DNA of 64,000 nucleotides from Alphaproteobacteria bacterium (GTDB lineage Bacteria > Pseudomonadota > Alphaproteobacteria > Micavibrionales > Micavibrionaceae): NCBI GenBank assembly GCA_016125135.1, contig WGMJ01000005.1:1-64000 (forward strand), in the 5' to 3' direction. The position numbers and the translations under genes are program-made. The notes under the pieces were generated by a model that did no database searches, was not told where the DNA came from, and saw nothing but the letters and a program-made list of their open reading frames with translations. Of the stretch, positions 1 through 64,000 are shown in pieces (the stretch's first letter is position 1; every line of letters begins with the position of its first letter).

Positions 1-192
1 ATCAGCTAAAACTTTTTGTGCAAGAATAAGGGAGCGTTCCTCACCTTCGATATTCAACGAAGGGCCACGATCACGGATATTGATTCCGAGTTTATCTTCA
101 AGATAGCGCAGATGGGAGCTGTTCTCGCCGTAGAGCAAACCTAAAGAGGAAGTCTTATCGAAGTTGAGCGTGGTCTGTATGTGCGCCTCCAT
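1..192 (-). CDS. phoH: PhoH-family ATPase, N-terminal part (cut by window edge)
   Basis: Only the first 64 codons are in the window, read leftward from an ATG at 192. They encode the N-terminal domain typical of PhoH/YbeZ: a GENSSHLRYLEDKLG stretch, then an RGPSLNIEG stretch, matching the family pattern of a KH-like fold before the ATPase domain. PhoH proteins are cytosolic P-loop ATPases linked to RNA metabolism and usually sit beside ybeY. The gene lies 60 bp downstream of another PhoH-like gene (253-1236) and behind miaB, so this copy is probably the canonical one in the usual miaB-phoH-ybeY order. The ATPase part is outside the window, so its motifs cannot be checked. Confidence 0.82.
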   Translation of the reverse strand, partial: MEAHIQTTLNFDKTSSLGLLYGENSSHLRYLEDKLGINIRDRGPSLNIEGEERSLILAQKVLAD

Positions 193-252
193 TTTCTATT
201 GTGAATGAAATTATTTACAAAAGATTAAAGATCAATGGGGTGCGGTATATTA

Positions 253-1236
253 TTAGGGCTGGCGGCTATCGTTAGCAGCGGCGGGAGCCTGGGTTTTCTG
301 CGCTTCACGGTCACGGGCAAAAGCCTCTTCTGCGGCTTTGACACGTGGGTGGCGCACAGTATCAGAGAAGGCGAATTGGAATATGGCAAAGCCCTCAATG
401 TCTTCAAGTGTACGAAGCGCGTAGTTAAGGCCGTGTTCTTCGGTTGTGGGCAAGTCACTTTGGTAGCGGTCGCCGCATATATACATCTTTGAACCTGTCC
501 CCAAGCGGGTAATAAACATTCTCATTTGTTCGGCGGTTGCGTTTTGCATTTCATCGCCAACAATTGCAGCTTTTTCGATTGTTCTTCCGCGTAAGAAGCC
601 AAGTGGCACAATTTGCAGCCTCTTTTCAGCTCTCATTTTTTTGAGTTTTTCTGCGCCCCATATTTTTTCAAATGAGTCATATATAGGCTGCAAATAGGGG
701 TCAATTTTTTCTTCCATGCCGCCGGGCAAATAGCCCAGCTTTTCACCGGCCTCAACGGCCGGTCTTGCAACAACGATTTTATCAACGGCTTTCTTCTCAA
801 AAAGCTCTGCAGCATGGGCGCAAGCAAGAAAGGTTTTCCCTGTACCCGCTGGCCCTACCAACAGACAAACATCATTGGCAGGTAAGCGAATTGTTTTAAT
901 ACATTCAGCTTGGCCTTTTGTTTTTGCAGCAAAGGTGGTGCTTCCTACATTTATCGTTGTATTGGCAATATTAAATTGCGTGGAGACATCCTCGATAAGC
1001 TTCATAACATCATTGTCGGCGAGGCGGCCTTGGGCAGATACGATTTTCTCGATGACTTTTACGGCTTTTTCAAGGCTGCCGTTACCTGTCACAACAATCT
1101 CTTTTTCAAAGCTTTGGACTTGAACATCCAGGCTTTGGCTGACGATTTCAAAAGCGCGCTTTTTGCTTTCATATTCGGCAGCGGGGCAAGCAATGTTCTT
1201 TGTTTTTAGTTTGGATGGTGCGGCAGCCTGAGCCAT
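253..1236 (-). CDS. Second, divergent PhoH-like ATPase
   Basis: 327 residues. The N-terminal third resembles the KH-like domain of PhoH. The ATPase domain follows, with Walker A GPAGTGKT, an ARPAVEAGEKLGYLPGG block (normally TRPAVEAGE.LGFLPG), Walker B VGDEMQNAT (normally LDEAQNTT) and GDRYQSDLP (normally GD..Q.DLP). It is therefore a recognisable PhoH with an unusual central core, and DE and Q are kept. The tail is Ala/Gln rich. It begins 5 bp after the miaB stop and ends 60 bp before a second PhoH gene, so the three are probably co-transcribed. No clear ribosome-binding site is visible. Function is inferred from the family: an ATPase acting on RNA or ribosome-associated targets. Confidence 0.85.
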   Translation of the reverse strand: MAQAAAPSKLKTKNIACPAAEYESKKRAFEIVSQSLDVQVQSFEKEIVVTGNGSLEKAVKVIEKIVSAQGRLADNDVMKLIEDVSTQFNIANTTINVGSTTFAAKTKGQAECIKTIRLPANDVCLLVGPAGTGKTFLACAHAAELFEKKAVDKIVVARPAVEAGEKLGYLPGGMEEKIDPYLQPIYDSFEKIWGAEKLKKMRAEKRLQIVPLGFLRGRTIEKAAIVGDEMQNATAEQMRMFITRLGTGSKMYICGDRYQSDLPTTEEHGLNYALRTLEDIEGFAIFQFAFSDTVRHPRVKAAEEAFARDREAQKTQAPAAANDSRQP

Positions 1237-1241
1237 TTTTT

Positions 1242-2627
1242 TTACGCTTTCCCTGTCAGTTCCCCTGTTAAAGAATTGGGGTAAGCTTCTGTTACCATGA
1301 CAGGGAGTATTTTTCCATATATTTTTTCAGATTGTTCAGGATTAAGGTAAATATGGACCGATTGGTTGTACTGGCTCCGGCCTGAAAGATGGCCCATTTG
1401 GCCGTCTTTTTGCTTTTCGGGCTTGCGGTCAAAAAGGACATTAACCGTTTTACCAATAAAAGACTCATTGAACGATTTTTGCTTTAAAATCATAGCGTTC
1501 TGGAATTTTGCTAATCTTTCGGTTTTAACCTTTTCAGCGATTAAATTCTTCATATTAGCCGCTGGCGTGCCGGGCCGGGCGCTATATTTGAAGGAGTAGA
1601 CTGACCCGTAGGGCATCTCGGTCGCAAGCTTAAGGGTATCCTCGAAATCCTGCTCGGTTTCCCCCGGGAAGCCGATAATAAAGTCGGACGAAAAGGCGAT
1701 ATCGGGCCGGGCGGTCACAAAACGCTCGATGATTCTGCGGTAATCATCGGCGGTATGCTTGCGGTTCATGGCTTTTAATATGGCGTCCGAGCCGCTTTGC
1801 ACCGGCAAATGGATGAAGGGCATGACTTTCGGGTTATTTTTATGAGCCTCAATAAGGTCATCCTGCACGTCACGAGGGTGGGAGGTTGTATAGCGGATCC
1901 GTTCCAGAGCATCCATTTTGGAAAGCTCGTCCATAAGGCGGCCCAAGCCCCAGATTTTCCCGTCTGTTCCTTCGCCATGGAAGGCATTCACGTTCTGGCC
2001 GAGCAGGGTCAACTCCTTGGCGCCGCCATCAACCAGCCTTTTGGCTTCATCGAGAATGGATTTAACCGAGCGGGAATATTCGGCCCCGCGCGTATAGGGC
2101 ACAACACAGAAAGTGCAAAACTTGTCGCAACCTTCCTGAATGGAAAGGAACGCGGTTACGCCTTGGCTGGCTTGTTCTTCGGGCAGTTTATCGAATTTAT
2201 CTTCGGCGGCGAAGTCAGCATAAACAGCGCGTTTGGCAATAGCGCCTGTGGCTTTTGCAACCATTTCAGGCAGCTCATGGTAAGTCTGCGGGCCGAAAAC
2301 CATATCGACACAAGGCGCACGGCTTGTAATCACTTCGCCTTCGGCTTGGGCAACACAGCCTGCAACGGCAATTAACATTTTATCGCCGCCATTAGCTTCT
2401 TTTTGTTCTTTGGCGTCACGCAGGCGGCCTAGGTCAGAGAATACTTTTTCGGTTGCTTTTTCACGGATGTGACACGTGTTTAAAATCACCATGTCGGCAC
2501 CTTCAGGCTCTTCAACCTGTTCATAGCCGAGAGGGCGCAAAACATCGGCCATACGGTGGCTGTCATAGACATTCATCTGGCAGCCCCATGTCTTGATATA
2601 AAGCTTCTTGGCTTGTTTTGCGGTCAT
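1242..2627 (-). CDS. miaB: tRNA-2-methylthio-N6-dimethylallyladenosine synthase MiaB
   Basis: Radical-SAM methylthiotransferase that adds the 2-methylthio group to i6A37 of tRNAs. The N-terminal UPF0004 domain has its three cluster cysteines in TWGCQMN, NTCHIREKA and GCVAQAEG. The radical-SAM CxxxCxxC is in EGCDKFCTFC, and a C-terminal TRAM-like domain follows. The open frame extends 23 codons further upstream, but the ATG at 2627 gives the normal N-terminus (MTAKQAKKLYIKTWGCQMN), so that start is chosen; length is then 461 residues, usual for MiaB. It is the first gene of a leftward miaB-phoH-phoH run. Family identity is certain. Confidence 0.96.
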   Translation of the reverse strand: MTAKQAKKLYIKTWGCQMNVYDSHRMADVLRPLGYEQVEEPEGADMVILNTCHIREKATEKVFSDLGRLRDAKEQKEANGGDKMLIAVAGCVAQAEGEVITSRAPCVDMVFGPQTYHELPEMVAKATGAIAKRAVYADFAAEDKFDKLPEEQASQGVTAFLSIQEGCDKFCTFCVVPYTRGAEYSRSVKSILDEAKRLVDGGAKELTLLGQNVNAFHGEGTDGKIWGLGRLMDELSKMDALERIRYTTSHPRDVQDDLIEAHKNNPKVMPFIHLPVQSGSDAILKAMNRKHTADDYRRIIERFVTARPDIAFSSDFIIGFPGETEQDFEDTLKLATEMPYGSVYSFKYSARPGTPAANMKNLIAEKVKTERLAKFQNAMILKQKSFNESFIGKTVNVLFDRKPEKQKDGQMGHLSGRSQYNQSVHIYLNPEQSEKIYGKILPVMVTEAYPNSLTGELTGKA

Positions 2628-2740
2628 GGGGCTAGTTAAAGCAGAAAAGGGTAATAAAAAGCAAGGAATAGGCGTTTGGTGCTTGACCAGAGACACACGT
2701 ATTTTGTATGCTATGTAAAATTGAAAAAGCGAGGGTTTGG

Positions 2741-3169
2741 ATGTTCACACAAAAAAGACAGCAGGCAGAGACAATTGCGTATCAATTTGAAGTGGCACGC
2801 CAAGGGCAGGTTGTTCCGCGCGACCTCGCATTCAACTCAATTCCTTCATACGACAGAGACTACCAAGGGCCGTACGTAACGCTTGATAAAGACCGTATCC
2901 TTTGGACGGACGCAATCCCATCACAAGCCGCAGATATTATTCAGCGCATGGATACAAGCAATGCGCGTATTGAAGGAGATCCTAACCGCGAAGACCGTGT
3001 TATCGGCACGCGTAATGCGTGGCTGGATGCAGGTGAGCTTGGCCAAGTGAAGCGTGCATTGCAAATTGAACAACGCGGCGAAAAAGACCGTGAGCGTAAA
3101 TCGGCCTTACGTGCTCTTGAAGTAAAGGCTGATGCAGCCATTGCACGCTTGTCGCCGCGTCAACTGTAG
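2741..3169 (+). CDS. Small cytosolic protein of unknown function
   Basis: 142 residues from the ATG at 2741, which has GAGG 8 bases upstream; an in-frame ATG at 2708 has no such site. No signal peptide or membrane segment. The protein is rich in charged residues: the middle has a DPNREDRVIGTRNAW stretch and the C-terminal third is a Lys/Arg/Glu-rich helix-like region. I do not recognise the family. It is divergent from miaB and convergent with the acetyltransferase at 3183, with 13 bases between the stops. Confidence 0.6.
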   Translation: MFTQKRQQAETIAYQFEVARQGQVVPRDLAFNSIPSYDRDYQGPYVTLDKDRILWTDAIPSQAADIIQRMDTSNARIEGDPNREDRVIGTRNAWLDAGELGQVKRALQIEQRGEKDRERKSALRALEVKADAAIARLSPRQL

Positions 3170-3182
3170 TAATTGAGCTTCC

Positions 3183-3662
3183 TTAGCGAAGCGCACATTC
3201 CATGCGGATTAAATCGGATTTTCCTTCGCGCTTCTTGGTGCTGTGTACCTTGAAGCCTTGCCCTTTATAAAAAGGTAGAAGCTCCTTGGAGGAAATGGTA
3301 ACTACAAGCTTGTCGGATCCGGCCTGTGAAGCACTTCTTTTAAAGGCGTTCATTAATCCCGTGGCAACACCACGTTTTCTTGCGGCGCTGGCAACAAATA
3401 ACTTATGCAGTGTTGAAGCATTGTCGCGTGCGCGGTGGTAAACACGGCCAAAGCCAAGAGGTGCTGCCTGTCTGTTTGTTGCCATGAGTGTTGTATATTT
3501 CCCTTTTGTTTCAGCGTCATTTATAAGGGCATCTTTTTCAACCTGTGGCATGAATGGACCAAGGCGCGATGATCTGCCATGAAATCGGTCGTCCCGTGTT
3601 GATTGCCTATGACAGCTTTGAATAAAAGGAAGGTCTTTCGTTGAGGCGCGTCTAATAAGCAT
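3183..3662 (-). CDS. GNAT-family N-acetyltransferase
   Basis: 159 residues. The GNAT acetyl-CoA binding motif A is visible as LHKLFVASAARKRGVATGLM (R/Q-x-x-G-x-G/A type), followed by a KLVVTISSKELLPFYKGQGF motif-B-like segment. These enzymes transfer acetyl from acetyl-CoA to an amine on a small molecule or protein; the substrate cannot be told from sequence. The gene ends the same leftward run as the MFS transporter at 3674, 11 bases downstream of it, so it may be the last gene of an AAA-MFS-GNAT operon. Confidence 0.8.
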   Translation of the reverse strand: MLIRRASTKDLPFIQSCHRQSTRDDRFHGRSSRLGPFMPQVEKDALINDAETKGKYTTLMATNRQAAPLGFGRVYHRARDNASTLHKLFVASAARKRGVATGLMNAFKRSASQAGSDKLVVTISSKELLPFYKGQGFKVHSTKKREGKSDLIRMECALR

Positions 3663-3673
3663 TTTTTGAGGCC

Positions 3674-4915
3674 CTAACTATAATAATCAAGGTCTTCGTG
3701 GAACGTCTCCCGAAGCTGGCTGACAGCAACAAGTGAAAGTACAATTGCGATTGTTGCAATAACCGATGTGGCAGACAGAATCCCCATTGAAGGTTTTAAC
3801 CAGCCCAGCATTGCATACATCGGGATGGTTGTTGCTCGCACAAAGTTTGGAATAGATGTTGCGGCTGTGGCGCGCAAGTTCGTGCCGAATTGTTCGGCGG
3901 CAACGGTTATCATGTTCACCCAGTAACCAATGGCTACCCCTAAAAGCGCGCAGAACATATAATATTCAAAAACGCTCAAATTACGCATCTGCATGAAGAG
4001 CCCAATTACGAACCCGCCGAAAATAATAAAGCCTGTAATGATAATACGGCGGCTTTTGAAGATATGACTGAGGATCCCCGCTAACAAATCACCTATCATT
4101 GTGAAGCTATAGCCAATTGCTAGGGCAATGCTGGCTTTTACAGGGAAGGGGACGTTCATGGCTTTTGCCAGCTCGGGCGAAAGTGTCCACGGTATGGCGA
4201 TAACGAAATAAATAGGGACGCCTATCAAGACGCAGTAAAGATAGCGCAGCCCAAGTTTGGGCTGTTTAATAAATTGCAAGAAATCGCCGCGCTTTACATT
4301 GTCTTCATGCGCTTTTGAAAACATGCCCGATTCACGCAATATGCTTCGTGTTGCTAACAATAGCAGGCCAGCTATACCGCCAATAAGATAGCAAGTGCGC
4401 CATGGCAGCAACTCGGCCGCAACGCCGGCAATCACCGCGCCGCCAATACCTATAAATGTAAATACCGCAACGCCAAGGCCGCGATGTTCTTTCTTCATAT
4501 TCTCGGTAATTAATGCCACGCCAATACCGACTTCACCGGCAAGGCCAAGGCCCGCAACAAAACGAAGCGCGGCATATTGATCAACTGTTTGCACAACAGC
4601 GCAGCCGAGCGTAGCAAGGGAATAAAGAAGGATAGAGCCAAGCAAGCATTTTTTGCGGCCTATCTTGTCGCCCAGCATGCCGAATATCAACCCGCCGATA
4701 ATCAGGCCTGTCATCTGCATATTGATAATAAACATACCTGTTTTTGTAACGGCATCACCAGTCAGGCCCAGATCTATAAGGCTGGGGGTCCGTAGCGCGC
4801 TAAAAATCAGAATGTCGTAAACATCGACCATATAGCCGAGCGCTGTAATAATAACAGTCGCGTTGAAAATATTTTTTGCGTTTGCCGTTAGGGGCGCTGA
4901 TTGTGTCGTTGTCAT
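3674..4915 (-). CDS. Major facilitator superfamily transporter
   Basis: 413 residues with about 12 hydrophobic segments. TM1 carries GYMVDVYDILIF, as in the metabolite:H+ and aromatic-acid symporter branches of MFS, and the TM2-TM3 loop has the signature GDKIGRKK. Secondary transport of a small organic solute across the inner membrane is expected; the substrate is unknown. Its ATG overlaps the stop of the upstream AAA ATPase gene by 4 bases (ATGA, 4912-4915), indicating translational coupling. Pairing a transporter with a tandem AAA ATPase is unusual and hints that the ATPase may act on or regulate it, but this is inference. Confidence 0.88.
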   Translation of the reverse strand: MTTTQSAPLTANAKNIFNATVIITALGYMVDVYDILIFSALRTPSLIDLGLTGDAVTKTGMFIINMQMTGLIIGGLIFGMLGDKIGRKKCLLGSILLYSLATLGCAVVQTVDQYAALRFVAGLGLAGEVGIGVALITENMKKEHRGLGVAVFTFIGIGGAVIAGVAAELLPWRTCYLIGGIAGLLLLATRSILRESGMFSKAHEDNVKRGDFLQFIKQPKLGLRYLYCVLIGVPIYFVIAIPWTLSPELAKAMNVPFPVKASIALAIGYSFTMIGDLLAGILSHIFKSRRIIITGFIIFGGFVIGLFMQMRNLSVFEYYMFCALLGVAIGYWVNMITVAAEQFGTNLRATAATSIPNFVRATTIPMYAMLGWLKPSMGILSATSVIATIAIVLSLVAVSQLRETFHEDLDYYS

Positions 4916-7107
4916 GGTTGTCTGCGGAAGCCCGTTTCGCCTTTTGGTGGTGTAAGGCCACGTTGGCGTAAATGGGCTGCGCGGTCAAGCGCTGTAATAA
5001 AGCCTTCCAAAGATGTATCTTCATTATTCATCAGGGCAACGTGGAAATCGCTGGCGACTAGATTATCCGGAATTTTATCGCCAAGCTTACTTATATCTTC
5101 TGCCTTGAAGCCGTAGATGGTTTCAAGCGCTTTTCTGGTTTGTGTTTCGGTGAGCGGGTCAAGCTGGATCACGTTCGGCACATATGTGAAAAACTTCTCG
5201 TCAAGGGCCGCTTCCGAAGACTTTGTTGTAAAAACAACGCGTACTTTATATTGCTCCATTAAATCCGAAATTGTTTCGGCATAGCTTGGGGCCTGACTGT
5301 CCGGATCATTTTGTGTTGGTACAAGATCGTCAATATTATTAATCAGCAGAACGCGGTTATACTCAACAGCATTACGGAATGCATAGGTAAGCTGTAAGCC
5401 AGGAGAGATGCCTCCAGAGCTCCGAGAAGATAGTATAACGGAGCGTCCATCAATAATTTCTATTTCAGTATCAAGTTCGCAAGCGAGATGATGAGCAAAA
5501 GATTCTTTCCCCGTGCCACTAGGGCCTGCAAGAAGAAGTGATTTTGTAAAGAAGGGGTTTTGTTGGCCCTCAAAATTCTGATGCGCCATGCCGTTAAAAG
5601 CTTTTTGTAAATCAGCATCGCGAGCATTCACCAAACCCCACTCATAAATGCGGTTTTTAGCGAGCGGTGCCAGAATAGCATCGCGCGAGCCAAATTCACG
5701 CTCGGCTTTTCTTTCGAGAATTTCGCAAAACTTTTCATAGTCACCCTTAATGCGGCTACAAAGCGCCATTGAGCGGTCAATCATACGTGAAGGGACAATG
5801 TATTTTTTTGCTAAAGATTTAACCTGATCAGGTGTAAAACTAAGTCTTTTTTCTTCCATCTGACGGGAAAATATTTTTTCACGCTGGTTGATAGGGGGGG
5901 ATCCGAAATAATATTGTAGTGATCGTGAAATTACAGAGGCAGGAAATTTGCCTTCATCGTTAAGTGCAATGATAAGATTCAAACCTCTCCGATTTGCTTC
6001 ATCAAATAGTTCATTAAAAAAATGCTTGGCAGCTGGATCTTCTGTTTTATCACCCGAAGCACTATCATGTGCCATTAGCACTTCACCATCATCAGCAAAA
6101 ACAATGGCGCCTTCTGGGAGATAGGGTATTAATTTAAGGAGCACTCTCAGGCGCGCAATAAGCTCGGAAGGTTTAGGTTTTGGCTCCTCGGCGTCATCAC
6201 TATCATTGGCAACGGTAAAAACGGGCCTACCGGTTGCTTCTCCTAAGCTGCGGATAGCCTCCGTTTTGCCGACGCCTGGCATGCCATTTATAAGCGCAAT
6301 AATGCCAATATTCTTAGCGTTAGGATCTGGATTTTCTTTTAATGCCTCTTTGAGTTCCAAAAAATCAGGAATATGCGCCCAGTCTTCTATTGGGTATTGC
6401 GCTTTTGCGGGTTTGCCAAGAAGAAAAGAAATCGTTTCGTCCCTTGTAGAAATTTTCGTTTGGAAAAGGCTGTATATCGGGCTGTTCAGAATATATACGT
6501 CTTCATTTTGCGCTTTGAAAATAAGGCCGTGTTTAAGAAGTGTTTCAAAGTCATCGCTTATAGTTTTTTTATCGTCTCTGATAGAGCTTAAGATATAGCC
6601 TGCAAAGCGTCTGGTGTCTTCTGTAGTAATGTCATCATTGCATAGATAGTCTATAAGGGAGTTAAAGGGCTCATTGGTTTGCAGAAATGCAACTAAAGCA
6701 AGAATATATTTCTGTCTTTCGGTCAGTTGAAAAATTTCTGCTATATGCGGTAAAGAAGGGTAAAAGTTATCAACCGTTGTTTGGGGGCTATTTTTTATAG
6801 TAGCCGCAAAATCATTATAAATCTGAAGTAACAGTTTTTGGTTTTTTTCTACATCTGCTTTTGTCTTTTCATGGAAGTTTAGGTCTTCACCGAATAACTC
6901 GAAAATTTTTTCATCGTTGAAAGGGAAATAACCTATGCGATTAAGAAATTGTGCACGCTCATCTTTGCTCAGCCCGCGGCTTTGAATCAGGCCAGCGTAA
7001 AAATAGGCAGAGATAACAACTTCTGCAGGTGTTTGCTGTGGAAGATCCGTGCCAAAATCCGCGTATTTTTTTACTTCTTTGAACTCTAAACCCATAACCC
7101 TGTCCAT
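4912..7107 (-). CDS. Two-module AAA ATPase with a degenerate second nucleotide site
   Basis: 731 residues, no signal or membrane segment. Residues 1-240 are a helical N-terminal region I do not recognise. Module 1 has Walker A GMPGVGKT (275-282), Walker B IVFADDGE (about 335-342) and a sensor-1-like IALND (about 379-383). Module 2 has GPSGTGKE (528-535), where the Mg-binding Ser/Thr after Lys is Glu, and LLINNIDD (588-595) where classic AAA proteins have hhhhDEID. Module 2 therefore probably binds nucleotide poorly or not at all. Start: ATG at 7107; a second ATG lies four codons in. A perfect inverted repeat sits directly upstream (7109-7128). Coupled to the MFS gene downstream. Role unknown; a remodelling ATPase is the likely class. 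Confidence 0.82.
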   Translation of the reverse strand: MDRVMGLEFKEVKKYADFGTDLPQQTPAEVVISAYFYAGLIQSRGLSKDERAQFLNRIGYFPFNDEKIFELFGEDLNFHEKTKADVEKNQKLLLQIYNDFAATIKNSPQTTVDNFYPSLPHIAEIFQLTERQKYILALVAFLQTNEPFNSLIDYLCNDDITTEDTRRFAGYILSSIRDDKKTISDDFETLLKHGLIFKAQNEDVYILNSPIYSLFQTKISTRDETISFLLGKPAKAQYPIEDWAHIPDFLELKEALKENPDPNAKNIGIIALINGMPGVGKTEAIRSLGEATGRPVFTVANDSDDAEEPKPKPSELIARLRVLLKLIPYLPEGAIVFADDGEVLMAHDSASGDKTEDPAAKHFFNELFDEANRRGLNLIIALNDEGKFPASVISRSLQYYFGSPPINQREKIFSRQMEEKRLSFTPDQVKSLAKKYIVPSRMIDRSMALCSRIKGDYEKFCEILERKAEREFGSRDAILAPLAKNRIYEWGLVNARDADLQKAFNGMAHQNFEGQQNPFFTKSLLLAGPSGTGKESFAHHLACELDTEIEIIDGRSVILSSRSSGGISPGLQLTYAFRNAVEYNRVLLINNIDDLVPTQNDPDSQAPSYAETISDLMEQYKVRVVFTTKSSEAALDEKFFTYVPNVIQLDPLTETQTRKALETIYGFKAEDISKLGDKIPDNLVASDFHVALMNNEDTSLEGFITALDRAAHLRQRGLTPPKGETGFRRQP

Positions 7108-7108
7108 T

Positions 7109-7128
7109 TACGTATTTAATGATACGTA
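7109..7128. promoter_or_regulatory. Inverted repeat upstream of the AAA-MFS operon (candidate operator)
   Basis: Perfect 7-bp inverted repeat TACGTAT (7109-7115) and ATACGTA (7122-7128) separated by 6 bases. It begins one base upstream of the AAA gene start codon. Position and symmetry fit a dimeric regulator site over the transcription or translation start. No regulator gene is adjacent, and the arms are AT-rich and short, so chance is not excluded. Confidence 0.35.
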
Positions 7129-7187
7129 GCATGGCGCTTGGTCATAAATAAAGGAAATTTTGCAAATTTCCCGATTTTAGGCTTAAT

Positions 7188-7718
7188 ATGCCCGCTATGC
7201 GCTATTTAAGCTTCCTGATTTTGTTAACTTTTCTGGGTTTTGTGCCTCCCGCACAGGCGAATGACGGGACGGTTTTAACCGTTTTTCCGGGCTCACGGGC
7301 GCCATCGTGTTACACGTTGGCCGAGGCTGAGGCCGAGCAGGCGATCCGTATTCATAGTGAATTGATGGTGATCAGCCTGAACTGCCAGCATCTCTGGCCT
7401 AGCAGCCAAACGAACCTTTATCGCCAATACAAACAATTCACGCTTGATAAGGGGACATTGCTGGCCGCTTACGAGCGCACGCTTGTAAATTTCTATGCGC
7501 GCCAAGGGCGTGATGCAGAAGCATCAATTAATAGCCTGCGCACCAAATTTGCGAACAAGGTGTCGGCCGATGCTGCTGTGATGCGCCCCGATGCTTTTTG
7601 CGAAGTCTACGCGCCGCGCATTCCAAAAGCTGCCCGTATGACAGACTCGCAAATAAGAAAATGGGCGGCAACCTTCTACCCGAAGCATCCCGTCAGCGTT
7701 CCGCTTTGCACGCAGTAA
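7188..7718 (+). CDS. Secreted or periplasmic protein of unknown function
   Basis: 176 residues with a signal peptide: MRYLSFLILLTFLGFVPP followed by an AQA-N cleavage site. The second ATG (7197) gives the tidier signal sequence, so the true start may be there. The mature part has four cysteines (SCYTLAE, LNCQHLW, AFCEVY and PLCTQ), suggesting two disulfides in the periplasm. No known domain recognised. It lies between the divergent AAA gene and mgtC, 33 bases upstream of the latter. Confidence 0.65.
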   Translation: MPAMRYLSFLILLTFLGFVPPAQANDGTVLTVFPGSRAPSCYTLAEAEAEQAIRIHSELMVISLNCQHLWPSSQTNLYRQYKQFTLDKGTLLAAYERTLVNFYARQGRDAEASINSLRTKFANKVSADAAVMRPDAFCEVYAPRIPKAARMTDSQIRKWAATFYPKHPVSVPLCTQ

Positions 7719-7751
7719 TGAACTTTCTGCGCTTCTAAGCGTTTTCCCTTT

Positions 7752-8225
7752 ATGGGGAACTGGACACCTGAAACCTTATCTTTCTTCGAGCTTTTATTTC
7801 GCATTATTTTTGCTGCGCTGGTAGGCCTTATACTGGGGCTTGAGCGCGATATAAAAGGCAAGCCCGTTGGTTTTACGAGCTACATGATTGTGTGTATCGC
7901 CTCTGCTCTCATCTCTATTATAAGTCTTGAATTAACGCATGAAATGACAGTGCGTGGGAATGTGCAACTTGACCCGCTCCGTGTTATTGAAGGCGTGCTA
8001 ACGGGTATCGGGTTTTTAGGGGCTGCTGCAATTGTCACCAAACATGAGAATAATGTTGTGGGAGACACAACAGCATCCGGCATCTGGGCTTCGGGTGGGC
8101 TTGGTATTGCAATTGGTTTCGGTTTTTACGAGATGGCCGCCGTTGCTGCATTGGCAATCCTGCTGATTTTCATTAGCGAGAAAATCCAGCGCAAGGTAAC
8201 GAAGGCCAATAAGGCGAAAAACTAG
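7752..8225 (+). CDS. mgtC: MgtC/SapB-family inner-membrane protein
   Basis: 157 residues with about four hydrophobic helices. Family hallmarks are visible: GLILGLERDIKGKPVGF after TM1, DPLRVIEGVLTGIGFLGAAAI, and TTASGIWASGGLGIAIG. MgtC proteins help intracellular or Mg-limited growth, partly by modulating F1Fo ATP synthase; bacterial SapB relatives are widespread with unclear roles. It lacks the C-terminal ACT-like domain of long MgtC proteins, so it is the short SapB type. Its stop overlaps that of the convergent permease gene (8222). Confidence 0.9.
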   Translation: MGNWTPETLSFFELLFRIIFAALVGLILGLERDIKGKPVGFTSYMIVCIASALISIISLELTHEMTVRGNVQLDPLRVIEGVLTGIGFLGAAAIVTKHENNVVGDTTASGIWASGGLGIAIGFGFYEMAAVAALAILLIFISEKIQRKVTKANKAKN

Positions 8226-9589
8226 ACCGCTCTATTATTCAGCGCACTGTGTTTGCGTCCGTAGGTGAAGTAAATCACCAGCCCGATAACTGCCCATGCA
8301 AGGAAATACTGCCATGTAATGAGGGGTAGCCCGAGCATCAGGTAGAAATTCACACCAATACCGGCGATGGGCAGAAGCGGGAAGAACGGCGCACGGAATA
8401 CACGCACAAGGTCAGGCTTCTGGTAGCGCAGAACAAGCACACCCGCACATACAACCGTAAAGGCAAAGAGCGTACCGATACTCACAAGCTCGGCGAGTTT
8501 ACCCATAGGGGCAAAGCCGGCAAGCAGCGCAACAGCAATGCCGACAATCCATGTGGCAATCATAGGGGTGCCGTATTTCGGGCTCACCTTTGCAGCGAGG
8601 CCTGGCAATAAACCATCACGGCCCATTGCATAGAAAATACGTACCTGACCAAGTAGCAAGCCAAGCATGGCTGTCGTTAAACCAGCAATCGCACCAATTT
8701 TAATAAGCGGTGAAAGAATGCTGAGGTTGATATGGTCAAGTGCTGTTGCAATAGGCGCGGCAACGTTCAGCTCGGTGTAGGAGATAACGCCAACGAGCAC
8801 AGCCGCAACAAGCAAATACAGAATTGTACAAACACCGAGCGAACCTAAAATACCAACAGGCATATCTTTTTGCGGGTTTTTGGTTTCCTGTGCTGTTGTT
8901 GCAACAATATCGAAGCCCAGATAAGCGAAGAACACCAACGCAGCGCCTGTTACCACACCGTTAAAACCAAATGGCATAAAGGGTGTGTAATTCTCGAAAT
9001 TAACGTGGAAGAAGCCTGCCGCCACAAAAATAAGAATAACCGCAACTTTTAAAATTACGATGCCAAGGTTCACAACTGATGAAAGTTTTATGCCCAGGCT
9101 TAAAATAGTTGTTACCGCAAGGATGATAAGCATCGCGGGAATATTGGCAGAAGCTGTGAGTGCATCGGGTAATGGAATGCCGGACTCTTTTAAAAAGCTC
9201 GCAAGATAACCCGACCAGCCAATTGCAACGGCCGACGCACCGAAAGAAAGCTCAAGCACCAGCGCCCACCCGATAATCCAGGCAATAACCTCACCAAAGG
9301 CAACGTAAGAATAGGTATAGGCACTACCTGCAACAGGGAACATGGAAGCCAACTCGCTATAGCAGTAAGCGGCGAGGGCACAGGCAAAGCCGGATAAAAC
9401 AAATGACAGAATCACGGCCGGGCCGGCATGGAGGGCCGCGGCATGGCCAGAAAGTACGAAAATCCCCGCGCCAATCGTGGCACCTACGCCCAGCATGATG
9501 AGATCTGTAGCTGAAAGTGTGCGTCTGAGTGTCGATTCGTTGCTATGCGCAGCAATATCATCGATCGATTTAGTGCGGAATAAGTTCAT
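8222..9589 (-). CDS. APC-superfamily amino-acid permease (cationic amino-acid transporter type)
   Basis: 455 residues from the ATG at 9589, which follows an AGGGGGAA ribosome-binding site; an upstream in-frame start would add 16 residues but lacks one. About 12 hydrophobic segments. TM1 has GVGATIGAGIFVLSG, the APC substrate-binding helix break, and TM6 carries FFAYLGFD, as in cationic amino-acid transporters. It ends with a short basic tail. Likely role: proton- or exchange-driven uptake of amino acids across the inner membrane; specificity not readable. Confidence 0.92.
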   Translation of the reverse strand: MNLFRTKSIDDIAAHSNESTLRRTLSATDLIMLGVGATIGAGIFVLSGHAAALHAGPAVILSFVLSGFACALAAYCYSELASMFPVAGSAYTYSYVAFGEVIAWIIGWALVLELSFGASAVAIGWSGYLASFLKESGIPLPDALTASANIPAMLIILAVTTILSLGIKLSSVVNLGIVILKVAVILIFVAAGFFHVNFENYTPFMPFGFNGVVTGAALVFFAYLGFDIVATTAQETKNPQKDMPVGILGSLGVCTILYLLVAAVLVGVISYTELNVAAPIATALDHINLSILSPLIKIGAIAGLTTAMLGLLLGQVRIFYAMGRDGLLPGLAAKVSPKYGTPMIATWIVGIAVALLAGFAPMGKLAELVSIGTLFAFTVVCAGVLVLRYQKPDLVRVFRAPFFPLLPIAGIGVNFYLMLGLPLITWQYFLAWAVIGLVIYFTYGRKHSALNNRAV

Positions 9590-9718
9590 GATTCCCCCTT
9601 GTTCAGGGAAGCATGGAGGGGCTAACCTATTCTGCAAAGGGGCTATTTCTATAAGTATGGAATAGCCTGTTGAAAACTTTTACTCATTTCTTGAGTTAAG
9701 CGCCTAAAAATGTTGATT

Positions 9719-9746
9719 TTGAACATACTCCAACACTTTATATATA
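9719..9746 (+). promoter_or_regulatory. Putative sigma-70 promoter of the coiled-coil gene, leaderless
   Basis: TTGAAC (9719-9724), a 16-base spacer and TATATA (9741-9746). Transcription would start around 9753-9756, at the ATG itself (9756). No ribosome-binding site precedes the ATG, which fits a leaderless mRNA. Seen by eye only. Confidence 0.45.
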
Positions 9747-9755
9747 GGCCCCATC

Positions 9756-12700
9756 ATGACTTTCCAGAACGTTGCACCCAACGCTGTAAAAGATTTTGCA
9801 AAACCATCGGAACCATCCGACGGGAAGGTAAAAGCAGATGAGGTTGTTGCACAGGAAAAACCAAAAACGGAAGCGTTTGTGGGTAACCCGCAAAATATCA
9901 ACAAGGATGCTGCATCGAGCCCGTTAAAGATACGCGCCGTTGCTTATTCGAAAGCAGAAAATCGTCCGCAGTCACGCCCTGCAGAGTCGCGCACCGCTGC
10001 CGATGAGAGCAAGATTTCACTTACACCTGCTGTCGAGCAATATCTGCGCCGTGACGCACAAGCTAAAAACGTTTCCAGAAATGAATTTATTGCACCCCCT
10101 GCGCAATCCACTTCACTAGAGCAGCCATTATGGCTGCAAGTGCTTTCAGCAGCGGGCTGGACAGTTGTGGCGCTATGGTCAGTCTTCGTTGTTTACCATT
10201 TAGGCAAAAACGGGTTCTTCACAACAGGGCAGGTTTTCTCGAACCCTGTCATGGGAAGCCTTGCCTTGGCGGGTGTTCTGGCACCTGCTGCTATGTGGGC
10301 GATCGTTCTTGGCTCACTTGTACGTAAATCAGACGCACGCCTGTATGGTGAAGCGCTGAAAGATGAATTGCGCCAGATCATCATCCCGACTGATGAAACA
10401 GCGCAGTATGTTCACAAAAACCTGACTCTTCTAACTCAAGAAGCCGCAACATTCTCGGCAACAGCACGCACCGCCCTTCAGGGTATCCAGAAAGTGCGCC
10501 AAGCTTTGCGTACAGAAGCGGGTGAGTTTAGTGGCCTTGCGAATAAAACAGAATTCCAGATCGAACGCCTGACAGAAGTTTTGCAAACACGCGTGAAATC
10601 ACTTTCTGATGCGACAACGGAAATTGAAACCCGTACAGGCACCGTTGAGAAGGCAATGGCAGACGGTGAAGGCAAAGTGAACACCATGCTTTCACGCCTG
10701 AAAGGTAAGAGCGATGAAATTACCACAAGCCTTGATACAACGTTTGGCAAGTTCGATGGTTTGGTAACAGCCTCTGTTGGCCGTTTGCAGGGCGTTGGTG
10801 AGCATTTCGACAAACAGATCGAGAAGCTTGATGGAGCAACAGCGCAGATTGAAGGTAGCGCGAAAACATTGCTTGAAAAACTCACAGCACAATCGACCAG
10901 TTACGAGAGCATGGCAAAAGAAACCATGGGTAAGCTGGAAACAACATCAGGTACAATCACAGAACAAAGCCGCCAGATGCAGGCCGGCGTTCAAAGCCTT
11001 TCATCGCAGCTTGAGCGCACACTCTCGATTATCGGCGAAACATCACAGAAAATTGACCGCGCAGGCCAAACGCTTTCTGACCAAGCGCAAGCCGTTGATG
11101 TAAAGCTCAGCGACCAGATCCAGAAGCTGCAAGATACAATGACCCGCATGCGTTCCGACAGCCAGATGCTGGAAGGTACAGGCGAGGCCGTTGCCGCGCA
11201 AATGACAGATGTTCTTTCATCTGTTTTACATGGTTTCGAGAAAATGAATTCAGGTCTTCTCCGCTCGCTTGAACAAGTGAAGAGCGCTGTTACAGAGAAA
11301 GCCGATACGGTTGAAGCGCTTTACACGCAAACGACAGAAGGGCTGCAAGGCCTTGCGCAGCAACAGGGTGTGAAGCAGGAGAAACTGCAAGTTATGTTGC
11401 AAGCACTTGCACAACAATATGACCGCGCGAAAGAATTGAGCCTCGCGGTTGAGCAGATTACGACGAAACTCGAGAATAGCTCTGACCGTCAATCGGTACA
11501 GGTGCAAAGACTAGGTGCAGATGTTGATGTCATCTTGCAAAAACTTGACGAGCAGGTCGATAAACCGTTCGCCCGTATTCAGGAAAGCGTCCGCAGCGTT
11601 GATGATCTTTACGAAGGTATTGAAAGCCGTCTGGGTACGAAGATTCGCGAAATTGAAGATGCAAGCCAGCGTTCTTATAACCGTGCGGAGACAATCCGTC
11701 AGGCACTGAAAGAGCAGGCGCAGGATATCGCAAGTGTTTCAGGCCAGGTGCAGGAGAAGGCAAATAATATCCTTTCTGCTATGCAGGACCACCAAGCGGT
11801 TTCACGCCAGCAGGCGCAAGATCATATTGTACGCCTTGAGCGCATCCACGAGACACTCAAAGGTAGCGTGCAGTTGCTTGATCAAGTGGCAGAGCAGTCA
11901 AAAGACCGGATGATGGACGGTAAGGAAGCGATTATCGAGCAAACGAACCTGTTCCAGTCATCACGCGAGAAAATTGTAACGGATATCAATACAATTCAAG
12001 AAACACTGGTTGCGGCGCAGAAGCAATTACAACTCTCGGCGGGTGACTCACGCGCACAACTTGAAGATGTCTACACGCAAGTACAAGAAGTGCTGGGTGA
12101 TTTCACGCCGTCCTTCGAGAAGGCGGTTACACAAGCACAGAGTGTCCGCGAAGAGCTGGCTGATCTGAACCAGACAATCGATAACAAGTGTGATGCACAG
12201 CTTGAAAGGCTTTCAGCACTGGGCAGTGATTTCGACAACAAAACGAAGAAAATGGAAGAGACAGGAAATGTTCTTTCTACGCAGCTTCGTGGTGCGACAA
12301 CAGCGCTTGAGGATCGTCTTACAGAAATCGAGAAGGCTGCTGTGGATGCAGAAGGCCGTATGGGTGTTGTTCGCCGTACATTGCAAGAGCAGGCTGAAGA
12401 TATTCATCTTGTTGTGGATCAGGCCGAAAGCAAGGTTGATAAATTCTCGAGCCACCTCGTGAAAACAACACATGATCTGTCTGAAAACGTATCGCAAACG
12501 GCAAACCGCTTCGAAGCCATGATGACAGGCTTTGATGATCTTGCCCGCCATGTCGATGCCAAAGGGCAGGATATTGTGGCCCGTCTTGTTGATACAGGAA
12601 AAGACGTGCGTGATGAAGTTAGCGCGCTCGAGTACAAAACAAATAATGTTGTGCTTAAAACGCAAGACCTTATCGGCACACTTACAGGCGAAAGCACGAA

Positions 12701-13544
12701 GCTGGCCGAAGGGTCACGTGCAGGGCTTATCGAGCTGCAAAAAGCTGGTGATTCTATGGCGCTACGTGCCCGCGAGTTCGAAGAATACATGAAGTCATCC
12801 CTCCGTTCGTCAGCACATTACAGTTCAGAGCTGAAAGTACATACACAAGCCGTTGCCGACGCAGCGCAAGTGGCTGTCGAGAAAGTGGCAGCGCACATGG
12901 CAGCGCTTGCGGCACCTGTTCGTGATATCAAGAAGGTTACAGATGAAAGTGCGAATTATCTGGCGAAACAACGCGAAGAACTGCAGAACGAAGTGAAGCA
13001 GTTGCAGCAAGTGATCCAGAAAATTACGCACAACATGACAGATGTTACTGCCGCTTACGTGCGCCAGACAGACCTGCTGGAAAAAGCCAGCGGCGATGCG
13101 CAGGACAAAGTGGCACAGCTTCGGAGTGCGCAGGGGGCGGCCCAGCAATCATACTTTATGGGCTCCACGAAGTTTATTATCGAGAGCTTGCACTCATTGG
13201 CCATCGACGTATCCCGTATGCTGGAAGGCGACGTGAACGAGAAAGCGCTACGCGCCTACCAGAAAGGCGATGCAACAGCCTTTACGCGTCGTCTGGTTAA
13301 TCTGGAAGGTCAGGTGCCTGCCGAGAAAATCCAGAAGAAATATCAGGAGGACAGCGAATTCCGTGCCTATGTGCAGAAATACTGCCGCCAGTACGAAGAT
13401 ATCTGGCAGAAGGCTGACGAAACTGACAGCGCAAGCTTGTTGCAGTCTGTTTTCCTCTCCAGCGATGTTGGCAAGCTGTATTTCTGGCTGTGTCAGGCCG
13501 TTGGCCGCCAGCCTGTATCGGTGAAAGAACGCCCTGCGGCCTAA
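9756..13544 (+). CDS. Giant membrane-anchored coiled-coil protein
   Basis: 1262 residues. Residues 1-120 are a disordered, Pro/Ala/Lys-rich cytosolic tail. Two membrane helices follow at about 126-148 and 164-188. Residues about 200-1140 are an almost unbroken coiled coil rich in Gln/Glu/Lys/Ser/Thr with recurrent Q-K-L-D units. Residues about 1145-1262 form a compact C-terminal domain ending in SSDVGKLYFWLCQAVGR. The architecture (two N-terminal TM helices, long cytosolic coiled coil) is like the polarity factor TipN of Caulobacter, but homology cannot be shown here. A structural, polar or chromosome-organising role is an inference. Monocistronic, or co-transcribed with the HAD gene 73 bases downstream. 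Confidence 0.85.
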   Translation: MTFQNVAPNAVKDFAKPSEPSDGKVKADEVVAQEKPKTEAFVGNPQNINKDAASSPLKIRAVAYSKAENRPQSRPAESRTAADESKISLTPAVEQYLRRDAQAKNVSRNEFIAPPAQSTSLEQPLWLQVLSAAGWTVVALWSVFVVYHLGKNGFFTTGQVFSNPVMGSLALAGVLAPAAMWAIVLGSLVRKSDARLYGEALKDELRQIIIPTDETAQYVHKNLTLLTQEAATFSATARTALQGIQKVRQALRTEAGEFSGLANKTEFQIERLTEVLQTRVKSLSDATTEIETRTGTVEKAMADGEGKVNTMLSRLKGKSDEITTSLDTTFGKFDGLVTASVGRLQGVGEHFDKQIEKLDGATAQIEGSAKTLLEKLTAQSTSYESMAKETMGKLETTSGTITEQSRQMQAGVQSLSSQLERTLSIIGETSQKIDRAGQTLSDQAQAVDVKLSDQIQKLQDTMTRMRSDSQMLEGTGEAVAAQMTDVLSSVLHGFEKMNSGLLRSLEQVKSAVTEKADTVEALYTQTTEGLQGLAQQQGVKQEKLQVMLQALAQQYDRAKELSLAVEQITTKLENSSDRQSVQVQRLGADVDVILQKLDEQVDKPFARIQESVRSVDDLYEGIESRLGTKIREIEDASQRSYNRAETIRQALKEQAQDIASVSGQVQEKANNILSAMQDHQAVSRQQAQDHIVRLERIHETLKGSVQLLDQVAEQSKDRMMDGKEAIIEQTNLFQSSREKIVTDINTIQETLVAAQKQLQLSAGDSRAQLEDVYTQVQEVLGDFTPSFEKAVTQAQSVREELADLNQTIDNKCDAQLERLSALGSDFDNKTKKMEETGNVLSTQLRGATTALEDRLTEIEKAAVDAEGRMGVVRRTLQEQAEDIHLVVDQAESKVDKFSSHLVKTTHDLSENVSQTANRFEAMMTGFDDLARHVDAKGQDIVARLVDTGKDVRDEVSALEYKTNNVVLKTQDLIGTLTGESTKLAEGSRAGLIELQKAGDSMALRAREFEEYMKSSLRSSAHYSSELKVHTQAVADAAQVAVEKVAAHMAALAAPVRDIKKVTDESANYLAKQREELQNEVKQLQQVIQKITHNMTDVTAAYVRQTDLLEKASGDAQDKVAQLRSAQGAAQQSYFMGSTKFIIESLHSLAIDVSRMLEGDVNEKALRAYQKGDATAFTRRLVNLEGQVPAEKIQKKYQEDSEFRAYVQKYCRQYEDIWQKADETDSASLLQSVFLSSDVGKLYFWLCQAVGRQPVSVKERPAA

Positions 13545-13617
13545 AGGCGGCACTAGACTGGCAAAATCAGCCGTGGGTGCTATTATTACTGGTTATTAAA
13601 AAGGCTGATTCTGCGTT

Positions 13618-14580
13618 ATGTTATCCACGAAGATATGCGAGGGTGTATCCGATATTTCAGATAGCTATATGGGCTTTCTGATAGACCCGTCCGTTCTGCA
13701 TGACGGTACACAGTTGCATGAAGGTGTTCTGTCTGTTTTCCACGAAATGGAAGAGCGCAAGAAATTCGTTATTCTGCTTTCGAACTCTGATCAGCGTGCA
13801 AATACGCTTAAAGAAAATCTGAAAAAGATCGGCCTTGGCCCCAGCCTTTACCAGAAATGCATTACAGCCGGCGAATTTTTCCATGAGGGGATGAAAGATC
13901 GCACCGATACATTGTTCTATGATGTCGGGCGTAAATTCTTTCTGTTCGGGCTGAATGAAAAACACCCCGCGCTTGAAGATCTGGATATTGAATGTGTTGA
14001 TACTGTAAAAGATGCAGAGGCAATTCTCATCCATGGTATGGGCAAACTTGCAAAGCCTATACACGAACTTGATGCGGATTTGCGCGAGATTGCCCGCCGC
14101 CGGATGAAGATATTCTGTTTCTACCCCGACAGCCGCGGGCTTATATTCTCGAACTATATTATGGGCATGGGGTTGGTTGTGCGCCGCCTGCAAGAAATGG
14201 GCGCAGTGGTAAACTTTATCGGCAAGCCGTATAAACCTGTTTTCAATTATTGCACAAAGCTTCTGCAAGAGCAGGGCATCTTCCCCGCGCAGTCCGTTAT
14301 CATTGGTGACACGATGGCGCATGATATTCTGGGCGGTATGCTGGCAGGGATGGACAGCTGCCTGATCCGTACAGGGTTGCATGCGGGCGCGTTCAGGCAG
14401 GTAAAGAGCCTGAAGGATCTCGAGAAGGCAATTTCTACACTTGTGGCACAATATAACAATGCGCGGCCAACTTACCTTGCTGACCGCTTTAAATGGGGCA
14501 AAGCGCTGCCCGACCGCAAACACCGCAAACGTAAAGCAGGTGCGCGTGAGCGTAAAGTGCGCCTGAGCCCGCGAATATAA
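13618..14580 (+). CDS. HAD-superfamily (subclass IIA, NagD-like) phosphatase
   Basis: 320 residues. Motif I is LIDPSVLHDG with the nucleophile Asp23; the family form is DVWGVLHDG, so the +2 residue is Ser here. Motif II is ILLSNS, and motifs III/IV are FIGKPY (Lys) and IIGDTMAHDILGGMLAG. This matches the alphaproteobacterial HAD-IIA group often annotated as TIGR01459, thought to be sugar- or nucleotide-phosphatases. The C-terminal 45 residues are strongly basic (RKHRKRKAGARERK) and look disordered, perhaps nucleic-acid binding. It is followed 3 bases later by the ABC exporter gene. Confidence 0.85.
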   Translation: MLSTKICEGVSDISDSYMGFLIDPSVLHDGTQLHEGVLSVFHEMEERKKFVILLSNSDQRANTLKENLKKIGLGPSLYQKCITAGEFFHEGMKDRTDTLFYDVGRKFFLFGLNEKHPALEDLDIECVDTVKDAEAILIHGMGKLAKPIHELDADLREIARRRMKIFCFYPDSRGLIFSNYIMGMGLVVRRLQEMGAVVNFIGKPYKPVFNYCTKLLQEQGIFPAQSVIIGDTMAHDILGGMLAGMDSCLIRTGLHAGAFRQVKSLKDLEKAISTLVAQYNNARPTYLADRFKWGKALPDRKHRKRKAGARERKVRLSPRI

Positions 14581-14583
14581 GCC

Positions 14584-16368
14584 ATGCCAGCAAAACAACG
14601 AAAGCCTATAAAAGATACTTGGCCGCTTCTCAGGCGGCTCTTGAAGACGTATTTATGGCCCTATAAGAACCAGCTATTTCTGGCTGTGTTTTATATGGTG
14701 ATCGCGGCTGGCGCTGTTGCGTCTTTTGCAAAGTTATTACAGCCGGTGCTGGATGAAGCGCTGATCGCTGCGCAAAATGACCCGCATAACTGGTTCCCGC
14801 AAGTGTTACCCTTGGCTGTACAGGTGCTGCTGACATTTATTATCAGTGGCATGGCGACCTACATGCATACAATTACAATGAATAAAATCAGCCAAACGGT
14901 GATTGGCGATATTCAAAGTGATCTCTTCAGCCATTTACTAACGATGGATATGGCCTATTTCCAGTCCCAGCCTAGCGGGCATTTAGTTTCGGGCGTTGTG
15001 AATGATGTGAATGTTATGCGCGCTGCCGTAACTGATAGTATTACAGGTATTGGCAAGAATATACTTACGCTTATTCTACTGGTCGGCGTTATGTTCTATC
15101 AGGATTGGACGCTGGCATTACTCGCAATAACGGTTTTTCCGCTAGCGATATGGGCGCTGACTTACGTGGGTAAACGCTTGCGCAAAATTTCTCATACGTT
15201 GCAAAGTGAAAATGCAAGCCTGATGAGCGCCCTCACAATGATCTTCCAAGGCATACGCAGTGTCCAGGCCTACGGGCAGGAAAATTTCGAACGTGTGCGG
15301 GCTGGAAAAGCGATCCGTGCTGTGCGTCAGCTCAACATCAAGGCCGTGCGTATTGGTAATCTCACAACACCTTTGAACGAGATACTTGTAGGGGTCGTTG
15401 TATTCGGGTTCATTCTCTATGGTTCTTACCGCATTGCGCAGGGTGATTTGACGCCAGGTAGTCTTGTCTCGTTTATTGGTGCTTTTGCACTGGCCTACGA
15501 GCCTATGAAAAAACTGGCCAAGCTGAATGTCGCCCTACAATTGGCCATGGGCGCTGCCGAGCGTGTAACCGAACGGCTCGATATGAAGTCACAGATTATA
15601 AACCATCCGCAGGCCGGCCCGCTCGAGCTTGCTGGCGCGCCTGAAATAGTCTTTGAAAATGTGTCGTTCCGTTACACGCAGGAAGATCTACCGGTCTTGC
15701 AAAATATCAATCTGGTTATACCTGCCGGCAAAACCGTGGCGCTGGTAGGGGCTTCAGGGGCCGGTAAAACAACAATCATGAATCTCATCCCGCGTTTCTA
15801 TGACCCCGCCGCAGGGCGTATTCTCGTGAACAGGCATGATATACGCTACCTGACTCTCGAAAGTCTCAGAGACCATATGGCGCTTGTGTCGCAACAGGTC
15901 ATTATTTTTGATGATACAGTTGAAGCCAATATCGCCTATGGCGCGCCGAATGTTTCGCAAGAAAATGTTATAGCGGCTGCCAAAGCCGCGGCTGCCGACG
16001 AATTTATAAAAGGCCTGCCGCAGGGTTACCAAACACAGCTTGGTGAAAACGGCGCAAGGCTTTCAGGCGGGCAACGTCAACGCATAGCCATTGCTCGCGC
16101 TATCCTTCGGAATGCATCAATATTACTGCTTGATGAGGCTACGTCGGCGCTTGACCAAGAGGCAGAACATTTTGTGAAGGAAGCGCTGGAAAAGCTGGGC
16201 GAGGGGCGTACAACGCTTGTTATTGCACACCGGCTTAGCACCGTTCAGAACGCAGATGAGATTATTGTGATGGATGCCGGACAAATTGCCGAGCGTGGCA
16301 CCCATGAAGCGCTTTTAAAGCAAAAGGGAATATACCACCGCCTTTATGAGGCGGGAGGGTTGTTCTAA
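14584..16368 (+). CDS. MsbA-like ABC exporter (fused permease-ATPase)
   Basis: 594 residues. The first ~330 form a six-helix ABC exporter membrane domain. The ATPase domain has Walker A GASGAGKTT, Q-loop VSQQVIIFDD, signature [14 protein letters not shown], Walker B ILLLDEATSALD and switch His in VIAHRLS. It works as a homodimer in the inner membrane and likely flips lipid A-core or other lipids, as MsbA does. It is the second gene of a tightly packed run (HAD, ABC, hydrolase, DUF192) and its stop shares one base with the next start (TAATG). Confidence 0.92.
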   Translation: MPAKQRKPIKDTWPLLRRLLKTYLWPYKNQLFLAVFYMVIAAGAVASFAKLLQPVLDEALIAAQNDPHNWFPQVLPLAVQVLLTFIISGMATYMHTITMNKISQTVIGDIQSDLFSHLLTMDMAYFQSQPSGHLVSGVVNDVNVMRAAVTDSITGIGKNILTLILLVGVMFYQDWTLALLAITVFPLAIWALTYVGKRLRKISHTLQSENASLMSALTMIFQGIRSVQAYGQENFERVRAGKAIRAVRQLNIKAVRIGNLTTPLNEILVGVVVFGFILYGSYRIAQGDLTPGSLVSFIGAFALAYEPMKKLAKLNVALQLAMGAAERVTERLDMKSQIINHPQAGPLELAGAPEIVFENVSFRYTQEDLPVLQNINLVIPAGKTVALVGASGAGKTTIMNLIPRFYDPAAGRILVNRHDIRYLTLESLRDHMALVSQQVIIFDDTVEANIAYGAPNVSQENVIAAAKAAAADEFIKGLPQGYQTQLGENGARLSGGQRQRIAIARAILRNASILLLDEATSALDQEAEHFVKEALEKLGEGRTTLVIAHRLSTVQNADEIIVMDAGQIAERGTHEALLKQKGIYHRLYEAGGLF

Positions 16369-17201
16369 TGCTGAAGAAAAATATCCGGCTGGCAGTTTTT
16401 CTCTTTGCCATCATCTATGCCTGTATCCTTTCGGCCAGTTTTTTCTTCCAGCGAAACATGATGTATTTCCCGCCTATAGGTTTGCCACCATTGGAGGAAG
16501 CAGCCGCACAGGGCTATGAAATTGTGCAAGTTAAAACAGAAGATGGCCTGACACTTAAAACTCTTTATAAAGCGCCTGAAAGCCCTAATAAAAACCCTAA
16601 GGGGGCTATTCTTGTTTTTCACGGTAACGGGAGTTCGGCCCTTTATGAACGCCACCGCACGGATTTTTTCAATAGTCTCGGCCTTGCCGTTATGTTGGGA
16701 GAGTATCGCGGCTATTCCCACAATGAAGGCAAACCAACCGAGAGCGGGTTGATCAAGGACGCACAAGCGCAATATGAGGCGTTAATGGCACGGGGCTTCA
16801 AGCCTGAAAACATCTACCTCTATGGCCATTCTCTTGGTACGGCAGTTTCGCTGGCACTTGCAGAGAATAAAAAGGTAGGCGGCATTATTCTTGAAACACC
16901 TTTTCTCTCTGCGCTCACGCTTGCTCATGGCGCCATTCACTTTATGCCTGATTTCCTGATTAATATTATCATGCGTGATAATTACAGAAGCGACGAGCGT
17001 ATTACAAAAATAGACGCGCCCTTTCTATTCCTTATTGCAGGCAAAGACACAATTGTGCCAAATGAAAGCTCGGAAGCGCTTTATAATCTGGCGCGCGGTA
17101 AAAAAGAGAAAGCCTTTTTCCCTACTGCTAATCATGTGAATATATGGGATTTTGATGTTCACACGCCGATCCGAAAATTTATGGAAGATATTACGCAATG
17201 A
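16368..17201 (+). CDS. Alpha/beta hydrolase, membrane-anchored BEM46/ABHD13-like
   Basis: 277 residues. An N-terminal hydrophobic helix (about 8-26) anchors it or serves as a signal. The hydrolase core has HGNGSS (oxyanion region), nucleophile elbow YGHSLGT with Ser155, Asp227 in AGKDTIVP and His256 in TANHVN, so the catalytic triad is complete. The order and the short loops match the BEM46-like family. Substrate unknown; the position after an MsbA-like exporter suggests lipid or envelope work. Overlaps the ABC gene by one base and the DUF192 gene by four. Confidence 0.88.
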   Translation: MLKKNIRLAVFLFAIIYACILSASFFFQRNMMYFPPIGLPPLEEAAAQGYEIVQVKTEDGLTLKTLYKAPESPNKNPKGAILVFHGNGSSALYERHRTDFFNSLGLAVMLGEYRGYSHNEGKPTESGLIKDAQAQYEALMARGFKPENIYLYGHSLGTAVSLALAENKKVGGIILETPFLSALTLAHGAIHFMPDFLINIIMRDNYRSDERITKIDAPFLFLIAGKDTIVPNESSEALYNLARGKKEKAFFPTANHVNIWDFDVHTPIRKFMEDITQ

Positions 17202-17650
17202 AACTACGCATCCGGCTTTTAATGTTTTTTTGTCTTGTATCGCTGCCTGCCTGCGCAAAAGAAAACACAGAAATGCTCCGTATAATTACGGCTACAGGAA
17301 AGGCTTACAAATTCCATGTCGAGCTTGCCGCAACACCCGAACAAAAGGCGCAGGGGCTTATGGGGCGTGAAAAGCTAGCGCGTGACGAAGGCATGCTTTT
17401 CACCTTTACGGGTGAGAAGCTGCGAGGCTTCTGGATGAAGAATGTACCCATCCCGCTTGATATGATCTTTATTAAACATGACGGCACAATTGCGCATATT
17501 CACCATAGGGCAAAACCCAATGATGAAACTGTGATTTCCTCGGAATTACCTGTAAATGGCGCGCTGGAAATCGCAGGCGGCCTTGCGCAAAAACTCGGTA
17601 TAAGCGAGGGTGATAAAGTAGAGTTTCGATTGTTTGAAACAAAGTACTGA
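17198..17650 (+). CDS. DUF192-family periplasmic protein
   Basis: 150 residues with a signal peptide (LLMFFCLVSLPACAKEN; either cleavage after ACA or a weak lipobox at LPAC). The DUF192 core is clear: ATPEQKAQGLMGREKL, GMLFTF, FWMKNVPIPLDMIFI and LEIAGGLAQKLGI. The family is widespread, small and beta-rich, with no settled function. Start overlaps the hydrolase stop (ATGA), making it the last gene of the operon beginning at 13618. Confidence 0.88.
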   Translation: MKLRIRLLMFFCLVSLPACAKENTEMLRIITATGKAYKFHVELAATPEQKAQGLMGREKLARDEGMLFTFTGEKLRGFWMKNVPIPLDMIFIKHDGTIAHIHHRAKPNDETVISSELPVNGALEIAGGLAQKLGISEGDKVEFRLFETKY

Positions 17651-17704
17651 ACGTTGTTCAATTAAGATTGTGGTTTAACTTTTTGTAAGTAATGAAATAA
17701 AAAA

Positions 17705-18163
17705 ATGAAATTAAGGCCAGCAAACTTAGATGATATACCCGCTTTAATGGGGCTCCAGAAAAATATTATTGAATATGAAAGATCATTTGATTCTGGCATA
17801 CGTGCCAATGCAATTTATTATTCTCAGGATAGGCTAGAAGAAATTATACAAAGCGACACGGGAAAAGTAGTTGTTATTGATGCCGAGAACAAGCTTATGG
17901 GGTGTGGTTTTGGGACAATTACAGAATCATCAGGTTGGGATGCCTTCGATAAAAAAGGCTATGTTGGCATGATGTATGTTGACCCTGCTCTAAGAGGAAA
18001 AGGGTTTGGTAAAAAGATATTAGAATATATTTTGAATTGGTTTTCTGAGAAAGATATTTTGGATGTTCAATTAAATGTGTATCCTAACAATACGCGAGCA
18101 TTGGAGTTGTACAGGTCATATGGCTTTGAAGATCATCTCATGTATATGAGAAAGCTAAAATAG
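17705..18163 (+). CDS. GNAT-family N-acetyltransferase, AT-rich
   Basis: 152 residues. Motif A is VGMMYVDPALRGKGFGKKIL with the R-G-K-G-F-G-K acetyl-CoA loop, and LNVYPNNTRALELYRSYGF is the usual motif B, as in RimI-like enzymes. Substrate unknown. The gene is visibly richer in A and T than its neighbours (many TTA, ATA, AAA, GAT codons) and stands alone between a terminating operon and tRNA-Pro. That composition and the tRNA next to it fit recent acquisition. Confidence 0.86.
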   Translation: MKLRPANLDDIPALMGLQKNIIEYERSFDSGIRANAIYYSQDRLEEIIQSDTGKVVVIDAENKLMGCGFGTITESSGWDAFDKKGYVGMMYVDPALRGKGFGKKILEYILNWFSEKDILDVQLNVYPNNTRALELYRSYGFEDHLMYMRKLK

Positions 18164-18203
18164 TTTTTGGTTTTTTCTTGCAGATAATGAGGTTTATATA
18201 AGA

Positions 18204-18280
18204 TGGTCGGAGTGGAGAGATTCGAACTCCCGGCCCTCTGCTCCCAAAGCAGATGCGCTACCAGACTGCGCTACACTCCG
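18204..18280 (-). tRNA. tRNA-Pro (anticodon TGG)
   Basis: 77 bases on the minus strand. The acceptor stem CGGAGTG pairs with CACTCCG; the D-arm contains GTAGCGCAGTCTGGTAGCGC; the anticodon stem TCTGC/GCAGA encloses a loop with TGG; and the T-loop reads TTCGAAT. A73 is followed by an encoded CCA (18204-18206). All expected tRNA features are present. Confidence 0.97.
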
Positions 18281-18343
18281 ATCGGAATATTTAATAGAAT
18301 ATTCTGCGCCAATAATCAACGGATTTGAAGGAACAGGGACGAA

Positions 18344-19735
18344 ATGTTGTTAAATAAGGAAAAAACATACTTCTTTTGCGGGATCGGCGGTAGCGGCATG
18401 CTGCCACTGGCCATGATTATGCAAGGGCAGGGCTATAAAATTGCGGGCTCTGACAGGGGGCGAGACCAAGGGCGTACACCTGAAAAATTTGCTTTTTTAG
18501 AGACGCAAGGCATGGCGCTCCATCAGCAGGATGGATCAGGTATTACAGCTGATACAGTGCTGGTCGTTTCAACGGCCGTGGAAAATACAATTCCTGATGT
18601 GCAGCAGGCTAAAGCATTGGGATGCACGAGTATTAAACGCGCAGAATTGCTTGCACAGCTCTTTAATGATGCAGATAGCCGCATTGCTATTGCGGGTACC
18701 AGCGGAAAATCAACCACAACAGGCATGGTGGGTTACGCGCTCCACACGCTTGGCAAAAACCCAACTGTTATGAACGGGGCTGTATTCAAGAATTTCCAGA
18801 CGACAGAAAACCCCTATAGCACAGCGCTTTCGGGTGATGATAAGCTTTTCATTATTGAAGCGGACGAGAGTGACGGGTCAATCGAGCTATATAACCCCAC
18901 AATCGCAGTTTTGAATAATATTACGCTCGACCATAAGAGCCTTGATGAGCTTGACGTGCTATTTACGCGGTTTTTAAACGGTGCAAGTGCTGCCGTGCTT
19001 AATTTGGATGACCCCGCCGTTGCAAAACTGGCAGGCAAAGCAAATAACGCCATAACCTACGGTATTCACAACAAAAGCGCAGATATCGTTGCGAGTAATA
19101 TCAACGGAGAGCCATTTTCAATTCAGGCTGATATTACCTTCAAAGGTGGTGAAACACATAGGCTTTCTCTTCATGTGCCAGGGCAGCATAATTTGCAAAA
19201 CGCACTCGCTGCACTTTCAACACTTATAACAATGGGCGTACCTGCAGCCGATGCCTGTCAGGCTTTGTCAGGCTTCACAGGTGTCAAACGCCGTATGGAT
19301 GTTGTGGGTGAAAAGAGCGGCGTTACCGTGATAGATGATTTTGGCCATAATCCGGACAAAATATCGGCAACGCTAAAAACCCTTAAAGAGTTCAAGGGGC
19401 GTTTGCTGGTTGTCTTCCAGATGCACGGGTTTGGCCCACTGAAGCTCATGTATAACGATTTAATGGATAGTTTTACGCAGCATATGGAAGCTGATGACGT
19501 ACTTTATATGCCGGAAGTCCTGTATTTAGGGGGCACGGCGGACCAGAGCGTCAATGCGAAGGGGTTCATAGGCGATATCCAGAAAAAAGGGCTGAAAGCA
19601 CACTGGTTTGAAAAGCGGGATGCAATTGAAGCGGCCATTACAGCAGAAGCAAAAAGCGGTGACCGCATTGTTATTATGGGGGCGCGGGATGATACACTCT
19701 CGGATTTTGCTAAAAATATTCTGCTGAAACTATAA
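18344..19735 (+). CDS. Mur ligase family protein (MurC/Mpl type)
   Basis: 463 residues. N-terminal Rossmann domain FCGIGGSGMLPLA; ATP loop AGTSGKSTTTGM; EADESDGS and NNITLDHKSL of the central domain; DDFGHNPDKI in the third. The core signatures fit MurC and Mpl, which ligate an amino acid or tripeptide to UDP-MurNAc. The C-terminal FQMHGFGPLKLM differs from classic MurC (FQPHRYSR), so it is probably a paralogue used for recycling or a variant ligase rather than the essential MurC. ATG at 18344, weak ribosome site. Convergent 6-base overlap with marR. Confidence 0.85.
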   Translation: MLLNKEKTYFFCGIGGSGMLPLAMIMQGQGYKIAGSDRGRDQGRTPEKFAFLETQGMALHQQDGSGITADTVLVVSTAVENTIPDVQQAKALGCTSIKRAELLAQLFNDADSRIAIAGTSGKSTTTGMVGYALHTLGKNPTVMNGAVFKNFQTTENPYSTALSGDDKLFIIEADESDGSIELYNPTIAVLNNITLDHKSLDELDVLFTRFLNGASAAVLNLDDPAVAKLAGKANNAITYGIHNKSADIVASNINGEPFSIQADITFKGGETHRLSLHVPGQHNLQNALAALSTLITMGVPAADACQALSGFTGVKRRMDVVGEKSGVTVIDDFGHNPDKISATLKTLKEFKGRLLVVFQMHGFGPLKLMYNDLMDSFTQHMEADDVLYMPEVLYLGGTADQSVNAKGFIGDIQKKGLKAHWFEKRDAIEAAITAEAKSGDRIVIMGARDDTLSDFAKNILLKL

Positions 19736-20083
19736 AAGCGCTTCTATGCTGTTGATCAGCTTCCAGCCTTTTTCGGTCAGGTAGAGCTCCTTCTTGCGGC
19801 GCTCTTGTGGTGACAGGCGGATTTCCACCAATCCGTAAGGGTTCCCATTAGCACGGTAATCAGACAAAGCGCCAACTATTCGCGATATAGTTGAAAGAGC
19901 CAGACCCGTTTTTTCAGACAGGCTTGTAAGGGACATCCCCTCATTCTGCGAGATCACGGCAAGCGAGATCGCGTACTGAAGTGGAAACTCCGGATCGATT
20001 TTTTGAAAGAGATGGAGCAAATTCAACAATGTGGCAATCTGTGTTTTGCCTTTGCTGGAATGCTGTACTTGAGGTGATTTCAT
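19730..20083 (-). CDS. MarR-like winged-helix transcriptional regulator
   Basis: 117 residues. A winged helix-turn-helix is visible: GMSLTSLSEKTGLALSTISR is the recognition segment, and the wing contains LVEIRLSPQERRKKELYLT, the usual MarR wing ending in LTEKG. Shorter than most MarR proteins (about 140), lacking most of the N-terminal dimer helix. A perfect inverted repeat 17 bases upstream of the start (20100-20120) is a plausible self-regulatory operator. Nearest other genes are the Mur ligase (convergent) and a pentapeptide gene. Confidence 0.82.
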   Translation of the reverse strand: MKSPQVQHSSKGKTQIATLLNLLHLFQKIDPEFPLQYAISLAVISQNEGMSLTSLSEKTGLALSTISRIVGALSDYRANGNPYGLVEIRLSPQERRKKELYLTEKGWKLINSIEALL

Positions 20084-20099
20084 GAGATTGTACTAAAAC

Positions 20100-20120
20100 A
20101 TACTTACGTGGAGTAAGTAT
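20100..20120. promoter_or_regulatory. Palindrome upstream of the MarR gene (candidate operator)
   Basis: Perfect 8-bp arms ATACTTAC and GTAAGTAT separated by five bases. Size and spacing fit a MarR dimer site, and it lies in the promoter region of the marR-like gene read leftward from 20083. Confidence 0.5.
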
Positions 20121-20310
20121 AATATGGGTATAAGGTAAATCAACTATTAATTCATTACGCCATCTCTTGATATTAATCAAGGGACCGGCCCGCAAGGCCT
20201 TCGAGAATTCACAGTAAATAGCGCCTAGAAAAGGCATTTGCAGGTAAATACGCATTGGGACACCCCGTAAATTTTTATTTATTGTTATCTTAAATTTTAT
20301 ATTAGAATCT

Positions 20311-20787
20311 TTAATTTGAAGTTGACAAAGACTTTTTGCACTGCGTCATACGGAAGTATGCCCCCAGTGGAATAAAAAATCCGTTTTGGCGCTTGTTATC
20401 AGTCACATAATGCAACTTTTGATATAGCCTGCCTGCATTATCCAGTTTATACCTTATGGTTGTATTATTGATAATTTTACAGGGAATTTTTGTCGGCAGC
20501 ATGTCTTTAGCACCGTCTAGCAGAGCGTTTTCCAGCCGTGCCTGCGTTAAATCGGCTGATTGCAGATTGGCAAAGGATAAATCCGCATCCCGCAAGTCTG
20601 TTCTAGCAAGGGACGCGCCTCGTAAGTCAGCTCCGCGCAGACTAATTCCGGAGAGATCCTCTCCGTTTGCCTGTAGCTCCCGCAGGCTGAAATTGTGCCT
20701 GAAGGCGTATTCCACCGCCATTTTGAAAGATGAAAACCATCCGGCCAGTATGATACTGCCGGTTACCCGTTCTACTCTGATATACAT
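20311..20787 (-). CDS. Pentapeptide-repeat protein
   Basis: 158 residues. Residues about 38-92 contain roughly ten consecutive A(D/N)L-type pentapeptides (SLRGADLRGASLARTDLRDA and onward), which fold as a right-handed quadrilateral beta-helix. The C-terminal 65 residues have no repeats and are basic. An N-terminal hydrophobic stretch (GSIILAGWFSSF) is too short for a clear signal. Function unknown; some family members mimic DNA and bind gyrase. The intergenic region upstream has a 9-bp inverted repeat. Confidence 0.8.
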   Translation of the reverse strand: MYIRVERVTGSIILAGWFSSFKMAVEYAFRHNFSLRELQANGEDLSGISLRGADLRGASLARTDLRDADLSFANLQSADLTQARLENALLDGAKDMLPTKIPCKIINNTTIRYKLDNAGRLYQKLHYVTDNKRQNGFFIPLGAYFRMTQCKKSLSTSN

Positions 20788-20809
20788 TTATTGTTCCCAC
20801 ACAATTATT

Positions 20810-20833
20810 AATAGTTGAAATTAATCAACTATT
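20810..20833. promoter_or_regulatory. Inverted repeat upstream of the pentapeptide gene
   Basis: Perfect 9-bp arms AATAGTTGA (20810-20818) and TCAACTATT (20825-20833), six bases apart, 23 bases upstream of the pentapeptide start. The half-site TCAACTATT also occurs at 20140-20148 near the marR gene, so the two sites may bind the same regulator. Confidence 0.4.
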
Positions 20834-20916
20834 GATTACATAGGATATCTGAGGGGCGATTTGCAAGCAAAAAAATGTGGCCTTGCTAAAAAAGTAAAAA
20901 AAACCAGAATTCATAT

Positions 20917-22743
20917 ATGGAGAATATGCCTGAAAAACCACCAAACCCGCTAGAAAAAGGGGCAAATACGATACGGGAGTATGTTACCACGCTGGCGGAT
21001 GCGCCCGGTGTTTACCGTATGGTGAGCGAGGGGGGTGAAATACTCTATATCGGCAAGGCGCGCTCTCTTAAGAAGAGGGTGACCTCTTATACAAGGCCAG
21101 CCCAGCTACCGCACAGGTTACAGCGGATGATTGCGCTTACGCATTCCATGGAATTCATCCGAACCCATACAGAGGTTGAAGCGCTGCTATTGGAAATGAA
21201 CATGATAAAAACGCACCAGCCGCGTTTTAATGTTCTTTTAAAAGACGACAAATCCTTTCCGTATCTTTTTCTTACTGGAGATCATGATTACCCGCAGATT
21301 CTTTCGCACCGCGGTGCCAAGAAGAGAAAGGGGGACTATTTCGGCCCCTTTGCTTCAGGCGGCAGCATCATTCCAACGCTTATAACGTTGCAGAAAGTTT
21401 TTAAACTGCGTAACTGCACAGATAGTTTCTTTGCTGCACGCAAGCGTCCGTGCTTACAATATCACATAAAACGCTGCACAGCACCCTGTGTTGGGCTGGT
21501 CAGCAAAGACGAATATGCAGAGCAGGTCAAAGAAGCAAAAAAATTCCTGCAAGGCAAAACGCAAGCATTGCAAGCGGACCTTTCAAAACAGATGCAGTTT
21601 GCCAGCGATAATCAGGATTTTGAAACAGCCGCTGAACTACGTGACCGTATTAAAGCGCTCAGCGCTGTACAAACTACGCAAGATATAAGCCTGCAAGGCG
21701 TTGAAGATGCCGATATTATTACGCTTGTGCGCCGGGAGGGGCGCTCATGTATACAGGTTTTCTTTATTCGGGCGGGTCATAACTACGGCAATCGTGCCTT
21801 TTTCCCGCGCCATCAGGATGATGAGGAAAACAGCGTTATTTTAGGGAATTTCATGGCGCAATTTTATGTGCGCGCTGAAAAACCACCCCGCATTATCGTC
21901 AGCGAGGCGGTAGAAGATCACCAACTCCTCGAGGAATGGCTGAACGCTGATATTTCTATTCCACAGCGCGGTGTCATGAAGCGGCTTGTTGATTTCGGAA
22001 TAAAGAATGCCGAAGACGCACTGCGGCGGAATATGGCTGAAAAAGCATCCGAGCAGGCGTTGCTCGAGAAGGTGCGTGTTTTTCTTGGGCTGGATGATCT
22101 CCCGCAGCGTATCGAAGTGTATGATAATAGCCACAGCGCTGGCACGAACATGGTAGGCGCTTTTATTGCAGCAGGGCCGGAAGGATTGAATAAAAAAGCC
22201 TACCGCAAATTCAATATAAAGACGGCGGATAAGAGTGATGATTACGGCATGATGCGTGAAGTGATTGAACGCCGGTTTAAAAATCAGGAGGACATGCCTG
22301 ATATTGTTGTGCTTGATGGTGGTGTAGGGCAGTTGAATGCCGCTAAAGAAGTATTGCTGGAAATGGGCCTGCTTGATCACTTCCTGCTAATGGCAATTTC
22401 AAAAGGGCCTGACAGAAATGCAGGGCGGGAATGGTTCCATTTTACCGATCGTGAAGCAGTTCAGTTGCCGGTAAGCGACGCAGTTTTGCACTATTTCCAG
22501 CGCTTGCGGGATGAGGCACACCGCTTTGCGATTGGCTCACACAGGGCGCGTAGGCAAAAGACATCGATAACATCATCCATAGATGAAATTCCGGATATCG
22601 GGCCAAAGCGTAAGAAGGCCTTGTTGGCTTATTTTGGTTCGGCCAAAGATGTCAGCAGAGCAGGGGTTGTTGACTTGATGCGCGTAGAAGGGATTTCAAA
22701 AACAACAGCCGAAAAAATATATAATTTTTATAATGAGAATTAG
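20917..22743 (+). CDS. uvrC: Excinuclease ABC subunit C
   Basis: 608 residues. Nucleotide excision repair nuclease making both incisions with UvrAB. GIY-YIG domain: GVY at 31-33, YIG at 44-46. A four-cysteine region (RNCTDSF, RPCLQYH, RCTAPC) is where UvrC can hold an iron-sulfur cluster. The UVR motif (DNQDFETAAELRDRI) comes next, then the RNase H-like domain with YDNSHSAGTNMVGA and VVLDGGVGQL, and finally two helix-hairpin-helix motifs (IPDIGPKRKKALL and VEGISKTTAEKI). A second ATG three codons in is possible. Full length. Confidence 0.97.
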   Translation: MENMPEKPPNPLEKGANTIREYVTTLADAPGVYRMVSEGGEILYIGKARSLKKRVTSYTRPAQLPHRLQRMIALTHSMEFIRTHTEVEALLLEMNMIKTHQPRFNVLLKDDKSFPYLFLTGDHDYPQILSHRGAKKRKGDYFGPFASGGSIIPTLITLQKVFKLRNCTDSFFAARKRPCLQYHIKRCTAPCVGLVSKDEYAEQVKEAKKFLQGKTQALQADLSKQMQFASDNQDFETAAELRDRIKALSAVQTTQDISLQGVEDADIITLVRREGRSCIQVFFIRAGHNYGNRAFFPRHQDDEENSVILGNFMAQFYVRAEKPPRIIVSEAVEDHQLLEEWLNADISIPQRGVMKRLVDFGIKNAEDALRRNMAEKASEQALLEKVRVFLGLDDLPQRIEVYDNSHSAGTNMVGAFIAAGPEGLNKKAYRKFNIKTADKSDDYGMMREVIERRFKNQEDMPDIVVLDGGVGQLNAAKEVLLEMGLLDHFLLMAISKGPDRNAGREWFHFTDREAVQLPVSDAVLHYFQRLRDEAHRFAIGSHRARRQKTSITSSIDEIPDIGPKRKKALLAYFGSAKDVSRAGVVDLMRVEGISKTTAEKIYNFYNEN

Positions 22744-23186
22744 AATTTAGGAAATGGACGTTCAAATGGAAGTATATCTGCCGGCGCGTTGAGTTTTCTG
22801 AATCCCGCCGGGTCCGGGTATTTTCGTCTAAGCGCATGAAGTTTTGAATCTGCGTGCGCATCAAAAATTTCTGCGCCATGCATATCAAGTATACTCTGGC
22901 AATGTTCGTTACTCATGATGAGGAAGAAAGCACCATGAGAGGTTTTGGCAACAATTTCATTTTTTCCGCGGAGTGTATCAATTTCAATATGGGCCAGCGT
23001 ATTGTTGGTAAGATCTTCCATTAGCGTATAGAGAAATGTTTCAATATGAAGAGGCGGTCGTTGCGCTGCATTCTTTATGCGCACGCCAAACGTCACAGTC
23101 TCCCCCTCGGACTGCTCAAAAATTTTTGCGAGTTTATCACGCTCTACCTGAAGCATGACAATATAATACAATATGTAAAAAAACAA
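22740..23186 (-). CDS. Protein of unknown function
   Basis: Up to 148 residues; an internal ATG at 23156 would give 138 residues starting MLQVERDKL and is at least as likely. No signal or membrane segment in the shorter form. The middle is a mixed alpha/beta region containing HIETFLYTLMEDL; the end is Pro-rich (FERPFPKF). Not recognised. Convergent with uvrC with a 4-base overlap, and 26 bases downstream of the metallopeptidase-like gene on the same strand. Confidence 0.55.
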   Translation of the reverse strand: MFFYILYYIVMLQVERDKLAKIFEQSEGETVTFGVRIKNAAQRPPLHIETFLYTLMEDLTNNTLAHIEIDTLRGKNEIVAKTSHGAFFLIMSNEHCQSILDMHGAEIFDAHADSKLHALRRKYPDPAGFRKLNAPADILPFERPFPKF

Positions 23187-23212
23187 GTAAAGTGGCTAAA
23201 AAGGCAAGAAAA

Positions 23213-24037
23213 TCAACTAATTCCGCGGTGTAAACAAGGGATTTCACGCGGTAAAGTGCCATCCAGTATGCGATAGCGCATTCTAAGATTATCGCAGATC
23301 TGGCGGTCTGTTGCATTACGTGGGGAGGGAAAGTCTGCCGTAATAGGGGGCACAAACTCAGGCTCTTCAACGATCTGTGAGGCTACTTCCTTTCTGGGGG
23401 GCACCGGAATGGCAGGCTCTGTTTCGGTCATCGGCCAGCGTTGTGTCAGGCGGTTTGAATCAACATGCATCAATTCCAGCAGGCGTGCTTGTTCTTCGAT
23501 ATTCATTTCGGCAAAGCGCGGGTTTTCATCGGGTATATAGTAATAGCTGGCGTCATAATGGCCGCGGCGTAAAAGCAGATCAAGTGCGGCCATTTGTAAA
23601 TTAGCTCCGTGCTGATCTTGCCAGACATGGCTCATTTCATGAATAAACATACCCTGCTGATTAGACTGGCTGTAGTCATTGCGTGTTGCCTCGGCATTCG
23701 ACACATAAATATTCCCGTTCGGGCTCATCGCCGAGCCACCTGTCGCAGGGCTTATAAAAGCAAAGTAGGGGCGGTTAAAGATAAGAACATTCTCGTAATC
23801 AATCTGGTCGCCAAAAGTCTCGCGTGCCATTTCAATCTCGCCTTCGGTCAATGTACGGCAGGTAGGATCTATATCGCAAAGCACGCGCTTGCTGCCATCC
23901 CAACCGGGAATTTCATAACCGTTATATTCGACCGTGAGACATCCTGCGGCTGCAGCAAAAACCGCGCCCAAGCCGATAGCGGCATGTGTAAGGCGTTTCT
24001 TCCAGTTGCTCCCTGTTGAGGCGTTATCTTTTTTCAT
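23213..24037 (-). CDS. Vgr-related, putative zinc-metallopeptidase-fold protein
   Basis: 274 residues. An N-terminal basic patch and hydrophobic helix end in AAAAGC, a weak lipobox or membrane anchor. The body contains LTEGEIEMARETFGD, IFNRPYF, MSPNGNIYVS and FIHEMSHVWQ, where HEMSH is a zinc-binding HExxH. This set matches the alphaproteobacterial proteins often named 'vgr related protein', by analogy with VgrG-linked proteins. The C-terminal 80 residues are Pro-rich then conserved (RQICDNLRMRYRILDG). Enzyme activity is unproven, and no other T6SS gene is in view. Confidence 0.75.
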   Translation of the reverse strand: MKKDNASTGSNWKKRLTHAAIGLGAVFAAAAGCLTVEYNGYEIPGWDGSKRVLCDIDPTCRTLTEGEIEMARETFGDQIDYENVLIFNRPYFAFISPATGGSAMSPNGNIYVSNAEATRNDYSQSNQQGMFIHEMSHVWQDQHGANLQMAALDLLLRRGHYDASYYYIPDENPRFAEMNIEEQARLLELMHVDSNRLTQRWPMTETEPAIPVPPRKEVASQIVEEPEFVPPITADFPSPRNATDRQICDNLRMRYRILDGTLPREIPCLHRGIS

Positions 24038-24202
24038 TTTTATTATTCTTTAATAAAGCGTAACACAGGTTAATAATTTGTTAAGGGGATAAATCGCTGA
24101 TTTTGCAGGCACTGACGGAACTTCTTTCCCGCGCTGCAAAAAGAAGAATATTATGATTCGCCAGTAAATTAAGGTAGTTTCCGCCGGAATGGAGCAGGTG
24201 AG

Positions 24203-24391
24203 ATGCTAAAAGAGACAATTGAACGAAAGCCGAAACGCGAAAACCATCCCTTGGGTGCTGCCTGTGCAGTTGTTCTGGTGGGGTCTGTCATGGGGCTTAC
24301 GGCCTATTTCGGGATTCAGGCTTTTGCACAAGGGTGCGTACATTTCCAGCAGGAAATGCAGGATCGGAGCCTTGGCCGGATACCGCGCTAA
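24203..24391 (+). CDS. Small single-pass membrane protein
   Basis: 62 residues, ATG preceded by an AGGTGAG ribosome site. A basic N-terminus (ERKPKREN) is followed by one hydrophobic helix (about 18-40), then a short tail with one Cys. Topology: N-terminus in the cytosol. No family recognised. Its stop is directly next to the convergent clpX stop. Confidence 0.6.
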   Translation: MLKETIERKPKRENHPLGAACAVVLVGSVMGLTAYFGIQAFAQGCVHFQQEMQDRSLGRIPR

Positions 24392-25687
24392 TTAAGCGGT
24401 GACTTCAGCAGGTTCTTCTTTTTTGGCTTTTTTCTTCTTTGGAGCATCGGCCGAGTGCACGAGCATAGGCTTCTCGCCTTTCTCGACTGTCTCAGCATTC
24501 ACAACAACTTCCGAAACATCCTCATAGTCAGGCAGTTCGTACATTGTATCAAGAAGCATTGTCTCGACGATAGAACGCAGACCACGAGCCCCTGTTTCAC
24601 GCTTGATTGCTTTCACAGCAATTGCTGAAAGCGCTTCAGGTGTGAATGTCAGTTTCGTATTCTCCATTTCGAACATACGCGCATATTGTTTGCACAGCGC
24701 ATTCTTTGGTTCTGTGAGAATAGAAATAAGGGCTGCTTCATCAAGATCTTCCAGTGTGGCAACAACAGGCAAACGACCTACGAATTCAGGAATAAGGCCG
24801 AATTTCAGCAAATCTTCTGTTTCAAGGTCTTTCAGCGCTTCACCAACACGGCGTTCATCAGGGCCTGATACGTTCGCACCAAAACCAATACTGGTCTGGT
24901 TTGTACGGCGGCCAATGATTTTATTGATGCCGGCAAAAGCACCACCACAGATAAAGAGGATATTTGTTGTATCCACCTGCAGAAACTCCTGCTGCGGGTG
25001 TTTACGGCCACCTTGAGGCGGCACGGAAGCAATCGTGCCTTCCATCAGTTTTAGAAGGGCCTGTTGCACACCTTCACCCGAAACGTCACGCGTGATGGAC
25101 GGGTTGTCGGACTTGCGACTGATTTTATCGATTTCGTCGATATACACGATCCCGCGCTGGGCACGGTCAACGTTGTAATCACAATTCTGTAGAAGCTTGA
25201 GAACAATGTTCTCAACGTCTTCACCCACGTAACCAGCTTCGGTGAGGGTTGTTGCGTCGGCCATTGTAAACGGTACATCCAGAATACGCGCCAGCGTTGA
25301 AGCCAGAAGCGTTTTACCGGAACCTGTAGGACCTACGAGAAGAATGTTGGCTTTTTGCAGCTCGACGTCTGAGCCTTTTGAAGCGTTCTCAAGGCGCTTA
25401 TAGTGGTTGTGAACAGCAACAGAAAGAACGCGCTTCGCACGCTCTTGGCCGATCACGTAATCATCAAGAACTGTTTTGATTTCTTTTGGTGTTGGTATGC
25501 CACCTTCACCTGTGCGGACAAGCTGTGTTTTATCTTCCTCGCGGATGATATCCATACAAAGCTCGACACATTCATTGCAGATAAAAACGTTCGGGCCTGC
25601 GATAAGTTTGCGGACCTCGTGTTGGCTTTTACCGCAGAAAGAGCAGTAGAGGGTGTTTTTAGCGTCGGAGCTTGAAGATTTACTCAT
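24392..25687 (-). CDS. clpX: ATP-dependent Clp protease ATP-binding subunit ClpX
   Basis: 431 residues. N-terminal C4 zinc domain (YCSFCGKS and [10 protein letters not shown]) for substrates and adaptors. AAA+ domain with Walker A GPTGSGKT, pore loop GYVGED, Walker [10 protein letters not shown], sensor region and GRLPV arginine-finger region, ending with the usual C-terminal small domain ([10 protein letters not shown]). A Lys/Glu-rich tail is added. ClpX unfolds tagged proteins into ClpP. clpP, usually just upstream, is not here: upstream lies a 230-bp gap and the divergent sufE. Confidence 0.97.
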
Positions 25688-25851
25688 GTCTTAATCCATA
25701 TAGTGCGAGTCACCCGTGAGGGCTATTTCCAATCGTGCCAAGACAAGGTGATTTGCGCAACCCCTTGTAAGGGCTATTATTTCCTTCTATCTTTCTTCAG
25801 TTTCCTTTACACATCGTTAAGAAGCCCTCAAAATGAGCCGCATTGCGGAAA

Positions 25852-25888
25852 ATGACCTCATAGAGGTCATCCCCGCGAAGGCGGGGAT
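25852..25888. repeat. Two adjacent hairpins, REP-like element
   Basis: First arm pair ATGACCTC / GAGGTCAT (25852-25859 and 25863-25870, 3-base loop), then ATCCCCGC / GCGGGGAT (25869-25876 and 25881-25888, 4-base loop). The second hairpin with its flanks (TCATCCCCGCGAAGGCGGGG, followed by ATCCAGTG) resembles dispersed palindromic repeats seen in many proteobacterial genomes. It lies 30 bases upstream of sufE, in the clpX-sufE divergent region. No second copy was seen in this window. Confidence 0.6.
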
Positions 25889-25917
25889 CCAGTGAAAAGT
25901 AGAGAATTGCCCAAGTT

Positions 25918-26334
25918 ATGACAGAATCAACCCGTCTTTCTAACCCTCTGGCTGACCTTCTGGAAGCCTTTCAGGCCTTCGATGACTGGGAGGAGCGTTA
26001 TGCGCTTCTGATCGACCTTGGGCATCAATTGTCGCCATTTCCCCCCGAATTACAAACCGAAGAGAATTTCGTGAAGGGCTGCGTGTCGCAGGTCTGGATG
26101 GTGCTGAGCGTTGAAAACGGAATTCTGCATTTGCAGGCCGATAGTGACGGGCAAATCACAAAAGGCTTGGTAGCGCTTCTTGTGCGTATTTATGACGGGA
26201 TCAGTTTAGACGAAGCGCGCCGCGTGGATATTCTTTCATTCTTTAAAGAAATAGGCCTTGACCAGCACCTTACACCCAACCGCCGCAACGGATTCTACGC
26301 GATGGTGGAGCGGGTGAAGAAAAGCTTAATTTAA
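25918..26334 (+). CDS. sufE: Cysteine desulfuration protein SufE
   Basis: 138 residues, usual length. SufE accepts persulfide from SufS and passes it to the SufBCD scaffold for iron-sulfur cluster assembly. The sulfur-carrying Cys55 is in VKGCVSQVW, preceded by ELQTEENFVKG; SADSDGQITKGLVALL-like and RRNGFYAMVERVK blocks match the family. Stands alone, away from any other suf gene, which is common in alphaproteobacteria. Confidence 0.95.
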   Translation: MTESTRLSNPLADLLEAFQAFDDWEERYALLIDLGHQLSPFPPELQTEENFVKGCVSQVWMVLSVENGILHLQADSDGQITKGLVALLVRIYDGISLDEARRVDILSFFKEIGLDQHLTPNRRNGFYAMVERVKKSLI

Positions 26335-26368
26335 CAAAAAATAAAGCAGCTTTATCCATAATCGACAT

Positions 26369-27037
26369 ATGGATTTGTCACGTGCCAGCTTTCTCTTCGT
26401 AGACTTTCAAGGGCTTCTTTGCTCAGTGGATAGCAACGAGGGGGTGAAGAGAAATGCATGGAATAATAGAACCGCAAAGCTTTGCGCAGATTTGTTGCCG
26501 CAGTTAAGAGCGCTTGCGCCTGTCGCTTGGACGCTTTACTGGAACTTCGATAGAAAAGGGGATCAATATCCTGCCTATGTAGAAGGTAAAGACTATAAAT
26601 ACGGTGATGACAAGCAAGACCCTGTCCATGTAATCCCCGAAGGTGATGAGCGCATATATTTTAAAAGAACAGACGAACTTTTGTCGGACTGGTTCGCAGA
26701 GCAGCGCGATGCCGTAATTGATGATTTGCGCCAGCGTGGAATTAATACGTTAGTTATCGGGGGTTGCAATGGGGGCGACTGCATTCTTTCAACGGCCGTA
26801 ACGGCACTTAGAGCGGGTTTCAAAGTGTATATTATTAAAGAGCTTGTTTCTTCTAATAAGGAAGACGCTAAACATATAATGGAAGCGTTGCGTGAAGAGA
26901 CATCTAAAGGGCTTCAATTTGTGTCTCTAAAAGAGTTAGGCGTAAAGGTGCCAAAGCCGCCAAATATATTGATGCAGGCCTTCCGCGGTTTTTTACCGCA
27001 ACCGCAAAATAATAATAATCATACAATCAACGTCTGA
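26369..27037 (+). CDS. Isochorismatase-like cysteine hydrolase
   Basis: 222 residues. The catalytic triad of the family is present: Asp12 (FLFVDFQG), Lys99 (IYFKRTDE) and Cys138 (NGGDCILSTAVTALRAGF). Such enzymes hydrolyse N-carbamoyl, nicotinamide or vinyl-ether substrates; the exact one is unclear. The C-terminal ~25 residues are extra, ending in Gln/Asn-rich QPQNNNNH. It lies 34 bases downstream of sufE; its stop is one base from the convergent stop of the gene at 27039. Confidence 0.85.
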   Translation: MDLSRASFLFVDFQGLLCSVDSNEGVKRNAWNNRTAKLCADLLPQLRALAPVAWTLYWNFDRKGDQYPAYVEGKDYKYGDDKQDPVHVIPEGDERIYFKRTDELLSDWFAEQRDAVIDDLRQRGINTLVIGGCNGGDCILSTAVTALRAGFKVYIIKELVSSNKEDAKHIMEALREETSKGLQFVSLKELGVKVPKPPNILMQAFRGFLPQPQNNNNHTINV

Positions 27038-27038
27038 A

Positions 27039-27800
27039 TTACATCTTATAACCGAAGGGCACTTCACGTTCTGCTGGTGGCGGTGCTGTGCGGGGCGTGA
27101 CAAGCAATCCTTGTTCGGGGAAGGTAAAATAAACGACCTCTCCATATTTTGCAGTGCGCATGCGCGGTAATTCCTGTGTTTCCGGCCCAACGCGTGACAT
27201 GCCGGTTAAATCACTGTCCCATATTGCTGTTGCGGGGTCAGTAATAACATTGCCAGCGCCATCATAGATTGTTGCAGGGCCCTGTGCAGGTTTGCCAGCA
27301 AAAAGGCCAAGTTCGGGGAAGTACCGCATGAAGTGGTCAATCTCGCTTATATAGGCAATAACAGGTTGCTTACGCGGATCAACCGAGTGCGGCGCAATCT
27401 GAACGAACTCATCAAGATGTTGTGATCGCAAAATTTGATCAGTCTTATAGGAGCGCTCGAATTGTATGGCGTGTTTTTTCCACGCCATCATTAAAGGGCC
27501 GTCACTTTCGTCGATAAGTTGAATAGGCTTATCTAATATCAATTCACCAGCCCCCTTCCAGCCAAATGAAGGGTCGGCACCGATAGCGAAGGGCAGACAA
27601 TTTACTTTCTTTACAGTGTCTGGATTGTTGTAGGGGGCAGGGTTATATTTTAGTGCAGGGTTAGGCAATATAATTTTTGTCTCGGCGCCCTGTGCAAATT
27701 GCTCACGCAATCGCGCAATATCCGCAGGCGAGGGCGTAGGCCCATAGACATGGAATTCTTCATCAGGGATGATTTCATTTCTGACTTGCTGCGGCAACAT
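27039..27800 (-). CDS. Protein of unknown function
   Basis: 253 residues, soluble, no signal peptide. Rich in Pro, Gly and aromatic residues, with PDEEFHVYGPTPSP near the start and PFAIGADPSFGWKGAGELIL in the middle. No domain recognised. Upstream, a strong hairpin terminator (27841-27869) separates it from the gene at 27890, so it has its own promoter. Ends convergent with the isochorismatase-like gene. Confidence 0.6.
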   Translation of the reverse strand: MLPQQVRNEIIPDEEFHVYGPTPSPADIARLREQFAQGAETKIILPNPALKYNPAPYNNPDTVKKVNCLPFAIGADPSFGWKGAGELILDKPIQLIDESDGPLMMAWKKHAIQFERSYKTDQILRSQHLDEFVQIAPHSVDPRKQPVIAYISEIDHFMRYFPELGLFAGKPAQGPATIYDGAGNVITDPATAIWDSDLTGMSRVGPETQELPRMRTAKYGEVVYFTFPEQGLLVTPRTAPPPAEREVPFGYKM

Positions 27801-27840
27801 AATTTACATAATCTATATAAATTTAGGTGAAAAAGCAACA

Positions 27841-27869
27841 AAAAACCGCCTCTGGGAAAGGCGGTTTTT
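27841..27869 (-). terminator. Rho-independent terminator of the 27890-28399 gene
   Basis: Perfect 10-bp arms AAAAACCGCC (27841-27850) and GGCGGTTTTT (27860-27869) with a 9-base loop. It has T-runs on both sides, so it may work in both directions; only the leftward gene at 27890 is expected to use it. Confidence 0.85.
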
Positions 27870-27889
27870 AGGGAGGTTAAATTATTGAT

Positions 27890-28399
27890 TTATGCAACTT
27901 TAAAAGCAGGCGCATTTTGAGCTGCTGTTGTAGGCGTAAGACGATATTGGCCGTACTGAAAGGAGCCATCGCCAAGATCAACGGCTGTAGGTATATCGGC
28001 TTTGTCACCACCTACATAAGTAACAGCATAGTCCGTTGTGCCTTTACTTGTTTTTACACGTAATACGCGATAGCCACCTTCTGCTAGGTCATACGGAATT
28101 TGGCGGTTTGGTTCAACGCGAAGTGTGCGGGCAGCTGATCCGAGCTTGGATTGTATGCTAAATGCAGCGCCGGCTAGATGGCTTTCTACAGGTCCGCTTG
28201 ATTTGATATGATCAACCAGATCAGATTCGTTGCCGTTTGCTGCAATTGAAACAACTTGTGCGTCAGGAAATCTTGCTACAATTCCGAGTTCATGGCCTTC
28301 AAATGTGGCTCTGCCAAAATATGTGCTTAGTTTGCTTAACTGCGTTTTTTCTTGACCAGGTATAATTGCTGCGCGTACTGCATTTACTAATGATCTCAT
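27890..28399 (-). CDS. Protein of unknown function
   Basis: 169 residues, ATG at 28399 with AGAGGTG ribosome site. No signal peptide. Contains GRATFEGHELGIVARFPDAQ, a possible alpha/beta region with DLVDHIKSSG, and a C-terminal Ala/Thr-rich stretch. No family recognised. It has its own clear promoter (28455-28483) and terminator (27841-27869), so it is a single-gene unit and likely well expressed. Confidence 0.62.
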   Translation of the reverse strand: MRSLVNAVRAAIIPGQEKTQLSKLSTYFGRATFEGHELGIVARFPDAQVVSIAANGNESDLVDHIKSSGPVESHLAGAAFSIQSKLGSAARTLRVEPNRQIPYDLAEGGYRVLRVKTSKGTTDYAVTYVGGDKADIPTAVDLGDGSFQYGQYRLTPTTAAQNAPAFKVA

Positions 28400-28454
28400 T
28401 TCACACCTCTGTTTTTTGTATGTTTAGAATATTGTTTTTACCGACTTGCGTAAG

Positions 28455-28483
28455 AGACTACGCTTAAAACAACCTTATGTCAA
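28455..28483 (-). promoter_or_regulatory. Sigma-70 type promoter for the 27890-28399 gene
   Basis: On the minus strand TTGACA (28483-28478), 17-base spacer, TAGTCT (28460-28455). The same two hexamers and spacing occur at 47197-47225, suggesting this is the local housekeeping promoter form. Start of transcription expected about 28448, leaving a ~50-base leader. Confidence 0.6.
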
Positions 28484-28493
28484 TAGTTATTTA

Positions 28494-29825
28494 TTAAAAA
28501 CCTGTTAATTTGGTTAATGCCTCTTGGGCGCGGTCGGGGTCATCCATGAATTTAAGCTCTGGCATGCCTCCCGGGTCAGCAGGGGGGAAAACCACGTAAG
28601 GGATGCCTTTTTCGGAGGCGTAGGAGAGTTGTTTCTTCAATTTTGTGGCGGAATGGTAGATCTCCACGTTCATTTTACGCCCTGCGGCCAGAAATTCGCC
28701 GTTTCTAAGCTGTTTGGCGAGGTCTATAGCCCATAAACGCTGGGATTCATCAAAAAGGACGATCAGCATATCCGCTGGGGACTGACGGCCTTTGGGAAGC
28801 TTGCCTTGGGCGCGGATATAATCAAACAGGCGGGAGAAGCCAATGGAGATACCAACCCCCGGAAGCTTCTTGTTGATGTAGTTTCCGGCCAAATCTTCGT
28901 AACGCCCGCCCGAGCAAATGCTGCCATAGCTGGGGGCATCGGTGAAACGCGTCTCATACACCGTACCTGTGTAGTAGTCGAGGCCGCGTACAATCGACAT
29001 ATCAACTTCAAAATTGCCTTTAACAAGATTGTTTAGCGTATTGATAACAAAAACTAATTCGTCAATGCCCTCATCAAGCGTCGGATGGCTGACACCAAGG
29101 TCACGCACTGCTTTGGCAAAGCCATCATCGCTGCTTTTAATTGAGGCAAAGGAGAGGATCTGGTTTGCTTGCGCATCACTTAAAGAAAGCTCTGTAAGGA
29201 GCTGTTTTTTAACATTATCTGCGCCTATTTTCTCAAGCTTGTCTACAATGCGCGTCACGGGCACAAAATCATCAATACCAAGCGCCTGACAGAATCCGGC
29301 GAGGATCTTGCGGTTGTTCAACTGCATCTTGAAGCTGCCGATATCGAGCTTCTGGAGGATCTCAACCATAATAGCGGGGCATTCTGCATCGAAATACAGG
29401 GGTAGGTTATCAACGTTAATAACGTCGATATCGCACTGGTAAAATTCGCGGAAGCGGCCAGCCTGTGGGCGCTCACCCCGCCAGACGCGCTGCATCTGGT
29501 AGCGCTTGAATGGAAATTTCAGCTCGTTAAAGTTCTGGGCCACATAGCGGGCCATCGGGACGGTCTGGTCAAAGTGCAGGGCGAGGCGTGCTTCTTTCTC
29601 GCCGTCCTCTTTATGGAGGCGCTCGATCACGTAAATCTCTTTATCAACCTCGCCCTTGGCCGTAAGTACCTCGAGGGCCTCTACGGAGGGGGTCTCGATA
29701 GAGCAAAACCCGTAGCTTTCGAAGATCTCGCGGATGGTATCGAACCATTTCAGCTCGATATAGCGTTCCGCGGGCAACCATTCGGGGAAGCCACTGATAG
29801 ATTTGGGTTTTATGATTTGAGACAT
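28494..29825 (-). CDS. hisS: Histidyl-tRNA synthetase
   Basis: 443 residues from the ATG at 29825 (MSQIIKPKSISGFPEW); 14 further codons upstream are open but lack a ribosome site. Class II synthetase: motif 2 VWRGERPQAGRFREFYQCD, HisA motif VRGLDYYTGTVYE, motif 3 GVGISIGFSRLF and an anticodon-binding C-terminus. ALHFDQTVPMARYVAQN and FREFYQCD resemble Bacteroidetes/actinobacterial and eukaryotic-type enzymes rather than the usual LRPEGTA form. This suggests an unusual or transferred hisS. Confidence 0.94.
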   Translation of the reverse strand: MSQIIKPKSISGFPEWLPAERYIELKWFDTIREIFESYGFCSIETPSVEALEVLTAKGEVDKEIYVIERLHKEDGEKEARLALHFDQTVPMARYVAQNFNELKFPFKRYQMQRVWRGERPQAGRFREFYQCDIDVINVDNLPLYFDAECPAIMVEILQKLDIGSFKMQLNNRKILAGFCQALGIDDFVPVTRIVDKLEKIGADNVKKQLLTELSLSDAQANQILSFASIKSSDDGFAKAVRDLGVSHPTLDEGIDELVFVINTLNNLVKGNFEVDMSIVRGLDYYTGTVYETRFTDAPSYGSICSGGRYEDLAGNYINKKLPGVGISIGFSRLFDYIRAQGKLPKGRQSPADMLIVLFDESQRLWAIDLAKQLRNGEFLAAGRKMNVEIYHSATKLKKQLSYASEKGIPYVVFPPADPGGMPELKFMDDPDRAQEALTKLTGF

Positions 29826-29860
29826 AGCCAACACTATTCCAGAAATAAGCAAAAAAGCAA

Positions 29861-29889
29861 TTGACATCTGTGGACATAATTAATTATAT
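29861..29889 (+). promoter_or_regulatory. Promoter for the first protease gene, leaderless
   Basis: TTGACA (29861-29866), 17-base spacer, TTATAT (29884-29889). Transcription would begin about 29896-29898, at the ATG of the protease gene (29898). No ribosome site lies between. Divergent from hisS, whose start is at 29825. Confidence 0.55.
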
Positions 29890-29897
29890 ACATAATC

Positions 29898-30659
29898 ATG
29901 ATTAAGGCATGGTTGGCAGCTGCAGGAAATATAGGCTCGTTCGTAACATCTAAAGATGCACGGGTTGCACTAACCAGTGCTGTCACAATTCTGAATGTGA
30001 ATAAAGGTGTGCAGGGAGCAGGAAGTGGTGTGTTAATAGGGCCACGTCTTGTTCTTACCTCGAATCACGTCTTACAGAAAAAGGAAGCCCTATACCGCTT
30101 TGATGTTTATTCGAAAGTCGGCGGAGAGCAGACAACTATAAAAGACATTATCCGCTTTCCTGATTCAGATGTCGCTATTCTGTATTTGTCATCTGATCTG
30201 CCGGGGCCTTACGCGGAGATTGAAGAGACTGATGTGAATAGGAATGTTCGCGTTATTGCACCTAATATCAAACCGCAGTTAACAAATAACATTGTGCAAA
30301 CGCGAAACAACATAAAAGAGAAATATAATGTCGAATTTTATTTACGTGGACGTTATATAAAGGGCGTTGACGCGCATCAAAAGCCCTCCGCTAGCAAAGG
30401 GCACTTTAGCAAATTGGCTATGGCCTTTTCAATTCCGGGGCGGCATGGCAACTCTGGCGGTGGTGTCTTCAACCGAGAGAGTGGCAAGCTGATATCGATC
30501 ATGAACATGATTGGATATACGCGAAACGGGGATAAATGGGTTTATACAAATAATACCTATGGCTCATCAACACAGTTCTTGCGTGAGGCTGTAGCGCAGG
30601 CCAAGGCGGAGTTCGGCCGTAAATACGGATCTAGGGGACTTGAGATAACGCCTAAATAG
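29898..30659 (+). CDS. Chymotrypsin-fold serine protease 1 of a tandem array
   Basis: 253 residues with no signal peptide or membrane segment, so probably cytosolic. Catalytic His57 (TSNHVL), Asp91 (DSDVAIL) and Ser186 (HGNSGGG) are all present. GNSGG rather than GDSGG is the HtrA/V8-like form that needs no zymogen cleavage. No Asp six residues before Ser, so it should not cut after Arg/Lys as trypsin does. A ~55-residue charged insert precedes the Ser. The C-terminal helix (LREAVAQAKAEFGRKYG) recurs in the downstream paralogues. No PDZ domain. Own promoter with expected leaderless start; the other four proteases follow after the 30724 gene. Confidence 0.85.
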   Translation: MIKAWLAAAGNIGSFVTSKDARVALTSAVTILNVNKGVQGAGSGVLIGPRLVLTSNHVLQKKEALYRFDVYSKVGGEQTTIKDIIRFPDSDVAILYLSSDLPGPYAEIEETDVNRNVRVIAPNIKPQLTNNIVQTRNNIKEKYNVEFYLRGRYIKGVDAHQKPSASKGHFSKLAMAFSIPGRHGNSGGGVFNRESGKLISIMNMIGYTRNGDKWVYTNNTYGSSTQFLREAVAQAKAEFGRKYGSRGLEITPK

Positions 30660-30723
30660 GCTTGACCATATTATCGCCGCTGGGCTAAGTATTATATCAA
30701 ATCAAAACGGTAGGAGTATAGAG

Positions 30724-31140
30724 ATGAATTCAGCAGGTTTGGCAGAGGCGCCAGTCGAGAGAGATTTAGGATGTGGTCTAGAGATTTGGCGCGATAACCG
30801 CATAAGTGCAGAGATGGCAATATACGCAAAAGCGACAGCACGCACGAATGAGGCAAGGGGAGCTGATCTTTTTGCATTTGTTTCCAACCTGCATAATGCA
30901 CCTGCTGATGGTCAGTTGATTTACCAGCTTCCGGCTTTTCCTTACCTCACAGAAGATTTTTCGTATGGTGTAAGCAATATTTATGGCTTTGCAGCCCAGA
31001 ATGAAGCCAACCTCCTGATAGCGAAAAGACTCTTCGAAGTACAAGACATTGAATCTTTACGTGCAATCGTGCGCACCAGCCCAGGCTATTTTGCCCAAAA
31101 TGGTGGCAGTCGTGGCACAGGTTTCGGATACGGGAAATAA
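30724..31140 (+). CDS. Small protein embedded in the protease array
   Basis: 138 residues, with a TAGGAG ribosome site (30711-30716) 7 bases before the ATG, and a possible promoter (TTGACC at 30662). No signal, no recognised domain. Ends in a Gly-rich tail (NGGSRGTGFGYGK). The stop lies 41 bases inside the start of the second protease gene, so the two are coupled. Could be an inhibitor, chaperone or substrate of the proteases; that is a guess from position only. Confidence 0.6.
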   Translation: MNSAGLAEAPVERDLGCGLEIWRDNRISAEMAIYAKATARTNEARGADLFAFVSNLHNAPADGQLIYQLPAFPYLTEDFSYGVSNIYGFAAQNEANLLIAKRLFEVQDIESLRAIVRTSPGYFAQNGGSRGTGFGYGK

Positions 31141-31795
31141 TGTGCTTGGCCCGCTCACACGGCTTTACAACAATCTGAACCGTAAAGCGGTCAGCGATAT
31201 AGCTGACCTGACAGCGGTGACAATCCATTCCATAAGCGATGAGGCTGGCCCCAGTGCGGGAAGCGGGGTTATTATAGCGCCCCATCTTGTTCTTACTGCC
31301 GCACATGTTTTATCAGATAATCCCGATTATCCGCATACTGTCATGCACAGGCCTTCAGGTGTACGGACTGCGGTGGTGGATAAATATATTCACTGGCCAC
31401 ATGACCTCGCTGTTGTTGAGATTGCGGATCATATTCCTGCGCCACTCGTCAAGTTTGGACAGCAACGTTCCCTGCTATGGCAAGGAATTTACTGCGCGGA
31501 TGTAAAGACAAGCTATGATGAAATGCCGCCCGAGCGCCCTCCATTACATGGATATACAATGGGAAAGAATGGTGATAGTGCGCTGTTTCCACATTTTCGT
31601 CTTGGTGCAAACTTTGGAAACTCTGGCGGGGCGATTTTTAATGCCGACACAAATGAAATTATTTCTATTATGCAACGCGCAAGTTTGCGTCAGGACGGTA
31701 CGCCTATAGATTTTGTAACGGTTGGTGTGGCCGCAAAGGATGTCAATAAGGTTGCCAGACAGGCATTGCAACATTTCGCATTGGAGCGTGCGTAA
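31100..31795 (+). CDS. Chymotrypsin-fold serine protease 2 of a tandem array
   Basis: 231 residues if the ATG at 31100 is used; TTG at 31049 or GTG at 31142 are alternatives, and the ATG overlaps the previous gene by 41 bases. Catalytic His69 (TAAHVL), Asp102 (HDLAVVE) and Ser175 (FGNSGGA). No Asp at the S1 base. No signal peptide. It has the shortest Asp-to-Ser insert of the five. Ends one base into the next start (TAATG). Confidence 0.82.
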   Translation: MVAVVAQVSDTGNNVLGPLTRLYNNLNRKAVSDIADLTAVTIHSISDEAGPSAGSGVIIAPHLVLTAAHVLSDNPDYPHTVMHRPSGVRTAVVDKYIHWPHDLAVVEIADHIPAPLVKFGQQRSLLWQGIYCADVKTSYDEMPPERPPLHGYTMGKNGDSALFPHFRLGANFGNSGGAIFNADTNEIISIMQRASLRQDGTPIDFVTVGVAAKDVNKVARQALQHFALERA

Positions 31796-32502
31796 TGGCG
31801 AGTATTTTTCCATTCAGGCTTTCTTGGAACAAGGCTGCAGCAGGCCCTGAAGGCGGTGTTGTCATTATTAGCGAGTTTGAAGGGGGTAAATTCGGTGTTG
31901 GATCCGGTGTTTTAATTGCGCCTAACCGTGTTTTAACTGCTGCGCATGTGGTGGCTTCCAGTTCATATGTTGTTGCAAACAAGGGAAGAGCGCAAGAAGT
32001 GGCAGATCGGTATATTTGTCAGGATTCCGATTTGGCGGTGCTTGCGCTCGACTATCCTATGAAGAGCGCCTTTGCGAAAATTGCAAAAGAGAGGCCCCAT
32101 CACCGCAGCGTTGTTATGATGCCGGACTTGCGTCCTGATAACAGCAAGTGCACGGATTTGATAGATCTTATTAAAGCGGCACGTACTTCAAGAAAAACCT
32201 CAAAAATAATTTTAGGGAGTCTTATAAACGAATGGGCTTCCGTTTCAGACACTAAAGCCGCATCGGAAAAGCTGGAGGGTATATTCGGGGATACACCTAT
32301 TCAGGGATACAGGCTTCCAAGCTACCATGGAAATTCAGGTGGCCCCATTTTTGATTGTGCAACAAGAGAAATTGTCTCGATTGTCAGTGCCGCAGCGAAG
32401 TTAGAGAACCTGGGAACGCCCGTGACCTTTGGCGCCGCAACGAGCCGCATTCATACCGTTGTGCGGGATGCCGAAGCATATTTTGAACGGAATCCTTCAT
32501 GA
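31795..32502 (+). CDS. Chymotrypsin-fold serine protease 3 of a tandem array
   Basis: 235 residues, no signal peptide. Catalytic His51 (TAAHVV), Asp79 (DSDLAVL) and Ser181 (YHGNSGGP). The insert between Asp and Ser (about 110-170) is Lys/Ser-rich and partly helical. MPDLRP before the insert corresponds to PNVRP or PNIKP in other members. Start shares a base with the preceding stop, and its own stop overlaps the next start by four bases, so expression is coupled. Confidence 0.84.
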   Translation: MASIFPFRLSWNKAAAGPEGGVVIISEFEGGKFGVGSGVLIAPNRVLTAAHVVASSSYVVANKGRAQEVADRYICQDSDLAVLALDYPMKSAFAKIAKERPHHRSVVMMPDLRPDNSKCTDLIDLIKAARTSRKTSKIILGSLINEWASVSDTKAASEKLEGIFGDTPIQGYRLPSYHGNSGGPIFDCATREIVSIVSAAAKLENLGTPVTFGAATSRIHTVVRDAEAYFERNPS

Positions 32503-33224
32503 CAGTAGATATTCTTAAAGAACCTCTACGCCTACGGACTATATGGAGTCATGTCACTGATCCGGCAGTTGTACTTGATAGTGCCGTTTCTGTTGTCGGG
32601 GAAAAGGGCGCAGCATCAGGATTCTTGATTGCGCCACAAATTGTTGTTACAGCAGAACATGTTATGCAGGGGATGGAAGCCAGTGCAAAATTTGTGAAAT
32701 ACGGACAGCCAGAGATAGCCTTGGTAAGGCATTGCTTGTTGTACCCTTACGATGACATTGCCGTGGTACTTCTCGATAGAGTTATTCATGCGCCATGTGC
32801 CGTTATATCAGAATCTGCAACGCTAGAGCGGGGGAGTCCTGTTGCTATGCCGAATGTAAGGCCGTTAGGTGATAGCGAGGAGGAAGCATTGTTATGGGCG
32901 CAAACGCAAAGGCATCAAGATGCAATAAAAGAAGGGTCTCTAGAGCTGAAAATTGATAATTATTCAGCTGTTTTGCAAGAGGAACAGGTGGGGCTAAAGG
33001 GACGGTTTAATGTATTCTCCTGTGCTTGTGCCGAAGGAAATTCTGGAGCAGCTATTTTTGACGCGCGAACAAATAAAGTTATATCTGTCGCTTGTATAGA
33101 AGGTGATGTGACCGAAGAAAGCGGAGAGCCAAAGCCGTCTGTTTTGGGGTTGGAGGCAGGTCGCTTGTATGAGATCACGCAGGAGGCAACGGTATATTTC
33201 GAGCAAAAATATGGTGTTGCATGA
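32499..33224 (+). CDS. Chymotrypsin-fold serine protease 4 of a tandem array
   Basis: 241 residues. Catalytic His54 (TAEHVM), Asp86 (YDDIAVV) and Ser182 (EGNSGAA). The first 35 residues (DILKEPLRLRTIWSHVTD and onward) are nearly identical in pattern to protease 5, indicating recent duplication. Two Cys flank the active-site region (FSCACAEGNSG), which fits a reducing cytosol or a metal/redox switch. No signal peptide. Confidence 0.84.
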   Translation: MTVDILKEPLRLRTIWSHVTDPAVVLDSAVSVVGEKGAASGFLIAPQIVVTAEHVMQGMEASAKFVKYGQPEIALVRHCLLYPYDDIAVVLLDRVIHAPCAVISESATLERGSPVAMPNVRPLGDSEEEALLWAQTQRHQDAIKEGSLELKIDNYSAVLQEEQVGLKGRFNVFSCACAEGNSGAAIFDARTNKVISVACIEGDVTEESGEPKPSVLGLEAGRLYEITQEATVYFEQKYGVA

Positions 33225-33958
33225 TAACTGAATTGATTAAAGAGCCCCTACGCCTGCGCAATATGTGGAGCCATGCAACTGACTCGGCGATCGTCCTTGA
33301 TAGTGCTGTTTCTGTTATTGGAATGGTAAAAACCAAAAAAGGGCGAACAGGGCATGGTACAGGCGTGCTTATAGCGCCACGTGTTGTGGTAACGGCATAT
33401 CATGTTGATGATGCCCTCTATAAAAGAGCAATCATAAAACATGGCATAGATGAAGTTATTTCGATTGAAGATACTATGAGGTTTCCTGATATTGATGTTT
33501 CCGTGATTTATTTAGAAAAGCCGCTTCCTGGGCCTTATGCGCAAATATGTGATCGGAATGCACGTGTGGACGAGTCAGTAATCTATCCTAATGTCAGACT
33601 GCGCCGCCGTCGCCCCTATGAGGAAACAATTGCGCAAGCCAAAGAAAAACGCCGGCCCGATTTTTTTAACCGTGGTCGTGCCAAGGGGAGTGATTGGGAG
33701 CACTGGAAAGGCTGGCGGGGGCGCGATGTAATCAAATTTACGGCGCTTTCACGCGGCGGGAATTCTGGCAGTGCAATTTTTGAAAGGTCAACAAATAAAA
33801 TTGTTTCCATTGTATCAACGGGCGGCAGAACGCTCATACCCCATTTCCGCGAAAGTAGCTACGGGCCGCGAACGGAAGATTTGCGTGAAGCTGTGGACCA
33901 AGCGTTAGAAATTTTCGAGCAAAGATACGGTGCAGAAGCGCTTGCACTAACCAAATAA
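33221..33958 (+). CDS. Chymotrypsin-fold serine protease 5 of a tandem array
   Basis: 245 residues. Catalytic His61 (TAYHVD), Asp92 (DIDVSVI) and Ser182 (GGNSGSA). N-terminal block shared with protease 4, and [21 protein letters not shown] matches protease 1 (RFPDSDVAILYLSSDLPGPYA), so it looks like a mosaic of the others. The insert is rich in Arg/Lys/Trp. Stop overlaps the convergent cobT stop region by 12 bases. Last gene of the array. Confidence 0.85.
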
Positions 33959-35716
33959 CTCTTCTAACTGGTGTATCAGCACGGGGGCGAGGTCGTTGAT
34001 ATCGCCGATGCGAATAGCGTTCTGGTAGTAACGCGTTACATCATGCCCGATGCCGATTGCTGCTAGCTCGACCTTGCCGAGATGTTCGATCCAGCCGATG
34101 ACATTGCGCAAATCCTGCTCCAGCACATTGGCAGGGTTTACGGAGAGGGTAGAGTCGTCCACCGGCGCACCATCTGAAATCACAATCAATATTTTGCGGT
34201 GTTCACCGCGCTTGGCAAGGCGGTTATAGGCCCATGACAAAGCCTCGCCGTCGATATTTTCCTTCAGCAAACCTTCTTTCAGCATGAGGCCAAGGTTTTT
34301 GCGGGCGCGGCGGTAGTTGGCATCGGCGCTTTTATAAACAATATGGCGTAGTTCGTTGAGGCGGCCCGGTTTTTCGGGGCGGCTATTTTCAATCCAGTTT
34401 TCGCGGGCACGGCCGCCTTTCCATGCGCGGGTTGTGTAACCCAGAATTTCAAGTTTTATCTGGCAGCGCTCAAGTGTGCGCGCAAGAATATCTGCGCATA
34501 GTGCAGTCATAAGAATAGGGCGGCCGCGCATCGATCCGGAATTATCAAGCAGCAATGTGATAACAGTATCGCGGAATTTGCTTTGTTTCTCTTGCTTGAA
34601 GGCAAGCGGGATATCAGGGTTGGCGACCACACGCGCCAAACGCGCTGTATCAAGCGTGCCTTCTTCAAGGTCAAACAACCAACTGGTTTTTTGTTGTGCT
34701 TGTAGTTTGCGCTGTAATTTATTGGCAAGCCGCGCTACAAGCGCTTGGTAGGGCGCAACCTGCTCATCCAGCAATTGGCGCAGCCGCGAAAGTTCGAACC
34801 CGTCTGCAAGTGTTTCGGCCTTCACCACTTCATCATATTCCGTTGTATAAACGCTGTATTTCTCAAGCGGGCCGGTAATATAGCCTTCGGGCCTGTCAAA
34901 ATCGGGGACAATATCGCCGTCACCATCGCCTTCACCGAAACTTTCGCCTTCTTCCTCGCCCGTATCGGTTTCGGGGATCAAATCCATCAGCTTCGCAACA
35001 TGGTCTTCCGACATTTTTTGCGTGTCTTGCTTCTCTGCGTCGTCGTTTTCAGGTTTGTCTTCGGGCGGTTTTTGTTCCTGCTCTTGCTGTGCATCCTCAT
35101 CGTTCGGCGTGTTATCGCTTTCTCCTTTTTGTGTTTCACCAAGCAACCTCGTGACAAACAGCTTGGCCGTGCGTGCGAAGTCTTGCTGGTTATCAAGCTT
35201 GCGTGCCATGGCAGCAAAAAGCGGGTCATTTGCTTCTTCCTGCAAATTGGCAAAGTGCCTTGTGGCGGCGGTATAAAGCTGTTCGGCTGTCCATGCTGCA
35301 CCCTCAGCGGGTGTGCCATGGCGGCGTTCTATCTCGCCAATTATAGCGCCAATATTTTGTGCAATCCCTTCATAGTCCCGCATGCCAATGGCTTCAACAC
35401 GTGCTTGCTCTAGCACATCAAAAAGTTGCCGCGCGGTTGAGCTGCTTGGTGCATTCTTCGCGTGTAGTTTTTTGTCGTGGTGCTTTATACGCAGTGCGCG
35501 TTTGTCAGACGCAGCACGTACAAGGGCTGATTGCGGCGCGCTGAATTGTGCATCAGGCGCAGGAACCTGCACATATTCGCTATCATCCTGCGTGATGCGG
35601 TAGGGGCTTTCGGTCGAGCTGTAATTAACGCTCACCTGCTTTTTACCGGCAAGCGCCCGTAAGGCCGCCGCGGTGGCTGCCTTAAAAGCCTCGATTTTCT
35701 GGGATTTATCTTCCAT
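33947..35716 (-). CDS. cobT: Cobaltochelatase CobT subunit
   Basis: 589 residues. A conserved N-terminal region is followed by a low-complexity acidic middle (about 195-275, Gln/Glu/Asp-rich) and a C-terminal von Willebrand A domain with the MIDAS motif [12 protein letters not shown]. CobT pairs with the AAA+ CobS and with CobN to insert cobalt into the corrin ring. cobS lies 2 kb further left, but the protein has no cobN beside it here. Regulation not visible. Read leftward, convergent with the protease array. Confidence 0.93.
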
Positions 35717-35766
35717 CCAAAGCTGATTTTAGGCCAAATAACCGTTAATAATAGAGAAAATTAATA

Positions 35767-35794
35767 TTGACATAAGCGTATGGGGCGCTAAGGT
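35767..35794 (+). promoter_or_regulatory. Promoter for the three-gene motif family
   Basis: TTGACA (35767-35772), 16-base spacer and TAAGGT (35789-35794). An AAGGA ribosome site precedes the ATG at 35822. It follows the same TTGACATAA start as the promoters at 28478 (minus) and 47197. Confidence 0.5.
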
Positions 35795-35821
35795 AAGGCA
35801 TAGCAAAAAAGGAATTAAAAA

Positions 35822-36199
35822 ATGGTCGATGAAAGCGAATTCGGAGAAGGCTCTATGTGGGAGCTTGGAGTTGTGTGTGGCGACGGCAAACCTGAGGTAA
35901 GCACAGGAAAAGTTTTTACAATCGGGCAAGCCGTAGAAACTGCATACGGTAATCTCGCCTTTGTATGTGGCAGTTCTTGGCACGGAGAAACACTTTGGGT
36001 TCAGGTTAATGAATTTTTGACCAAAGGCGGTACCTCGCTTCAAATTCATGCTTCAGAAACACTAAAAATTCTTGAAGACCAAAAGCGTTATGCGGGTTAC
36101 GCAGCTGATGGGTCGATGCCGCCGAACGTAACATTTGAAAAAGACAGCAATGGCGGTTTCCGCATGGTTGTTAAATGCGCTTGGGCACCGGGTATTTAA
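35822..36199 (+). CDS. DG-MPPN motif protein A, unknown function
   Basis: 125 residues, no signal peptide. The last 35 residues carry the shared pattern YAGYAADGSMPPNVTFEK, then a basic-hydrophobic strand and a CAWAPG ending, repeated in the next two genes. The N-terminal two thirds differ between members. Starts after a good AAGGA site. Family not recognised. First of three tandem paralogues. Confidence 0.68.
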   Translation: MVDESEFGEGSMWELGVVCGDGKPEVSTGKVFTIGQAVETAYGNLAFVCGSSWHGETLWVQVNEFLTKGGTSLQIHASETLKILEDQKRYAGYAADGSMPPNVTFEKDSNGGFRMVVKCAWAPGI

Positions 36200-36219
36200 A
36201 TTAAAATAAAGGCTAACAT

Positions 36220-36537
36220 ATGAAACAGTTAAAAGACTTCCCCTTGGGCGCTGTTATACGCACAGTAGACGGAAATTTTGGCATTGTAAAACAGCAATGG
36301 GTATGGTCTAGCGATGATAAGAGTGGCTGGGAGTTAGATGTTGCAGGTGTTATTAAAGGCGAGCCGATGGAATGCAGGTTTGGCCCCGAGCAAATCGAGT
36401 TGGACGATCAAAGTAAATACGCAGGCTACAATATGGACGGCACTATGCCACCAAATGCAACATTTGAAAAAACCGGCCCCGATGGTGAAGGCCGCAGGCT
36501 TGTTATTAATTGTGCGTGGGCACCGGGCGTTAAATGA
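36220..36537 (+). CDS. DG-MPPN motif protein B, unknown function
   Basis: 105 residues. The conserved C-terminal block begins near residue 67 (YAGYNMDGTMPPNATFEK), followed by RRLVINCAWAPG. The N-terminal part reads like a small beta barrel (GAVIRTVDGNFGIVKQQW). The stop overlaps the next ATG by four bases (ATGA, 36534-36537). No signal peptide. Confidence 0.68.
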   Translation: MKQLKDFPLGAVIRTVDGNFGIVKQQWVWSSDDKSGWELDVAGVIKGEPMECRFGPEQIELDDQSKYAGYNMDGTMPPNATFEKTGPDGEGRRLVINCAWAPGVK

Positions 36538-36884
36538 GCGCATTCAAGCCAACTGATTATCTGGATAGTGCTTTTCCACGCGTTGATATTTCAGAAGTGA
36601 AGCCTTGGGACATTCCGCGCTTTGTTATTACGCAGAAAGGTTTGGGTCTCGGGCTTGCTTCGGGGTTTAAGGATGGCCGTAATCAGGTTCTGGTGCGGCA
36701 GCATATTGGCGGTAGAGTTAAGGAAGTTTACCACTTGGCTACAGGCGTTACGCTCGATAACGGGATTCCAAAGGGCTATAACACTGACGGCACAATGCCA
36801 CCCAATGCGGTGTTTGAAAGAACCGAAGGTGATGGCCGCCGGCTTGTTGTAACAGCCGACTGGGCACCACGCCCACGGACTTAA
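36534..36884 (+). CDS. DG-MPPN motif protein C, unknown function
   Basis: 116 residues. Conserved block from residue 82 (YNTDGTMPPNAVFER), followed by GRRLVVTADWAP, where the Cys of A and B is replaced by Asp. Stop overlaps the convergent aldo/keto reductase stop by four bases. Coupled to protein B, so the two may form a complex. Unknown family. Confidence 0.68.
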   Translation: MSAFKPTDYLDSAFPRVDISEVKPWDIPRFVITQKGLGLGLASGFKDGRNQVLVRQHIGGRVKEVYHLATGVTLDNGIPKGYNTDGTMPPNAVFERTEGDGRRLVVTADWAPRPRT

Positions 36885-37816
36885 GCCATAGGCACGGTGT
36901 CGGAAACGCTTTCCTGCCCCGGGAATTCACGCTTCAAACGCTCGATATCTTCATCCGACAATTTCCAATCAATTGCGCTGATACATTCCAACAAATTTGC
37001 AGGCTTCGATGATTTCACAAGCGTCACAACATTCGGCTGGCCAATCACCCAGTTGATGGCGGTTTGCACGTTTGATTTTTTGTATTTCGCCGATATTTCA
37101 TCAAGGAGCGGGTAGGCGCCTTGCTCCCAAACATTTTTATGCGGGGCATTCGGGTTGCCGCGTTTTTCAAAACGGATAGGACGCCATGCCACTAGCAAAT
37201 AATCCTTCTCGATGCAATGTTCAAGCACGCCTTTGTGCGCAGGCTCACGGAAAACAAGGTTATAGTGAAGCTGGTTTGCAACAATTTTAGTGTCGAGTAG
37301 AGCCTGCAAGCGGTCTAAGCGCTCCGGGTTAAAGTTTGAAACGGCAACATGTTTGACCTTGCCATCTTTCACGGCTTTATTAAGCGCTTTGGCTGTTTCC
37401 TCGAGCGGAATTTCAAGGCTTGGCTGGTGAAGATAATAAATATCCAGATAATCTGTTTCCAGGCGTTCCAGAGACGCATCAAGGTTGCGCAGTAAATCAT
37501 CATGGCGCTGGTTTTGTGGTGGTATCTTGCTCGCGATCGTCAGGGTTTTGCGGTCAAATTTCTTGATACCTTGGCCTGTAATTTTCTCGGCAAAGCCGGC
37601 AGCATAAATCTCTGCTGTATCAATATGCGTGATGCCGAAATCAATAGCAGTTTCAATCGCCTTTATATCGGCAGCATCATTATTATTCGGGTCGCGGTTA
37701 ATATCACCGCCCATCATCCATGTGCCAAGCCCCAGCACAGGCAATTCAAAGCCCATACGCAATTTTTTAGTGGGGATGTTATATTGTGTCATACGCAGTT
37801 CTTTATGTTGCAGCAT
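36881..37816 (-). CDS. Aldo/keto reductase
   Basis: 311 residues; the ATG at 37816 follows an AGGAG ribosome site, preferred over an internal ATG at 37792. Catalytic tetrad: Asp66, Tyr71 (DTAEIY), Lys97 (ASKIP) and His130 (YYLHQP). C-terminal LVKSSKPANLLEC is the NADP-binding region. NADPH-dependent reduction of aldehydes or ketones; substrate unknown. It separates cobT from cobS. Confidence 0.93.
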   Translation of the reverse strand: MLQHKELRMTQYNIPTKKLRMGFELPVLGLGTWMMGGDINRDPNNNDAADIKAIETAIDFGITHIDTAEIYAAGFAEKITGQGIKKFDRKTLTIASKIPPQNQRHDDLLRNLDASLERLETDYLDIYYLHQPSLEIPLEETAKALNKAVKDGKVKHVAVSNFNPERLDRLQALLDTKIVANQLHYNLVFREPAHKGVLEHCIEKDYLLVAWRPIRFEKRGNPNAPHKNVWEQGAYPLLDEISAKYKKSNVQTAINWVIGQPNVVTLVKSSKPANLLECISAIDWKLSDEDIERLKREFPGQESVSDTVPMA

Positions 37817-37825
37817 TTTACTCTC

Positions 37826-38836
37826 CTATAACAAAGCTTCCGGCGGTATGCCGAAGACGCGTTGATAATATTCGGCCAAAACAGGGCGCTCAAGCTCGTC
37901 ACATTTGTTCAGGAATGTCAGCTTGAAGGCGATATCGCGGTTATTGAATATCAAAGTATTCTCGGCCCATGTGAGCACGGTACGCGGTGACATAACGGTC
38001 GAGATATCACCGTTCCTGAATCCTGCGCGTGTTAAGTTGGCCATGCGCACCATACCTGTAATAAGATCCATATCCGCCGGCAAATGCTCTTCAGTGATTT
38101 TTGCAGCAATGATTTTTATTTCGTCGGCTTCAGGCAAATAGTTCAGCACTGTCACAATATTCCAGCGGTCAAGCTGGCCCTGGTTCAGTTGCTGTGTGCC
38201 GTGGTATAACCCTGTCGTATCACCTAGGCCCACAGTATTTGCCGTTGCAAACAGGCGAAAAGCGGGGTGAGGGCGGATCACTGTATTTTGATCAAGCAAT
38301 GTCAGTTTGCCTTCTGCCTCCAGTACGCGCTGGATCACAAACATAACGTCAGGTCGGCCAGCATCATATTCATCAAACACTAGTGCAACCGGGTTTTGTA
38401 ATGCCCATGGCAACAAGCCCATTTTATATTCTGTTACCTGCTTGCCTTCTTTCAGGACAATCGCATCTTTCCCGAGTAGATCCATACGGCTGACATGGCT
38501 ATCAAGGTTAATACGGATGCAAGGCCATTTCAGGCGCGCGGCAACTTGTTCGATATGTGTTGATTTTCCTGTGCCGTGGAAACCCTGCACAAGCACGCGG
38601 CGGTTATGCGTAAAGCCTGCCAGAATGGCGAGGGTTGTTTCAGGGTTGAACTGATATGTGGGGTCAACTTCCGGCACGTGAGGGCCGTCTTGCGTAAAGC
38701 CAGGCACTTCCATATCGATATCAATGCCGAATGTTTTACGGACATCATATTTTGTGTCAGGTATCGACAGATTTTTACCGTCCAGCGGTGCAAGCTGGGT
38801 CATGTCGAATGAAAGAGCAGAATCTGGCTTAGACAT
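37826..38836 (-). CDS. cobS: Cobaltochelatase CobS subunit
   Basis: 336 residues. AAA+ (MoxR-like) ATPase with Walker A GFHGTGKST, Walker B VALVFDEYDAG, sensor-1 FATANT and HGTQQLNQGQLDRW. CobS forms the ATPase ring with CobT for cobalt insertion into hydrogenobyrinate diamide. Its start overlaps the stop of the DnaJ-domain gene (38829-38836), an arrangement common in alphaproteobacteria. Confidence 0.95.
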   Translation of the reverse strand: MSKPDSALSFDMTQLAPLDGKNLSIPDTKYDVRKTFGIDIDMEVPGFTQDGPHVPEVDPTYQFNPETTLAILAGFTHNRRVLVQGFHGTGKSTHIEQVAARLKWPCIRINLDSHVSRMDLLGKDAIVLKEGKQVTEYKMGLLPWALQNPVALVFDEYDAGRPDVMFVIQRVLEAEGKLTLLDQNTVIRPHPAFRLFATANTVGLGDTTGLYHGTQQLNQGQLDRWNIVTVLNYLPEADEIKIIAAKITEEHLPADMDLITGMVRMANLTRAGFRNGDISTVMSPRTVLTWAENTLIFNNRDIAFKLTFLNKCDELERPVLAEYYQRVFGIPPEALL

Positions 38837-39440
38837 TTTGTTTTTCTATATTTTCTTCATATTTCTGATAGGCAATCTTCAGGATTGTATAGGCCATATT
38901 GACCCTTTTCAACATTTCTTCTGCCCCGGGGTCATCACGGTTATGGTCGGGGTGGTAGCGTTTGGCCAGTATTTTGTAGCGGGTTTTAATGGCGCTCAGG
39001 TCAACCGGCGGGGTCAACTCCATAATCCGTAAGGCCTCGCCCTCAGGTGTGTGCTCGAAATTACGCATACGGCGCTGTTGCTCGCGGCGTTTCATCTCCT
39101 CAATATCCTCGTCATCCATAATAGACTTGGCTTTTTGGCGCAGGATTTTTTCGGCAGCGGCAAAGGCATCATAGCGCCATGTCGGGCGGTCACCATAGAC
39201 GCTTTTCAGAATCTGCTTTTCAACTTCCTCGGGCGGCATACCGTCAAAGAAGTCCCATGCCTTGTTATATTCCTGAATGTGCGCGGGGCAGAACCAGTAA
39301 TATTCCTGCAAGCTTCTGTCTTTCGGGGCTTTATGTAATGCTTCTTCAGTGCAGCCAGGCATGTCACAGGACTGGCGGATTTTTTGTTTTTTTCCGTCAT
39401 CAAATTCAGGGGAATTTGGCTTTAGCCTGATTTTGGGCAT
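38829..39440 (-). CDS. J-domain protein with zinc-binding-like N-terminus
   Basis: 203 residues from the ATG at 39440; the open frame upstream is longer but overlaps the divergent bolA. The N-terminal half has CDMPGC and FCPAH, a Cys/His set that may bind zinc, followed by EYNKAWDFF. The C-terminal J domain holds HPD in AKRYHPDHN. It should stimulate DnaK. Overlaps cobS, and the pair CobS-J protein suggests help with CobS/CobT assembly. Confidence 0.9.
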   Translation of the reverse strand: MPKIRLKPNSPEFDDGKKQKIRQSCDMPGCTEEALHKAPKDRSLQEYYWFCPAHIQEYNKAWDFFDGMPPEEVEKQILKSVYGDRPTWRYDAFAAAEKILRQKAKSIMDDEDIEEMKRREQQRRMRNFEHTPEGEALRIMELTPPVDLSAIKTRYKILAKRYHPDHNRDDPGAEEMLKRVNMAYTILKIAYQKYEENIEKQNV

Positions 39441-39476
39441 AATCTGAGTGAATATAGCTAAAACCAAAGGAAAACA

Positions 39477-39755
39477 ATGGATTTCGAAGAAAATATAAGA
39501 AAAAAGCTGGAAAATGCGTTCCAGCCAGAGATTCTCGAAATAAGGAATGACAGCGCGCTCCATGCGGGACATGCAGGTAGTCCGGACACGGGGAACTCCC
39601 ATTTTTCGATCCGCATAAAGGCAAAAACGCTTGAGGGGCTTAGTCGTGTAGAGCAACAAAGGTGCGTTTATGCGGTTCTTGCCGAGGAGTTGCAGAGGAA
39701 CCTTCATGCGTTACAGTTGTATGTTCTCAATAATAAAAATTTAACCGAAAGTTGA
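39477..39755 (+). CDS. bolA: BolA-family protein
   Basis: 92 residues. Class II KH-like fold: residues ENAFQPEILEIRNDSALHAG and SHFSIRIKAKTLEG, the conserved His pair positions, and QQRCVYAVLAEEL with a Cys. BolA proteins work with monothiol glutaredoxins in iron-sulfur handling and cell shape. The conserved divergence from the J-domain/cobS pair is typical of alphaproteobacteria. Confidence 0.93.
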   Translation: MDFEENIRKKLENAFQPEILEIRNDSALHAGHAGSPDTGNSHFSIRIKAKTLEGLSRVEQQRCVYAVLAEELQRNLHALQLYVLNNKNLTES

Positions 39756-39860
39756 GTAAAATTAATAATAACCCGTAATTAATTGAGTATTGAGCATTGC
39801 AACTTTACGCATTTAGTATTATAAGTTGTATTATATTTTATTCATACAACCAAAGGTTAT

Positions 39861-40259
39861 ATGCGCATGTTTGGGGAAACAATTGCAGAGTTTATAAAAG
39901 AAGAAGAGCTAAAAACGCCGCGCAGCACTTTAATGAGCCGCAATATTGTTATCGCTGGCAAAAGAACCTCGGTGAGGCTCGAGCCGGAAATGTGGCAGGG
40001 GTTAAAGGAAATAACAAATCGCGAGCACGCAACTATTCACGAGATATGTTCTCTGATTGATGAAAAGAAGAACAAGCGTACCTCGTTAACAGCTGCTATT
40101 CGTGTCTTTGTGATGCTCTATTTTAAAGCAGCGGCAACAGAGCAGGGCCATTCAAGGGCAGGGCACGGTGATTTCGAGAGTATGATGCGTCGGGCAAAAG
40201 TGTCGGCGGAGCTACGGATACGCCCAGCGCTTAGGCAGCAAGCCGTCCCATTTGGATAA
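39861..40259 (+). CDS. Ribbon-helix-helix DNA-binding protein
   Basis: 132 residues. The middle contains KRTSVRLEPEMWQGLKEITN, the RHH domain of the alphaproteobacterial RHH_4 type, followed by TIHEICSLID and TSLTAAIRVFVMLYF. Dimeric DNA binding is expected. The C-terminus runs 29 bases into accA on the other strand, so the exact stop is real but the overlap is unusual. Targets unknown. Confidence 0.83.
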   Translation: MRMFGETIAEFIKEEELKTPRSTLMSRNIVIAGKRTSVRLEPEMWQGLKEITNREHATIHEICSLIDEKKNKRTSLTAAIRVFVMLYFKAAATEQGHSRAGHGDFESMMRRAKVSAELRIRPALRQQAVPFG

Positions 40260-41181
40260 ATTTCTTGCGGCGGTCCAGGCGGATTGTTTCTGTATTCCAC
40301 GGTGTCAGGCTGCTGAGATTGCGTATCAGGGAAAGCTTGACCTGTTCGATCATCTCTTCTTTGTGACGGTGCGCGCCACCAATAGGCTCGCTGATGATCT
40401 CATCAATCAGGCCGAGTTCATAAAGGTCCTGTGCCGTTAATTTCAACGCGGCCGCCGCTTCCTGCGCATGCGTAGCACTGCGCCACAAAATGGAGGCACA
40501 GCCCTCCGGCGAAATAACCGAATAAATGGCATGTTCAAGCATCAAAATGCGGTTGGCTGTAGCGATAGCAATAGCGCCACCAGAACCACCTTCACCGATA
40601 ATAACCGAGATCATCGGTACGCTCAGGTCAAGACAGCTTTCAATTGATTTAGCGATGGCTTCTGACTGCCCGCGCTCTTCTGCGTCAACGCCCGGGTAAG
40701 CACCGCTGGTATCGACGAGGGAGATCACAGGGAGTTGAAACTGGTTGGCCATTTCCATCAGGCGCTGGGCTTTGCGGTAGCCCTCAGGGCGGGCCATACC
40801 GAAATTATGTTTGATACGGCTATCAGTGTCCCAGCCTTTTTCCTGCCCCATCACAACAACAGGGCGGCCGTCAAGCTTGGCGAGACCACCAACAAGGGCT
40901 TTGTCTTCTGCGTATAAACGGTCACCCGCAAGCGGCGTAAAATCTGTGAATGTGCCTGCGATATATTCATGGAAGCGCGGGCGCTCGGCGTGGCGGGCAA
41001 CCTGCACCTTTTGCGCAGGTGTTAGTTTGCTATAGGCTTCATGCAACAGACGCTGGATCTTTTGCTGGATGCGCGTGATTTCCTTGTGAATGTCCATATC
41101 ATCTGTGGCCGGCATTTTCATTAGCTCGGTCAGCTTGCTTTCAAGCTCGAGGACAGGTTTTTCGAATTCAAGTGCGCTCAT
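40231..41181 (-). CDS. accA: Acetyl-CoA carboxylase carboxyltransferase subunit alpha
   Basis: 316 residues, full length. With AccD it transfers carboxyl from biotin to acetyl-CoA, the first step of fatty-acid synthesis. Hallmarks: MGQEKGWDTDSRIKHNFGMARPEGYRKA, SLVDTSGAYPGVDAEERGQSEAIA, GEGGSGGAIAIA and YSVISPEGCASILWR. Located 103 bases downstream of xerD, from which a terminator separates it. Confidence 0.97.
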   Translation of the reverse strand: MSALEFEKPVLELESKLTELMKMPATDDMDIHKEITRIQQKIQRLLHEAYSKLTPAQKVQVARHAERPRFHEYIAGTFTDFTPLAGDRLYAEDKALVGGLAKLDGRPVVVMGQEKGWDTDSRIKHNFGMARPEGYRKAQRLMEMANQFQLPVISLVDTSGAYPGVDAEERGQSEAIAKSIESCLDLSVPMISVIIGEGGSGGAIAIATANRILMLEHAIYSVISPEGCASILWRSATHAQEAAAALKLTAQDLYELGLIDEIISEPIGGAHRHKEEMIEQVKLSLIRNLSSLTPWNTETIRLDRRKKFIQMGRLAA

Positions 41182-41229
41182 ATTTTTACTCTTTTATCCA
41201 TTTTTGTGCAGGGCAAGATTAGCAAATAA

Positions 41230-41264
41230 AAAGGGCTAAATCCAAACGAATTTAGCCCTTTTTT
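41230..41264 (-). terminator. Rho-independent terminator behind xerD
   Basis: Perfect 12-bp arms AAAGGGCTAAAT (41230-41241) and ATTTAGCCCTTT (41250-41261) with an 8-base loop, flanked by A and T runs. Ends the leftward xerD unit; accA needs its own promoter further left. Confidence 0.9.
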
Positions 41265-41284
41265 ATATAATATCAGTCGATAAA

Positions 41285-42271
41285 TTAAGCAGATTTCTGA
41301 TTATTCATCGGGTGTTTCTCTTCAACAGTTTTTTGCTTGTTGTTGATGATATGCGTGTAAATCTGTGTTGTCGCAATATCAGCGTGGCCAAGCATTTTCT
41401 GTACAGAGCGAAGGTCTGCACCGTTTGCAAGCAGGTGTGTCGCGAAGGCGTGACGTAGCACGTGTGGTGATACTTTACCTTCTTCCATACCGGCTTCAGC
41501 AGCGAGATCTTTCAGAAGCTGTGCGAAACGCTGACGTGTCAAGTGACCGCTGTCAGATGTACGTGACGGGAACAACCACTGTGCCTGACGACCTTGGTCA
41601 TCAAGAGCGATGAACTGTTTGCGAACATCTGTGTAACGCGCAAGCGCTTTTTGAGCACTGTCTGTGAGTGGAACCATACGCTCACGACCACCTTTACCGG
41701 CAATCATAAGGAACTGGTTGTTCTCACCGAAAGCTGAAAGCGGCAAACCAACGAGTTCAGAAACACGGAGGCCTGTTGCATAAAGTAGCTCAAGCAAGCA
41801 TACGAGACGCAGGCTGTCTGAACCGCCTGTTTTCGCAGCTGTTTTGATCAGATGATCAACTTCGCCTTCTGTCAGGATTTTTGGCAGAGTGCGTGTTTGT
41901 TTCGGGCTCTCGATCGATGTTGTCGGGTCTTCTTTACGAACGTTCTCTGAAATCAGGTAACGGAAGAACTGACGAAGAGCTGACAGACGACGTGCAACTG
42001 TGCGCACGGCGATCTGGTTCTTATGAGAGCCTTTCACGTGAATTTTCTTCGCGAGGTCATCAAGGTATGACTTGATGTCTGCTGTTGAGGCCTGCTCGAT
42101 CTCGATCTTACGGTTTGAGCGCAGGTACAGGCTGACATCAGCCAGATCGCGCCAGTAAGCCTGACGTGTGTTCATGGCTGCGCCACGCTCGCTCGTCAGC
42201 ATATCAAGAAAGCTGTCCACGTAGCGTGACAGATTCGGTTTCGGCAAAGCCGGACGTCCAGGACGTGCCAT
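41285..42271 (-). CDS. xerD: Tyrosine site-specific recombinase XerD
   Basis: 328 residues. Catalytic set complete: Arg169, Lys193, His270, Arg273, His296 and Tyr305 (HVLRHAFATHLL, LGHADIATTQIYTH). An N-terminal core-binding domain (NTRQAYWRDLADVSLYL) and the length match the chromosome-dimer resolution enzymes XerC/XerD. No attachment sites or phage genes are nearby, so it is housekeeping rather than an integrase; XerC versus XerD is decided by neighbourhood (accA), so with moderate certainty. Confidence 0.9.
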   Translation of the reverse strand: MARPGRPALPKPNLSRYVDSFLDMLTSERGAAMNTRQAYWRDLADVSLYLRSNRKIEIEQASTADIKSYLDDLAKKIHVKGSHKNQIAVRTVARRLSALRQFFRYLISENVRKEDPTTSIESPKQTRTLPKILTEGEVDHLIKTAAKTGGSDSLRLVCLLELLYATGLRVSELVGLPLSAFGENNQFLMIAGKGGRERMVPLTDSAQKALARYTDVRKQFIALDDQGRQAQWLFPSRTSDSGHLTRQRFAQLLKDLAAEAGMEEGKVSPHVLRHAFATHLLANGADLRSVQKMLGHADIATTQIYTHIINNKQKTVEEKHPMNNQKSA

Positions 42272-42274
42272 TTT

Positions 42275-44056
42275 TTATACTCCTTTTTTGTGAAGCGTCA
42301 GTAGGGCTTCTTCTCCCAATACTTCGGCTTCCTTTGTTAACCCCAAATTGTTAAGCCCAGTTAAAACATTATGTAACAAACCAGTATATAAATCTATGGC
42401 CGATTTGTTACCAATAATCAACAGGCTTGACAGAACCACTGCACCAAAACTTTTCGTTTCAACACCTTGGTTCAAGGTATCAAAAATACCCTTACTAGGC
42501 ATTACATAACTGGATTCAGCTGTCAAGTCAAGATATTTTTCATAAGGAAAGTTTAATAAATTGGCAGAATCCCTAAATTTTTTGACCTCTTTAACCACGA
42601 TATCCAAATATTCTGACAAATAAATCAGGGGTTTTGTGCTCATATTCGAGGGGCCGGAGAGGGTAGATTCGCGCTCCATACCCTTAAAAATACTGCCAAG
42701 GATATATGAATTAAATTCGGGATAACTTCCACCGACAAGCGTAATCCATGCTTTATCGACATCAAGCCAGGCCATAGATTCGACCATTTCAAGGGCTTTT
42801 TTAGCCTTTTCAGCGGAGAAATCAGCGGGAATCGGATCATCCATAATCGGCATTAAAAACGGGAAAATCAGGACTTCATTATTGCCATAGGTGGTATCCA
42901 TCGCTTTCGAGGCGTATTGCTGCTTCAAATCAACGTCTTTCACCGAATTGGCTTTGGCGTTCAGGAATAGGAATTTACCGATGGTATCAAGCGAGTCACT
43001 GCTATTGGGGATCTGTGAACCACCAAAATAAGCGGACGTAATATCTTTAAGATGCGTGCCGGCGCTATAAGCAGAAATCATATTCAACCGCTTGGCTGTT
43101 GTAAGAAGCTGAAGTGATTTTTCAGGCGGGATATTCGCAAGACGATTAAGCCCTGCCGCCATAAAGGATGTTGGTAATTGTTTCCAATAATTTTGCTCTG
43201 TAGGTATGTTTTGCGTGCCGCCTGCTTCAAGCCACGACTGGAATGCAAGCAAAGAAAAATTCTTCGCCTTGTCCCCTGAAAGAAAATCAGAGGCTGCGAT
43301 ATTCTTGGATGTCAGATATTTTTGCGCGGCTTCTTTTCCGCTCAGGCCTTCGCGCAATGTGTAACCACAATATGTTTCAAGCTCCTTAAGGGAGGTAACG
43401 CTTTCATCATGCTGCTCGCTACGGTTTGTTTTTAGCTCGATGCAAGCTTGTGATAAACCGTTTTTGCCGATCATCGCTTGTGTTACAGGGCCAAGTAGTG
43501 CGTCAGGGGCAGGCTGTGGTAGTTCGGCATAAAGGCCGATGGCATCATCGAATAGCCCGAGGCGCACAAGCTTTGTAAGGCGTTCTTGCAGCAGTTTTAT
43601 ACCCATTTCGGCATCTGCAGCAGGCGCAAGTAGTGCGGGGTCGGCTTTCGTCAGTAGCACGCGACGGGAAAGGTCTCGCACCATTTCCGACTGCGGCGCT
43701 TCGGGCAGGAAGCGTATTGCTTTTAAAACGAATTCTGCATTCTGGCCTTGCCACCAGCGGTTACCGAGTGCGCCCTCGTTTTCGGACTTCAATGTACCGA
43801 ACGCTTTTTTATATTCGTCTGCGTTCACAGGCTTCAGTGGTTCTGCGGGTGCTTCAGTTTCTTCTATAGATTCTGTGACAGGTTGCGTAGCCTCTGTGGT
43901 ATGTTCAAGCGCTTCTGTTTCAATGGCCTCTGGTGCCGCAGATTCTACCGCTGGTGCTGGGTCAGCTTGCGCTACGTCTTTCTTCATAGATGCGGCAAAG
44001 GCCGGTGTAGCTAGCAGAAGGCAAAGGCTAGTCGTTATTAGCAGGAGCTTGTTCAT
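42275..44056 (-). CDS. Large secreted protein of unknown function
   Basis: 593 residues. Signal peptide LLLITTSLCLLLATPAFA at the N-terminus, then an acidic Pro/Ala/Glu-rich linker (about 25-75). The rest is mainly helical, with repeated LxxxGLxxxA patterns, and has no recognised domain. The gene sits 3 bases upstream of xerD and overlaps the small membrane-protein gene at 44028 by 29 bases, so the three look co-transcribed. The arrangement with xerD recurs in alphaproteobacteria as 'hypothetical'. Confidence 0.75.
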   Translation of the reverse strand: MNKLLLITTSLCLLLATPAFAASMKKDVAQADPAPAVESAAPEAIETEALEHTTEATQPVTESIEETEAPAEPLKPVNADEYKKAFGTLKSENEGALGNRWWQGQNAEFVLKAIRFLPEAPQSEMVRDLSRRVLLTKADPALLAPAADAEMGIKLLQERLTKLVRLGLFDDAIGLYAELPQPAPDALLGPVTQAMIGKNGLSQACIELKTNRSEQHDESVTSLKELETYCGYTLREGLSGKEAAQKYLTSKNIAASDFLSGDKAKNFSLLAFQSWLEAGGTQNIPTEQNYWKQLPTSFMAAGLNRLANIPPEKSLQLLTTAKRLNMISAYSAGTHLKDITSAYFGGSQIPNSSDSLDTIGKFLFLNAKANSVKDVDLKQQYASKAMDTTYGNNEVLIFPFLMPIMDDPIPADFSAEKAKKALEMVESMAWLDVDKAWITLVGGSYPEFNSYILGSIFKGMERESTLSGPSNMSTKPLIYLSEYLDIVVKEVKKFRDSANLLNFPYEKYLDLTAESSYVMPSKGIFDTLNQGVETKSFGAVVLSSLLIIGNKSAIDLYTGLLHNVLTGLNNLGLTKEAEVLGEEALLTLHKKGV

Positions 44057-44264
44057 TGGCGGGTTCCGTGGGCATGGTTGTTGATGCTGGAGCAGGGGCA
44101 GGAGCTGTGATAGCGGCAGGAGGGCTTACGAGCCGTTCATAGGGAATTTCGACTTCTTTTTGCGTTTGTTCGATGGCTGGTGTGCGTGTTCCAAAATAGA
44201 TCCCACCGCCGATAATAGCGATAATAAAAGCCAGGGTCATGAAGGCAACGAAGGTTTTGATCAT
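44028..44264 (-). CDS. Small membrane protein with Pro/Ala-rich tail
   Basis: 78 residues. One N-terminal hydrophobic helix (about 4-25) with GGGIYFG, then a periplasmic Pro/Ala/Thr-rich tail. Overlaps the start of the large secreted protein gene. Function unknown; it could anchor or partner that secreted protein. Confidence 0.6.
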   Translation of the reverse strand: MIKTFVAFMTLAFIIAIIGGGIYFGTRTPAIEQTQKEVEIPYERLVSPPAAITAPAPAPASTTMPTEPANEQAPANND

Positions 44265-44372
44265 TTTTTTCCTTGAGAATCAGGGGTTACCGATAGTCAT
44301 TGATATAAGCCTGATCTTTGCTTAAATTACATTTTTGTCAACAAGCGGAAGGCGCTTTTTTAGAAAAAATAT

Positions 44373-45644
44373 ATGGACTTTGTTTTTTCATTATCGGTTG
44401 TCGGAATACTTCTTGTCGCTTCTGCTTTCTTTTCAATGTGCGAAACCGCCCTGACTGCGGCTTCACCGGCGCGTATGGTCGCCCTTGAAAAAGATGGTGA
44501 CCGCAAGGCAGCGCGGGTTAACCGTATTCTTGATATTAAAGACCAGATGATTGGCTCAATTCTTTTGGGCAATAACCTTGTTAATATTTCGGCTTCGGCA
44601 ATTGCAACCGATACATTGGTGCGCATGTTTGGACCCACAGGCGTTATATACGCCACGATTGTTATGACGGCCGTCATTTTCATTTTTGCGGAAGTTTTTC
44701 CAAAAACGATAGCGCTTAAGTTTTCTGACAGGCTGGCACGTTATGTTGCGTTACCAATACAAATGCTTATTACCGTTCTTGCGCCGATCAACTATTTCGT
44801 TACAAGGCTTATAAACTTTTTCTTTTCGCTTTTTGCAGGCAAGAATCCGTTTCACGATGCAGAGGCGAGCCTTGAAACCTTGCGTGGCGCCATCGAGCTG
44901 CATGACAGTGAGGAAGAGGAAGTGCAAGAGCAGCGGGCCATGCTGCGCTCAGTGCTGGAGCTTGCCGATGTGGTAGTTGAAGAAGTGATGATCCACCGTA
45001 AGAACGTTGAAATGGTAGATATTAACGAGCCGGTGGAGAAAACGGTACAAACTGTTCTCAACAGCTCGTTTACACGCTTCCCGATATTCCGTGATAATGC
45101 TGACAATATTATAGGCGTTATCCATACAAAATTTTTGTTGCGCGAGTTGCTATCCATCGGAAATGATACCAGCAAGCTTGATATTGGCCATATCGCCTCT
45201 GACCCGTGGTTCGTGCCGGAAACAACAACACTCTATGACCAGTTGCAGGCGTTCCGCGAACGCAGTGAACATTTCGCGATTGTTGTTGATGAATACGGGA
45301 CTTATCGCGGCATTCTAACGCTTGAAGATATTCTGGAAGAAATTGTCGGCAATATTGATGACGAGCATGATATTTCTGTGGCCGGTGTGCGTAAGCTGCC
45401 GAATGGCGGTTTTATGGTACAGGGGAATGTAACAATCCGCGAGTTGAACCGTGAATTCGAATGGAACCTGCCTGACGAAGACTACAATACTGTTGCGGGT
45501 TTGGTGCTTTTCGAGGCGCAGAGCTTGCCAGATGTTGGCCAGTCATTCTCGTTCCATGGCTTCCGGTTCGATATATTGAAGCGCCAGCGTAACCAGATCA
45601 CACTTGTACGCATGACGCCTGTGCCCGAGAAGCTTGCCGCTTAA
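44373..45644 (+). CDS. CNNM/CorC-type (HlyC/CorC family) membrane transporter-related protein
   Basis: 423 residues. An N-terminal DUF21/CNNM domain of about four helices (FFSMCETALTAASPARM, GNNLVNISASAIAT, IFAEVFPKTIA) is followed by two CBS domains (IIGVIHTKFLL and GILTLEDILEEIVGNIDDE) and a CorC_HlyC domain (NREFEWNLPDEDYNTVAGLV). CNNM proteins are linked to Mg or Na-coupled cation efflux. Convergent 4-base overlap with the phosphatase gene. Confidence 0.92.
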   Translation: MDFVFSLSVVGILLVASAFFSMCETALTAASPARMVALEKDGDRKAARVNRILDIKDQMIGSILLGNNLVNISASAIATDTLVRMFGPTGVIYATIVMTAVIFIFAEVFPKTIALKFSDRLARYVALPIQMLITVLAPINYFVTRLINFFFSLFAGKNPFHDAEASLETLRGAIELHDSEEEEVQEQRAMLRSVLELADVVVEEVMIHRKNVEMVDINEPVEKTVQTVLNSSFTRFPIFRDNADNIIGVIHTKFLLRELLSIGNDTSKLDIGHIASDPWFVPETTTLYDQLQAFRERSEHFAIVVDEYGTYRGILTLEDILEEIVGNIDDEHDISVAGVRKLPNGGFMVQGNVTIRELNREFEWNLPDEDYNTVAGLVLFEAQSLPDVGQSFSFHGFRFDILKRQRNQITLVRMTPVPEKLAA

Positions 45645-46267
45645 GGCTTATGCAGGGTCCATTTGATTTCGTGATAGAAACGCTCGTCCTTTACACTAGC
45701 AGGTATTTCAAGTTCCAGAACATCTAGCGGGTCTATTTTCAAAGTCTTGTTGGCCAGAATAGCGCTCATGGGTTGCCCCATAATGTGTGAAAGAACGGCA
45801 CGCATGGAGCCGCCGTGAATTACACCCATATGTATGTCAGCTGTTCCGTCTTCTACAACTGCGTGTTGGAAAGCAGGTAAAACACGTTTGCGTTGTGTGT
45901 GCATGCTTTCACCTTGTGGTGGTGCGTTGTTATCCGGATCGCGCAGGTAAGTGGCAAGCTCGCTGCGGGAAATTCTGTAACGTGGAACATTCGTCCATGT
46001 GCCCCAGCGTTGTTCCAGCAGGCCTGGTGCTGTCACGTAATTTTTTGGCAAGCCGCGTAAATCAAGCCCGTATTCAAGTGTTTCGATGCAACGTGTTGCA
46101 GGTGATGCAAAAAATGAAACAGGAGCGGCGGGAGGCAAAAGGTCAAAAACAGCATCCAGTTTGCTATCAAGATCCGGATGGCCGAAATCAATAGAGATCT
46201 GGTCACCGTAAGCAATATTGCCGGGGTTGTCGGGCCATGCATGGCGTGTCAGGAAACAGCGTTTCAT
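45641..46267 (-). CDS. Histidine phosphatase family protein
   Basis: 208 residues from the ATG at 46267, which overlaps the upstream hydrolase stop (ATGA); a longer frame starts at 46288. Phosphoacceptor His in LTRHAWPD (usually RHG), second Arg in SPATRCIETL, acid in LLEQRWGTW, and the second His in VIHGGSMRA. All catalytic residues are kept. Substrate unknown; coupled to the alpha/beta hydrolase. Confidence 0.83.
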   Translation of the reverse strand: MKRCFLTRHAWPDNPGNIAYGDQISIDFGHPDLDSKLDAVFDLLPPAAPVSFFASPATRCIETLEYGLDLRGLPKNYVTAPGLLEQRWGTWTNVPRYRISRSELATYLRDPDNNAPPQGESMHTQRKRVLPAFQHAVVEDGTADIHMGVIHGGSMRAVLSHIMGQPMSAILANKTLKIDPLDVLELEIPASVKDERFYHEIKWTLHKP

Positions 46268-47121
46268 TTTTGGTGGCCCTCCAGCCATGTTACAACTGGT
46301 TCTATATGCTCATGAACCATGAGGGACGGTACATGACCACACCCGTTAATTTCAAGAGAATCCATCGGTGTGCCTGGCTTGCGGCGCAGCATTTCCTGTA
46401 AAATCGTGAGGGGGAGGATGGTTGACCATTCTCCTCTAAGTACCAGTACAGGCTGTTTCGTATTTTCCCAGAGGGGCCAGATGTCTTTTTCCCCGATGGG
46501 TTCTGCATTAAAGTTTTCACGGATTGCAGGGTCGTAATGAAAGGAAACACCACCATCAGGGAGCTTGCGGTGGCAGGTCTCTATAATATGTTTCCACTGC
46601 GCATCATCAAGCGGGCCTCGGCTAAAACGTTGTGTACGACTTGAGCGCATGCCGATTTCCATTTCTTCAAGTGAATTAAAGCGGTAGTCGGGCGTTATAT
46701 ATTGACCAATCAGATCCAGATCTTCTTTTGGTACATCGGGGCCAACATCACTCAACACCATATTTCTAATGATGCTTTCTTCAAGGCCCGCTAGGCGCAT
46801 ACCAAGCAAGCCGCCGAGTGATACGCCGAGCCAATCAACTTTCTCCGCATCGATATGTTTTATTAGGTCAGTGAGCACAGAAAGATATTTCGGGTAGCCG
46901 TATTCTGATGCTTTTATAAAGTCGCTTTTGCCGCGGCCGGGCAAATCAGGCGCAACAACATAATAGCCTGCTTGTGCAAGTGCGGGTGCTATATAATCAA
47001 AATCACGCCCCGTGCCTGTAAGGCCATGGACGCAGATAATGGGGGACGCGGTTGCTTCGCCCCATGTATAGAAGCAGATATTTGTACCGCCCGATTTGCA
47101 GCTGTTGGTTTGCATGAACAT
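46264..47121 (-). CDS. Alpha/beta hydrolase
   Basis: 285 residues, no signal peptide. Oxyanion HGLTGTGRD, nucleophile Ser101 (GVSLGG) and His263 (GCGHVPS). At the usual acid position the motif reads GEWST (Thr234) where relatives have Asp, so the acid may be Glu231 or lie elsewhere. Coupled to the histidine phosphatase downstream. A parS site lies 22 bases upstream of its start. Confidence 0.86.
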   Translation of the reverse strand: MFMQTNSCKSGGTNICFYTWGEATASPIICVHGLTGTGRDFDYIAPALAQAGYYVVAPDLPGRGKSDFIKASEYGYPKYLSVLTDLIKHIDAEKVDWLGVSLGGLLGMRLAGLEESIIRNMVLSDVGPDVPKEDLDLIGQYITPDYRFNSLEEMEIGMRSSRTQRFSRGPLDDAQWKHIIETCHRKLPDGGVSFHYDPAIRENFNAEPIGEKDIWPLWENTKQPVLVLRGEWSTILPLTILQEMLRRKPGTPMDSLEINGCGHVPSLMVHEHIEPVVTWLEGHQK

Positions 47122-47142
47122 GTTATAGCGGCCCGACAGAAA

Positions 47143-47158
47143 TGTTCCACGTGAAACA
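47143..47158. promoter_or_regulatory. parS: parS centromere site (ParB binding)
   Basis: TGTTCCACGTGAAACA, an exact match to the conserved bacterial parS consensus (TGTTNCACGTGNAACA) and identical to the best-known form. It lies in the intergenic region between two divergent genes. ParB binds and spreads from such sites to segregate the replicated chromosome. No other full match was seen in the window, and parA/parB are not here. Confidence 0.9.
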
Positions 47159-47196
47159 TTTATTCCTATTGTAGGATTATATATATAATATATTTA

Positions 47197-47225
47197 TTGA
47201 CATAACGCAAAAAATCTCCTAGTCT
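47197..47225 (+). promoter_or_regulatory. Promoter of the 47263 gene
   Basis: TTGACA (47197-47202), 17-base spacer, TAGTCT (47220-47225), the same elements as at 28455-28483. A ~30-base leader with a weak AAAGTGAG ribosome site precedes the ATG at 47263. Confidence 0.6.
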
Positions 47226-47262
47226 AATCGCGTTCTGACGAAAAAGCACAAGGCAAAGTGAG

Positions 47263-48300
47263 ATGGCAGAAATTCTAAAATGGGGAAAGCGGGTGCTTGT
47301 AGGTGCTTTTGCAGCATCTATTCTTGTGCCGGAAGCAGTAGACCCTTTTGCAGATGAATTGTTCGGGATTTGTAGAGCGGATATTCCACTGAATAGCAAT
47401 GACATTAACGCGGCGCGGTTGACGCCTGCAAATCTTGATTCAGTTTTTGCTACAATACCTGCTGAAACAGAATTTATTGGCATACTTGATACAGATCATT
47501 CTAATGGCGACATAAGGCTTCTGGCGTATAGTGATGAGATGATCGAGCGGTATGTTGCCCAGAATGTCAGAAGGATTTTTATCGAGAATGACCGTGACAA
47601 CCAAGAATATATCGATAGTTTTTTGAATGGCGAACTCTCTGATGATGAATTTTACAGCTATGTCGATTTGAGTGTATGGATTAATGACTCTGTGCAAGGA
47701 CGGATCCAGCATGATTACATCGCTGCGCAAATAAAAAAAATGCATGAAGCCGGAATTCGTATTTATGCAATTGATAGTAGCGACAGGATGCCGCCTTTGG
47801 AGAGTATAATGGCAGGATTTTATGTGCTGGGGGCCATGGATCAGGTTGAAGATGAGTGTGGTAGTCAGCAAGTTACACGGCGTATGGCAGATTACTGGGC
47901 CATAAGCCGTACATGGCAAACGCTGCTAACGGCGGCTGCAATTCAAAGGGTGGGCGATGGCCGGTTGAATGAAAGGGCGCTTGGGGAAAAAATGCTGGAT
48001 ATAGCCAGAAATGAAGGCGGGCGCAGTGCAATTTTTTACGGTTGGGCACATTTTAGCGACTGGGGCCATGGCTTTGTAAGCTCTATTGGTCGCGATAATA
48101 TCTATACAATTGCTTTACGCGGTTCAAATGGAATAAGCGAGCATATTGAGGCGGGTGATAATAGAATTCTAACGGATGCTGTAACAGTCTCACTCCGTGG
48201 GCCTAACCTCATTAATGGTGAACAGAGCATTATACCCGTAGATTCTATTGTGAATGTAGAAACTCAAGAGGCATGGACGGTCGCCCCGAGAGCGCCTTAA
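47263..48300 (+). CDS. Unknown protein with Tiki/ChaN/EreA-like motif pattern
   Basis: 345 residues. An N-terminal hydrophobic stretch (about 11-24) may be a signal or anchor. Residues about 72-85 (GILDTDHSNGDIRL) and the much later FYGWAHFSDW resemble the GExH and GxxH pair of the TraB/Tiki/ChaN/erythromycin esterase group. The match is loose: the Glu of GExH is missing (DTDH). Helical middle with YSYVDLSVW. If right, it would be a metal-dependent hydrolase-like fold. Convergent with the acyltransferase gene 2 bases away. Confidence 0.6.
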   Translation: MAEILKWGKRVLVGAFAASILVPEAVDPFADELFGICRADIPLNSNDINAARLTPANLDSVFATIPAETEFIGILDTDHSNGDIRLLAYSDEMIERYVAQNVRRIFIENDRDNQEYIDSFLNGELSDDEFYSYVDLSVWINDSVQGRIQHDYIAAQIKKMHEAGIRIYAIDSSDRMPPLESIMAGFYVLGAMDQVEDECGSQQVTRRMADYWAISRTWQTLLTAAAIQRVGDGRLNERALGEKMLDIARNEGGRSAIFYGWAHFSDWGHGFVSSIGRDNIYTIALRGSNGISEHIEAGDNRILTDAVTVSLRGPNLINGEQSIIPVDSIVNVETQEAWTVAPRAP

Positions 48301-48302
48301 AA

Positions 48303-50168
48303 TCATTTACTGTAAAAATCTTTAAAAAGTACTTCGCCAAAAGCCTTTGCACCAATGCGCGACATATGATGGCTGTCCGCCAGATAAGGCTCGCCGTTTT
48401 GTATCACGCGCTTGCAATGGTCGGTTGCCGCGCAGAAAATACCGCCGGTATTAATGAGGGTGATATCTCTGGACGTTAAATAAGCGTAGATATTTTTGCT
48501 TAAGGATAATTTGGAAATTCTATGGTCCGCTTTTGCAGCGCGGCCTTTAATAAAATCAACTTCGTAATTGTGAAATTCAGGCATGGCCGAGAAGAAAATA
48601 ATTTTCTTGCCAAAGCGTTGCCAGTAATGAGTCATTTCCTTGATTGATTGCCGCGTCAACTCTTTGCTGTCGAACTGGTTGGCAAGCATAATATATTCAT
48701 AAGCAGGGTTACTATGGACTTCGTTATAGAGACGCCCATATATCTGTTTACAGGAGGGGGTCATATAACGTGGGACAAGCGAGCAATTGGCCCCCGCAAG
48801 CTGTAGCGGATTGTAACCATTTTCACGAAGCGCAACAACAATATCCGCCGCGTGGCTATCGCCCGTAACGGCAACGGGTAATGGCTTGAGCGTGGGTTCA
48901 CTCTCTTTGCCGCAATTCCATTGTTCCAGGAAGTTATCAACGCCTGTGTTTGTGAGGTTATTAAAATGGCATACATCACCTTTAATAAGGCGCAGACGCT
49001 CTTGGAATGTTTGCTGGAATTGTGCTTCACGGGCCTGTTCATCGGCGCTCATGCGCGCAGGGAAGCCTTTATTGAAATGGCCTGCTAAGCCGAGGGCGAT
49101 AAAAAATATCATACCAAGCGCTGATAGCGTGAAGATTTGCTTGCGCGTAAAATTACCACGGTTACGGAAGGGTTTTTCAACAAAGCGCCAGCTGAAATAG
49201 GCCAGCAGGAAAGTAGCGACAAGTATGACACCGATAATGGCGGCGGAAGGTGTGCTTGAAACCGCATAACGTGTGAAGGCAAGCAAAGGCTGGTGCCATA
49301 AATAAGCGCTATAGCTAATAAGCCCGATGCCAACGAATAGTTTTGTACCCAAAAGCTTGCCCGCAAAATTTGCAGGGTTTGCAAAGCCGATAATGAGCGC
49401 TGCGCCGAGTGTTGGTGCAAGAGCGTAAATGCTCGGGAAGGGGATTTTATCATCGAGCATAAAGATAGACGCAATAATAAGAGTAAGGCCAAGCAGGCTG
49501 AGTATTTGTGCGATGACCGGTTTCGCTGTTTGTGTACGGGCGCTGACAAAGGCCATAAAGCAGCCGAGCATTAATTCCCATGAGCGTGAGGGGAGCAGGT
49601 AGAAATTTGCCGAAGGTTTATAAATAGAGGCCCACTGCGCAATGCCAAGGCTGCAAATAAAAATAAGAATGCAAAGTGCGATAACAGTTTTACGGCCCCA
49701 GCGCCAGAAGAACATAAGGAAGAGCGGATAAAACAAGTAATATTGCTCCTCGATGGCAAGGCTCCATGTATGGAGGAGGGGCTTTAGTTCGGTGACTGTG
49801 TCGAAATAGCCGCTTTGCCGCCAGAAAAGAATGTTGGAGATGAAAGCCGAAACAGCAACAAGACTTTGCGAGAATTCCTGCAAATGTTTTGGCAACATGA
49901 GCGCCCATGCGAACGGGATGCATACCAGCATAACGAAAAAGAGCGCAGGTAGAATACGCCTTGCACGACGTTCATAAAAGCCCGCCAGCGAAAATGTATT
50001 TTGCTGTAGTTCATCTGTGATGATTTTGGTGATGAGATAGCCGCTGATAACAAAGAAAATATCAACACCCACAAAGCCGCCGCTGAAGGCGCTGAAGCCT
50101 GCATGAAAAAGTATAACGGGTAAAACCGCTAATGCGCGTAAGCCATCAATTTCGCGCCTGTACTGCAT
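48303..50168 (-). CDS. OafA/YrhL-type acyltransferase with C-terminal SGNH domain
   Basis: 621 residues. The first ~360 residues are an acyltransferase-3 membrane domain (YRREIDGLRALAVLPVILFH, FVGVDIFFVISGYLI and SLAIEEQYYLFYPL with ten or more helices). The C-terminal ~230 form an SGNH hydrolase domain (VTGDSHAADIV and DSHHMSRIGA). Such two-domain proteins O-acetylate LPS O-antigen, peptidoglycan or other envelope polysaccharides, carrying acetyl from inside to outside. The ATG at 50168 lies 5 bases after the MAPEG stop. Confidence 0.94.
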   Translation of the reverse strand: MQYRREIDGLRALAVLPVILFHAGFSAFSGGFVGVDIFFVISGYLITKIITDELQQNTFSLAGFYERRARRILPALFFVMLVCIPFAWALMLPKHLQEFSQSLVAVSAFISNILFWRQSGYFDTVTELKPLLHTWSLAIEEQYYLFYPLFLMFFWRWGRKTVIALCILIFICSLGIAQWASIYKPSANFYLLPSRSWELMLGCFMAFVSARTQTAKPVIAQILSLLGLTLIIASIFMLDDKIPFPSIYALAPTLGAALIIGFANPANFAGKLLGTKLFVGIGLISYSAYLWHQPLLAFTRYAVSSTPSAAIIGVILVATFLLAYFSWRFVEKPFRNRGNFTRKQIFTLSALGMIFFIALGLAGHFNKGFPARMSADEQAREAQFQQTFQERLRLIKGDVCHFNNLTNTGVDNFLEQWNCGKESEPTLKPLPVAVTGDSHAADIVVALRENGYNPLQLAGANCSLVPRYMTPSCKQIYGRLYNEVHSNPAYEYIMLANQFDSKELTRQSIKEMTHYWQRFGKKIIFFSAMPEFHNYEVDFIKGRAAKADHRISKLSLSKNIYAYLTSRDITLINTGGIFCAATDHCKRVIQNGEPYLADSHHMSRIGAKAFGEVLFKDFYSK

Positions 50169-50172
50169 GGGT

Positions 50173-50568
50173 CTAGAAATTTATTACGAAGTTGACAATA
50201 AGAAGGACGCTGAGAACAATGATGCTGCTGAATGTCAGTGCCATCCCTGTAACGCGCAGGGCAATCTTTTCATCTGCACGGCTAATGTTATAGGCATGGA
50301 TCAGTCGGCCTGCTGTAAATGCCAGTGCAATAATGTTGATAATAAAGGCAGGCTGCCCCAGCATTTCATAAAAATATAAAAGCAACAGCGTGATGGGGGT
50401 ATACTCGATAAAATTTGCGTGGGCACGGATAGCACGCTGTAAATCGGCTTTTCCGCCATCACCAAGCGCAACTTGATTACGTCTGCGAGCCTTTACCGCC
50501 AGAATGCTTAAGCAGACATACACAAGGCCGAGTATGGCAGCGTAAAGCGGGGTATATAGCAGATCCAT
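50173..50568 (-). CDS. MAPEG-family membrane protein
   Basis: 131 residues from the ATG at 50568, which shares a base with the secA stop. About four hydrophobic helices; RRRNQVALGDGGKADLQRAIRAHANFIEYTPITLLLLY carries the family pattern (R-A-x-x-N-x-x-E-x-x-P). MAPEG proteins act in glutathione and eicosanoid chemistry in animals; bacterial roles are mostly unknown. Placement after secA is likely read-through coupling. Confidence 0.88.
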   Translation of the reverse strand: MDLLYTPLYAAILGLVYVCLSILAVKARRRNQVALGDGGKADLQRAIRAHANFIEYTPITLLLLYFYEMLGQPAFIINIIALAFTAGRLIHAYNISRADEKIALRVTGMALTFSSIIVLSVLLIVNFVINF

Positions 50569-53279
50569 TAGCGGAACGCACCGTGGCAGTGTTTGTATTT
50601 TTTGCCTGAGCCGCATGGGCAAGGGTTGTTGCGCGGCATACCGGCCCATGTTGATGGGTCTTTCTGGTCAAATACTTTATGAATGACAGTTTGTGGCTTC
50701 TCTGGCATGGAAGAGCCTGCGGGGTCATCCCGCGTTGTTTGCATTGATTGCCGCGAACGGGCATGAGCTTCTTGCAGCTTGTTCAATGTTTCTTCGTCGA
50801 TATTGAAATCAAGCATGCAAACATTCTGTGTAATACCTTCGCGGATATTGCCGAGCATATTTTCGAACAAATCGTAGGCTTCTGTTTTAAACTCGTTCAG
50901 CGGGTCTTTTTGGCCAAACGCCCGCAGGTTAATGCCTGTGCGTAGATGGTCAAGGTTCAGCAAGTGTTCTTTCCAGTTCTGGTCAAGCAACTGTATAACG
51001 ATTGCTTTTTCAAGGCGGCCGAACATTTCATCGCCCGCAATGCGTTTCTTCTCTTGTATCTTGATATCGCTCGCATCTCTCAAGCGTTCATGCACAGCCG
51101 ATTGCTCGATACCTTCTTCTTTAGCCCAGTTTTGTACAGGTAATTGCAGGCTCAGCAGGCGGTGCGTTTCAACGGCAAACCCGTCCATATCCCATTGCTC
51201 GGGGAAAGTGCCTTGCGGCATAAAGCGGTTGACAAGCGCATCGATAACATCGTGGCGCATTTCATCAACAAGCGCACTGACATTCTCGGCTTCCATGATT
51301 TCACGACGTTGTTCGTAAATAACTTTACGCTGGTCATTCATCACATCGTCGAATTTCAGCAATGTTTTGCGGATTTCGTAGTTATGCTGTTCAACGCGTG
51401 TTTGCGCGCGCTCAAGTGCCTTGGTAAGCCATGGGTGTTCAAGCGCTTCGCCGTCTTTCAGGCCGATCTGCTTGTTTGAAAGCACAGCTTCCAAAGCCTC
51501 GGGACTGAAGATGCGCATCAGATCATCTTGCGTTGAAAGGAAGAACATAGATGCGCCCGGGTCACCCTGACGGCCTGAACGACCGCGGAGCTGGTTATCA
51601 ATACGGCGTGATTCATGGCGCTCGGTACCGATAACGTAAAGGCCGCCTGCTTCGAGAACGATTTTCTGGTCAGCTTCAATTTGCTTTTTCAGTTCTTCGG
51701 TTTTTTGCGCTTTCTTTTCTTCGCTCCAGCTTTCATCAATTTCAGCTTCAAGCATCATTTCCAAATTACCGCCGAGTTTAATGTCGGTACCACGGCCCGC
51801 CATGTTAGTGGCAATTGTAACAGCGCCGGGGCGGCCAGCTTGCGCGATGATTTGTGATTCCTGCTCGTGGTGGCGTGCGTTCAGAACCTGATGCGGAATT
51901 TTTGCTTTCTTGAGCTTATCGGAAAGCGTTTCGGATTTTTCGATTGAAACTGTACCAACAAGAACAGGCTGTTTGCGCTCGCGTGCTTCCTTGATGAGAT
52001 TCACGATGGCGTTTTCCTTGTCCATGATCGATTTGTAGATCTTGTCGTTATGGTCAAGGCGGGCAACAGCAACGTTTGTTGGAATGTCGATAACATGCAG
52101 GCGGTAAATATCGGCAAATTCAGCAGCTTCTGTTAGCGCTGTACCGGTCATACCCGAGAGTTTGGGGTAAAGGCGGAAGAAGTTCTGGAATGTAATAGAC
52201 GCGAGCGTTTGGTTTTCATTCTGGATTTGCACGTTTTCTTTTGCTTCGAGCGCCTGGTGCAAGCCTTCCGAATATCTGCGGCCTTCCATCATACGGCCTG
52301 TGAATTCATCAATGATGATTACTTTATTGTCTTTAACAATATAATCAGTATCACGGCTGAAGAGCTTGTGCGCGCGCAAGGCCTGGTTCACGTGGTGAAC
52401 AAGGGCGATATTGCCTGCGTCATAAAGTGTGCCGCTTTCAAGAATGCCGCGCTTGCGGAGTTCTTCTTCTACACGCTCGACACCGTTTTCTGTCAGGTTT
52501 ACGGTTCTGAGTTTTTCGTCTTTCTCGAAATCATCTGCTGTAAGAACAGGGATAACCTTATCAACCTTCACATAAAGGTCGGTTGCGGTTTCTGACGGGC
52601 CGGAAATAATAAGCGGTGTACGCGCTTCATCAATCAAAATGGAGTCAACCTCATCAACAATCGCAAAGTTGAAGGGGCGTTGTGCCATTTCTTCAAGACT
52701 ATACTTCATATTATCGCGCAGATAATCAAAGCCAAGTTCGTTATTTGTTGCGTATGTAATATCGGCGGCATAAGCGGCCTTGCGTGCTTCATCTGAAATA
52801 TTGCCGGTAATACAGCCAACACTTAGGCCAAGGAATTTATAGATTTTACCCATCCACTGCGAGTCACGTGTGGCGAGGTAATCATTCACCGTTACAACAT
52901 GCACACCTTTACCAGAAAGCGCATTCAGATAGGCTGCTAATGTCGCAACAAGGGTTTTACCTTCACCTGTACGCATTTCGGCAATTTTGCCATGGTGCAA
53001 GACCATACCGCCGATAAGCTGCACATCGAAATGGCGCATACCCAGAACACGTTTGGACGCCTCGCGTACAACTGCAAAAGCTTCGGGCAGGATTTTATCA
53101 AGCGCTTCGCCGTTTTTAATACGCTCACGGAATTCAACCGTTTTAGCCTTAAGCGCAACATCATCAATCTGCTCGAATTCGGCTTCGAGAGAGTTGATAA
53201 CATCCACAGTCGGGATCAGGCGCTTGATGGCGCGTTCATTGCTGGAGCCAAACAGCTTTGTGGCGAGACGCAGTAGCAT
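50568..53279 (-). CDS. secA: Preprotein translocase subunit SecA
   Basis: 903 residues, full length. DEAD motor with Walker [16 protein letters not shown], Walker [33 protein letters not shown], a helical wing/scaffold, and the C-terminal zinc motif [15 protein letters not shown] for SecB and lipid binding. Drives post-translational secretion through SecYEG. Divergent from the parvulin gene, 157 bases away. Confidence 0.98.
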
Positions 53280-53436
53280 TAACGGAATTCCTTAATTTTC
53301 GGGATTAGATATAAGACTCCACCCCCAGACCGTCAATAAAAACCCGCAAAAAATGGTAATAATGCACAGGGAGGGCCTTGTCAGGGGGCCGAAGCGGTGT
53401 AGTATAGCCTCATTCTGTCCAAAAAAGAGGTTTTTC

Positions 53437-54360
53437 ATGGCAAATAATCCAAATGCTCCGTTAAGCGGAAAAGTAAAAATTATTGCAGTTTTAGTCGCGG
53501 TTTTAATTGTCGCAACGCTTGGTTTGTTCTTTACAGCAGGTAAAGGCCAAAAAGCCGAAGCGGGTGCAACAGCCAAAACAGAAGCTGAAGATAAAATCGT
53601 TATTGCGAAGGTCAACGGCAAGCCTGTTTACAGGCCCGAGATTGTCCAGTTTGTAGAAGCGCTACCACCACAGGTTCGTGCAGCAACAGGTGACAGGCTC
53701 TACCCGATGGCGCTTGAGCAAGTTGTAAATGCCGAGATTGTCCAGCAAAAAGCAGACAAAACAAATACAGCCAAGGACCCGGAAGTTGAAAAACGTCTGG
53801 AGATGGCAAAAGAAGAAATTGTCCGTGCTGTATTTCTTGAAAAAGAAATCGAGAAAAAGCTAAGCGATGCACGTTTGAAGAAAGCCTATGATGCATACGT
53901 GAAAGAGCAAGACCCGCAGCCGCAGGTTATGGCACGCCATATTCTGGTTGAAGATGAAGCGAAGGCAAAAGAGATCATCAGCAAGCTTGATGGCGGTGCG
54001 AAGTTTGAAGATCTGGCGAAAGAATTTTCAACAGACCCGACAGGTAAAGCAACAGGTGGTAGCCTTGGCTGGTTCTCGAAAAAAGACATGGTGCCTGATT
54101 TCGCAAAAGCTGCTTTCAACATGAAAAAAGGCGAAGTTTCACACGAGCCTGTGAAAACACAATTCGGCTGGCACGTTATTGAAGTGCAAGACCAACGTGT
54201 GAAGCCTGTGCCCGAGTTTGATGAAATCAAGGAAGCGTTGGCTGTGCAAGAGCGTCGCAAAATTCTTGAAGAGACAATCAAGCAATGGCGCGATTCAGCA
54301 AAAGTCAGCCTGTATGATCTTGAAGGCAAACCTTTGAAAGCTGAAAAAGCTAAAAAATAA
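53437..54360 (+). CDS. Membrane-anchored peptidyl-prolyl cis-trans isomerase (parvulin/SurA-PpiD type)
   Basis: 307 residues from the ATG at 53437, preceded by AAGAGG; the frame is open 28 codons further. One N-terminal membrane helix (about 15-36), then a SurA-like N-terminal helical domain and a parvulin domain (ARHILVEDEAKAKEII, GGSLGWFSKKDMVPDFAKA and KTQFGWHVIEV). A periplasmic folding factor for envelope proteins, and placement beside secA fits. A terminator-like hairpin follows at 54387-54417. Confidence 0.92.
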   Translation: MANNPNAPLSGKVKIIAVLVAVLIVATLGLFFTAGKGQKAEAGATAKTEAEDKIVIAKVNGKPVYRPEIVQFVEALPPQVRAATGDRLYPMALEQVVNAEIVQQKADKTNTAKDPEVEKRLEMAKEEIVRAVFLEKEIEKKLSDARLKKAYDAYVKEQDPQPQVMARHILVEDEAKAKEIISKLDGGAKFEDLAKEFSTDPTGKATGGSLGWFSKKDMVPDFAKAAFNMKKGEVSHEPVKTQFGWHVIEVQDQRVKPVPEFDEIKEALAVQERRKILEETIKQWRDSAKVSLYDLEGKPLKAEKAKK

Positions 54361-54362
54361 AC

Positions 54363-54821
54363 ATGAGTTGTCATGAAGCTTTAAGCAAACCCCGGGAAAC
54401 CGTACCTCCCGGGGTTTCTATTTTACTGGTATCAGCGGTGGCGCTGATCGATCCGCGCAATATGGTGCTTATTACGGAGCGGCCACCACACAAGGATATG
54501 GGAGGGCTTTGGGAATTTCCGGGCGGCAAAATTGATACGGGCGAAACGCCTGAATTTGCGCTGATGCGTGAACTGCATGAGGAACTAGGCATTGAAACGC
54601 GTACCACATGTTTTACGCCACTCAGCTTTACATCACATTCATACGAGAAATTCCATTTACTGATGCCGCTTTATGCCTGCCGCATGTGGCAAGGCGTACC
54701 GCGCGCAAAAGAAGGGCAGAAGCTGGCATGGGTGAAGCCTGCTGATTTACAGGACTACGAGATGCCTCCCGCAGATTTACCACTTTGTTTTGCCATACAG
54801 GATTACTTGCAGAATGCGTAG
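54363..54821 (+). CDS. NUDIX hydrolase (MutT type)
   Basis: 152 residues. The Nudix box is perfect: the G-x5-E (GKIDTGE) is followed by RELHEELGI. MutT-like enzymes hydrolyse 8-oxo-dGTP and related nucleotides, or other nucleoside diphosphates. The ATG at 54363 is 2 bases after the previous stop; codons about 9-18 overlap a strong hairpin (54387-54417), so the true start may be further downstream. Coupled with the methyltransferase that follows. Confidence 0.88.
   Translation: MSCHEALSKPRETVPPGVSILLVSAVALIDPRNMVLITERPPHKDMGGLWEFPGGKIDTGETPEFALMRELHEELGIETRTTCFTPLSFTSHSYEKFHLLMPLYACRMWQGVPRAKEGQKLAWVKPADLQDYEMPPADLPLCFAIQDYLQNA
54387..54417 (+). terminator. Hairpin terminator of the parvulin gene, inside the NUDIX start
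   Basis: Perfect 11-bp arms AAACCCCGGGA (54387-54397) and TCCCGGGGTTT (54407-54417), 9-base loop, then CTATTTTACT. Stem strength is high; the T-run is imperfect. It lies 26 bases after the parvulin stop. Confidence 0.65.
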
Positions 54822-55524
54822 AAATGTTACCGATTTTCATGAATTCTACACAGGGGCCTTGGGCGGCATGGTGCAGCACGCACTTGTGCGTAAGCTTGGT
54901 GATTTTTTAAAGCCTGACAAGCAAACATGCCTTGCTTTTGGCTATGTGTTTCCTTTTGTAAAAGAAACGAATGATTTTTTTGCTGTGCTCATGCCAGGGT
55001 ATCTGGGAGCAAAAAGCTGGCCTGAAGGACGGCTAAACCGTGTTGCAGTGATTGATGAATATCCATGGCCGATTGAAACCAATTCGGTGGACCAGTTGCT
55101 TATCGTCCACGGGCTTGAATATACGCAGAACCCTGATGCTGTTTTGAAGGAAGCTTGGCGTGTATTGAAAAGCCAAGGGCGGCTGAAACTTGTTGTCCCA
55201 AATCGTTTCGGATTTTGGGCACGTAGTGACAGGAATGTTCTTGGTTTCGGGCGGCCTTATTCGGCCGGCCAGTTACTGGAGATTTTGCGCGCTTGCAATT
55301 TTGTAAAAGAAAAACAAGAGCGTGCGCTTTTCACACCGCCTTTAAGCTGGCGCTGGGTTGTGAGACTTTCACCTTATATTGAAAAATATATGGGTTGGCT
55401 GCTTGATAGTTTTGGCGGGGTGCATATTGTAGAGGTGAGTAAACAACTATATGCAGGGTTGCCGGTAACGGTTGCCGAAACAACAAAGGAAAAGCCCGTA
55501 CTGGCAGTAAAGCCAACGGCATAA
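54814..55524 (+). CDS. SAM-dependent methyltransferase (class I, type 11)
   Basis: 236 residues from the ATG at 54814, overlapping the NUDIX stop by eight bases. Motif IV/V segments are present (SVDQLLIVHGLEYTQNP and RVLKSQGRLKLVVPNRFGFWARS), but motif I lacks the GxGxG (TCLAFGYVFPFV), a form seen in alphaproteobacterial relatives. C-terminal helix-rich region with a hydrophobic stretch. The substrate is unknown. Confidence 0.84.
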   Translation: MRRNVTDFHEFYTGALGGMVQHALVRKLGDFLKPDKQTCLAFGYVFPFVKETNDFFAVLMPGYLGAKSWPEGRLNRVAVIDEYPWPIETNSVDQLLIVHGLEYTQNPDAVLKEAWRVLKSQGRLKLVVPNRFGFWARSDRNVLGFGRPYSAGQLLEILRACNFVKEKQERALFTPPLSWRWVVRLSPYIEKYMGWLLDSFGGVHIVEVSKQLYAGLPVTVAETTKEKPVLAVKPTA

Positions 55525-55526
55525 AA

Positions 55527-56498
55527 ATGTTTAAACAGGTTACAATTATCGGTCTTGGCCTTATAGGCTCATCACTGGCACGTGTTATTGGCCAGCACAA
55601 GCTTGCGACAAAACTTATTGGCGCAGACATTTCATTGCGCGTGTGCGAGAAAGCGCTTGCACTGGGAATTGTAGACGAAGTAACGCCACAAATTTCAGAC
55701 TCGGTAAAAAATAGCGATCTGGTTATTATTTGTGTGCCTGTTGGCGCTTATGAGTCTGTCGGGCAGGCAATACAAGGTAACTTGCAAGAAGGTGCTATTA
55801 TAACGGATGTTGGTTCTGTAAAGGCGGAGGCCATCAAGGCGCTTAAACCGTTTTTATCCAGTAATATCGCTTTCATTCCCGGCCACCCCATTGCTGGTAC
55901 TGAGCATTCAGGGCCGGAAGCAGGTTTTGTGGAACTTTTTACTGGCCGCTGGACAATTTTAACGCCTGTAAGGCAAGACGAGGCGGATATTGAAAAACTA
56001 AGAAGCTTTTGGGAAGTCGCAGGAGCAAAAGTAGAAGTGATGACACCGGAGCATCATGACATGGTGCTGGCAATTACATCGCATTTACCGCACCTGATTG
56101 CTTATACAATTGTGGGAACAGCAACATCACTTGAAACAGAGTTACAATCGGAGGTGATTAAATACTCCGCTTCTGGGTTCAGGGATTTTACACGAATTGC
56201 AGCGTCTGACCCGACTATGTGGCGCGATATTATGCTGACGAACAAAGAGGCGTTGTTGGATATATTGCAGCGTTTCAGCGAAGATTTAAGTGAAATGCAA
56301 AAAGCAATACGCCGTGATAAAAGCGAATTCTTGTTCGACTATTTCAGCAAAACACGTGATATAAGACGGCAGGTTATTGCTGCGGGGCAGGCGGCTCAAC
56401 CCCAAGCTTCTTCATATGCTCCTGAACCTCAGGCGGGAGAACAGGCTCTGGAATCTCAATCGTATCAAGATCAACCCGGTAAGGCGAAGCAAGCTTAA
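55527..56498 (+). CDS. tyrA: Prephenate/arogenate dehydrogenase
   Basis: 323 residues. NAD(P)-binding GLGLIGSS at the N-terminus, then GHPIAGTEHSGPEAG, LAITSHLPHLIAY and SGFRDFTRIAASDPTMWRDI, all standard for TyrA. Oxidatively decarboxylates prephenate or arogenate on the way to tyrosine. The last ~40 residues are a Gln/Pro/Ala-rich tail that runs 125 bases into the antisense plsC-DUF2125 gene. Starts 2 bases after the methyltransferase stop. Confidence 0.94.
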   Translation: MFKQVTIIGLGLIGSSLARVIGQHKLATKLIGADISLRVCEKALALGIVDEVTPQISDSVKNSDLVIICVPVGAYESVGQAIQGNLQEGAIITDVGSVKAEAIKALKPFLSSNIAFIPGHPIAGTEHSGPEAGFVELFTGRWTILTPVRQDEADIEKLRSFWEVAGAKVEVMTPEHHDMVLAITSHLPHLIAYTIVGTATSLETELQSEVIKYSASGFRDFTRIAASDPTMWRDIMLTNKEALLDILQRFSEDLSEMQKAIRRDKSEFLFDYFSKTRDIRRQVIAAGQAAQPQASSYAPEPQAGEQALESQSYQDQPGKAKQA

Positions 56499-57954
56499 CG
56501 CCCCAGAACACTGGCCCTTCTTCAAGATAGGCAACTGTAAACGGACCAATCATAAGATTTCTTTGCTCGATGCGTAAAGTAAGTGTTATTGTATCGGGTG
56601 CAACAGCCTGGCCCTTTGAATAAAACTGTAAAAGCGAAATGATGATGTTTTTCTGATTGCGATCCAGAAAGCCTAAGGCCGATATTTTCTCGACGATATG
56701 ATCATAGTTCTTAAGGGAAATCAGGGCGCTGCCTTGTGGTATGCCTTCTTCATTGCAAATAAAGGAACCAGTGGCTGAAACCTCGCTGTCGTCAAATAAT
56801 ATCTTCGCATTCTGAACAATGATTTGCGGGCCTGTAAGTGCCCAAGCATAGAGCGCTTCGTTGGTCAGGTTTTGCGGCCATTTAGAAACATTCAGTGCAA
56901 CATTGGCATCCTTTGCAGTTACGGTACCTTTTTTGGAGGTATAGTTAAAACCTTCCGGCGCAGCAAAATAAGCCTGCGTGGCTGGCAGGGGCCAGAAATT
57001 TCCTTTTAATACCGGAATAGAGAGTTCCTCAGTTGTTATTTTTGCTGTTGCGTTATACTTGGCAGGGAAACCGTCTATGCGCACCTCGCTGAATTCCTGC
57101 AAGCCGTTCAACGTTTTTGAAATAATATTTTTACCTGTAAACCATGCACCGGTATAGGCTAGCAAAGCTACAATAATAATTGCCGGTAAAATTACAGATT
57201 TCTTTTTTTGGTTCTGCATTTCACGACCTTCCTTTACGAGTTTGTGAGTTTCGGTTTCAATTTGTTCTATCATAGTTTTCTCAACCTCCTCGGGGGGCAG
57301 GCCAGCGGGAATAGGGGGCATAATAGAGAGAATGATTTTGCCGGGCTTTTTGAAAAACGAATTACGTGGCCAGTAAAGCCCTGTGTTGAGTGCCATCGGT
57401 ACAAGCGGCACATTCGAGGCTTCGTAAATGCGCATGATGCCTGATTTATAGGGCTTTTCCTTGATCGTCGTATCAACCGATACGCGTGTCCCTTGCGGAA
57501 AGATAACAACAGGCCTGCCAGCCGAGAGTTTTTCCTGCGCCCCGTTGATAATCATTTTAATGGCTTCTTTATGGCGGCTGCGGTCAATCGCGATCATATC
57601 CGATTTCGCAGCATGCCAGCCCCAAAGTGGTATGTGGTACAGCTCGCGCTTCAAAATAACAGCAGGGTCACCGAACAGCAGATGTAGCTTTAATGTTTCA
57701 TAGGCGGACTGGTGTTTGGCTGCTACCAGATAAGCGCCTTGTGTAGGAATGTTTTCACGGCCACGCACTTCAAAATCGAGGCCTAGTATATATTTCTCGA
57801 TTTGCCAGAGGCTCCAGAAGTAAATATGCAACAGAACAATATATATTTTTTTCGGCATGAAGAGCGCCGGCAGATAAATAAGACTGAAGAACAGGCACGC
57901 ACCGTAGAAAAGAATATTGAAGATGATATTCTGGAAGAAATAAATTATGGCCAT
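56374..57954 (-). CDS. PlsC-type acyltransferase fused to DUF2125-like protein
   Basis: 526 residues. Residues 1-240 are a 1-acylglycerol-3-phosphate acyltransferase: AKHQSAYET with HX4E (His81, Glu86) in place of HX4D, and FPQGTR (152-157). A methionine at 246 begins MQNQKKKSVILPAIII, which looks like a normal DUF2125 start with a membrane helix (about 255-272) and a periplasmic domain to residue 526. The ATG at 57219 has an AAGG site before it, so the second half might also be made alone. The two are usually separate neighbours. Stop lies within tyrA on the other strand. Confidence 0.84.
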   Translation of the reverse strand: MAIIYFFQNIIFNILFYGACLFFSLIYLPALFMPKKIYIVLLHIYFWSLWQIEKYILGLDFEVRGRENIPTQGAYLVAAKHQSAYETLKLHLLFGDPAVILKRELYHIPLWGWHAAKSDMIAIDRSRHKEAIKMIINGAQEKLSAGRPVVIFPQGTRVSVDTTIKEKPYKSGIMRIYEASNVPLVPMALNTGLYWPRNSFFKKPGKIILSIMPPIPAGLPPEEVEKTMIEQIETETHKLVKEGREMQNQKKKSVILPAIIIVALLAYTGAWFTGKNIISKTLNGLQEFSEVRIDGFPAKYNATAKITTEELSIPVLKGNFWPLPATQAYFAAPEGFNYTSKKGTVTAKDANVALNVSKWPQNLTNEALYAWALTGPQIIVQNAKILFDDSEVSATGSFICNEEGIPQGSALISLKNYDHIVEKISALGFLDRNQKNIIISLLQFYSKGQAVAPDTITLTLRIEQRNLMIGPFTVAYLEEGPVFWGVKLASPYRVDLDTIEIPEPVLPPEVQEHMKKLGVEPPAPQQ

Positions 57955-58532
57955 GGAATAACCCGATGTGTAGCCGCTTGCAAAAGTCCTAAATAAAGCT
58001 TGGCGTATTCTTTAAGGGAAACTAGCCAGAATTGAAAATCATAGACGCTAAAGCCTTCAAGAAAAACAGGGTGCGGGACAATTTTTACACCCGGCATAAC
58101 AAGTTTGAACAAGAAAACGCTTCTGACCATATGGTAGTTCGCTGTAACGAGATAGAGCGAGGAGTAATCATTCTTCATGATCCACTCTTTTGATTCCAGT
58201 GCATTACTGAATGTATCGCCGGCTTTATGGCCTAGTGTAACGCAGCATTTTCTGCTGGCATAAGATAGCATCGGGACAATTTCAGCAGGTTTAACGCTTA
58301 AATGGACGCCGCTAATGAAAAGTGTAGGCGCCGCCTTTTCTTTGAATAAGGCCGCGCCTTCTTCAACACGTTTTTCACCGCCGGTTAGCACGATAATGGT
58401 TTCTGCGGTTTGTCCTGTGGTTGCAGCTTTGTCCATCATGCAAATGCTGCCAACAAAAATAATATAGCCGGCAATAATAAAGGTTAGTATGCCCGCAATA
58501 ATATGAACGACAATTTTATCAAGCGTATGCAT
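57945..58532 (-). CDS. DUF218 (YdcF/ElyC-like) membrane protein
   Basis: 195 residues. One N-terminal membrane helix (about 7-30), then the DUF218 domain: IIVLTGGEKRVEEGAALF, PTLFISG, SNALESKEW and LVTANYHMVRSVFLF. ElyC relatives act in envelope precursor metabolism; a few bind S-adenosylmethionine. Start shares a base with the ftsX stop and its end overlaps the plsC fusion start by 10 bases: a single operon. Confidence 0.88.
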   Translation of the reverse strand: MHTLDKIVVHIIAGILTFIIAGYIIFVGSICMMDKAATTGQTAETIIVLTGGEKRVEEGAALFKEKAAPTLFISGVHLSVKPAEIVPMLSYASRKCCVTLGHKAGDTFSNALESKEWIMKNDYSSLYLVTANYHMVRSVFLFKLVMPGVKIVPHPVFLEGFSVYDFQFWLVSLKEYAKLYLGLLQAATHRVIPWP

Positions 58533-59425
58533 CAGGGTAATGTATTCAGGTTTTTAACCACCATATGGCGGGTAGTTAGCCATGAAATTGCGAGGAAGGC
58601 CAGTGGCAGCAGTAGCGCGCCGCCCACAAGGCCGTAATTCGTTATTGTAGCTTCATAAGAGAAAAAGCGCTGATGCCAGAAGTAAAGCAAGCCGCCCAGA
58701 ACAATAATGGCAATAATGGCACCTGCAAAGCAGCCCCATGCGATCTGGCGCAGAATGGTCTTATAAAATTGTTTGATCACGAAATCATCTTTCGCGCCCA
58801 TAATATGATAAAGCTCTAATTCATCCCACTGGATCGCAATTTGTGACTGGACCGTACCGCCCACTGCAAACATAAGCGCGAGGAAGCACATGGCTTCGAG
58901 AATGAACATAGCAAACATAAGCGCTTGTGATAGATCTTTCAGGCTTGCAAGCCACGGGTTTGAAGGGATGATTTTCGCAGGGATAGACGCGGCCTTCAGG
59001 TCGCTTTCTACAAGCGCGATGTAATCAGGCGACATGGCTTTCATTTCAACCTGTAATAAGCGCGGTAGCGGAATTGTATCCTGCACCATTTCGGGCGCAC
59101 CAAGAACAGGGCTTAATTCCTCAGCCAGTTCGGCCTGACTAACGGGCGCTGCATTGGCAACGGCTGGGTGGCTTTTTAAAATCTGTGTAGCTTTAGTTAC
59201 ATAGTCGTTCAGAGCAGCAGATGATATTTCCTGCCCGTTTTGCTGCTGGAGAATTTCAAGTACAACCATATTGCTGGAAGTATGCAGCACATTTGACTGC
59301 CATGTATAAAGCTGCCAGCCGCTGAAAAAGCAGAGCAGCCCCAGAAATGTCATAAGGGCTGATATCAGCAGCGTCATACGCTGTGCAGAGATGCGGGCGC
59401 GGAAGCTGGCGTTTAATCCACTCAT
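58532..59425 (-). CDS. ftsX: Cell division protein FtsX
   Basis: 297 residues, four hydrophobic helices with a large periplasmic loop between TM1 and TM2. Typical IQWDELELYHIMGAKDDFVIKQF in the cytosolic part. With FtsE it activates peptidoglycan hydrolases at the divisome. It overlaps ftsE by four bases. Confidence 0.93.
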   Translation of the reverse strand: MSGLNASFRARISAQRMTLLISALMTFLGLLCFFSGWQLYTWQSNVLHTSSNMVVLEILQQQNGQEISSAALNDYVTKATQILKSHPAVANAAPVSQAELAEELSPVLGAPEMVQDTIPLPRLLQVEMKAMSPDYIALVESDLKAASIPAKIIPSNPWLASLKDLSQALMFAMFILEAMCFLALMFAVGGTVQSQIAIQWDELELYHIMGAKDDFVIKQFYKTILRQIAWGCFAGAIIAIIVLGGLLYFWHQRFFSYEATITNYGLVGGALLLPLAFLAISWLTTRHMVVKNLNTLP

Positions 59426-60093
59426 GCGGCTTTCTTCCCGAGCATATTCAAATGACCTTTTTCAAGAACAAGGCGTTGATGGCCAAAATGCTCCATCATC
59501 GGAATATTGTGGGTGGCAACAACAATCGTTGTACCCATTTTATTGAGCTGTTCGAAAAGCAACATCAGTTTGAAACCAATTTCATCGTCAAGGTTACCGG
59601 TCGGTTCGTCAGCCAGTAGCAGGCGCGGGCGGGTAATAACAGCGCGCGCAATGGCAATTCTTTGTTGCTGGCCACCCGAAAGTGTAGCGGGGTACATGTC
59701 CATATAATCACCCAGCCCTACCCAGGAAAGCAGTTCAGAGACGTTTTGTTTAATTTCCCGGTCAGGCTGGCCAATAATGCGTAGCGGTAAGGCAACATTT
59801 TCAAAAGCTGTCAGGTTTGGCAAAAGGCGGAAGTCTTGAAATACAACGCCGATTTTCTGGCGCAGAACAGCAAGCTGGTTACGGTTCAATTCCATGATGC
59901 CTTGGCCGAACATGCTGATATTGCCACGCGTTGGTTTGCGGCCACAGTAAAGCAGGCTCATCAGCGAGCTTTTACCCGCGCCACTTGCACCTGAGAGGAA
60001 ATGGTAAGAACCGGCATCAAGCTTGAAGCTGATATCGCTTAGAACTTCGGGACCACCGCCATAGCGCAGGCCAACATGGGAGAATTCGATCAT
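59422..60093 (-). CDS. ftsE: Cell division ATP-binding protein FtsE
   Basis: 223 residues. Walker [11 protein letters not shown]-loop [10 protein letters not shown], signature [14 protein letters not shown], Walker [13 protein letters not shown] and switch His in VATHN. Cytosolic ATPase partner of FtsX. Overlaps the upstream secreted-protein gene stop and the ftsX start, each by four bases. Confidence 0.96.
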
Positions 60094-60899
60094 TGTGATT
60101 GTGTTTTTGTACTTGTTTCCGGCACGTATGCGCCGTCTTTCTTCTGTTCGCTTCTTTCCAGCACAAGGCCAAGTGCAGAAGCTTTTTTGTAAGGGTCGCT
60201 AATAAGTTTGGCTGTTTCAACTGCCTGCTCTATGTGATGCGATGATGTCAGAACCTCGACGCAGCGGTGGGCATATTTATCCTTGAATGAAAGGTCATCA
60301 ATTTTGGCAAGGGCCTTTGGAATATCAGCAAAATGCGCTTTTTTAGCGTGTGTTTCTGCAATCTCGCCGTAAGCTTTATTACGAAGTGCGGCGTTTGTCA
60401 TGAGTGCTGCTGTTTTAAGGGCCTCATCACCAAGGCCCGCTTCGGCTTGCCCCATGGCAACATAAGTAACAGCAACCGCATTCGAAGCTTCTGTTGTAAT
60501 GGTCGTTGCCGCCTGCATTAATTTTTCAAACGCGGCGATGAGTTCGGGTTGTTGCAGATTTTTATCTGCCAGGGCCATACCGATGCCACGGATGGTCATG
60601 GCTTTTGTGTCTTCATTATAAATTTGGGGAATGAGGTTCAGGCTTTCTTGCCACATACCGGCAGCCGTCATGAATTTTGCAGCCTCGCGTAGTACCTTGT
60701 CATGCCAGTCTTTCTCCTGAATAACCTTTGCCAGCTCGGCCATATATTTTGCCATGCAGGCATTGTCGACAACTGCACAATCAAAAGGAGGCAGGGTTGC
60801 AGGAGCCGCAGTCATTGCGGCAGGTGCTTTGGCTGTTTCTGCGCTGGCTGGCCCCGCGAGAAACAGAATTGTAAAAGTTGCGATAAGTCTTCTAATCAT
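60090..60899 (-). CDS. Periplasmic helical-repeat protein, unknown function
   Basis: 269 residues from the ATG at 60899, which gives a clear signal peptide (MIRRLIATFTILFLAGPASA). The frame is open upstream but overlaps the divergent zinc-ribbon gene. The mature part has repeated paired helices with Ala/Lys/Glu pattern (MADKNLQQPELIAAFEKL-like units), suggesting a TPR-like solenoid. First gene of the ftsEX operon, so a divisome-linked role is possible. Confidence 0.72.
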   Translation of the reverse strand: MIRRLIATFTILFLAGPASAETAKAPAAMTAAPATLPPFDCAVVDNACMAKYMAELAKVIQEKDWHDKVLREAAKFMTAAGMWQESLNLIPQIYNEDTKAMTIRGIGMALADKNLQQPELIAAFEKLMQAATTITTEASNAVAVTYVAMGQAEAGLGDEALKTAALMTNAALRNKAYGEIAETHAKKAHFADIPKALAKIDDLSFKDKYAHRCVEVLTSSHHIEQAVETAKLISDPYKKASALGLVLERSEQKKDGAYVPETSTKTQSQ

Positions 60900-60944
60900 G
60901 CTTGCTAGAACCTTACTGAGCCTAGTAGAATAAGGCCATAGAAA

Positions 60945-61718
60945 ATGTATATCAACTGCCCTTCCTGTCACACAAAATATGATATTCCGGCCGAAGCAAT
61001 AGGACCGGAGGGCAGAAATGTGCGCTGTAAAAGCTGTGGTCATACATGGCATCAGGAGAGTTTAGCTGAGGTTGATGAGGATCTGCTGGATGATTTACGG
61101 CAATTGGCCCCTGATTATGATAAACAAAATGCAGACGGCGATGCCGTAGAGCAAGGCAATGAAATGCAAATGCCGAGTGGCATTATGCCGCCGCGGGAAG
61201 AAGCAGCGCCTGATTTCAAAACATTATTGAAAACCGCCAAGGACGAAGGGCTGTTTAATCAGGGCAAACCCAATAAACGCGCTGTGTGGAATGGTGTTAT
61301 TGCTGCGTCTATCGTTTTTCTTATCTGCGTTGTTACTTTTTTCATGATGCGCGTAACGTTTGTTCAGTCGTTCCCGCCGCTCTTGCCAATTTACGAACTC
61401 AGCGGTTTTGCAATTGATGAAGCGGGCGAGGGACTTGCGTTTGACCGTTTGCAGGCTACGCTGGCTGATGAGGGGGACGAAATAAAAGTTCATATCACTG
61501 GCTCTATCATTAACCTTACAAAAACCGAAAAAGCTATTCCCCTCTTACAAGCCAAAATTATGGATGCAGAAGAGAAGCCCGTGGGCCGTTTTGTCTTTGC
61601 GCCGCCTTCTGAAAAAATTGCAGGTGAAGACATGATGGAATTCACAGGCTCATCAACAGTTGAAACAAACACAGGCCAGTCTGTAACGCTCGGCTTCTTA
61701 ACGGGAATCAATAAGTAG
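60945..61718 (+). CDS. MJ0042-type zinc-ribbon membrane protein (DUF3426-like)
   Basis: 257 residues. N-terminal zinc ribbon with CPSCHTKYDIP and VRCKSCGHTW (two CxxC pairs), an acidic middle, a membrane helix (about 110-132) and a C-terminal periplasmic beta domain. Typical alphaproteobacterial gene next to ftsE. The zinc ribbon faces the cytosol. Role unknown. Its 3' end overlaps the small lipoprotein gene (61708) by 11 bases. Confidence 0.88.
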   Translation: MYINCPSCHTKYDIPAEAIGPEGRNVRCKSCGHTWHQESLAEVDEDLLDDLRQLAPDYDKQNADGDAVEQGNEMQMPSGIMPPREEAAPDFKTLLKTAKDEGLFNQGKPNKRAVWNGVIAASIVFLICVVTFFMMRVTFVQSFPPLLPIYELSGFAIDEAGEGLAFDRLQATLADEGDEIKVHITGSIINLTKTEKAIPLLQAKIMDAEEKPVGRFVFAPPSEKIAGEDMMEFTGSSTVETNTGQSVTLGFLTGINK

Positions 61719-61860
61719 GGTATTTGCGCGGGAAATCAGGCTTCTGGCCGGTTTCGGCCTGTTGTGGCGCTTCAAGGTCTTTAGGCTTGATACCACAGCC
61801 CGTGACAGCAAGGACGGAAATACACAGAAAAACTGCCATAATTATGTTGAATTTCGCCAT
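61708..61860 (-). CDS. Small lipoprotein, LptM-like
   Basis: 50 residues. Signal peptide and lipobox VTGC (Cys22), then GIKPKDLEAP and a C-terminal FPRKYPTY. The FPR-YP ending with GCG after the lipobox matches the short alphaproteobacterial lipoproteins that sit before lysA, related to LptM of the LPS transport machinery. Neither argH nor lysA is here. Convergent with the zinc-ribbon gene. Confidence 0.78.
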   Translation of the reverse strand: MAKFNIIMAVFLCISVLAVTGCGIKPKDLEAPQQAETGQKPDFPRKYPTY

Positions 61861-61915
61861 TTTCTGCACCGTTTACACCTGATTTTTTTAACGATTCTTG
61901 ATATAGTAGAGCCTC

Positions 61916-63217
61916 ATGAATGATATTTCATACGAAAAGATCACGCAAGCGCAGCTTGATAGTCTGGTGAAACTGCACCAACGCTATCTGGTCGGACGTG
62001 TTGGCGGGCGGCGTGCCTGTTTGCGCCGTGTTGATCTTTCGGGCCTTTCGCTAAAAGGACAAGATATGCGCCAAGCCGAATTTACCGGCTGCATGATGCG
62101 CGAAATGGATTTATCGGAAGCGGATTTTCAGGAAGCTGTTTTATATGCGTGTGACCTCAGTGTCTGCAACCTGACAAATACAAGTTTTATCCGTGCGGAT
62201 CTTCGTGGCGCACAGATTGAACAAGCGATGCTCAAAGGAACAGATCTTGAGCGCGCGGATTTACGCGCAGGCGCTTTGTCACAAGGGCAGGATTTTGCAG
62301 CGCCAGCACAAAGCGTCAGTTTCCGTGGTGCAAACCTGACGGGTGCAAAAATGGTAGGGGCATTAGCGGCCAACGCTGATTTCTCTGATTCAATTATGGT
62401 GCAAACGAACATACAGATGGCGGACTTCCGTGGTGCGCTGCTAGATGGCGCCGATTTATCGGGCGCGCAGATTACCGGCGTGAAGCTGGACGGTGCGCGG
62501 GTCAAGAATACAATTCTGACTGACGTTGATTTGAACGCACTTGCGCTTGTGAACATAGATATGTCGCAGGCGATTACCGATAAGAACCATGGTAAGTCGC
62601 TTGAGGAATTGAAGTCACCGCTTATCAGGCTCGTGGAACAACACAGGCTCTGGGTTGATACAGCGGGTGCGCAAGGCGCGCAGCTTGACCTCAGCGGTTA
62701 TGACATGCGTGACCTGAAACGTCTGAAGGGTGAAAAACTGACAGCCTTGATTGCACGCAAAACGCAATTCATGGGAATGAACCTTTACCAGATACAATTC
62801 CAGAGCGCGCAATTGCAGGAATCTGATTTCCGCCACTGTGATATGGAACAGTCTGATCTACGTGGTACAGCAGCCGAAGGAGCCTCATTCAGCCACGCGA
62901 AGCTGAAAGGCATGAATGCCTCTGCATTGATGTTTGGCACAGGGGCTACAAAGCGTTTTGCGCCTGCCAGTTTCCGTGCGGCGAATTTCCGGTATGCGAT
63001 ACTGCGTGAAGCAAACCTGCAATATGCGAGTTTGCAAAATGTTGACCTGACAGATGCCGATTTAACAGGCGCAGACCTTTCAAATGCAGACCTGACAGGC
63101 GCAATTATGGAGCGCACAAAAACCGATGGCGCAAACTTCGATAACGTTACGATGGATGATGTGCTTGGGAGCGGTGCTTTTTCACTCGGCAGGCTTAAAG
63201 ACGCCACAGAAGGTTAA
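61916..63217 (+). CDS. Large pentapeptide-repeat protein
   Basis: 433 residues. Two blocks of A(D/N)LXX repeats (about 39-210 and 290-415) separated by a helical linker (SLEELKSPLIRLVEQHRLWV). N-terminal ~35 residues are non-repeat. A beta-helix rod is expected. No signal. The length and the middle linker suggest two rods joined by a hinge; the function is unknown. Four bases upstream of the sirtuin gene, so probably one operon. Confidence 0.9.
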   Translation: MNDISYEKITQAQLDSLVKLHQRYLVGRVGGRRACLRRVDLSGLSLKGQDMRQAEFTGCMMREMDLSEADFQEAVLYACDLSVCNLTNTSFIRADLRGAQIEQAMLKGTDLERADLRAGALSQGQDFAAPAQSVSFRGANLTGAKMVGALAANADFSDSIMVQTNIQMADFRGALLDGADLSGAQITGVKLDGARVKNTILTDVDLNALALVNIDMSQAITDKNHGKSLEELKSPLIRLVEQHRLWVDTAGAQGAQLDLSGYDMRDLKRLKGEKLTALIARKTQFMGMNLYQIQFQSAQLQESDFRHCDMEQSDLRGTAAEGASFSHAKLKGMNASALMFGTGATKRFAPASFRAANFRYAILREANLQYASLQNVDLTDADLTGADLSNADLTGAIMERTKTDGANFDNVTMDDVLGSGAFSLGRLKDATEG

Positions 63218-63220
63218 TTC

Positions 63221-63916
63221 GTGAACATTGTTGTACTGACCGGCGCGGGGATTTCCAAAGAATCCGGCCTCAATACGTTTCGTGATGAAGGCGGCTTATG
63301 GGCTGGCCACAAGGTGGAAGACGTTGCCACGCCCGAGGCTTTTGTACGTAACCCTGCTTTAGTGCATGACTTTTATAACCAGCGCCGCGCGCAATTATTT
63401 GAGAGTGCTGTAAAGCCTAACGCCGGACATCTCGCATTGGCGGAATTCGAGAAAGACGGCAAAGCGAATAGCTTTCTTTTAGTAACACAAAATGTTGATA
63501 ATCTGCACGAGCAAGCAGGCAGTAAAAATTTACTCCATATGCATGGGGATTTACTGAGCGTGCGCTGCACATCATGCGGCCATAAACAGGCTGACTGGAA
63601 AGAGCAACACACAACGGAAACAATTTGCACTGCATGTAGTGTAAAAGGCACAACGCGGCCCGACATTGTTTGGTTTGGTGAGATGCCATACTTTATGGAT
63701 GAAATTTATAAAGCGCTGATGAATTGCGATTTGTTTATGGCGATCGGCACGTCAGGCCATGTATACCCTGCGGCAGGGTTTGTTGAGCTTGCAAATGCAG
63801 CTGGGGCAAGGACTGTGGAATTTAACCTCGACCATTCCGCTGTCAGCCATGCTTTTGACGAGCATTTACTGGGTTCTGCGAGTGAAACTCTTCCTAAGTT
63901 CTTGAAAAATATATAG
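63221..63916 (+). CDS. cobB: NAD-dependent protein deacylase (sirtuin, CobB-like)
   Basis: 231 residues from a GTG at 63221. TGAGISKESGLNTFRD, TQNVDNLHEQAG, the catalytic His in HMHGD, two CxxC zinc pairs (CTSCGHK and CTACS), and GTSGHVYP. Tyr and Arg in FYNQRR match the Y-x-x-R of SIRT5/CobB that favours succinyl and malonyl lysine, so it may be a desuccinylase. Removes acyl groups from lysines with NAD. Confidence 0.94.
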   Translation: MNIVVLTGAGISKESGLNTFRDEGGLWAGHKVEDVATPEAFVRNPALVHDFYNQRRAQLFESAVKPNAGHLALAEFEKDGKANSFLLVTQNVDNLHEQAGSKNLLHMHGDLLSVRCTSCGHKQADWKEQHTTETICTACSVKGTTRPDIVWFGEMPYFMDEIYKALMNCDLFMAIGTSGHVYPAAGFVELANAAGARTVEFNLDHSAVSHAFDEHLLGSASETLPKFLKNI

Positions 63917-63935
63917 ATTTTACAAATCTTTCTAT

Positions 63936-63963
63936 TTGACATAATAATTAAATGTGTTATTCT
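63936..63963 (+). promoter_or_regulatory. Promoter of the gene starting at 63971
   Basis: TTGACA (63936-63941), 16-base spacer and TATTCT (63958-63963). Start of transcription about 63970, at the ATG, so a leaderless transcript is possible. A weak hairpin (63915-63929) between the sirtuin stop and this promoter may end the sirtuin transcript. Confidence 0.5.
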
Positions 63964-63970
63964 TAAGGGC

Positions 63971-64000
63971 ATGCCTCAGCGTAACCTCGCTTTAATCAAT
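63971..64000 (+). CDS. Start of a gene cut by the window end
   Basis: Ten codons from the ATG at 63971 (MPQRNLALIN) run open to the edge, preceded by a good promoter and TAAGGG. Too short to name. Confidence 0.4.
   Translation, partial: MPQRNLALIN

Follow-up and report, generated by a model that had tools for sequence, protein, structure and literature searches.

A putative lineage-restricted family of three small tandem-encoded proteins with a common C-terminal module

The window, by which we mean the whole 64,000-nucleotide stretch of DNA analysed here, contains three adjacent small genes whose products end alike and begin differently, and the locus raises the question of what kind of protein family combines a common tail with such dissimilar front halves. 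The genes, here called A, B and C, follow one another in the same orientation on the + strand. Gene A (35822..36199) encodes an acidic protein of 125 aa (pI 4.7), gene B (36220..36537) an acidic protein of 105 aa (pI 4.7) and gene C (36534..36884) a basic protein of 116 aa (pI 9.5). These ORF coordinates are those of the first-pass annotation, and they agree with its description of three tandem genes with B and C joined through ATGA. Plausible ribosome-binding sites precede A (AAAAAAGGAATTAAAAAATG) and B (AAAGGCTAACATATG), and because the B and C reading frames overlap, at the ATGA of 36534-36537, their arrangement suggests translational coupling. Codon usage falls inside the range of the host's housekeeping genes. 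A promoter containing TTGACA had also been proposed upstream of A. The hexamer is indeed present (35767..35772, + strand), but the best -10 element at a suitable spacing from it is TAAGGT, with 3/6 consensus matches, and a scan for consensus promoters did not call the site, so that a promoter here is weakly indicated.

The common part of the three proteins is a C-terminal module of ~38 residues with the pattern GYxxDG(S/T)MPPNxxFE...GxRxV...(A/D)WAP, encoded on the + strand at 36095..36196 in A (GYAADGSMPPNVTFEKDSNGGFRMVVKCAWAPGI), 36424..36534 in B and 36774..36881 in C. Invariant in all three are G-Y-x-x-D-G-x-M-P-P-N-x-x-F-E, then G-x-R-x-V, and then W-A-P. The pattern occurs once in each protein and nowhere else in the window; a degenerate DNA form of the motif has 3 matches in the window against 0 in 100 shuffles, and modules aligned with one another score 97-127 (BLOSUM62, local), where shuffled sequences reach maxima of 43-48. 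The similarity is far beyond chance, and the shared ending described at first pass is confirmed in all three proteins, with one correction: the terminal motif, given as (C/D)-W-A-P, is (A/D)WAP, the proteins ending in CAWAP in A and B and in ADWAP in C.

Most differences between the modules at the codon level are at third positions. The dN/dS ratios are 0.17 (A-B), 0.27 (A-C) and 0.28 (B-C), from dN values of 0.38, 0.55 and 0.29 and dS values of 2.28, 2.04 and 1.04, respectively; these figures rest on just 36 aligned codons, with the dS of A-B and A-C near saturation. Because the ratios are this low and third positions differ most, selection acts on the protein, and the module is under purifying selection at that level.

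The N-terminal halves behave differently. Between A and B there is a weak but detectable resemblance, with local p values of 0.009-0.024, a z of 5.4 in an end-anchored comparison and a p of 0.009 once the stretch adjoining the module is left out. With B as the query against A, residues 5-104 of B are matched at 39% identity (E 5e-14), and by these comparisons A and B are homologous beyond the module. The N-terminal half of C, in contrast, has no similarity above chance to that of A or B in either the local or the end-anchored tests. The earlier statement that the N-terminal halves differ therefore holds for C, for which no relation to A or B was found, and not in full for A and B, whose halves weakly resemble each other.

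How unusual this divergence is was gauged by simulating the N-terminal halves without indels (500 runs at dN/dS 0.28 or 0.5). Halves of B and C that shared the age and the constraint of the module would be expected to score 175 on average; the observed score is 19. No simulated score was as low as this in 500 runs at dN/dS 0.28 or 0.5, while 14% of runs at dN/dS 1 reached it. From the gap between 19 and about 175 it follows that the N-terminal half of C is little constrained, or diversified, or of different origin, and within these simulations the low B-C score can be accounted for only by a dN/dS near 1 or by a different origin.

None of the proteins could be placed in a known family. Scans of Pfam and NCBIfam at E<=10 gave no match for A, B or C, and the PADLOC anti-phage defence profiles gave nothing significant at the same threshold. 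The sole PHROGs match at E<=10 is insignificant, a weak local alignment (E 0.075) of phrog_5363, a family of unknown function, to residues 9-81 of A that does not cover the shared module. Searching the PDB by sequence produced no match for B, and the profiles each returned just one hit, with E values of 0.83 and 1.2. The first-pass annotation had called the family unfamiliar, and these scans agree; it had also named, as the finding that would overturn its view, a motif lying inside a known Pfam domain, which was looked for and did not occur. A literature search for DGTMPPN likewise returned no match.

In its own genome (2.2 Mb) the module is carried by three proteins only, A, B and C, all adjacent. 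About 850 other genomes, in overlapping sets at family, order, class and phylum level, yielded no convincing relative; a profile run over overlapping sets of genomes, 104 from the family, 385 from the class and 398 from the phylum, found only the genome of origin, bar one match at E 0.09 to a protein resembling a beta-ketoacyl synthase. Peptide patterns derived from the profile picked out 71 stretches in genome_contigs (84,980 species) and 42 in viral_contigs, among which tblastn identified no relative, and the phage and plasmid collections also held none. The motif pattern itself had 0 matches in viral_contigs. Since the pattern scans require exact short patterns, very diverged relatives could escape them. 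Several candidates were set aside. Within the order the module had two weak hits (E 0.004 and 0.015), but each is on the strand opposite a long ORF, one resembling ferrochelatase and the other a FliK-like protein, and both were for that reason taken as chance. The two motif matches in genome_contigs were judged to be chance as well, the first lying opposite a long unrelated ORF and the second in a short ORF that has no other part of the module; a looser pattern matched three times in viral_contigs, in no case with the rest of the module.

The statement best supported by these comparisons is that A, B and C form a genuine family of small proteins, restricted to this lineage, with a common C-terminal module. 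As an orphan protein family it is well supported, and it is unusual in how sharply its conserved tail contrasts with its divergent front; orphan small gene families are common.

Structure prediction bears mainly on the front of A. AlphaFold2, given an alignment of only three sequences, reached a pLDDT of 46 for B and, for A residues 28-125, of 65, the block means being 70-76 over the 30 residues at the start of the A model. Both models are weak, and that of B is too poor to reveal a barrel order. The A model has strands at E10-12, E18-27, E30-37 and E45-49 plus a short helical turn, in SH3-like order; at moderate confidence it shows the arrangement of a small barrel of five strands in which a short helical turn precedes the last one. 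Foldseek gave no match with E <= 0.001 (best E 0.06). In VIA-align SH3-like, KOW and Tudor barrels make up most of the best matches, which largely cover model residues 1-66 and are led by HspQ (5ycq, Z 8.2) and Spt4/5 (3p8b, Z 8.0). Many KOW, Tudor and chromo barrels score about 7-8, and a Z near 8 may reflect no more than a common arrangement. We predict with moderate confidence that the N-terminal half of A is an SH3/KOW/Tudor-like barrel (about residues 28-86), and that of B is probably a small barrel of the same kind.

HspQ, the YccV-like (PF08755) Lon specificity-enhancing factor, is the top structural match of the A N-terminal half (rmsd 2.4 over 65 aligned residues of the predicted model), and both are, by prediction in the case of A, small SH3-like barrels with an FxIGQxV-like opening. 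The sequences differ, however. A, B and C have no PF08755 HMM match at E<=10, a search of their genome for that family found none while two control families were detected, and A compared with one E. coli HspQ sequence gave an hhalign probability of 0.35%; the HspQ sequence used is without the MPPN module, unlike A, B and C. In other words, an SH3-like barrel in A is supported at moderate confidence and its family is not assigned, because PF08755 is unmatched and the hhalign probability is so low. The strand order predicted for A residues about 28-86 is similar also to that of the KOW and Tudor barrels of NusG, Spt5, 53BP1 and the UvrD C terminus, but these have no sequence match to A and the module lies outside the matched part. 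The curated Pfam and NCBIfam families of the SH3/KOW/Tudor superfamily do not match A, B or C by sequence. For the module, barely covered by the comparison, the VIA-align table offers no fold; the models place two beta strands in it, which bears out, at low confidence, the earlier suggestion of a small beta module.

We tentatively suggest that A, B and C are lineage-restricted, small, soluble binding proteins in which the conserved tail serves as a common docking or assembly element. The genes would have arisen by tandem duplication, each product combining a divergent N-terminal half with the conserved ~38-residue, two-strand C-terminal module. The three may use the module, as their common element, to bind a single partner or to assemble with each other, the N-terminal halves may bind different ligands, and the trio would share one function; the proteins are presumably cytosolic and soluble, since inspection by eye picked out neither an obvious signal peptide nor an obvious membrane segment. 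The annotation had proposed a binding tag or a part in assembly: binding or assembly is possible, but a portable tag, expected on several unlinked proteins, is disfavoured by the restriction of the module to A, B and C in the 2.2 Mb genome. Should the tail prove to be independent, it would be an undescribed small domain; otherwise the trio is one among many lineage-specific small gene families and of modest interest. A bolder form of the proposal, a new domain family in which the assembly module and exchangeable N-terminal binding domains yield a small mixed, lineage-specific complex, we consider unlikely.

About as likely as the docking or assembly element is a plainer explanation, in which the module is the slow-evolving half of one small domain with no docking role, the three genes are nothing more than tandem duplicates that have diverged, and the N-terminal half of C has evolved past recognition. 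The A-B similarity spans the whole protein, the proteins are small (105-125 aa), the B and C N-terminal halves would be compatible with a dN/dS near 1, and the hydrophobic pattern of the C half can be laid on that of A by eye. Against it, the A-C and B-C halves are without similarity in any test, and uniform constraint does not give so sharp a boundary.

The surroundings of the trio suggest a further possibility. The order hisS-cobT-cobS-dnaJ-RHH-accA-xerD is kept in most of the relatives' loci taken, and the gap between cobT and cobS is short or differently filled in relatives. The gene content of the window, with CobS/CobT and RHH_4, suggests an alphaproteobacterial host. Here, in the region 33947-38836, the gap is filled by the trio together with an aldo/keto reductase; among relatives it measures about 30 bases to 1.6 kb with varying content, being occupied in L031 and L032 by a membrane-protein-like ORF of 386-510 aa, and in L028 and L033 no cobS could be found next to cobT. 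Because its length and content vary in this way, the gap looks like a site where individual lineages have gained genes of their own. The reductase (PF00248; 36881..37816, - strand) is convergent with C, overlaps the C stop and, at E<=1e-40, is unmatched in 57 relatives; it is a neighbour of the trio. The trio could belong to the cargo of a variable site near cobT, as genes for defence or for host-parasite conflict that this lineage acquired and whose N-terminal halves are diversifying. The conserved flanking order, the different or missing cargo of relatives, the absence of the trio, the reductase and a queried trypsin-like peptidase from the relatives searched, and the rapid divergence of the N-terminal halves are all in keeping with this. 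We nevertheless consider it rather improbable: A, B and C lack PADLOC or significant PHROGs matches and relatives in phage, plasmid or viral collections, their codon usage looks native, and no integrase or transposase was seen beside them.

Five tandem trypsin-like peptidases (PF13365; 29898-33958, + strand) lie between hisS and cobT, and the trio might be their partners, inhibitors or substrates. The two clusters are close together, each is a tandem family on the + strand, and for the peptidase queried (32499-33224) the 57 relatives yielded no match at E<=0.001. With cobT in between on the other strand, and with no known inhibitor family in Pfam or NCBIfam matching A, B or C, we hold such a partnership to be improbable. 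Least probable of all, and very unlikely, is a sorting or encapsulation tag read by a dedicated machine: proteins with different N-terminal halves do bear the same C-terminal end, but the module is on no other protein of the genome, its three carriers are all adjacent, and no obvious dedicated sorting gene adjoins them.

The peptidase region also has weak PADLOC matches to LmuA, RT-Protease_XI and PDC-M35A, which cover just part of each profile, and amid the peptidases lies an ORF of 138 aa (30724-31140) without a family match. In one relative, L011, a second CobT-like protein (40% identity) is encoded away from the main cobT, at G009:C20:64913-66028.
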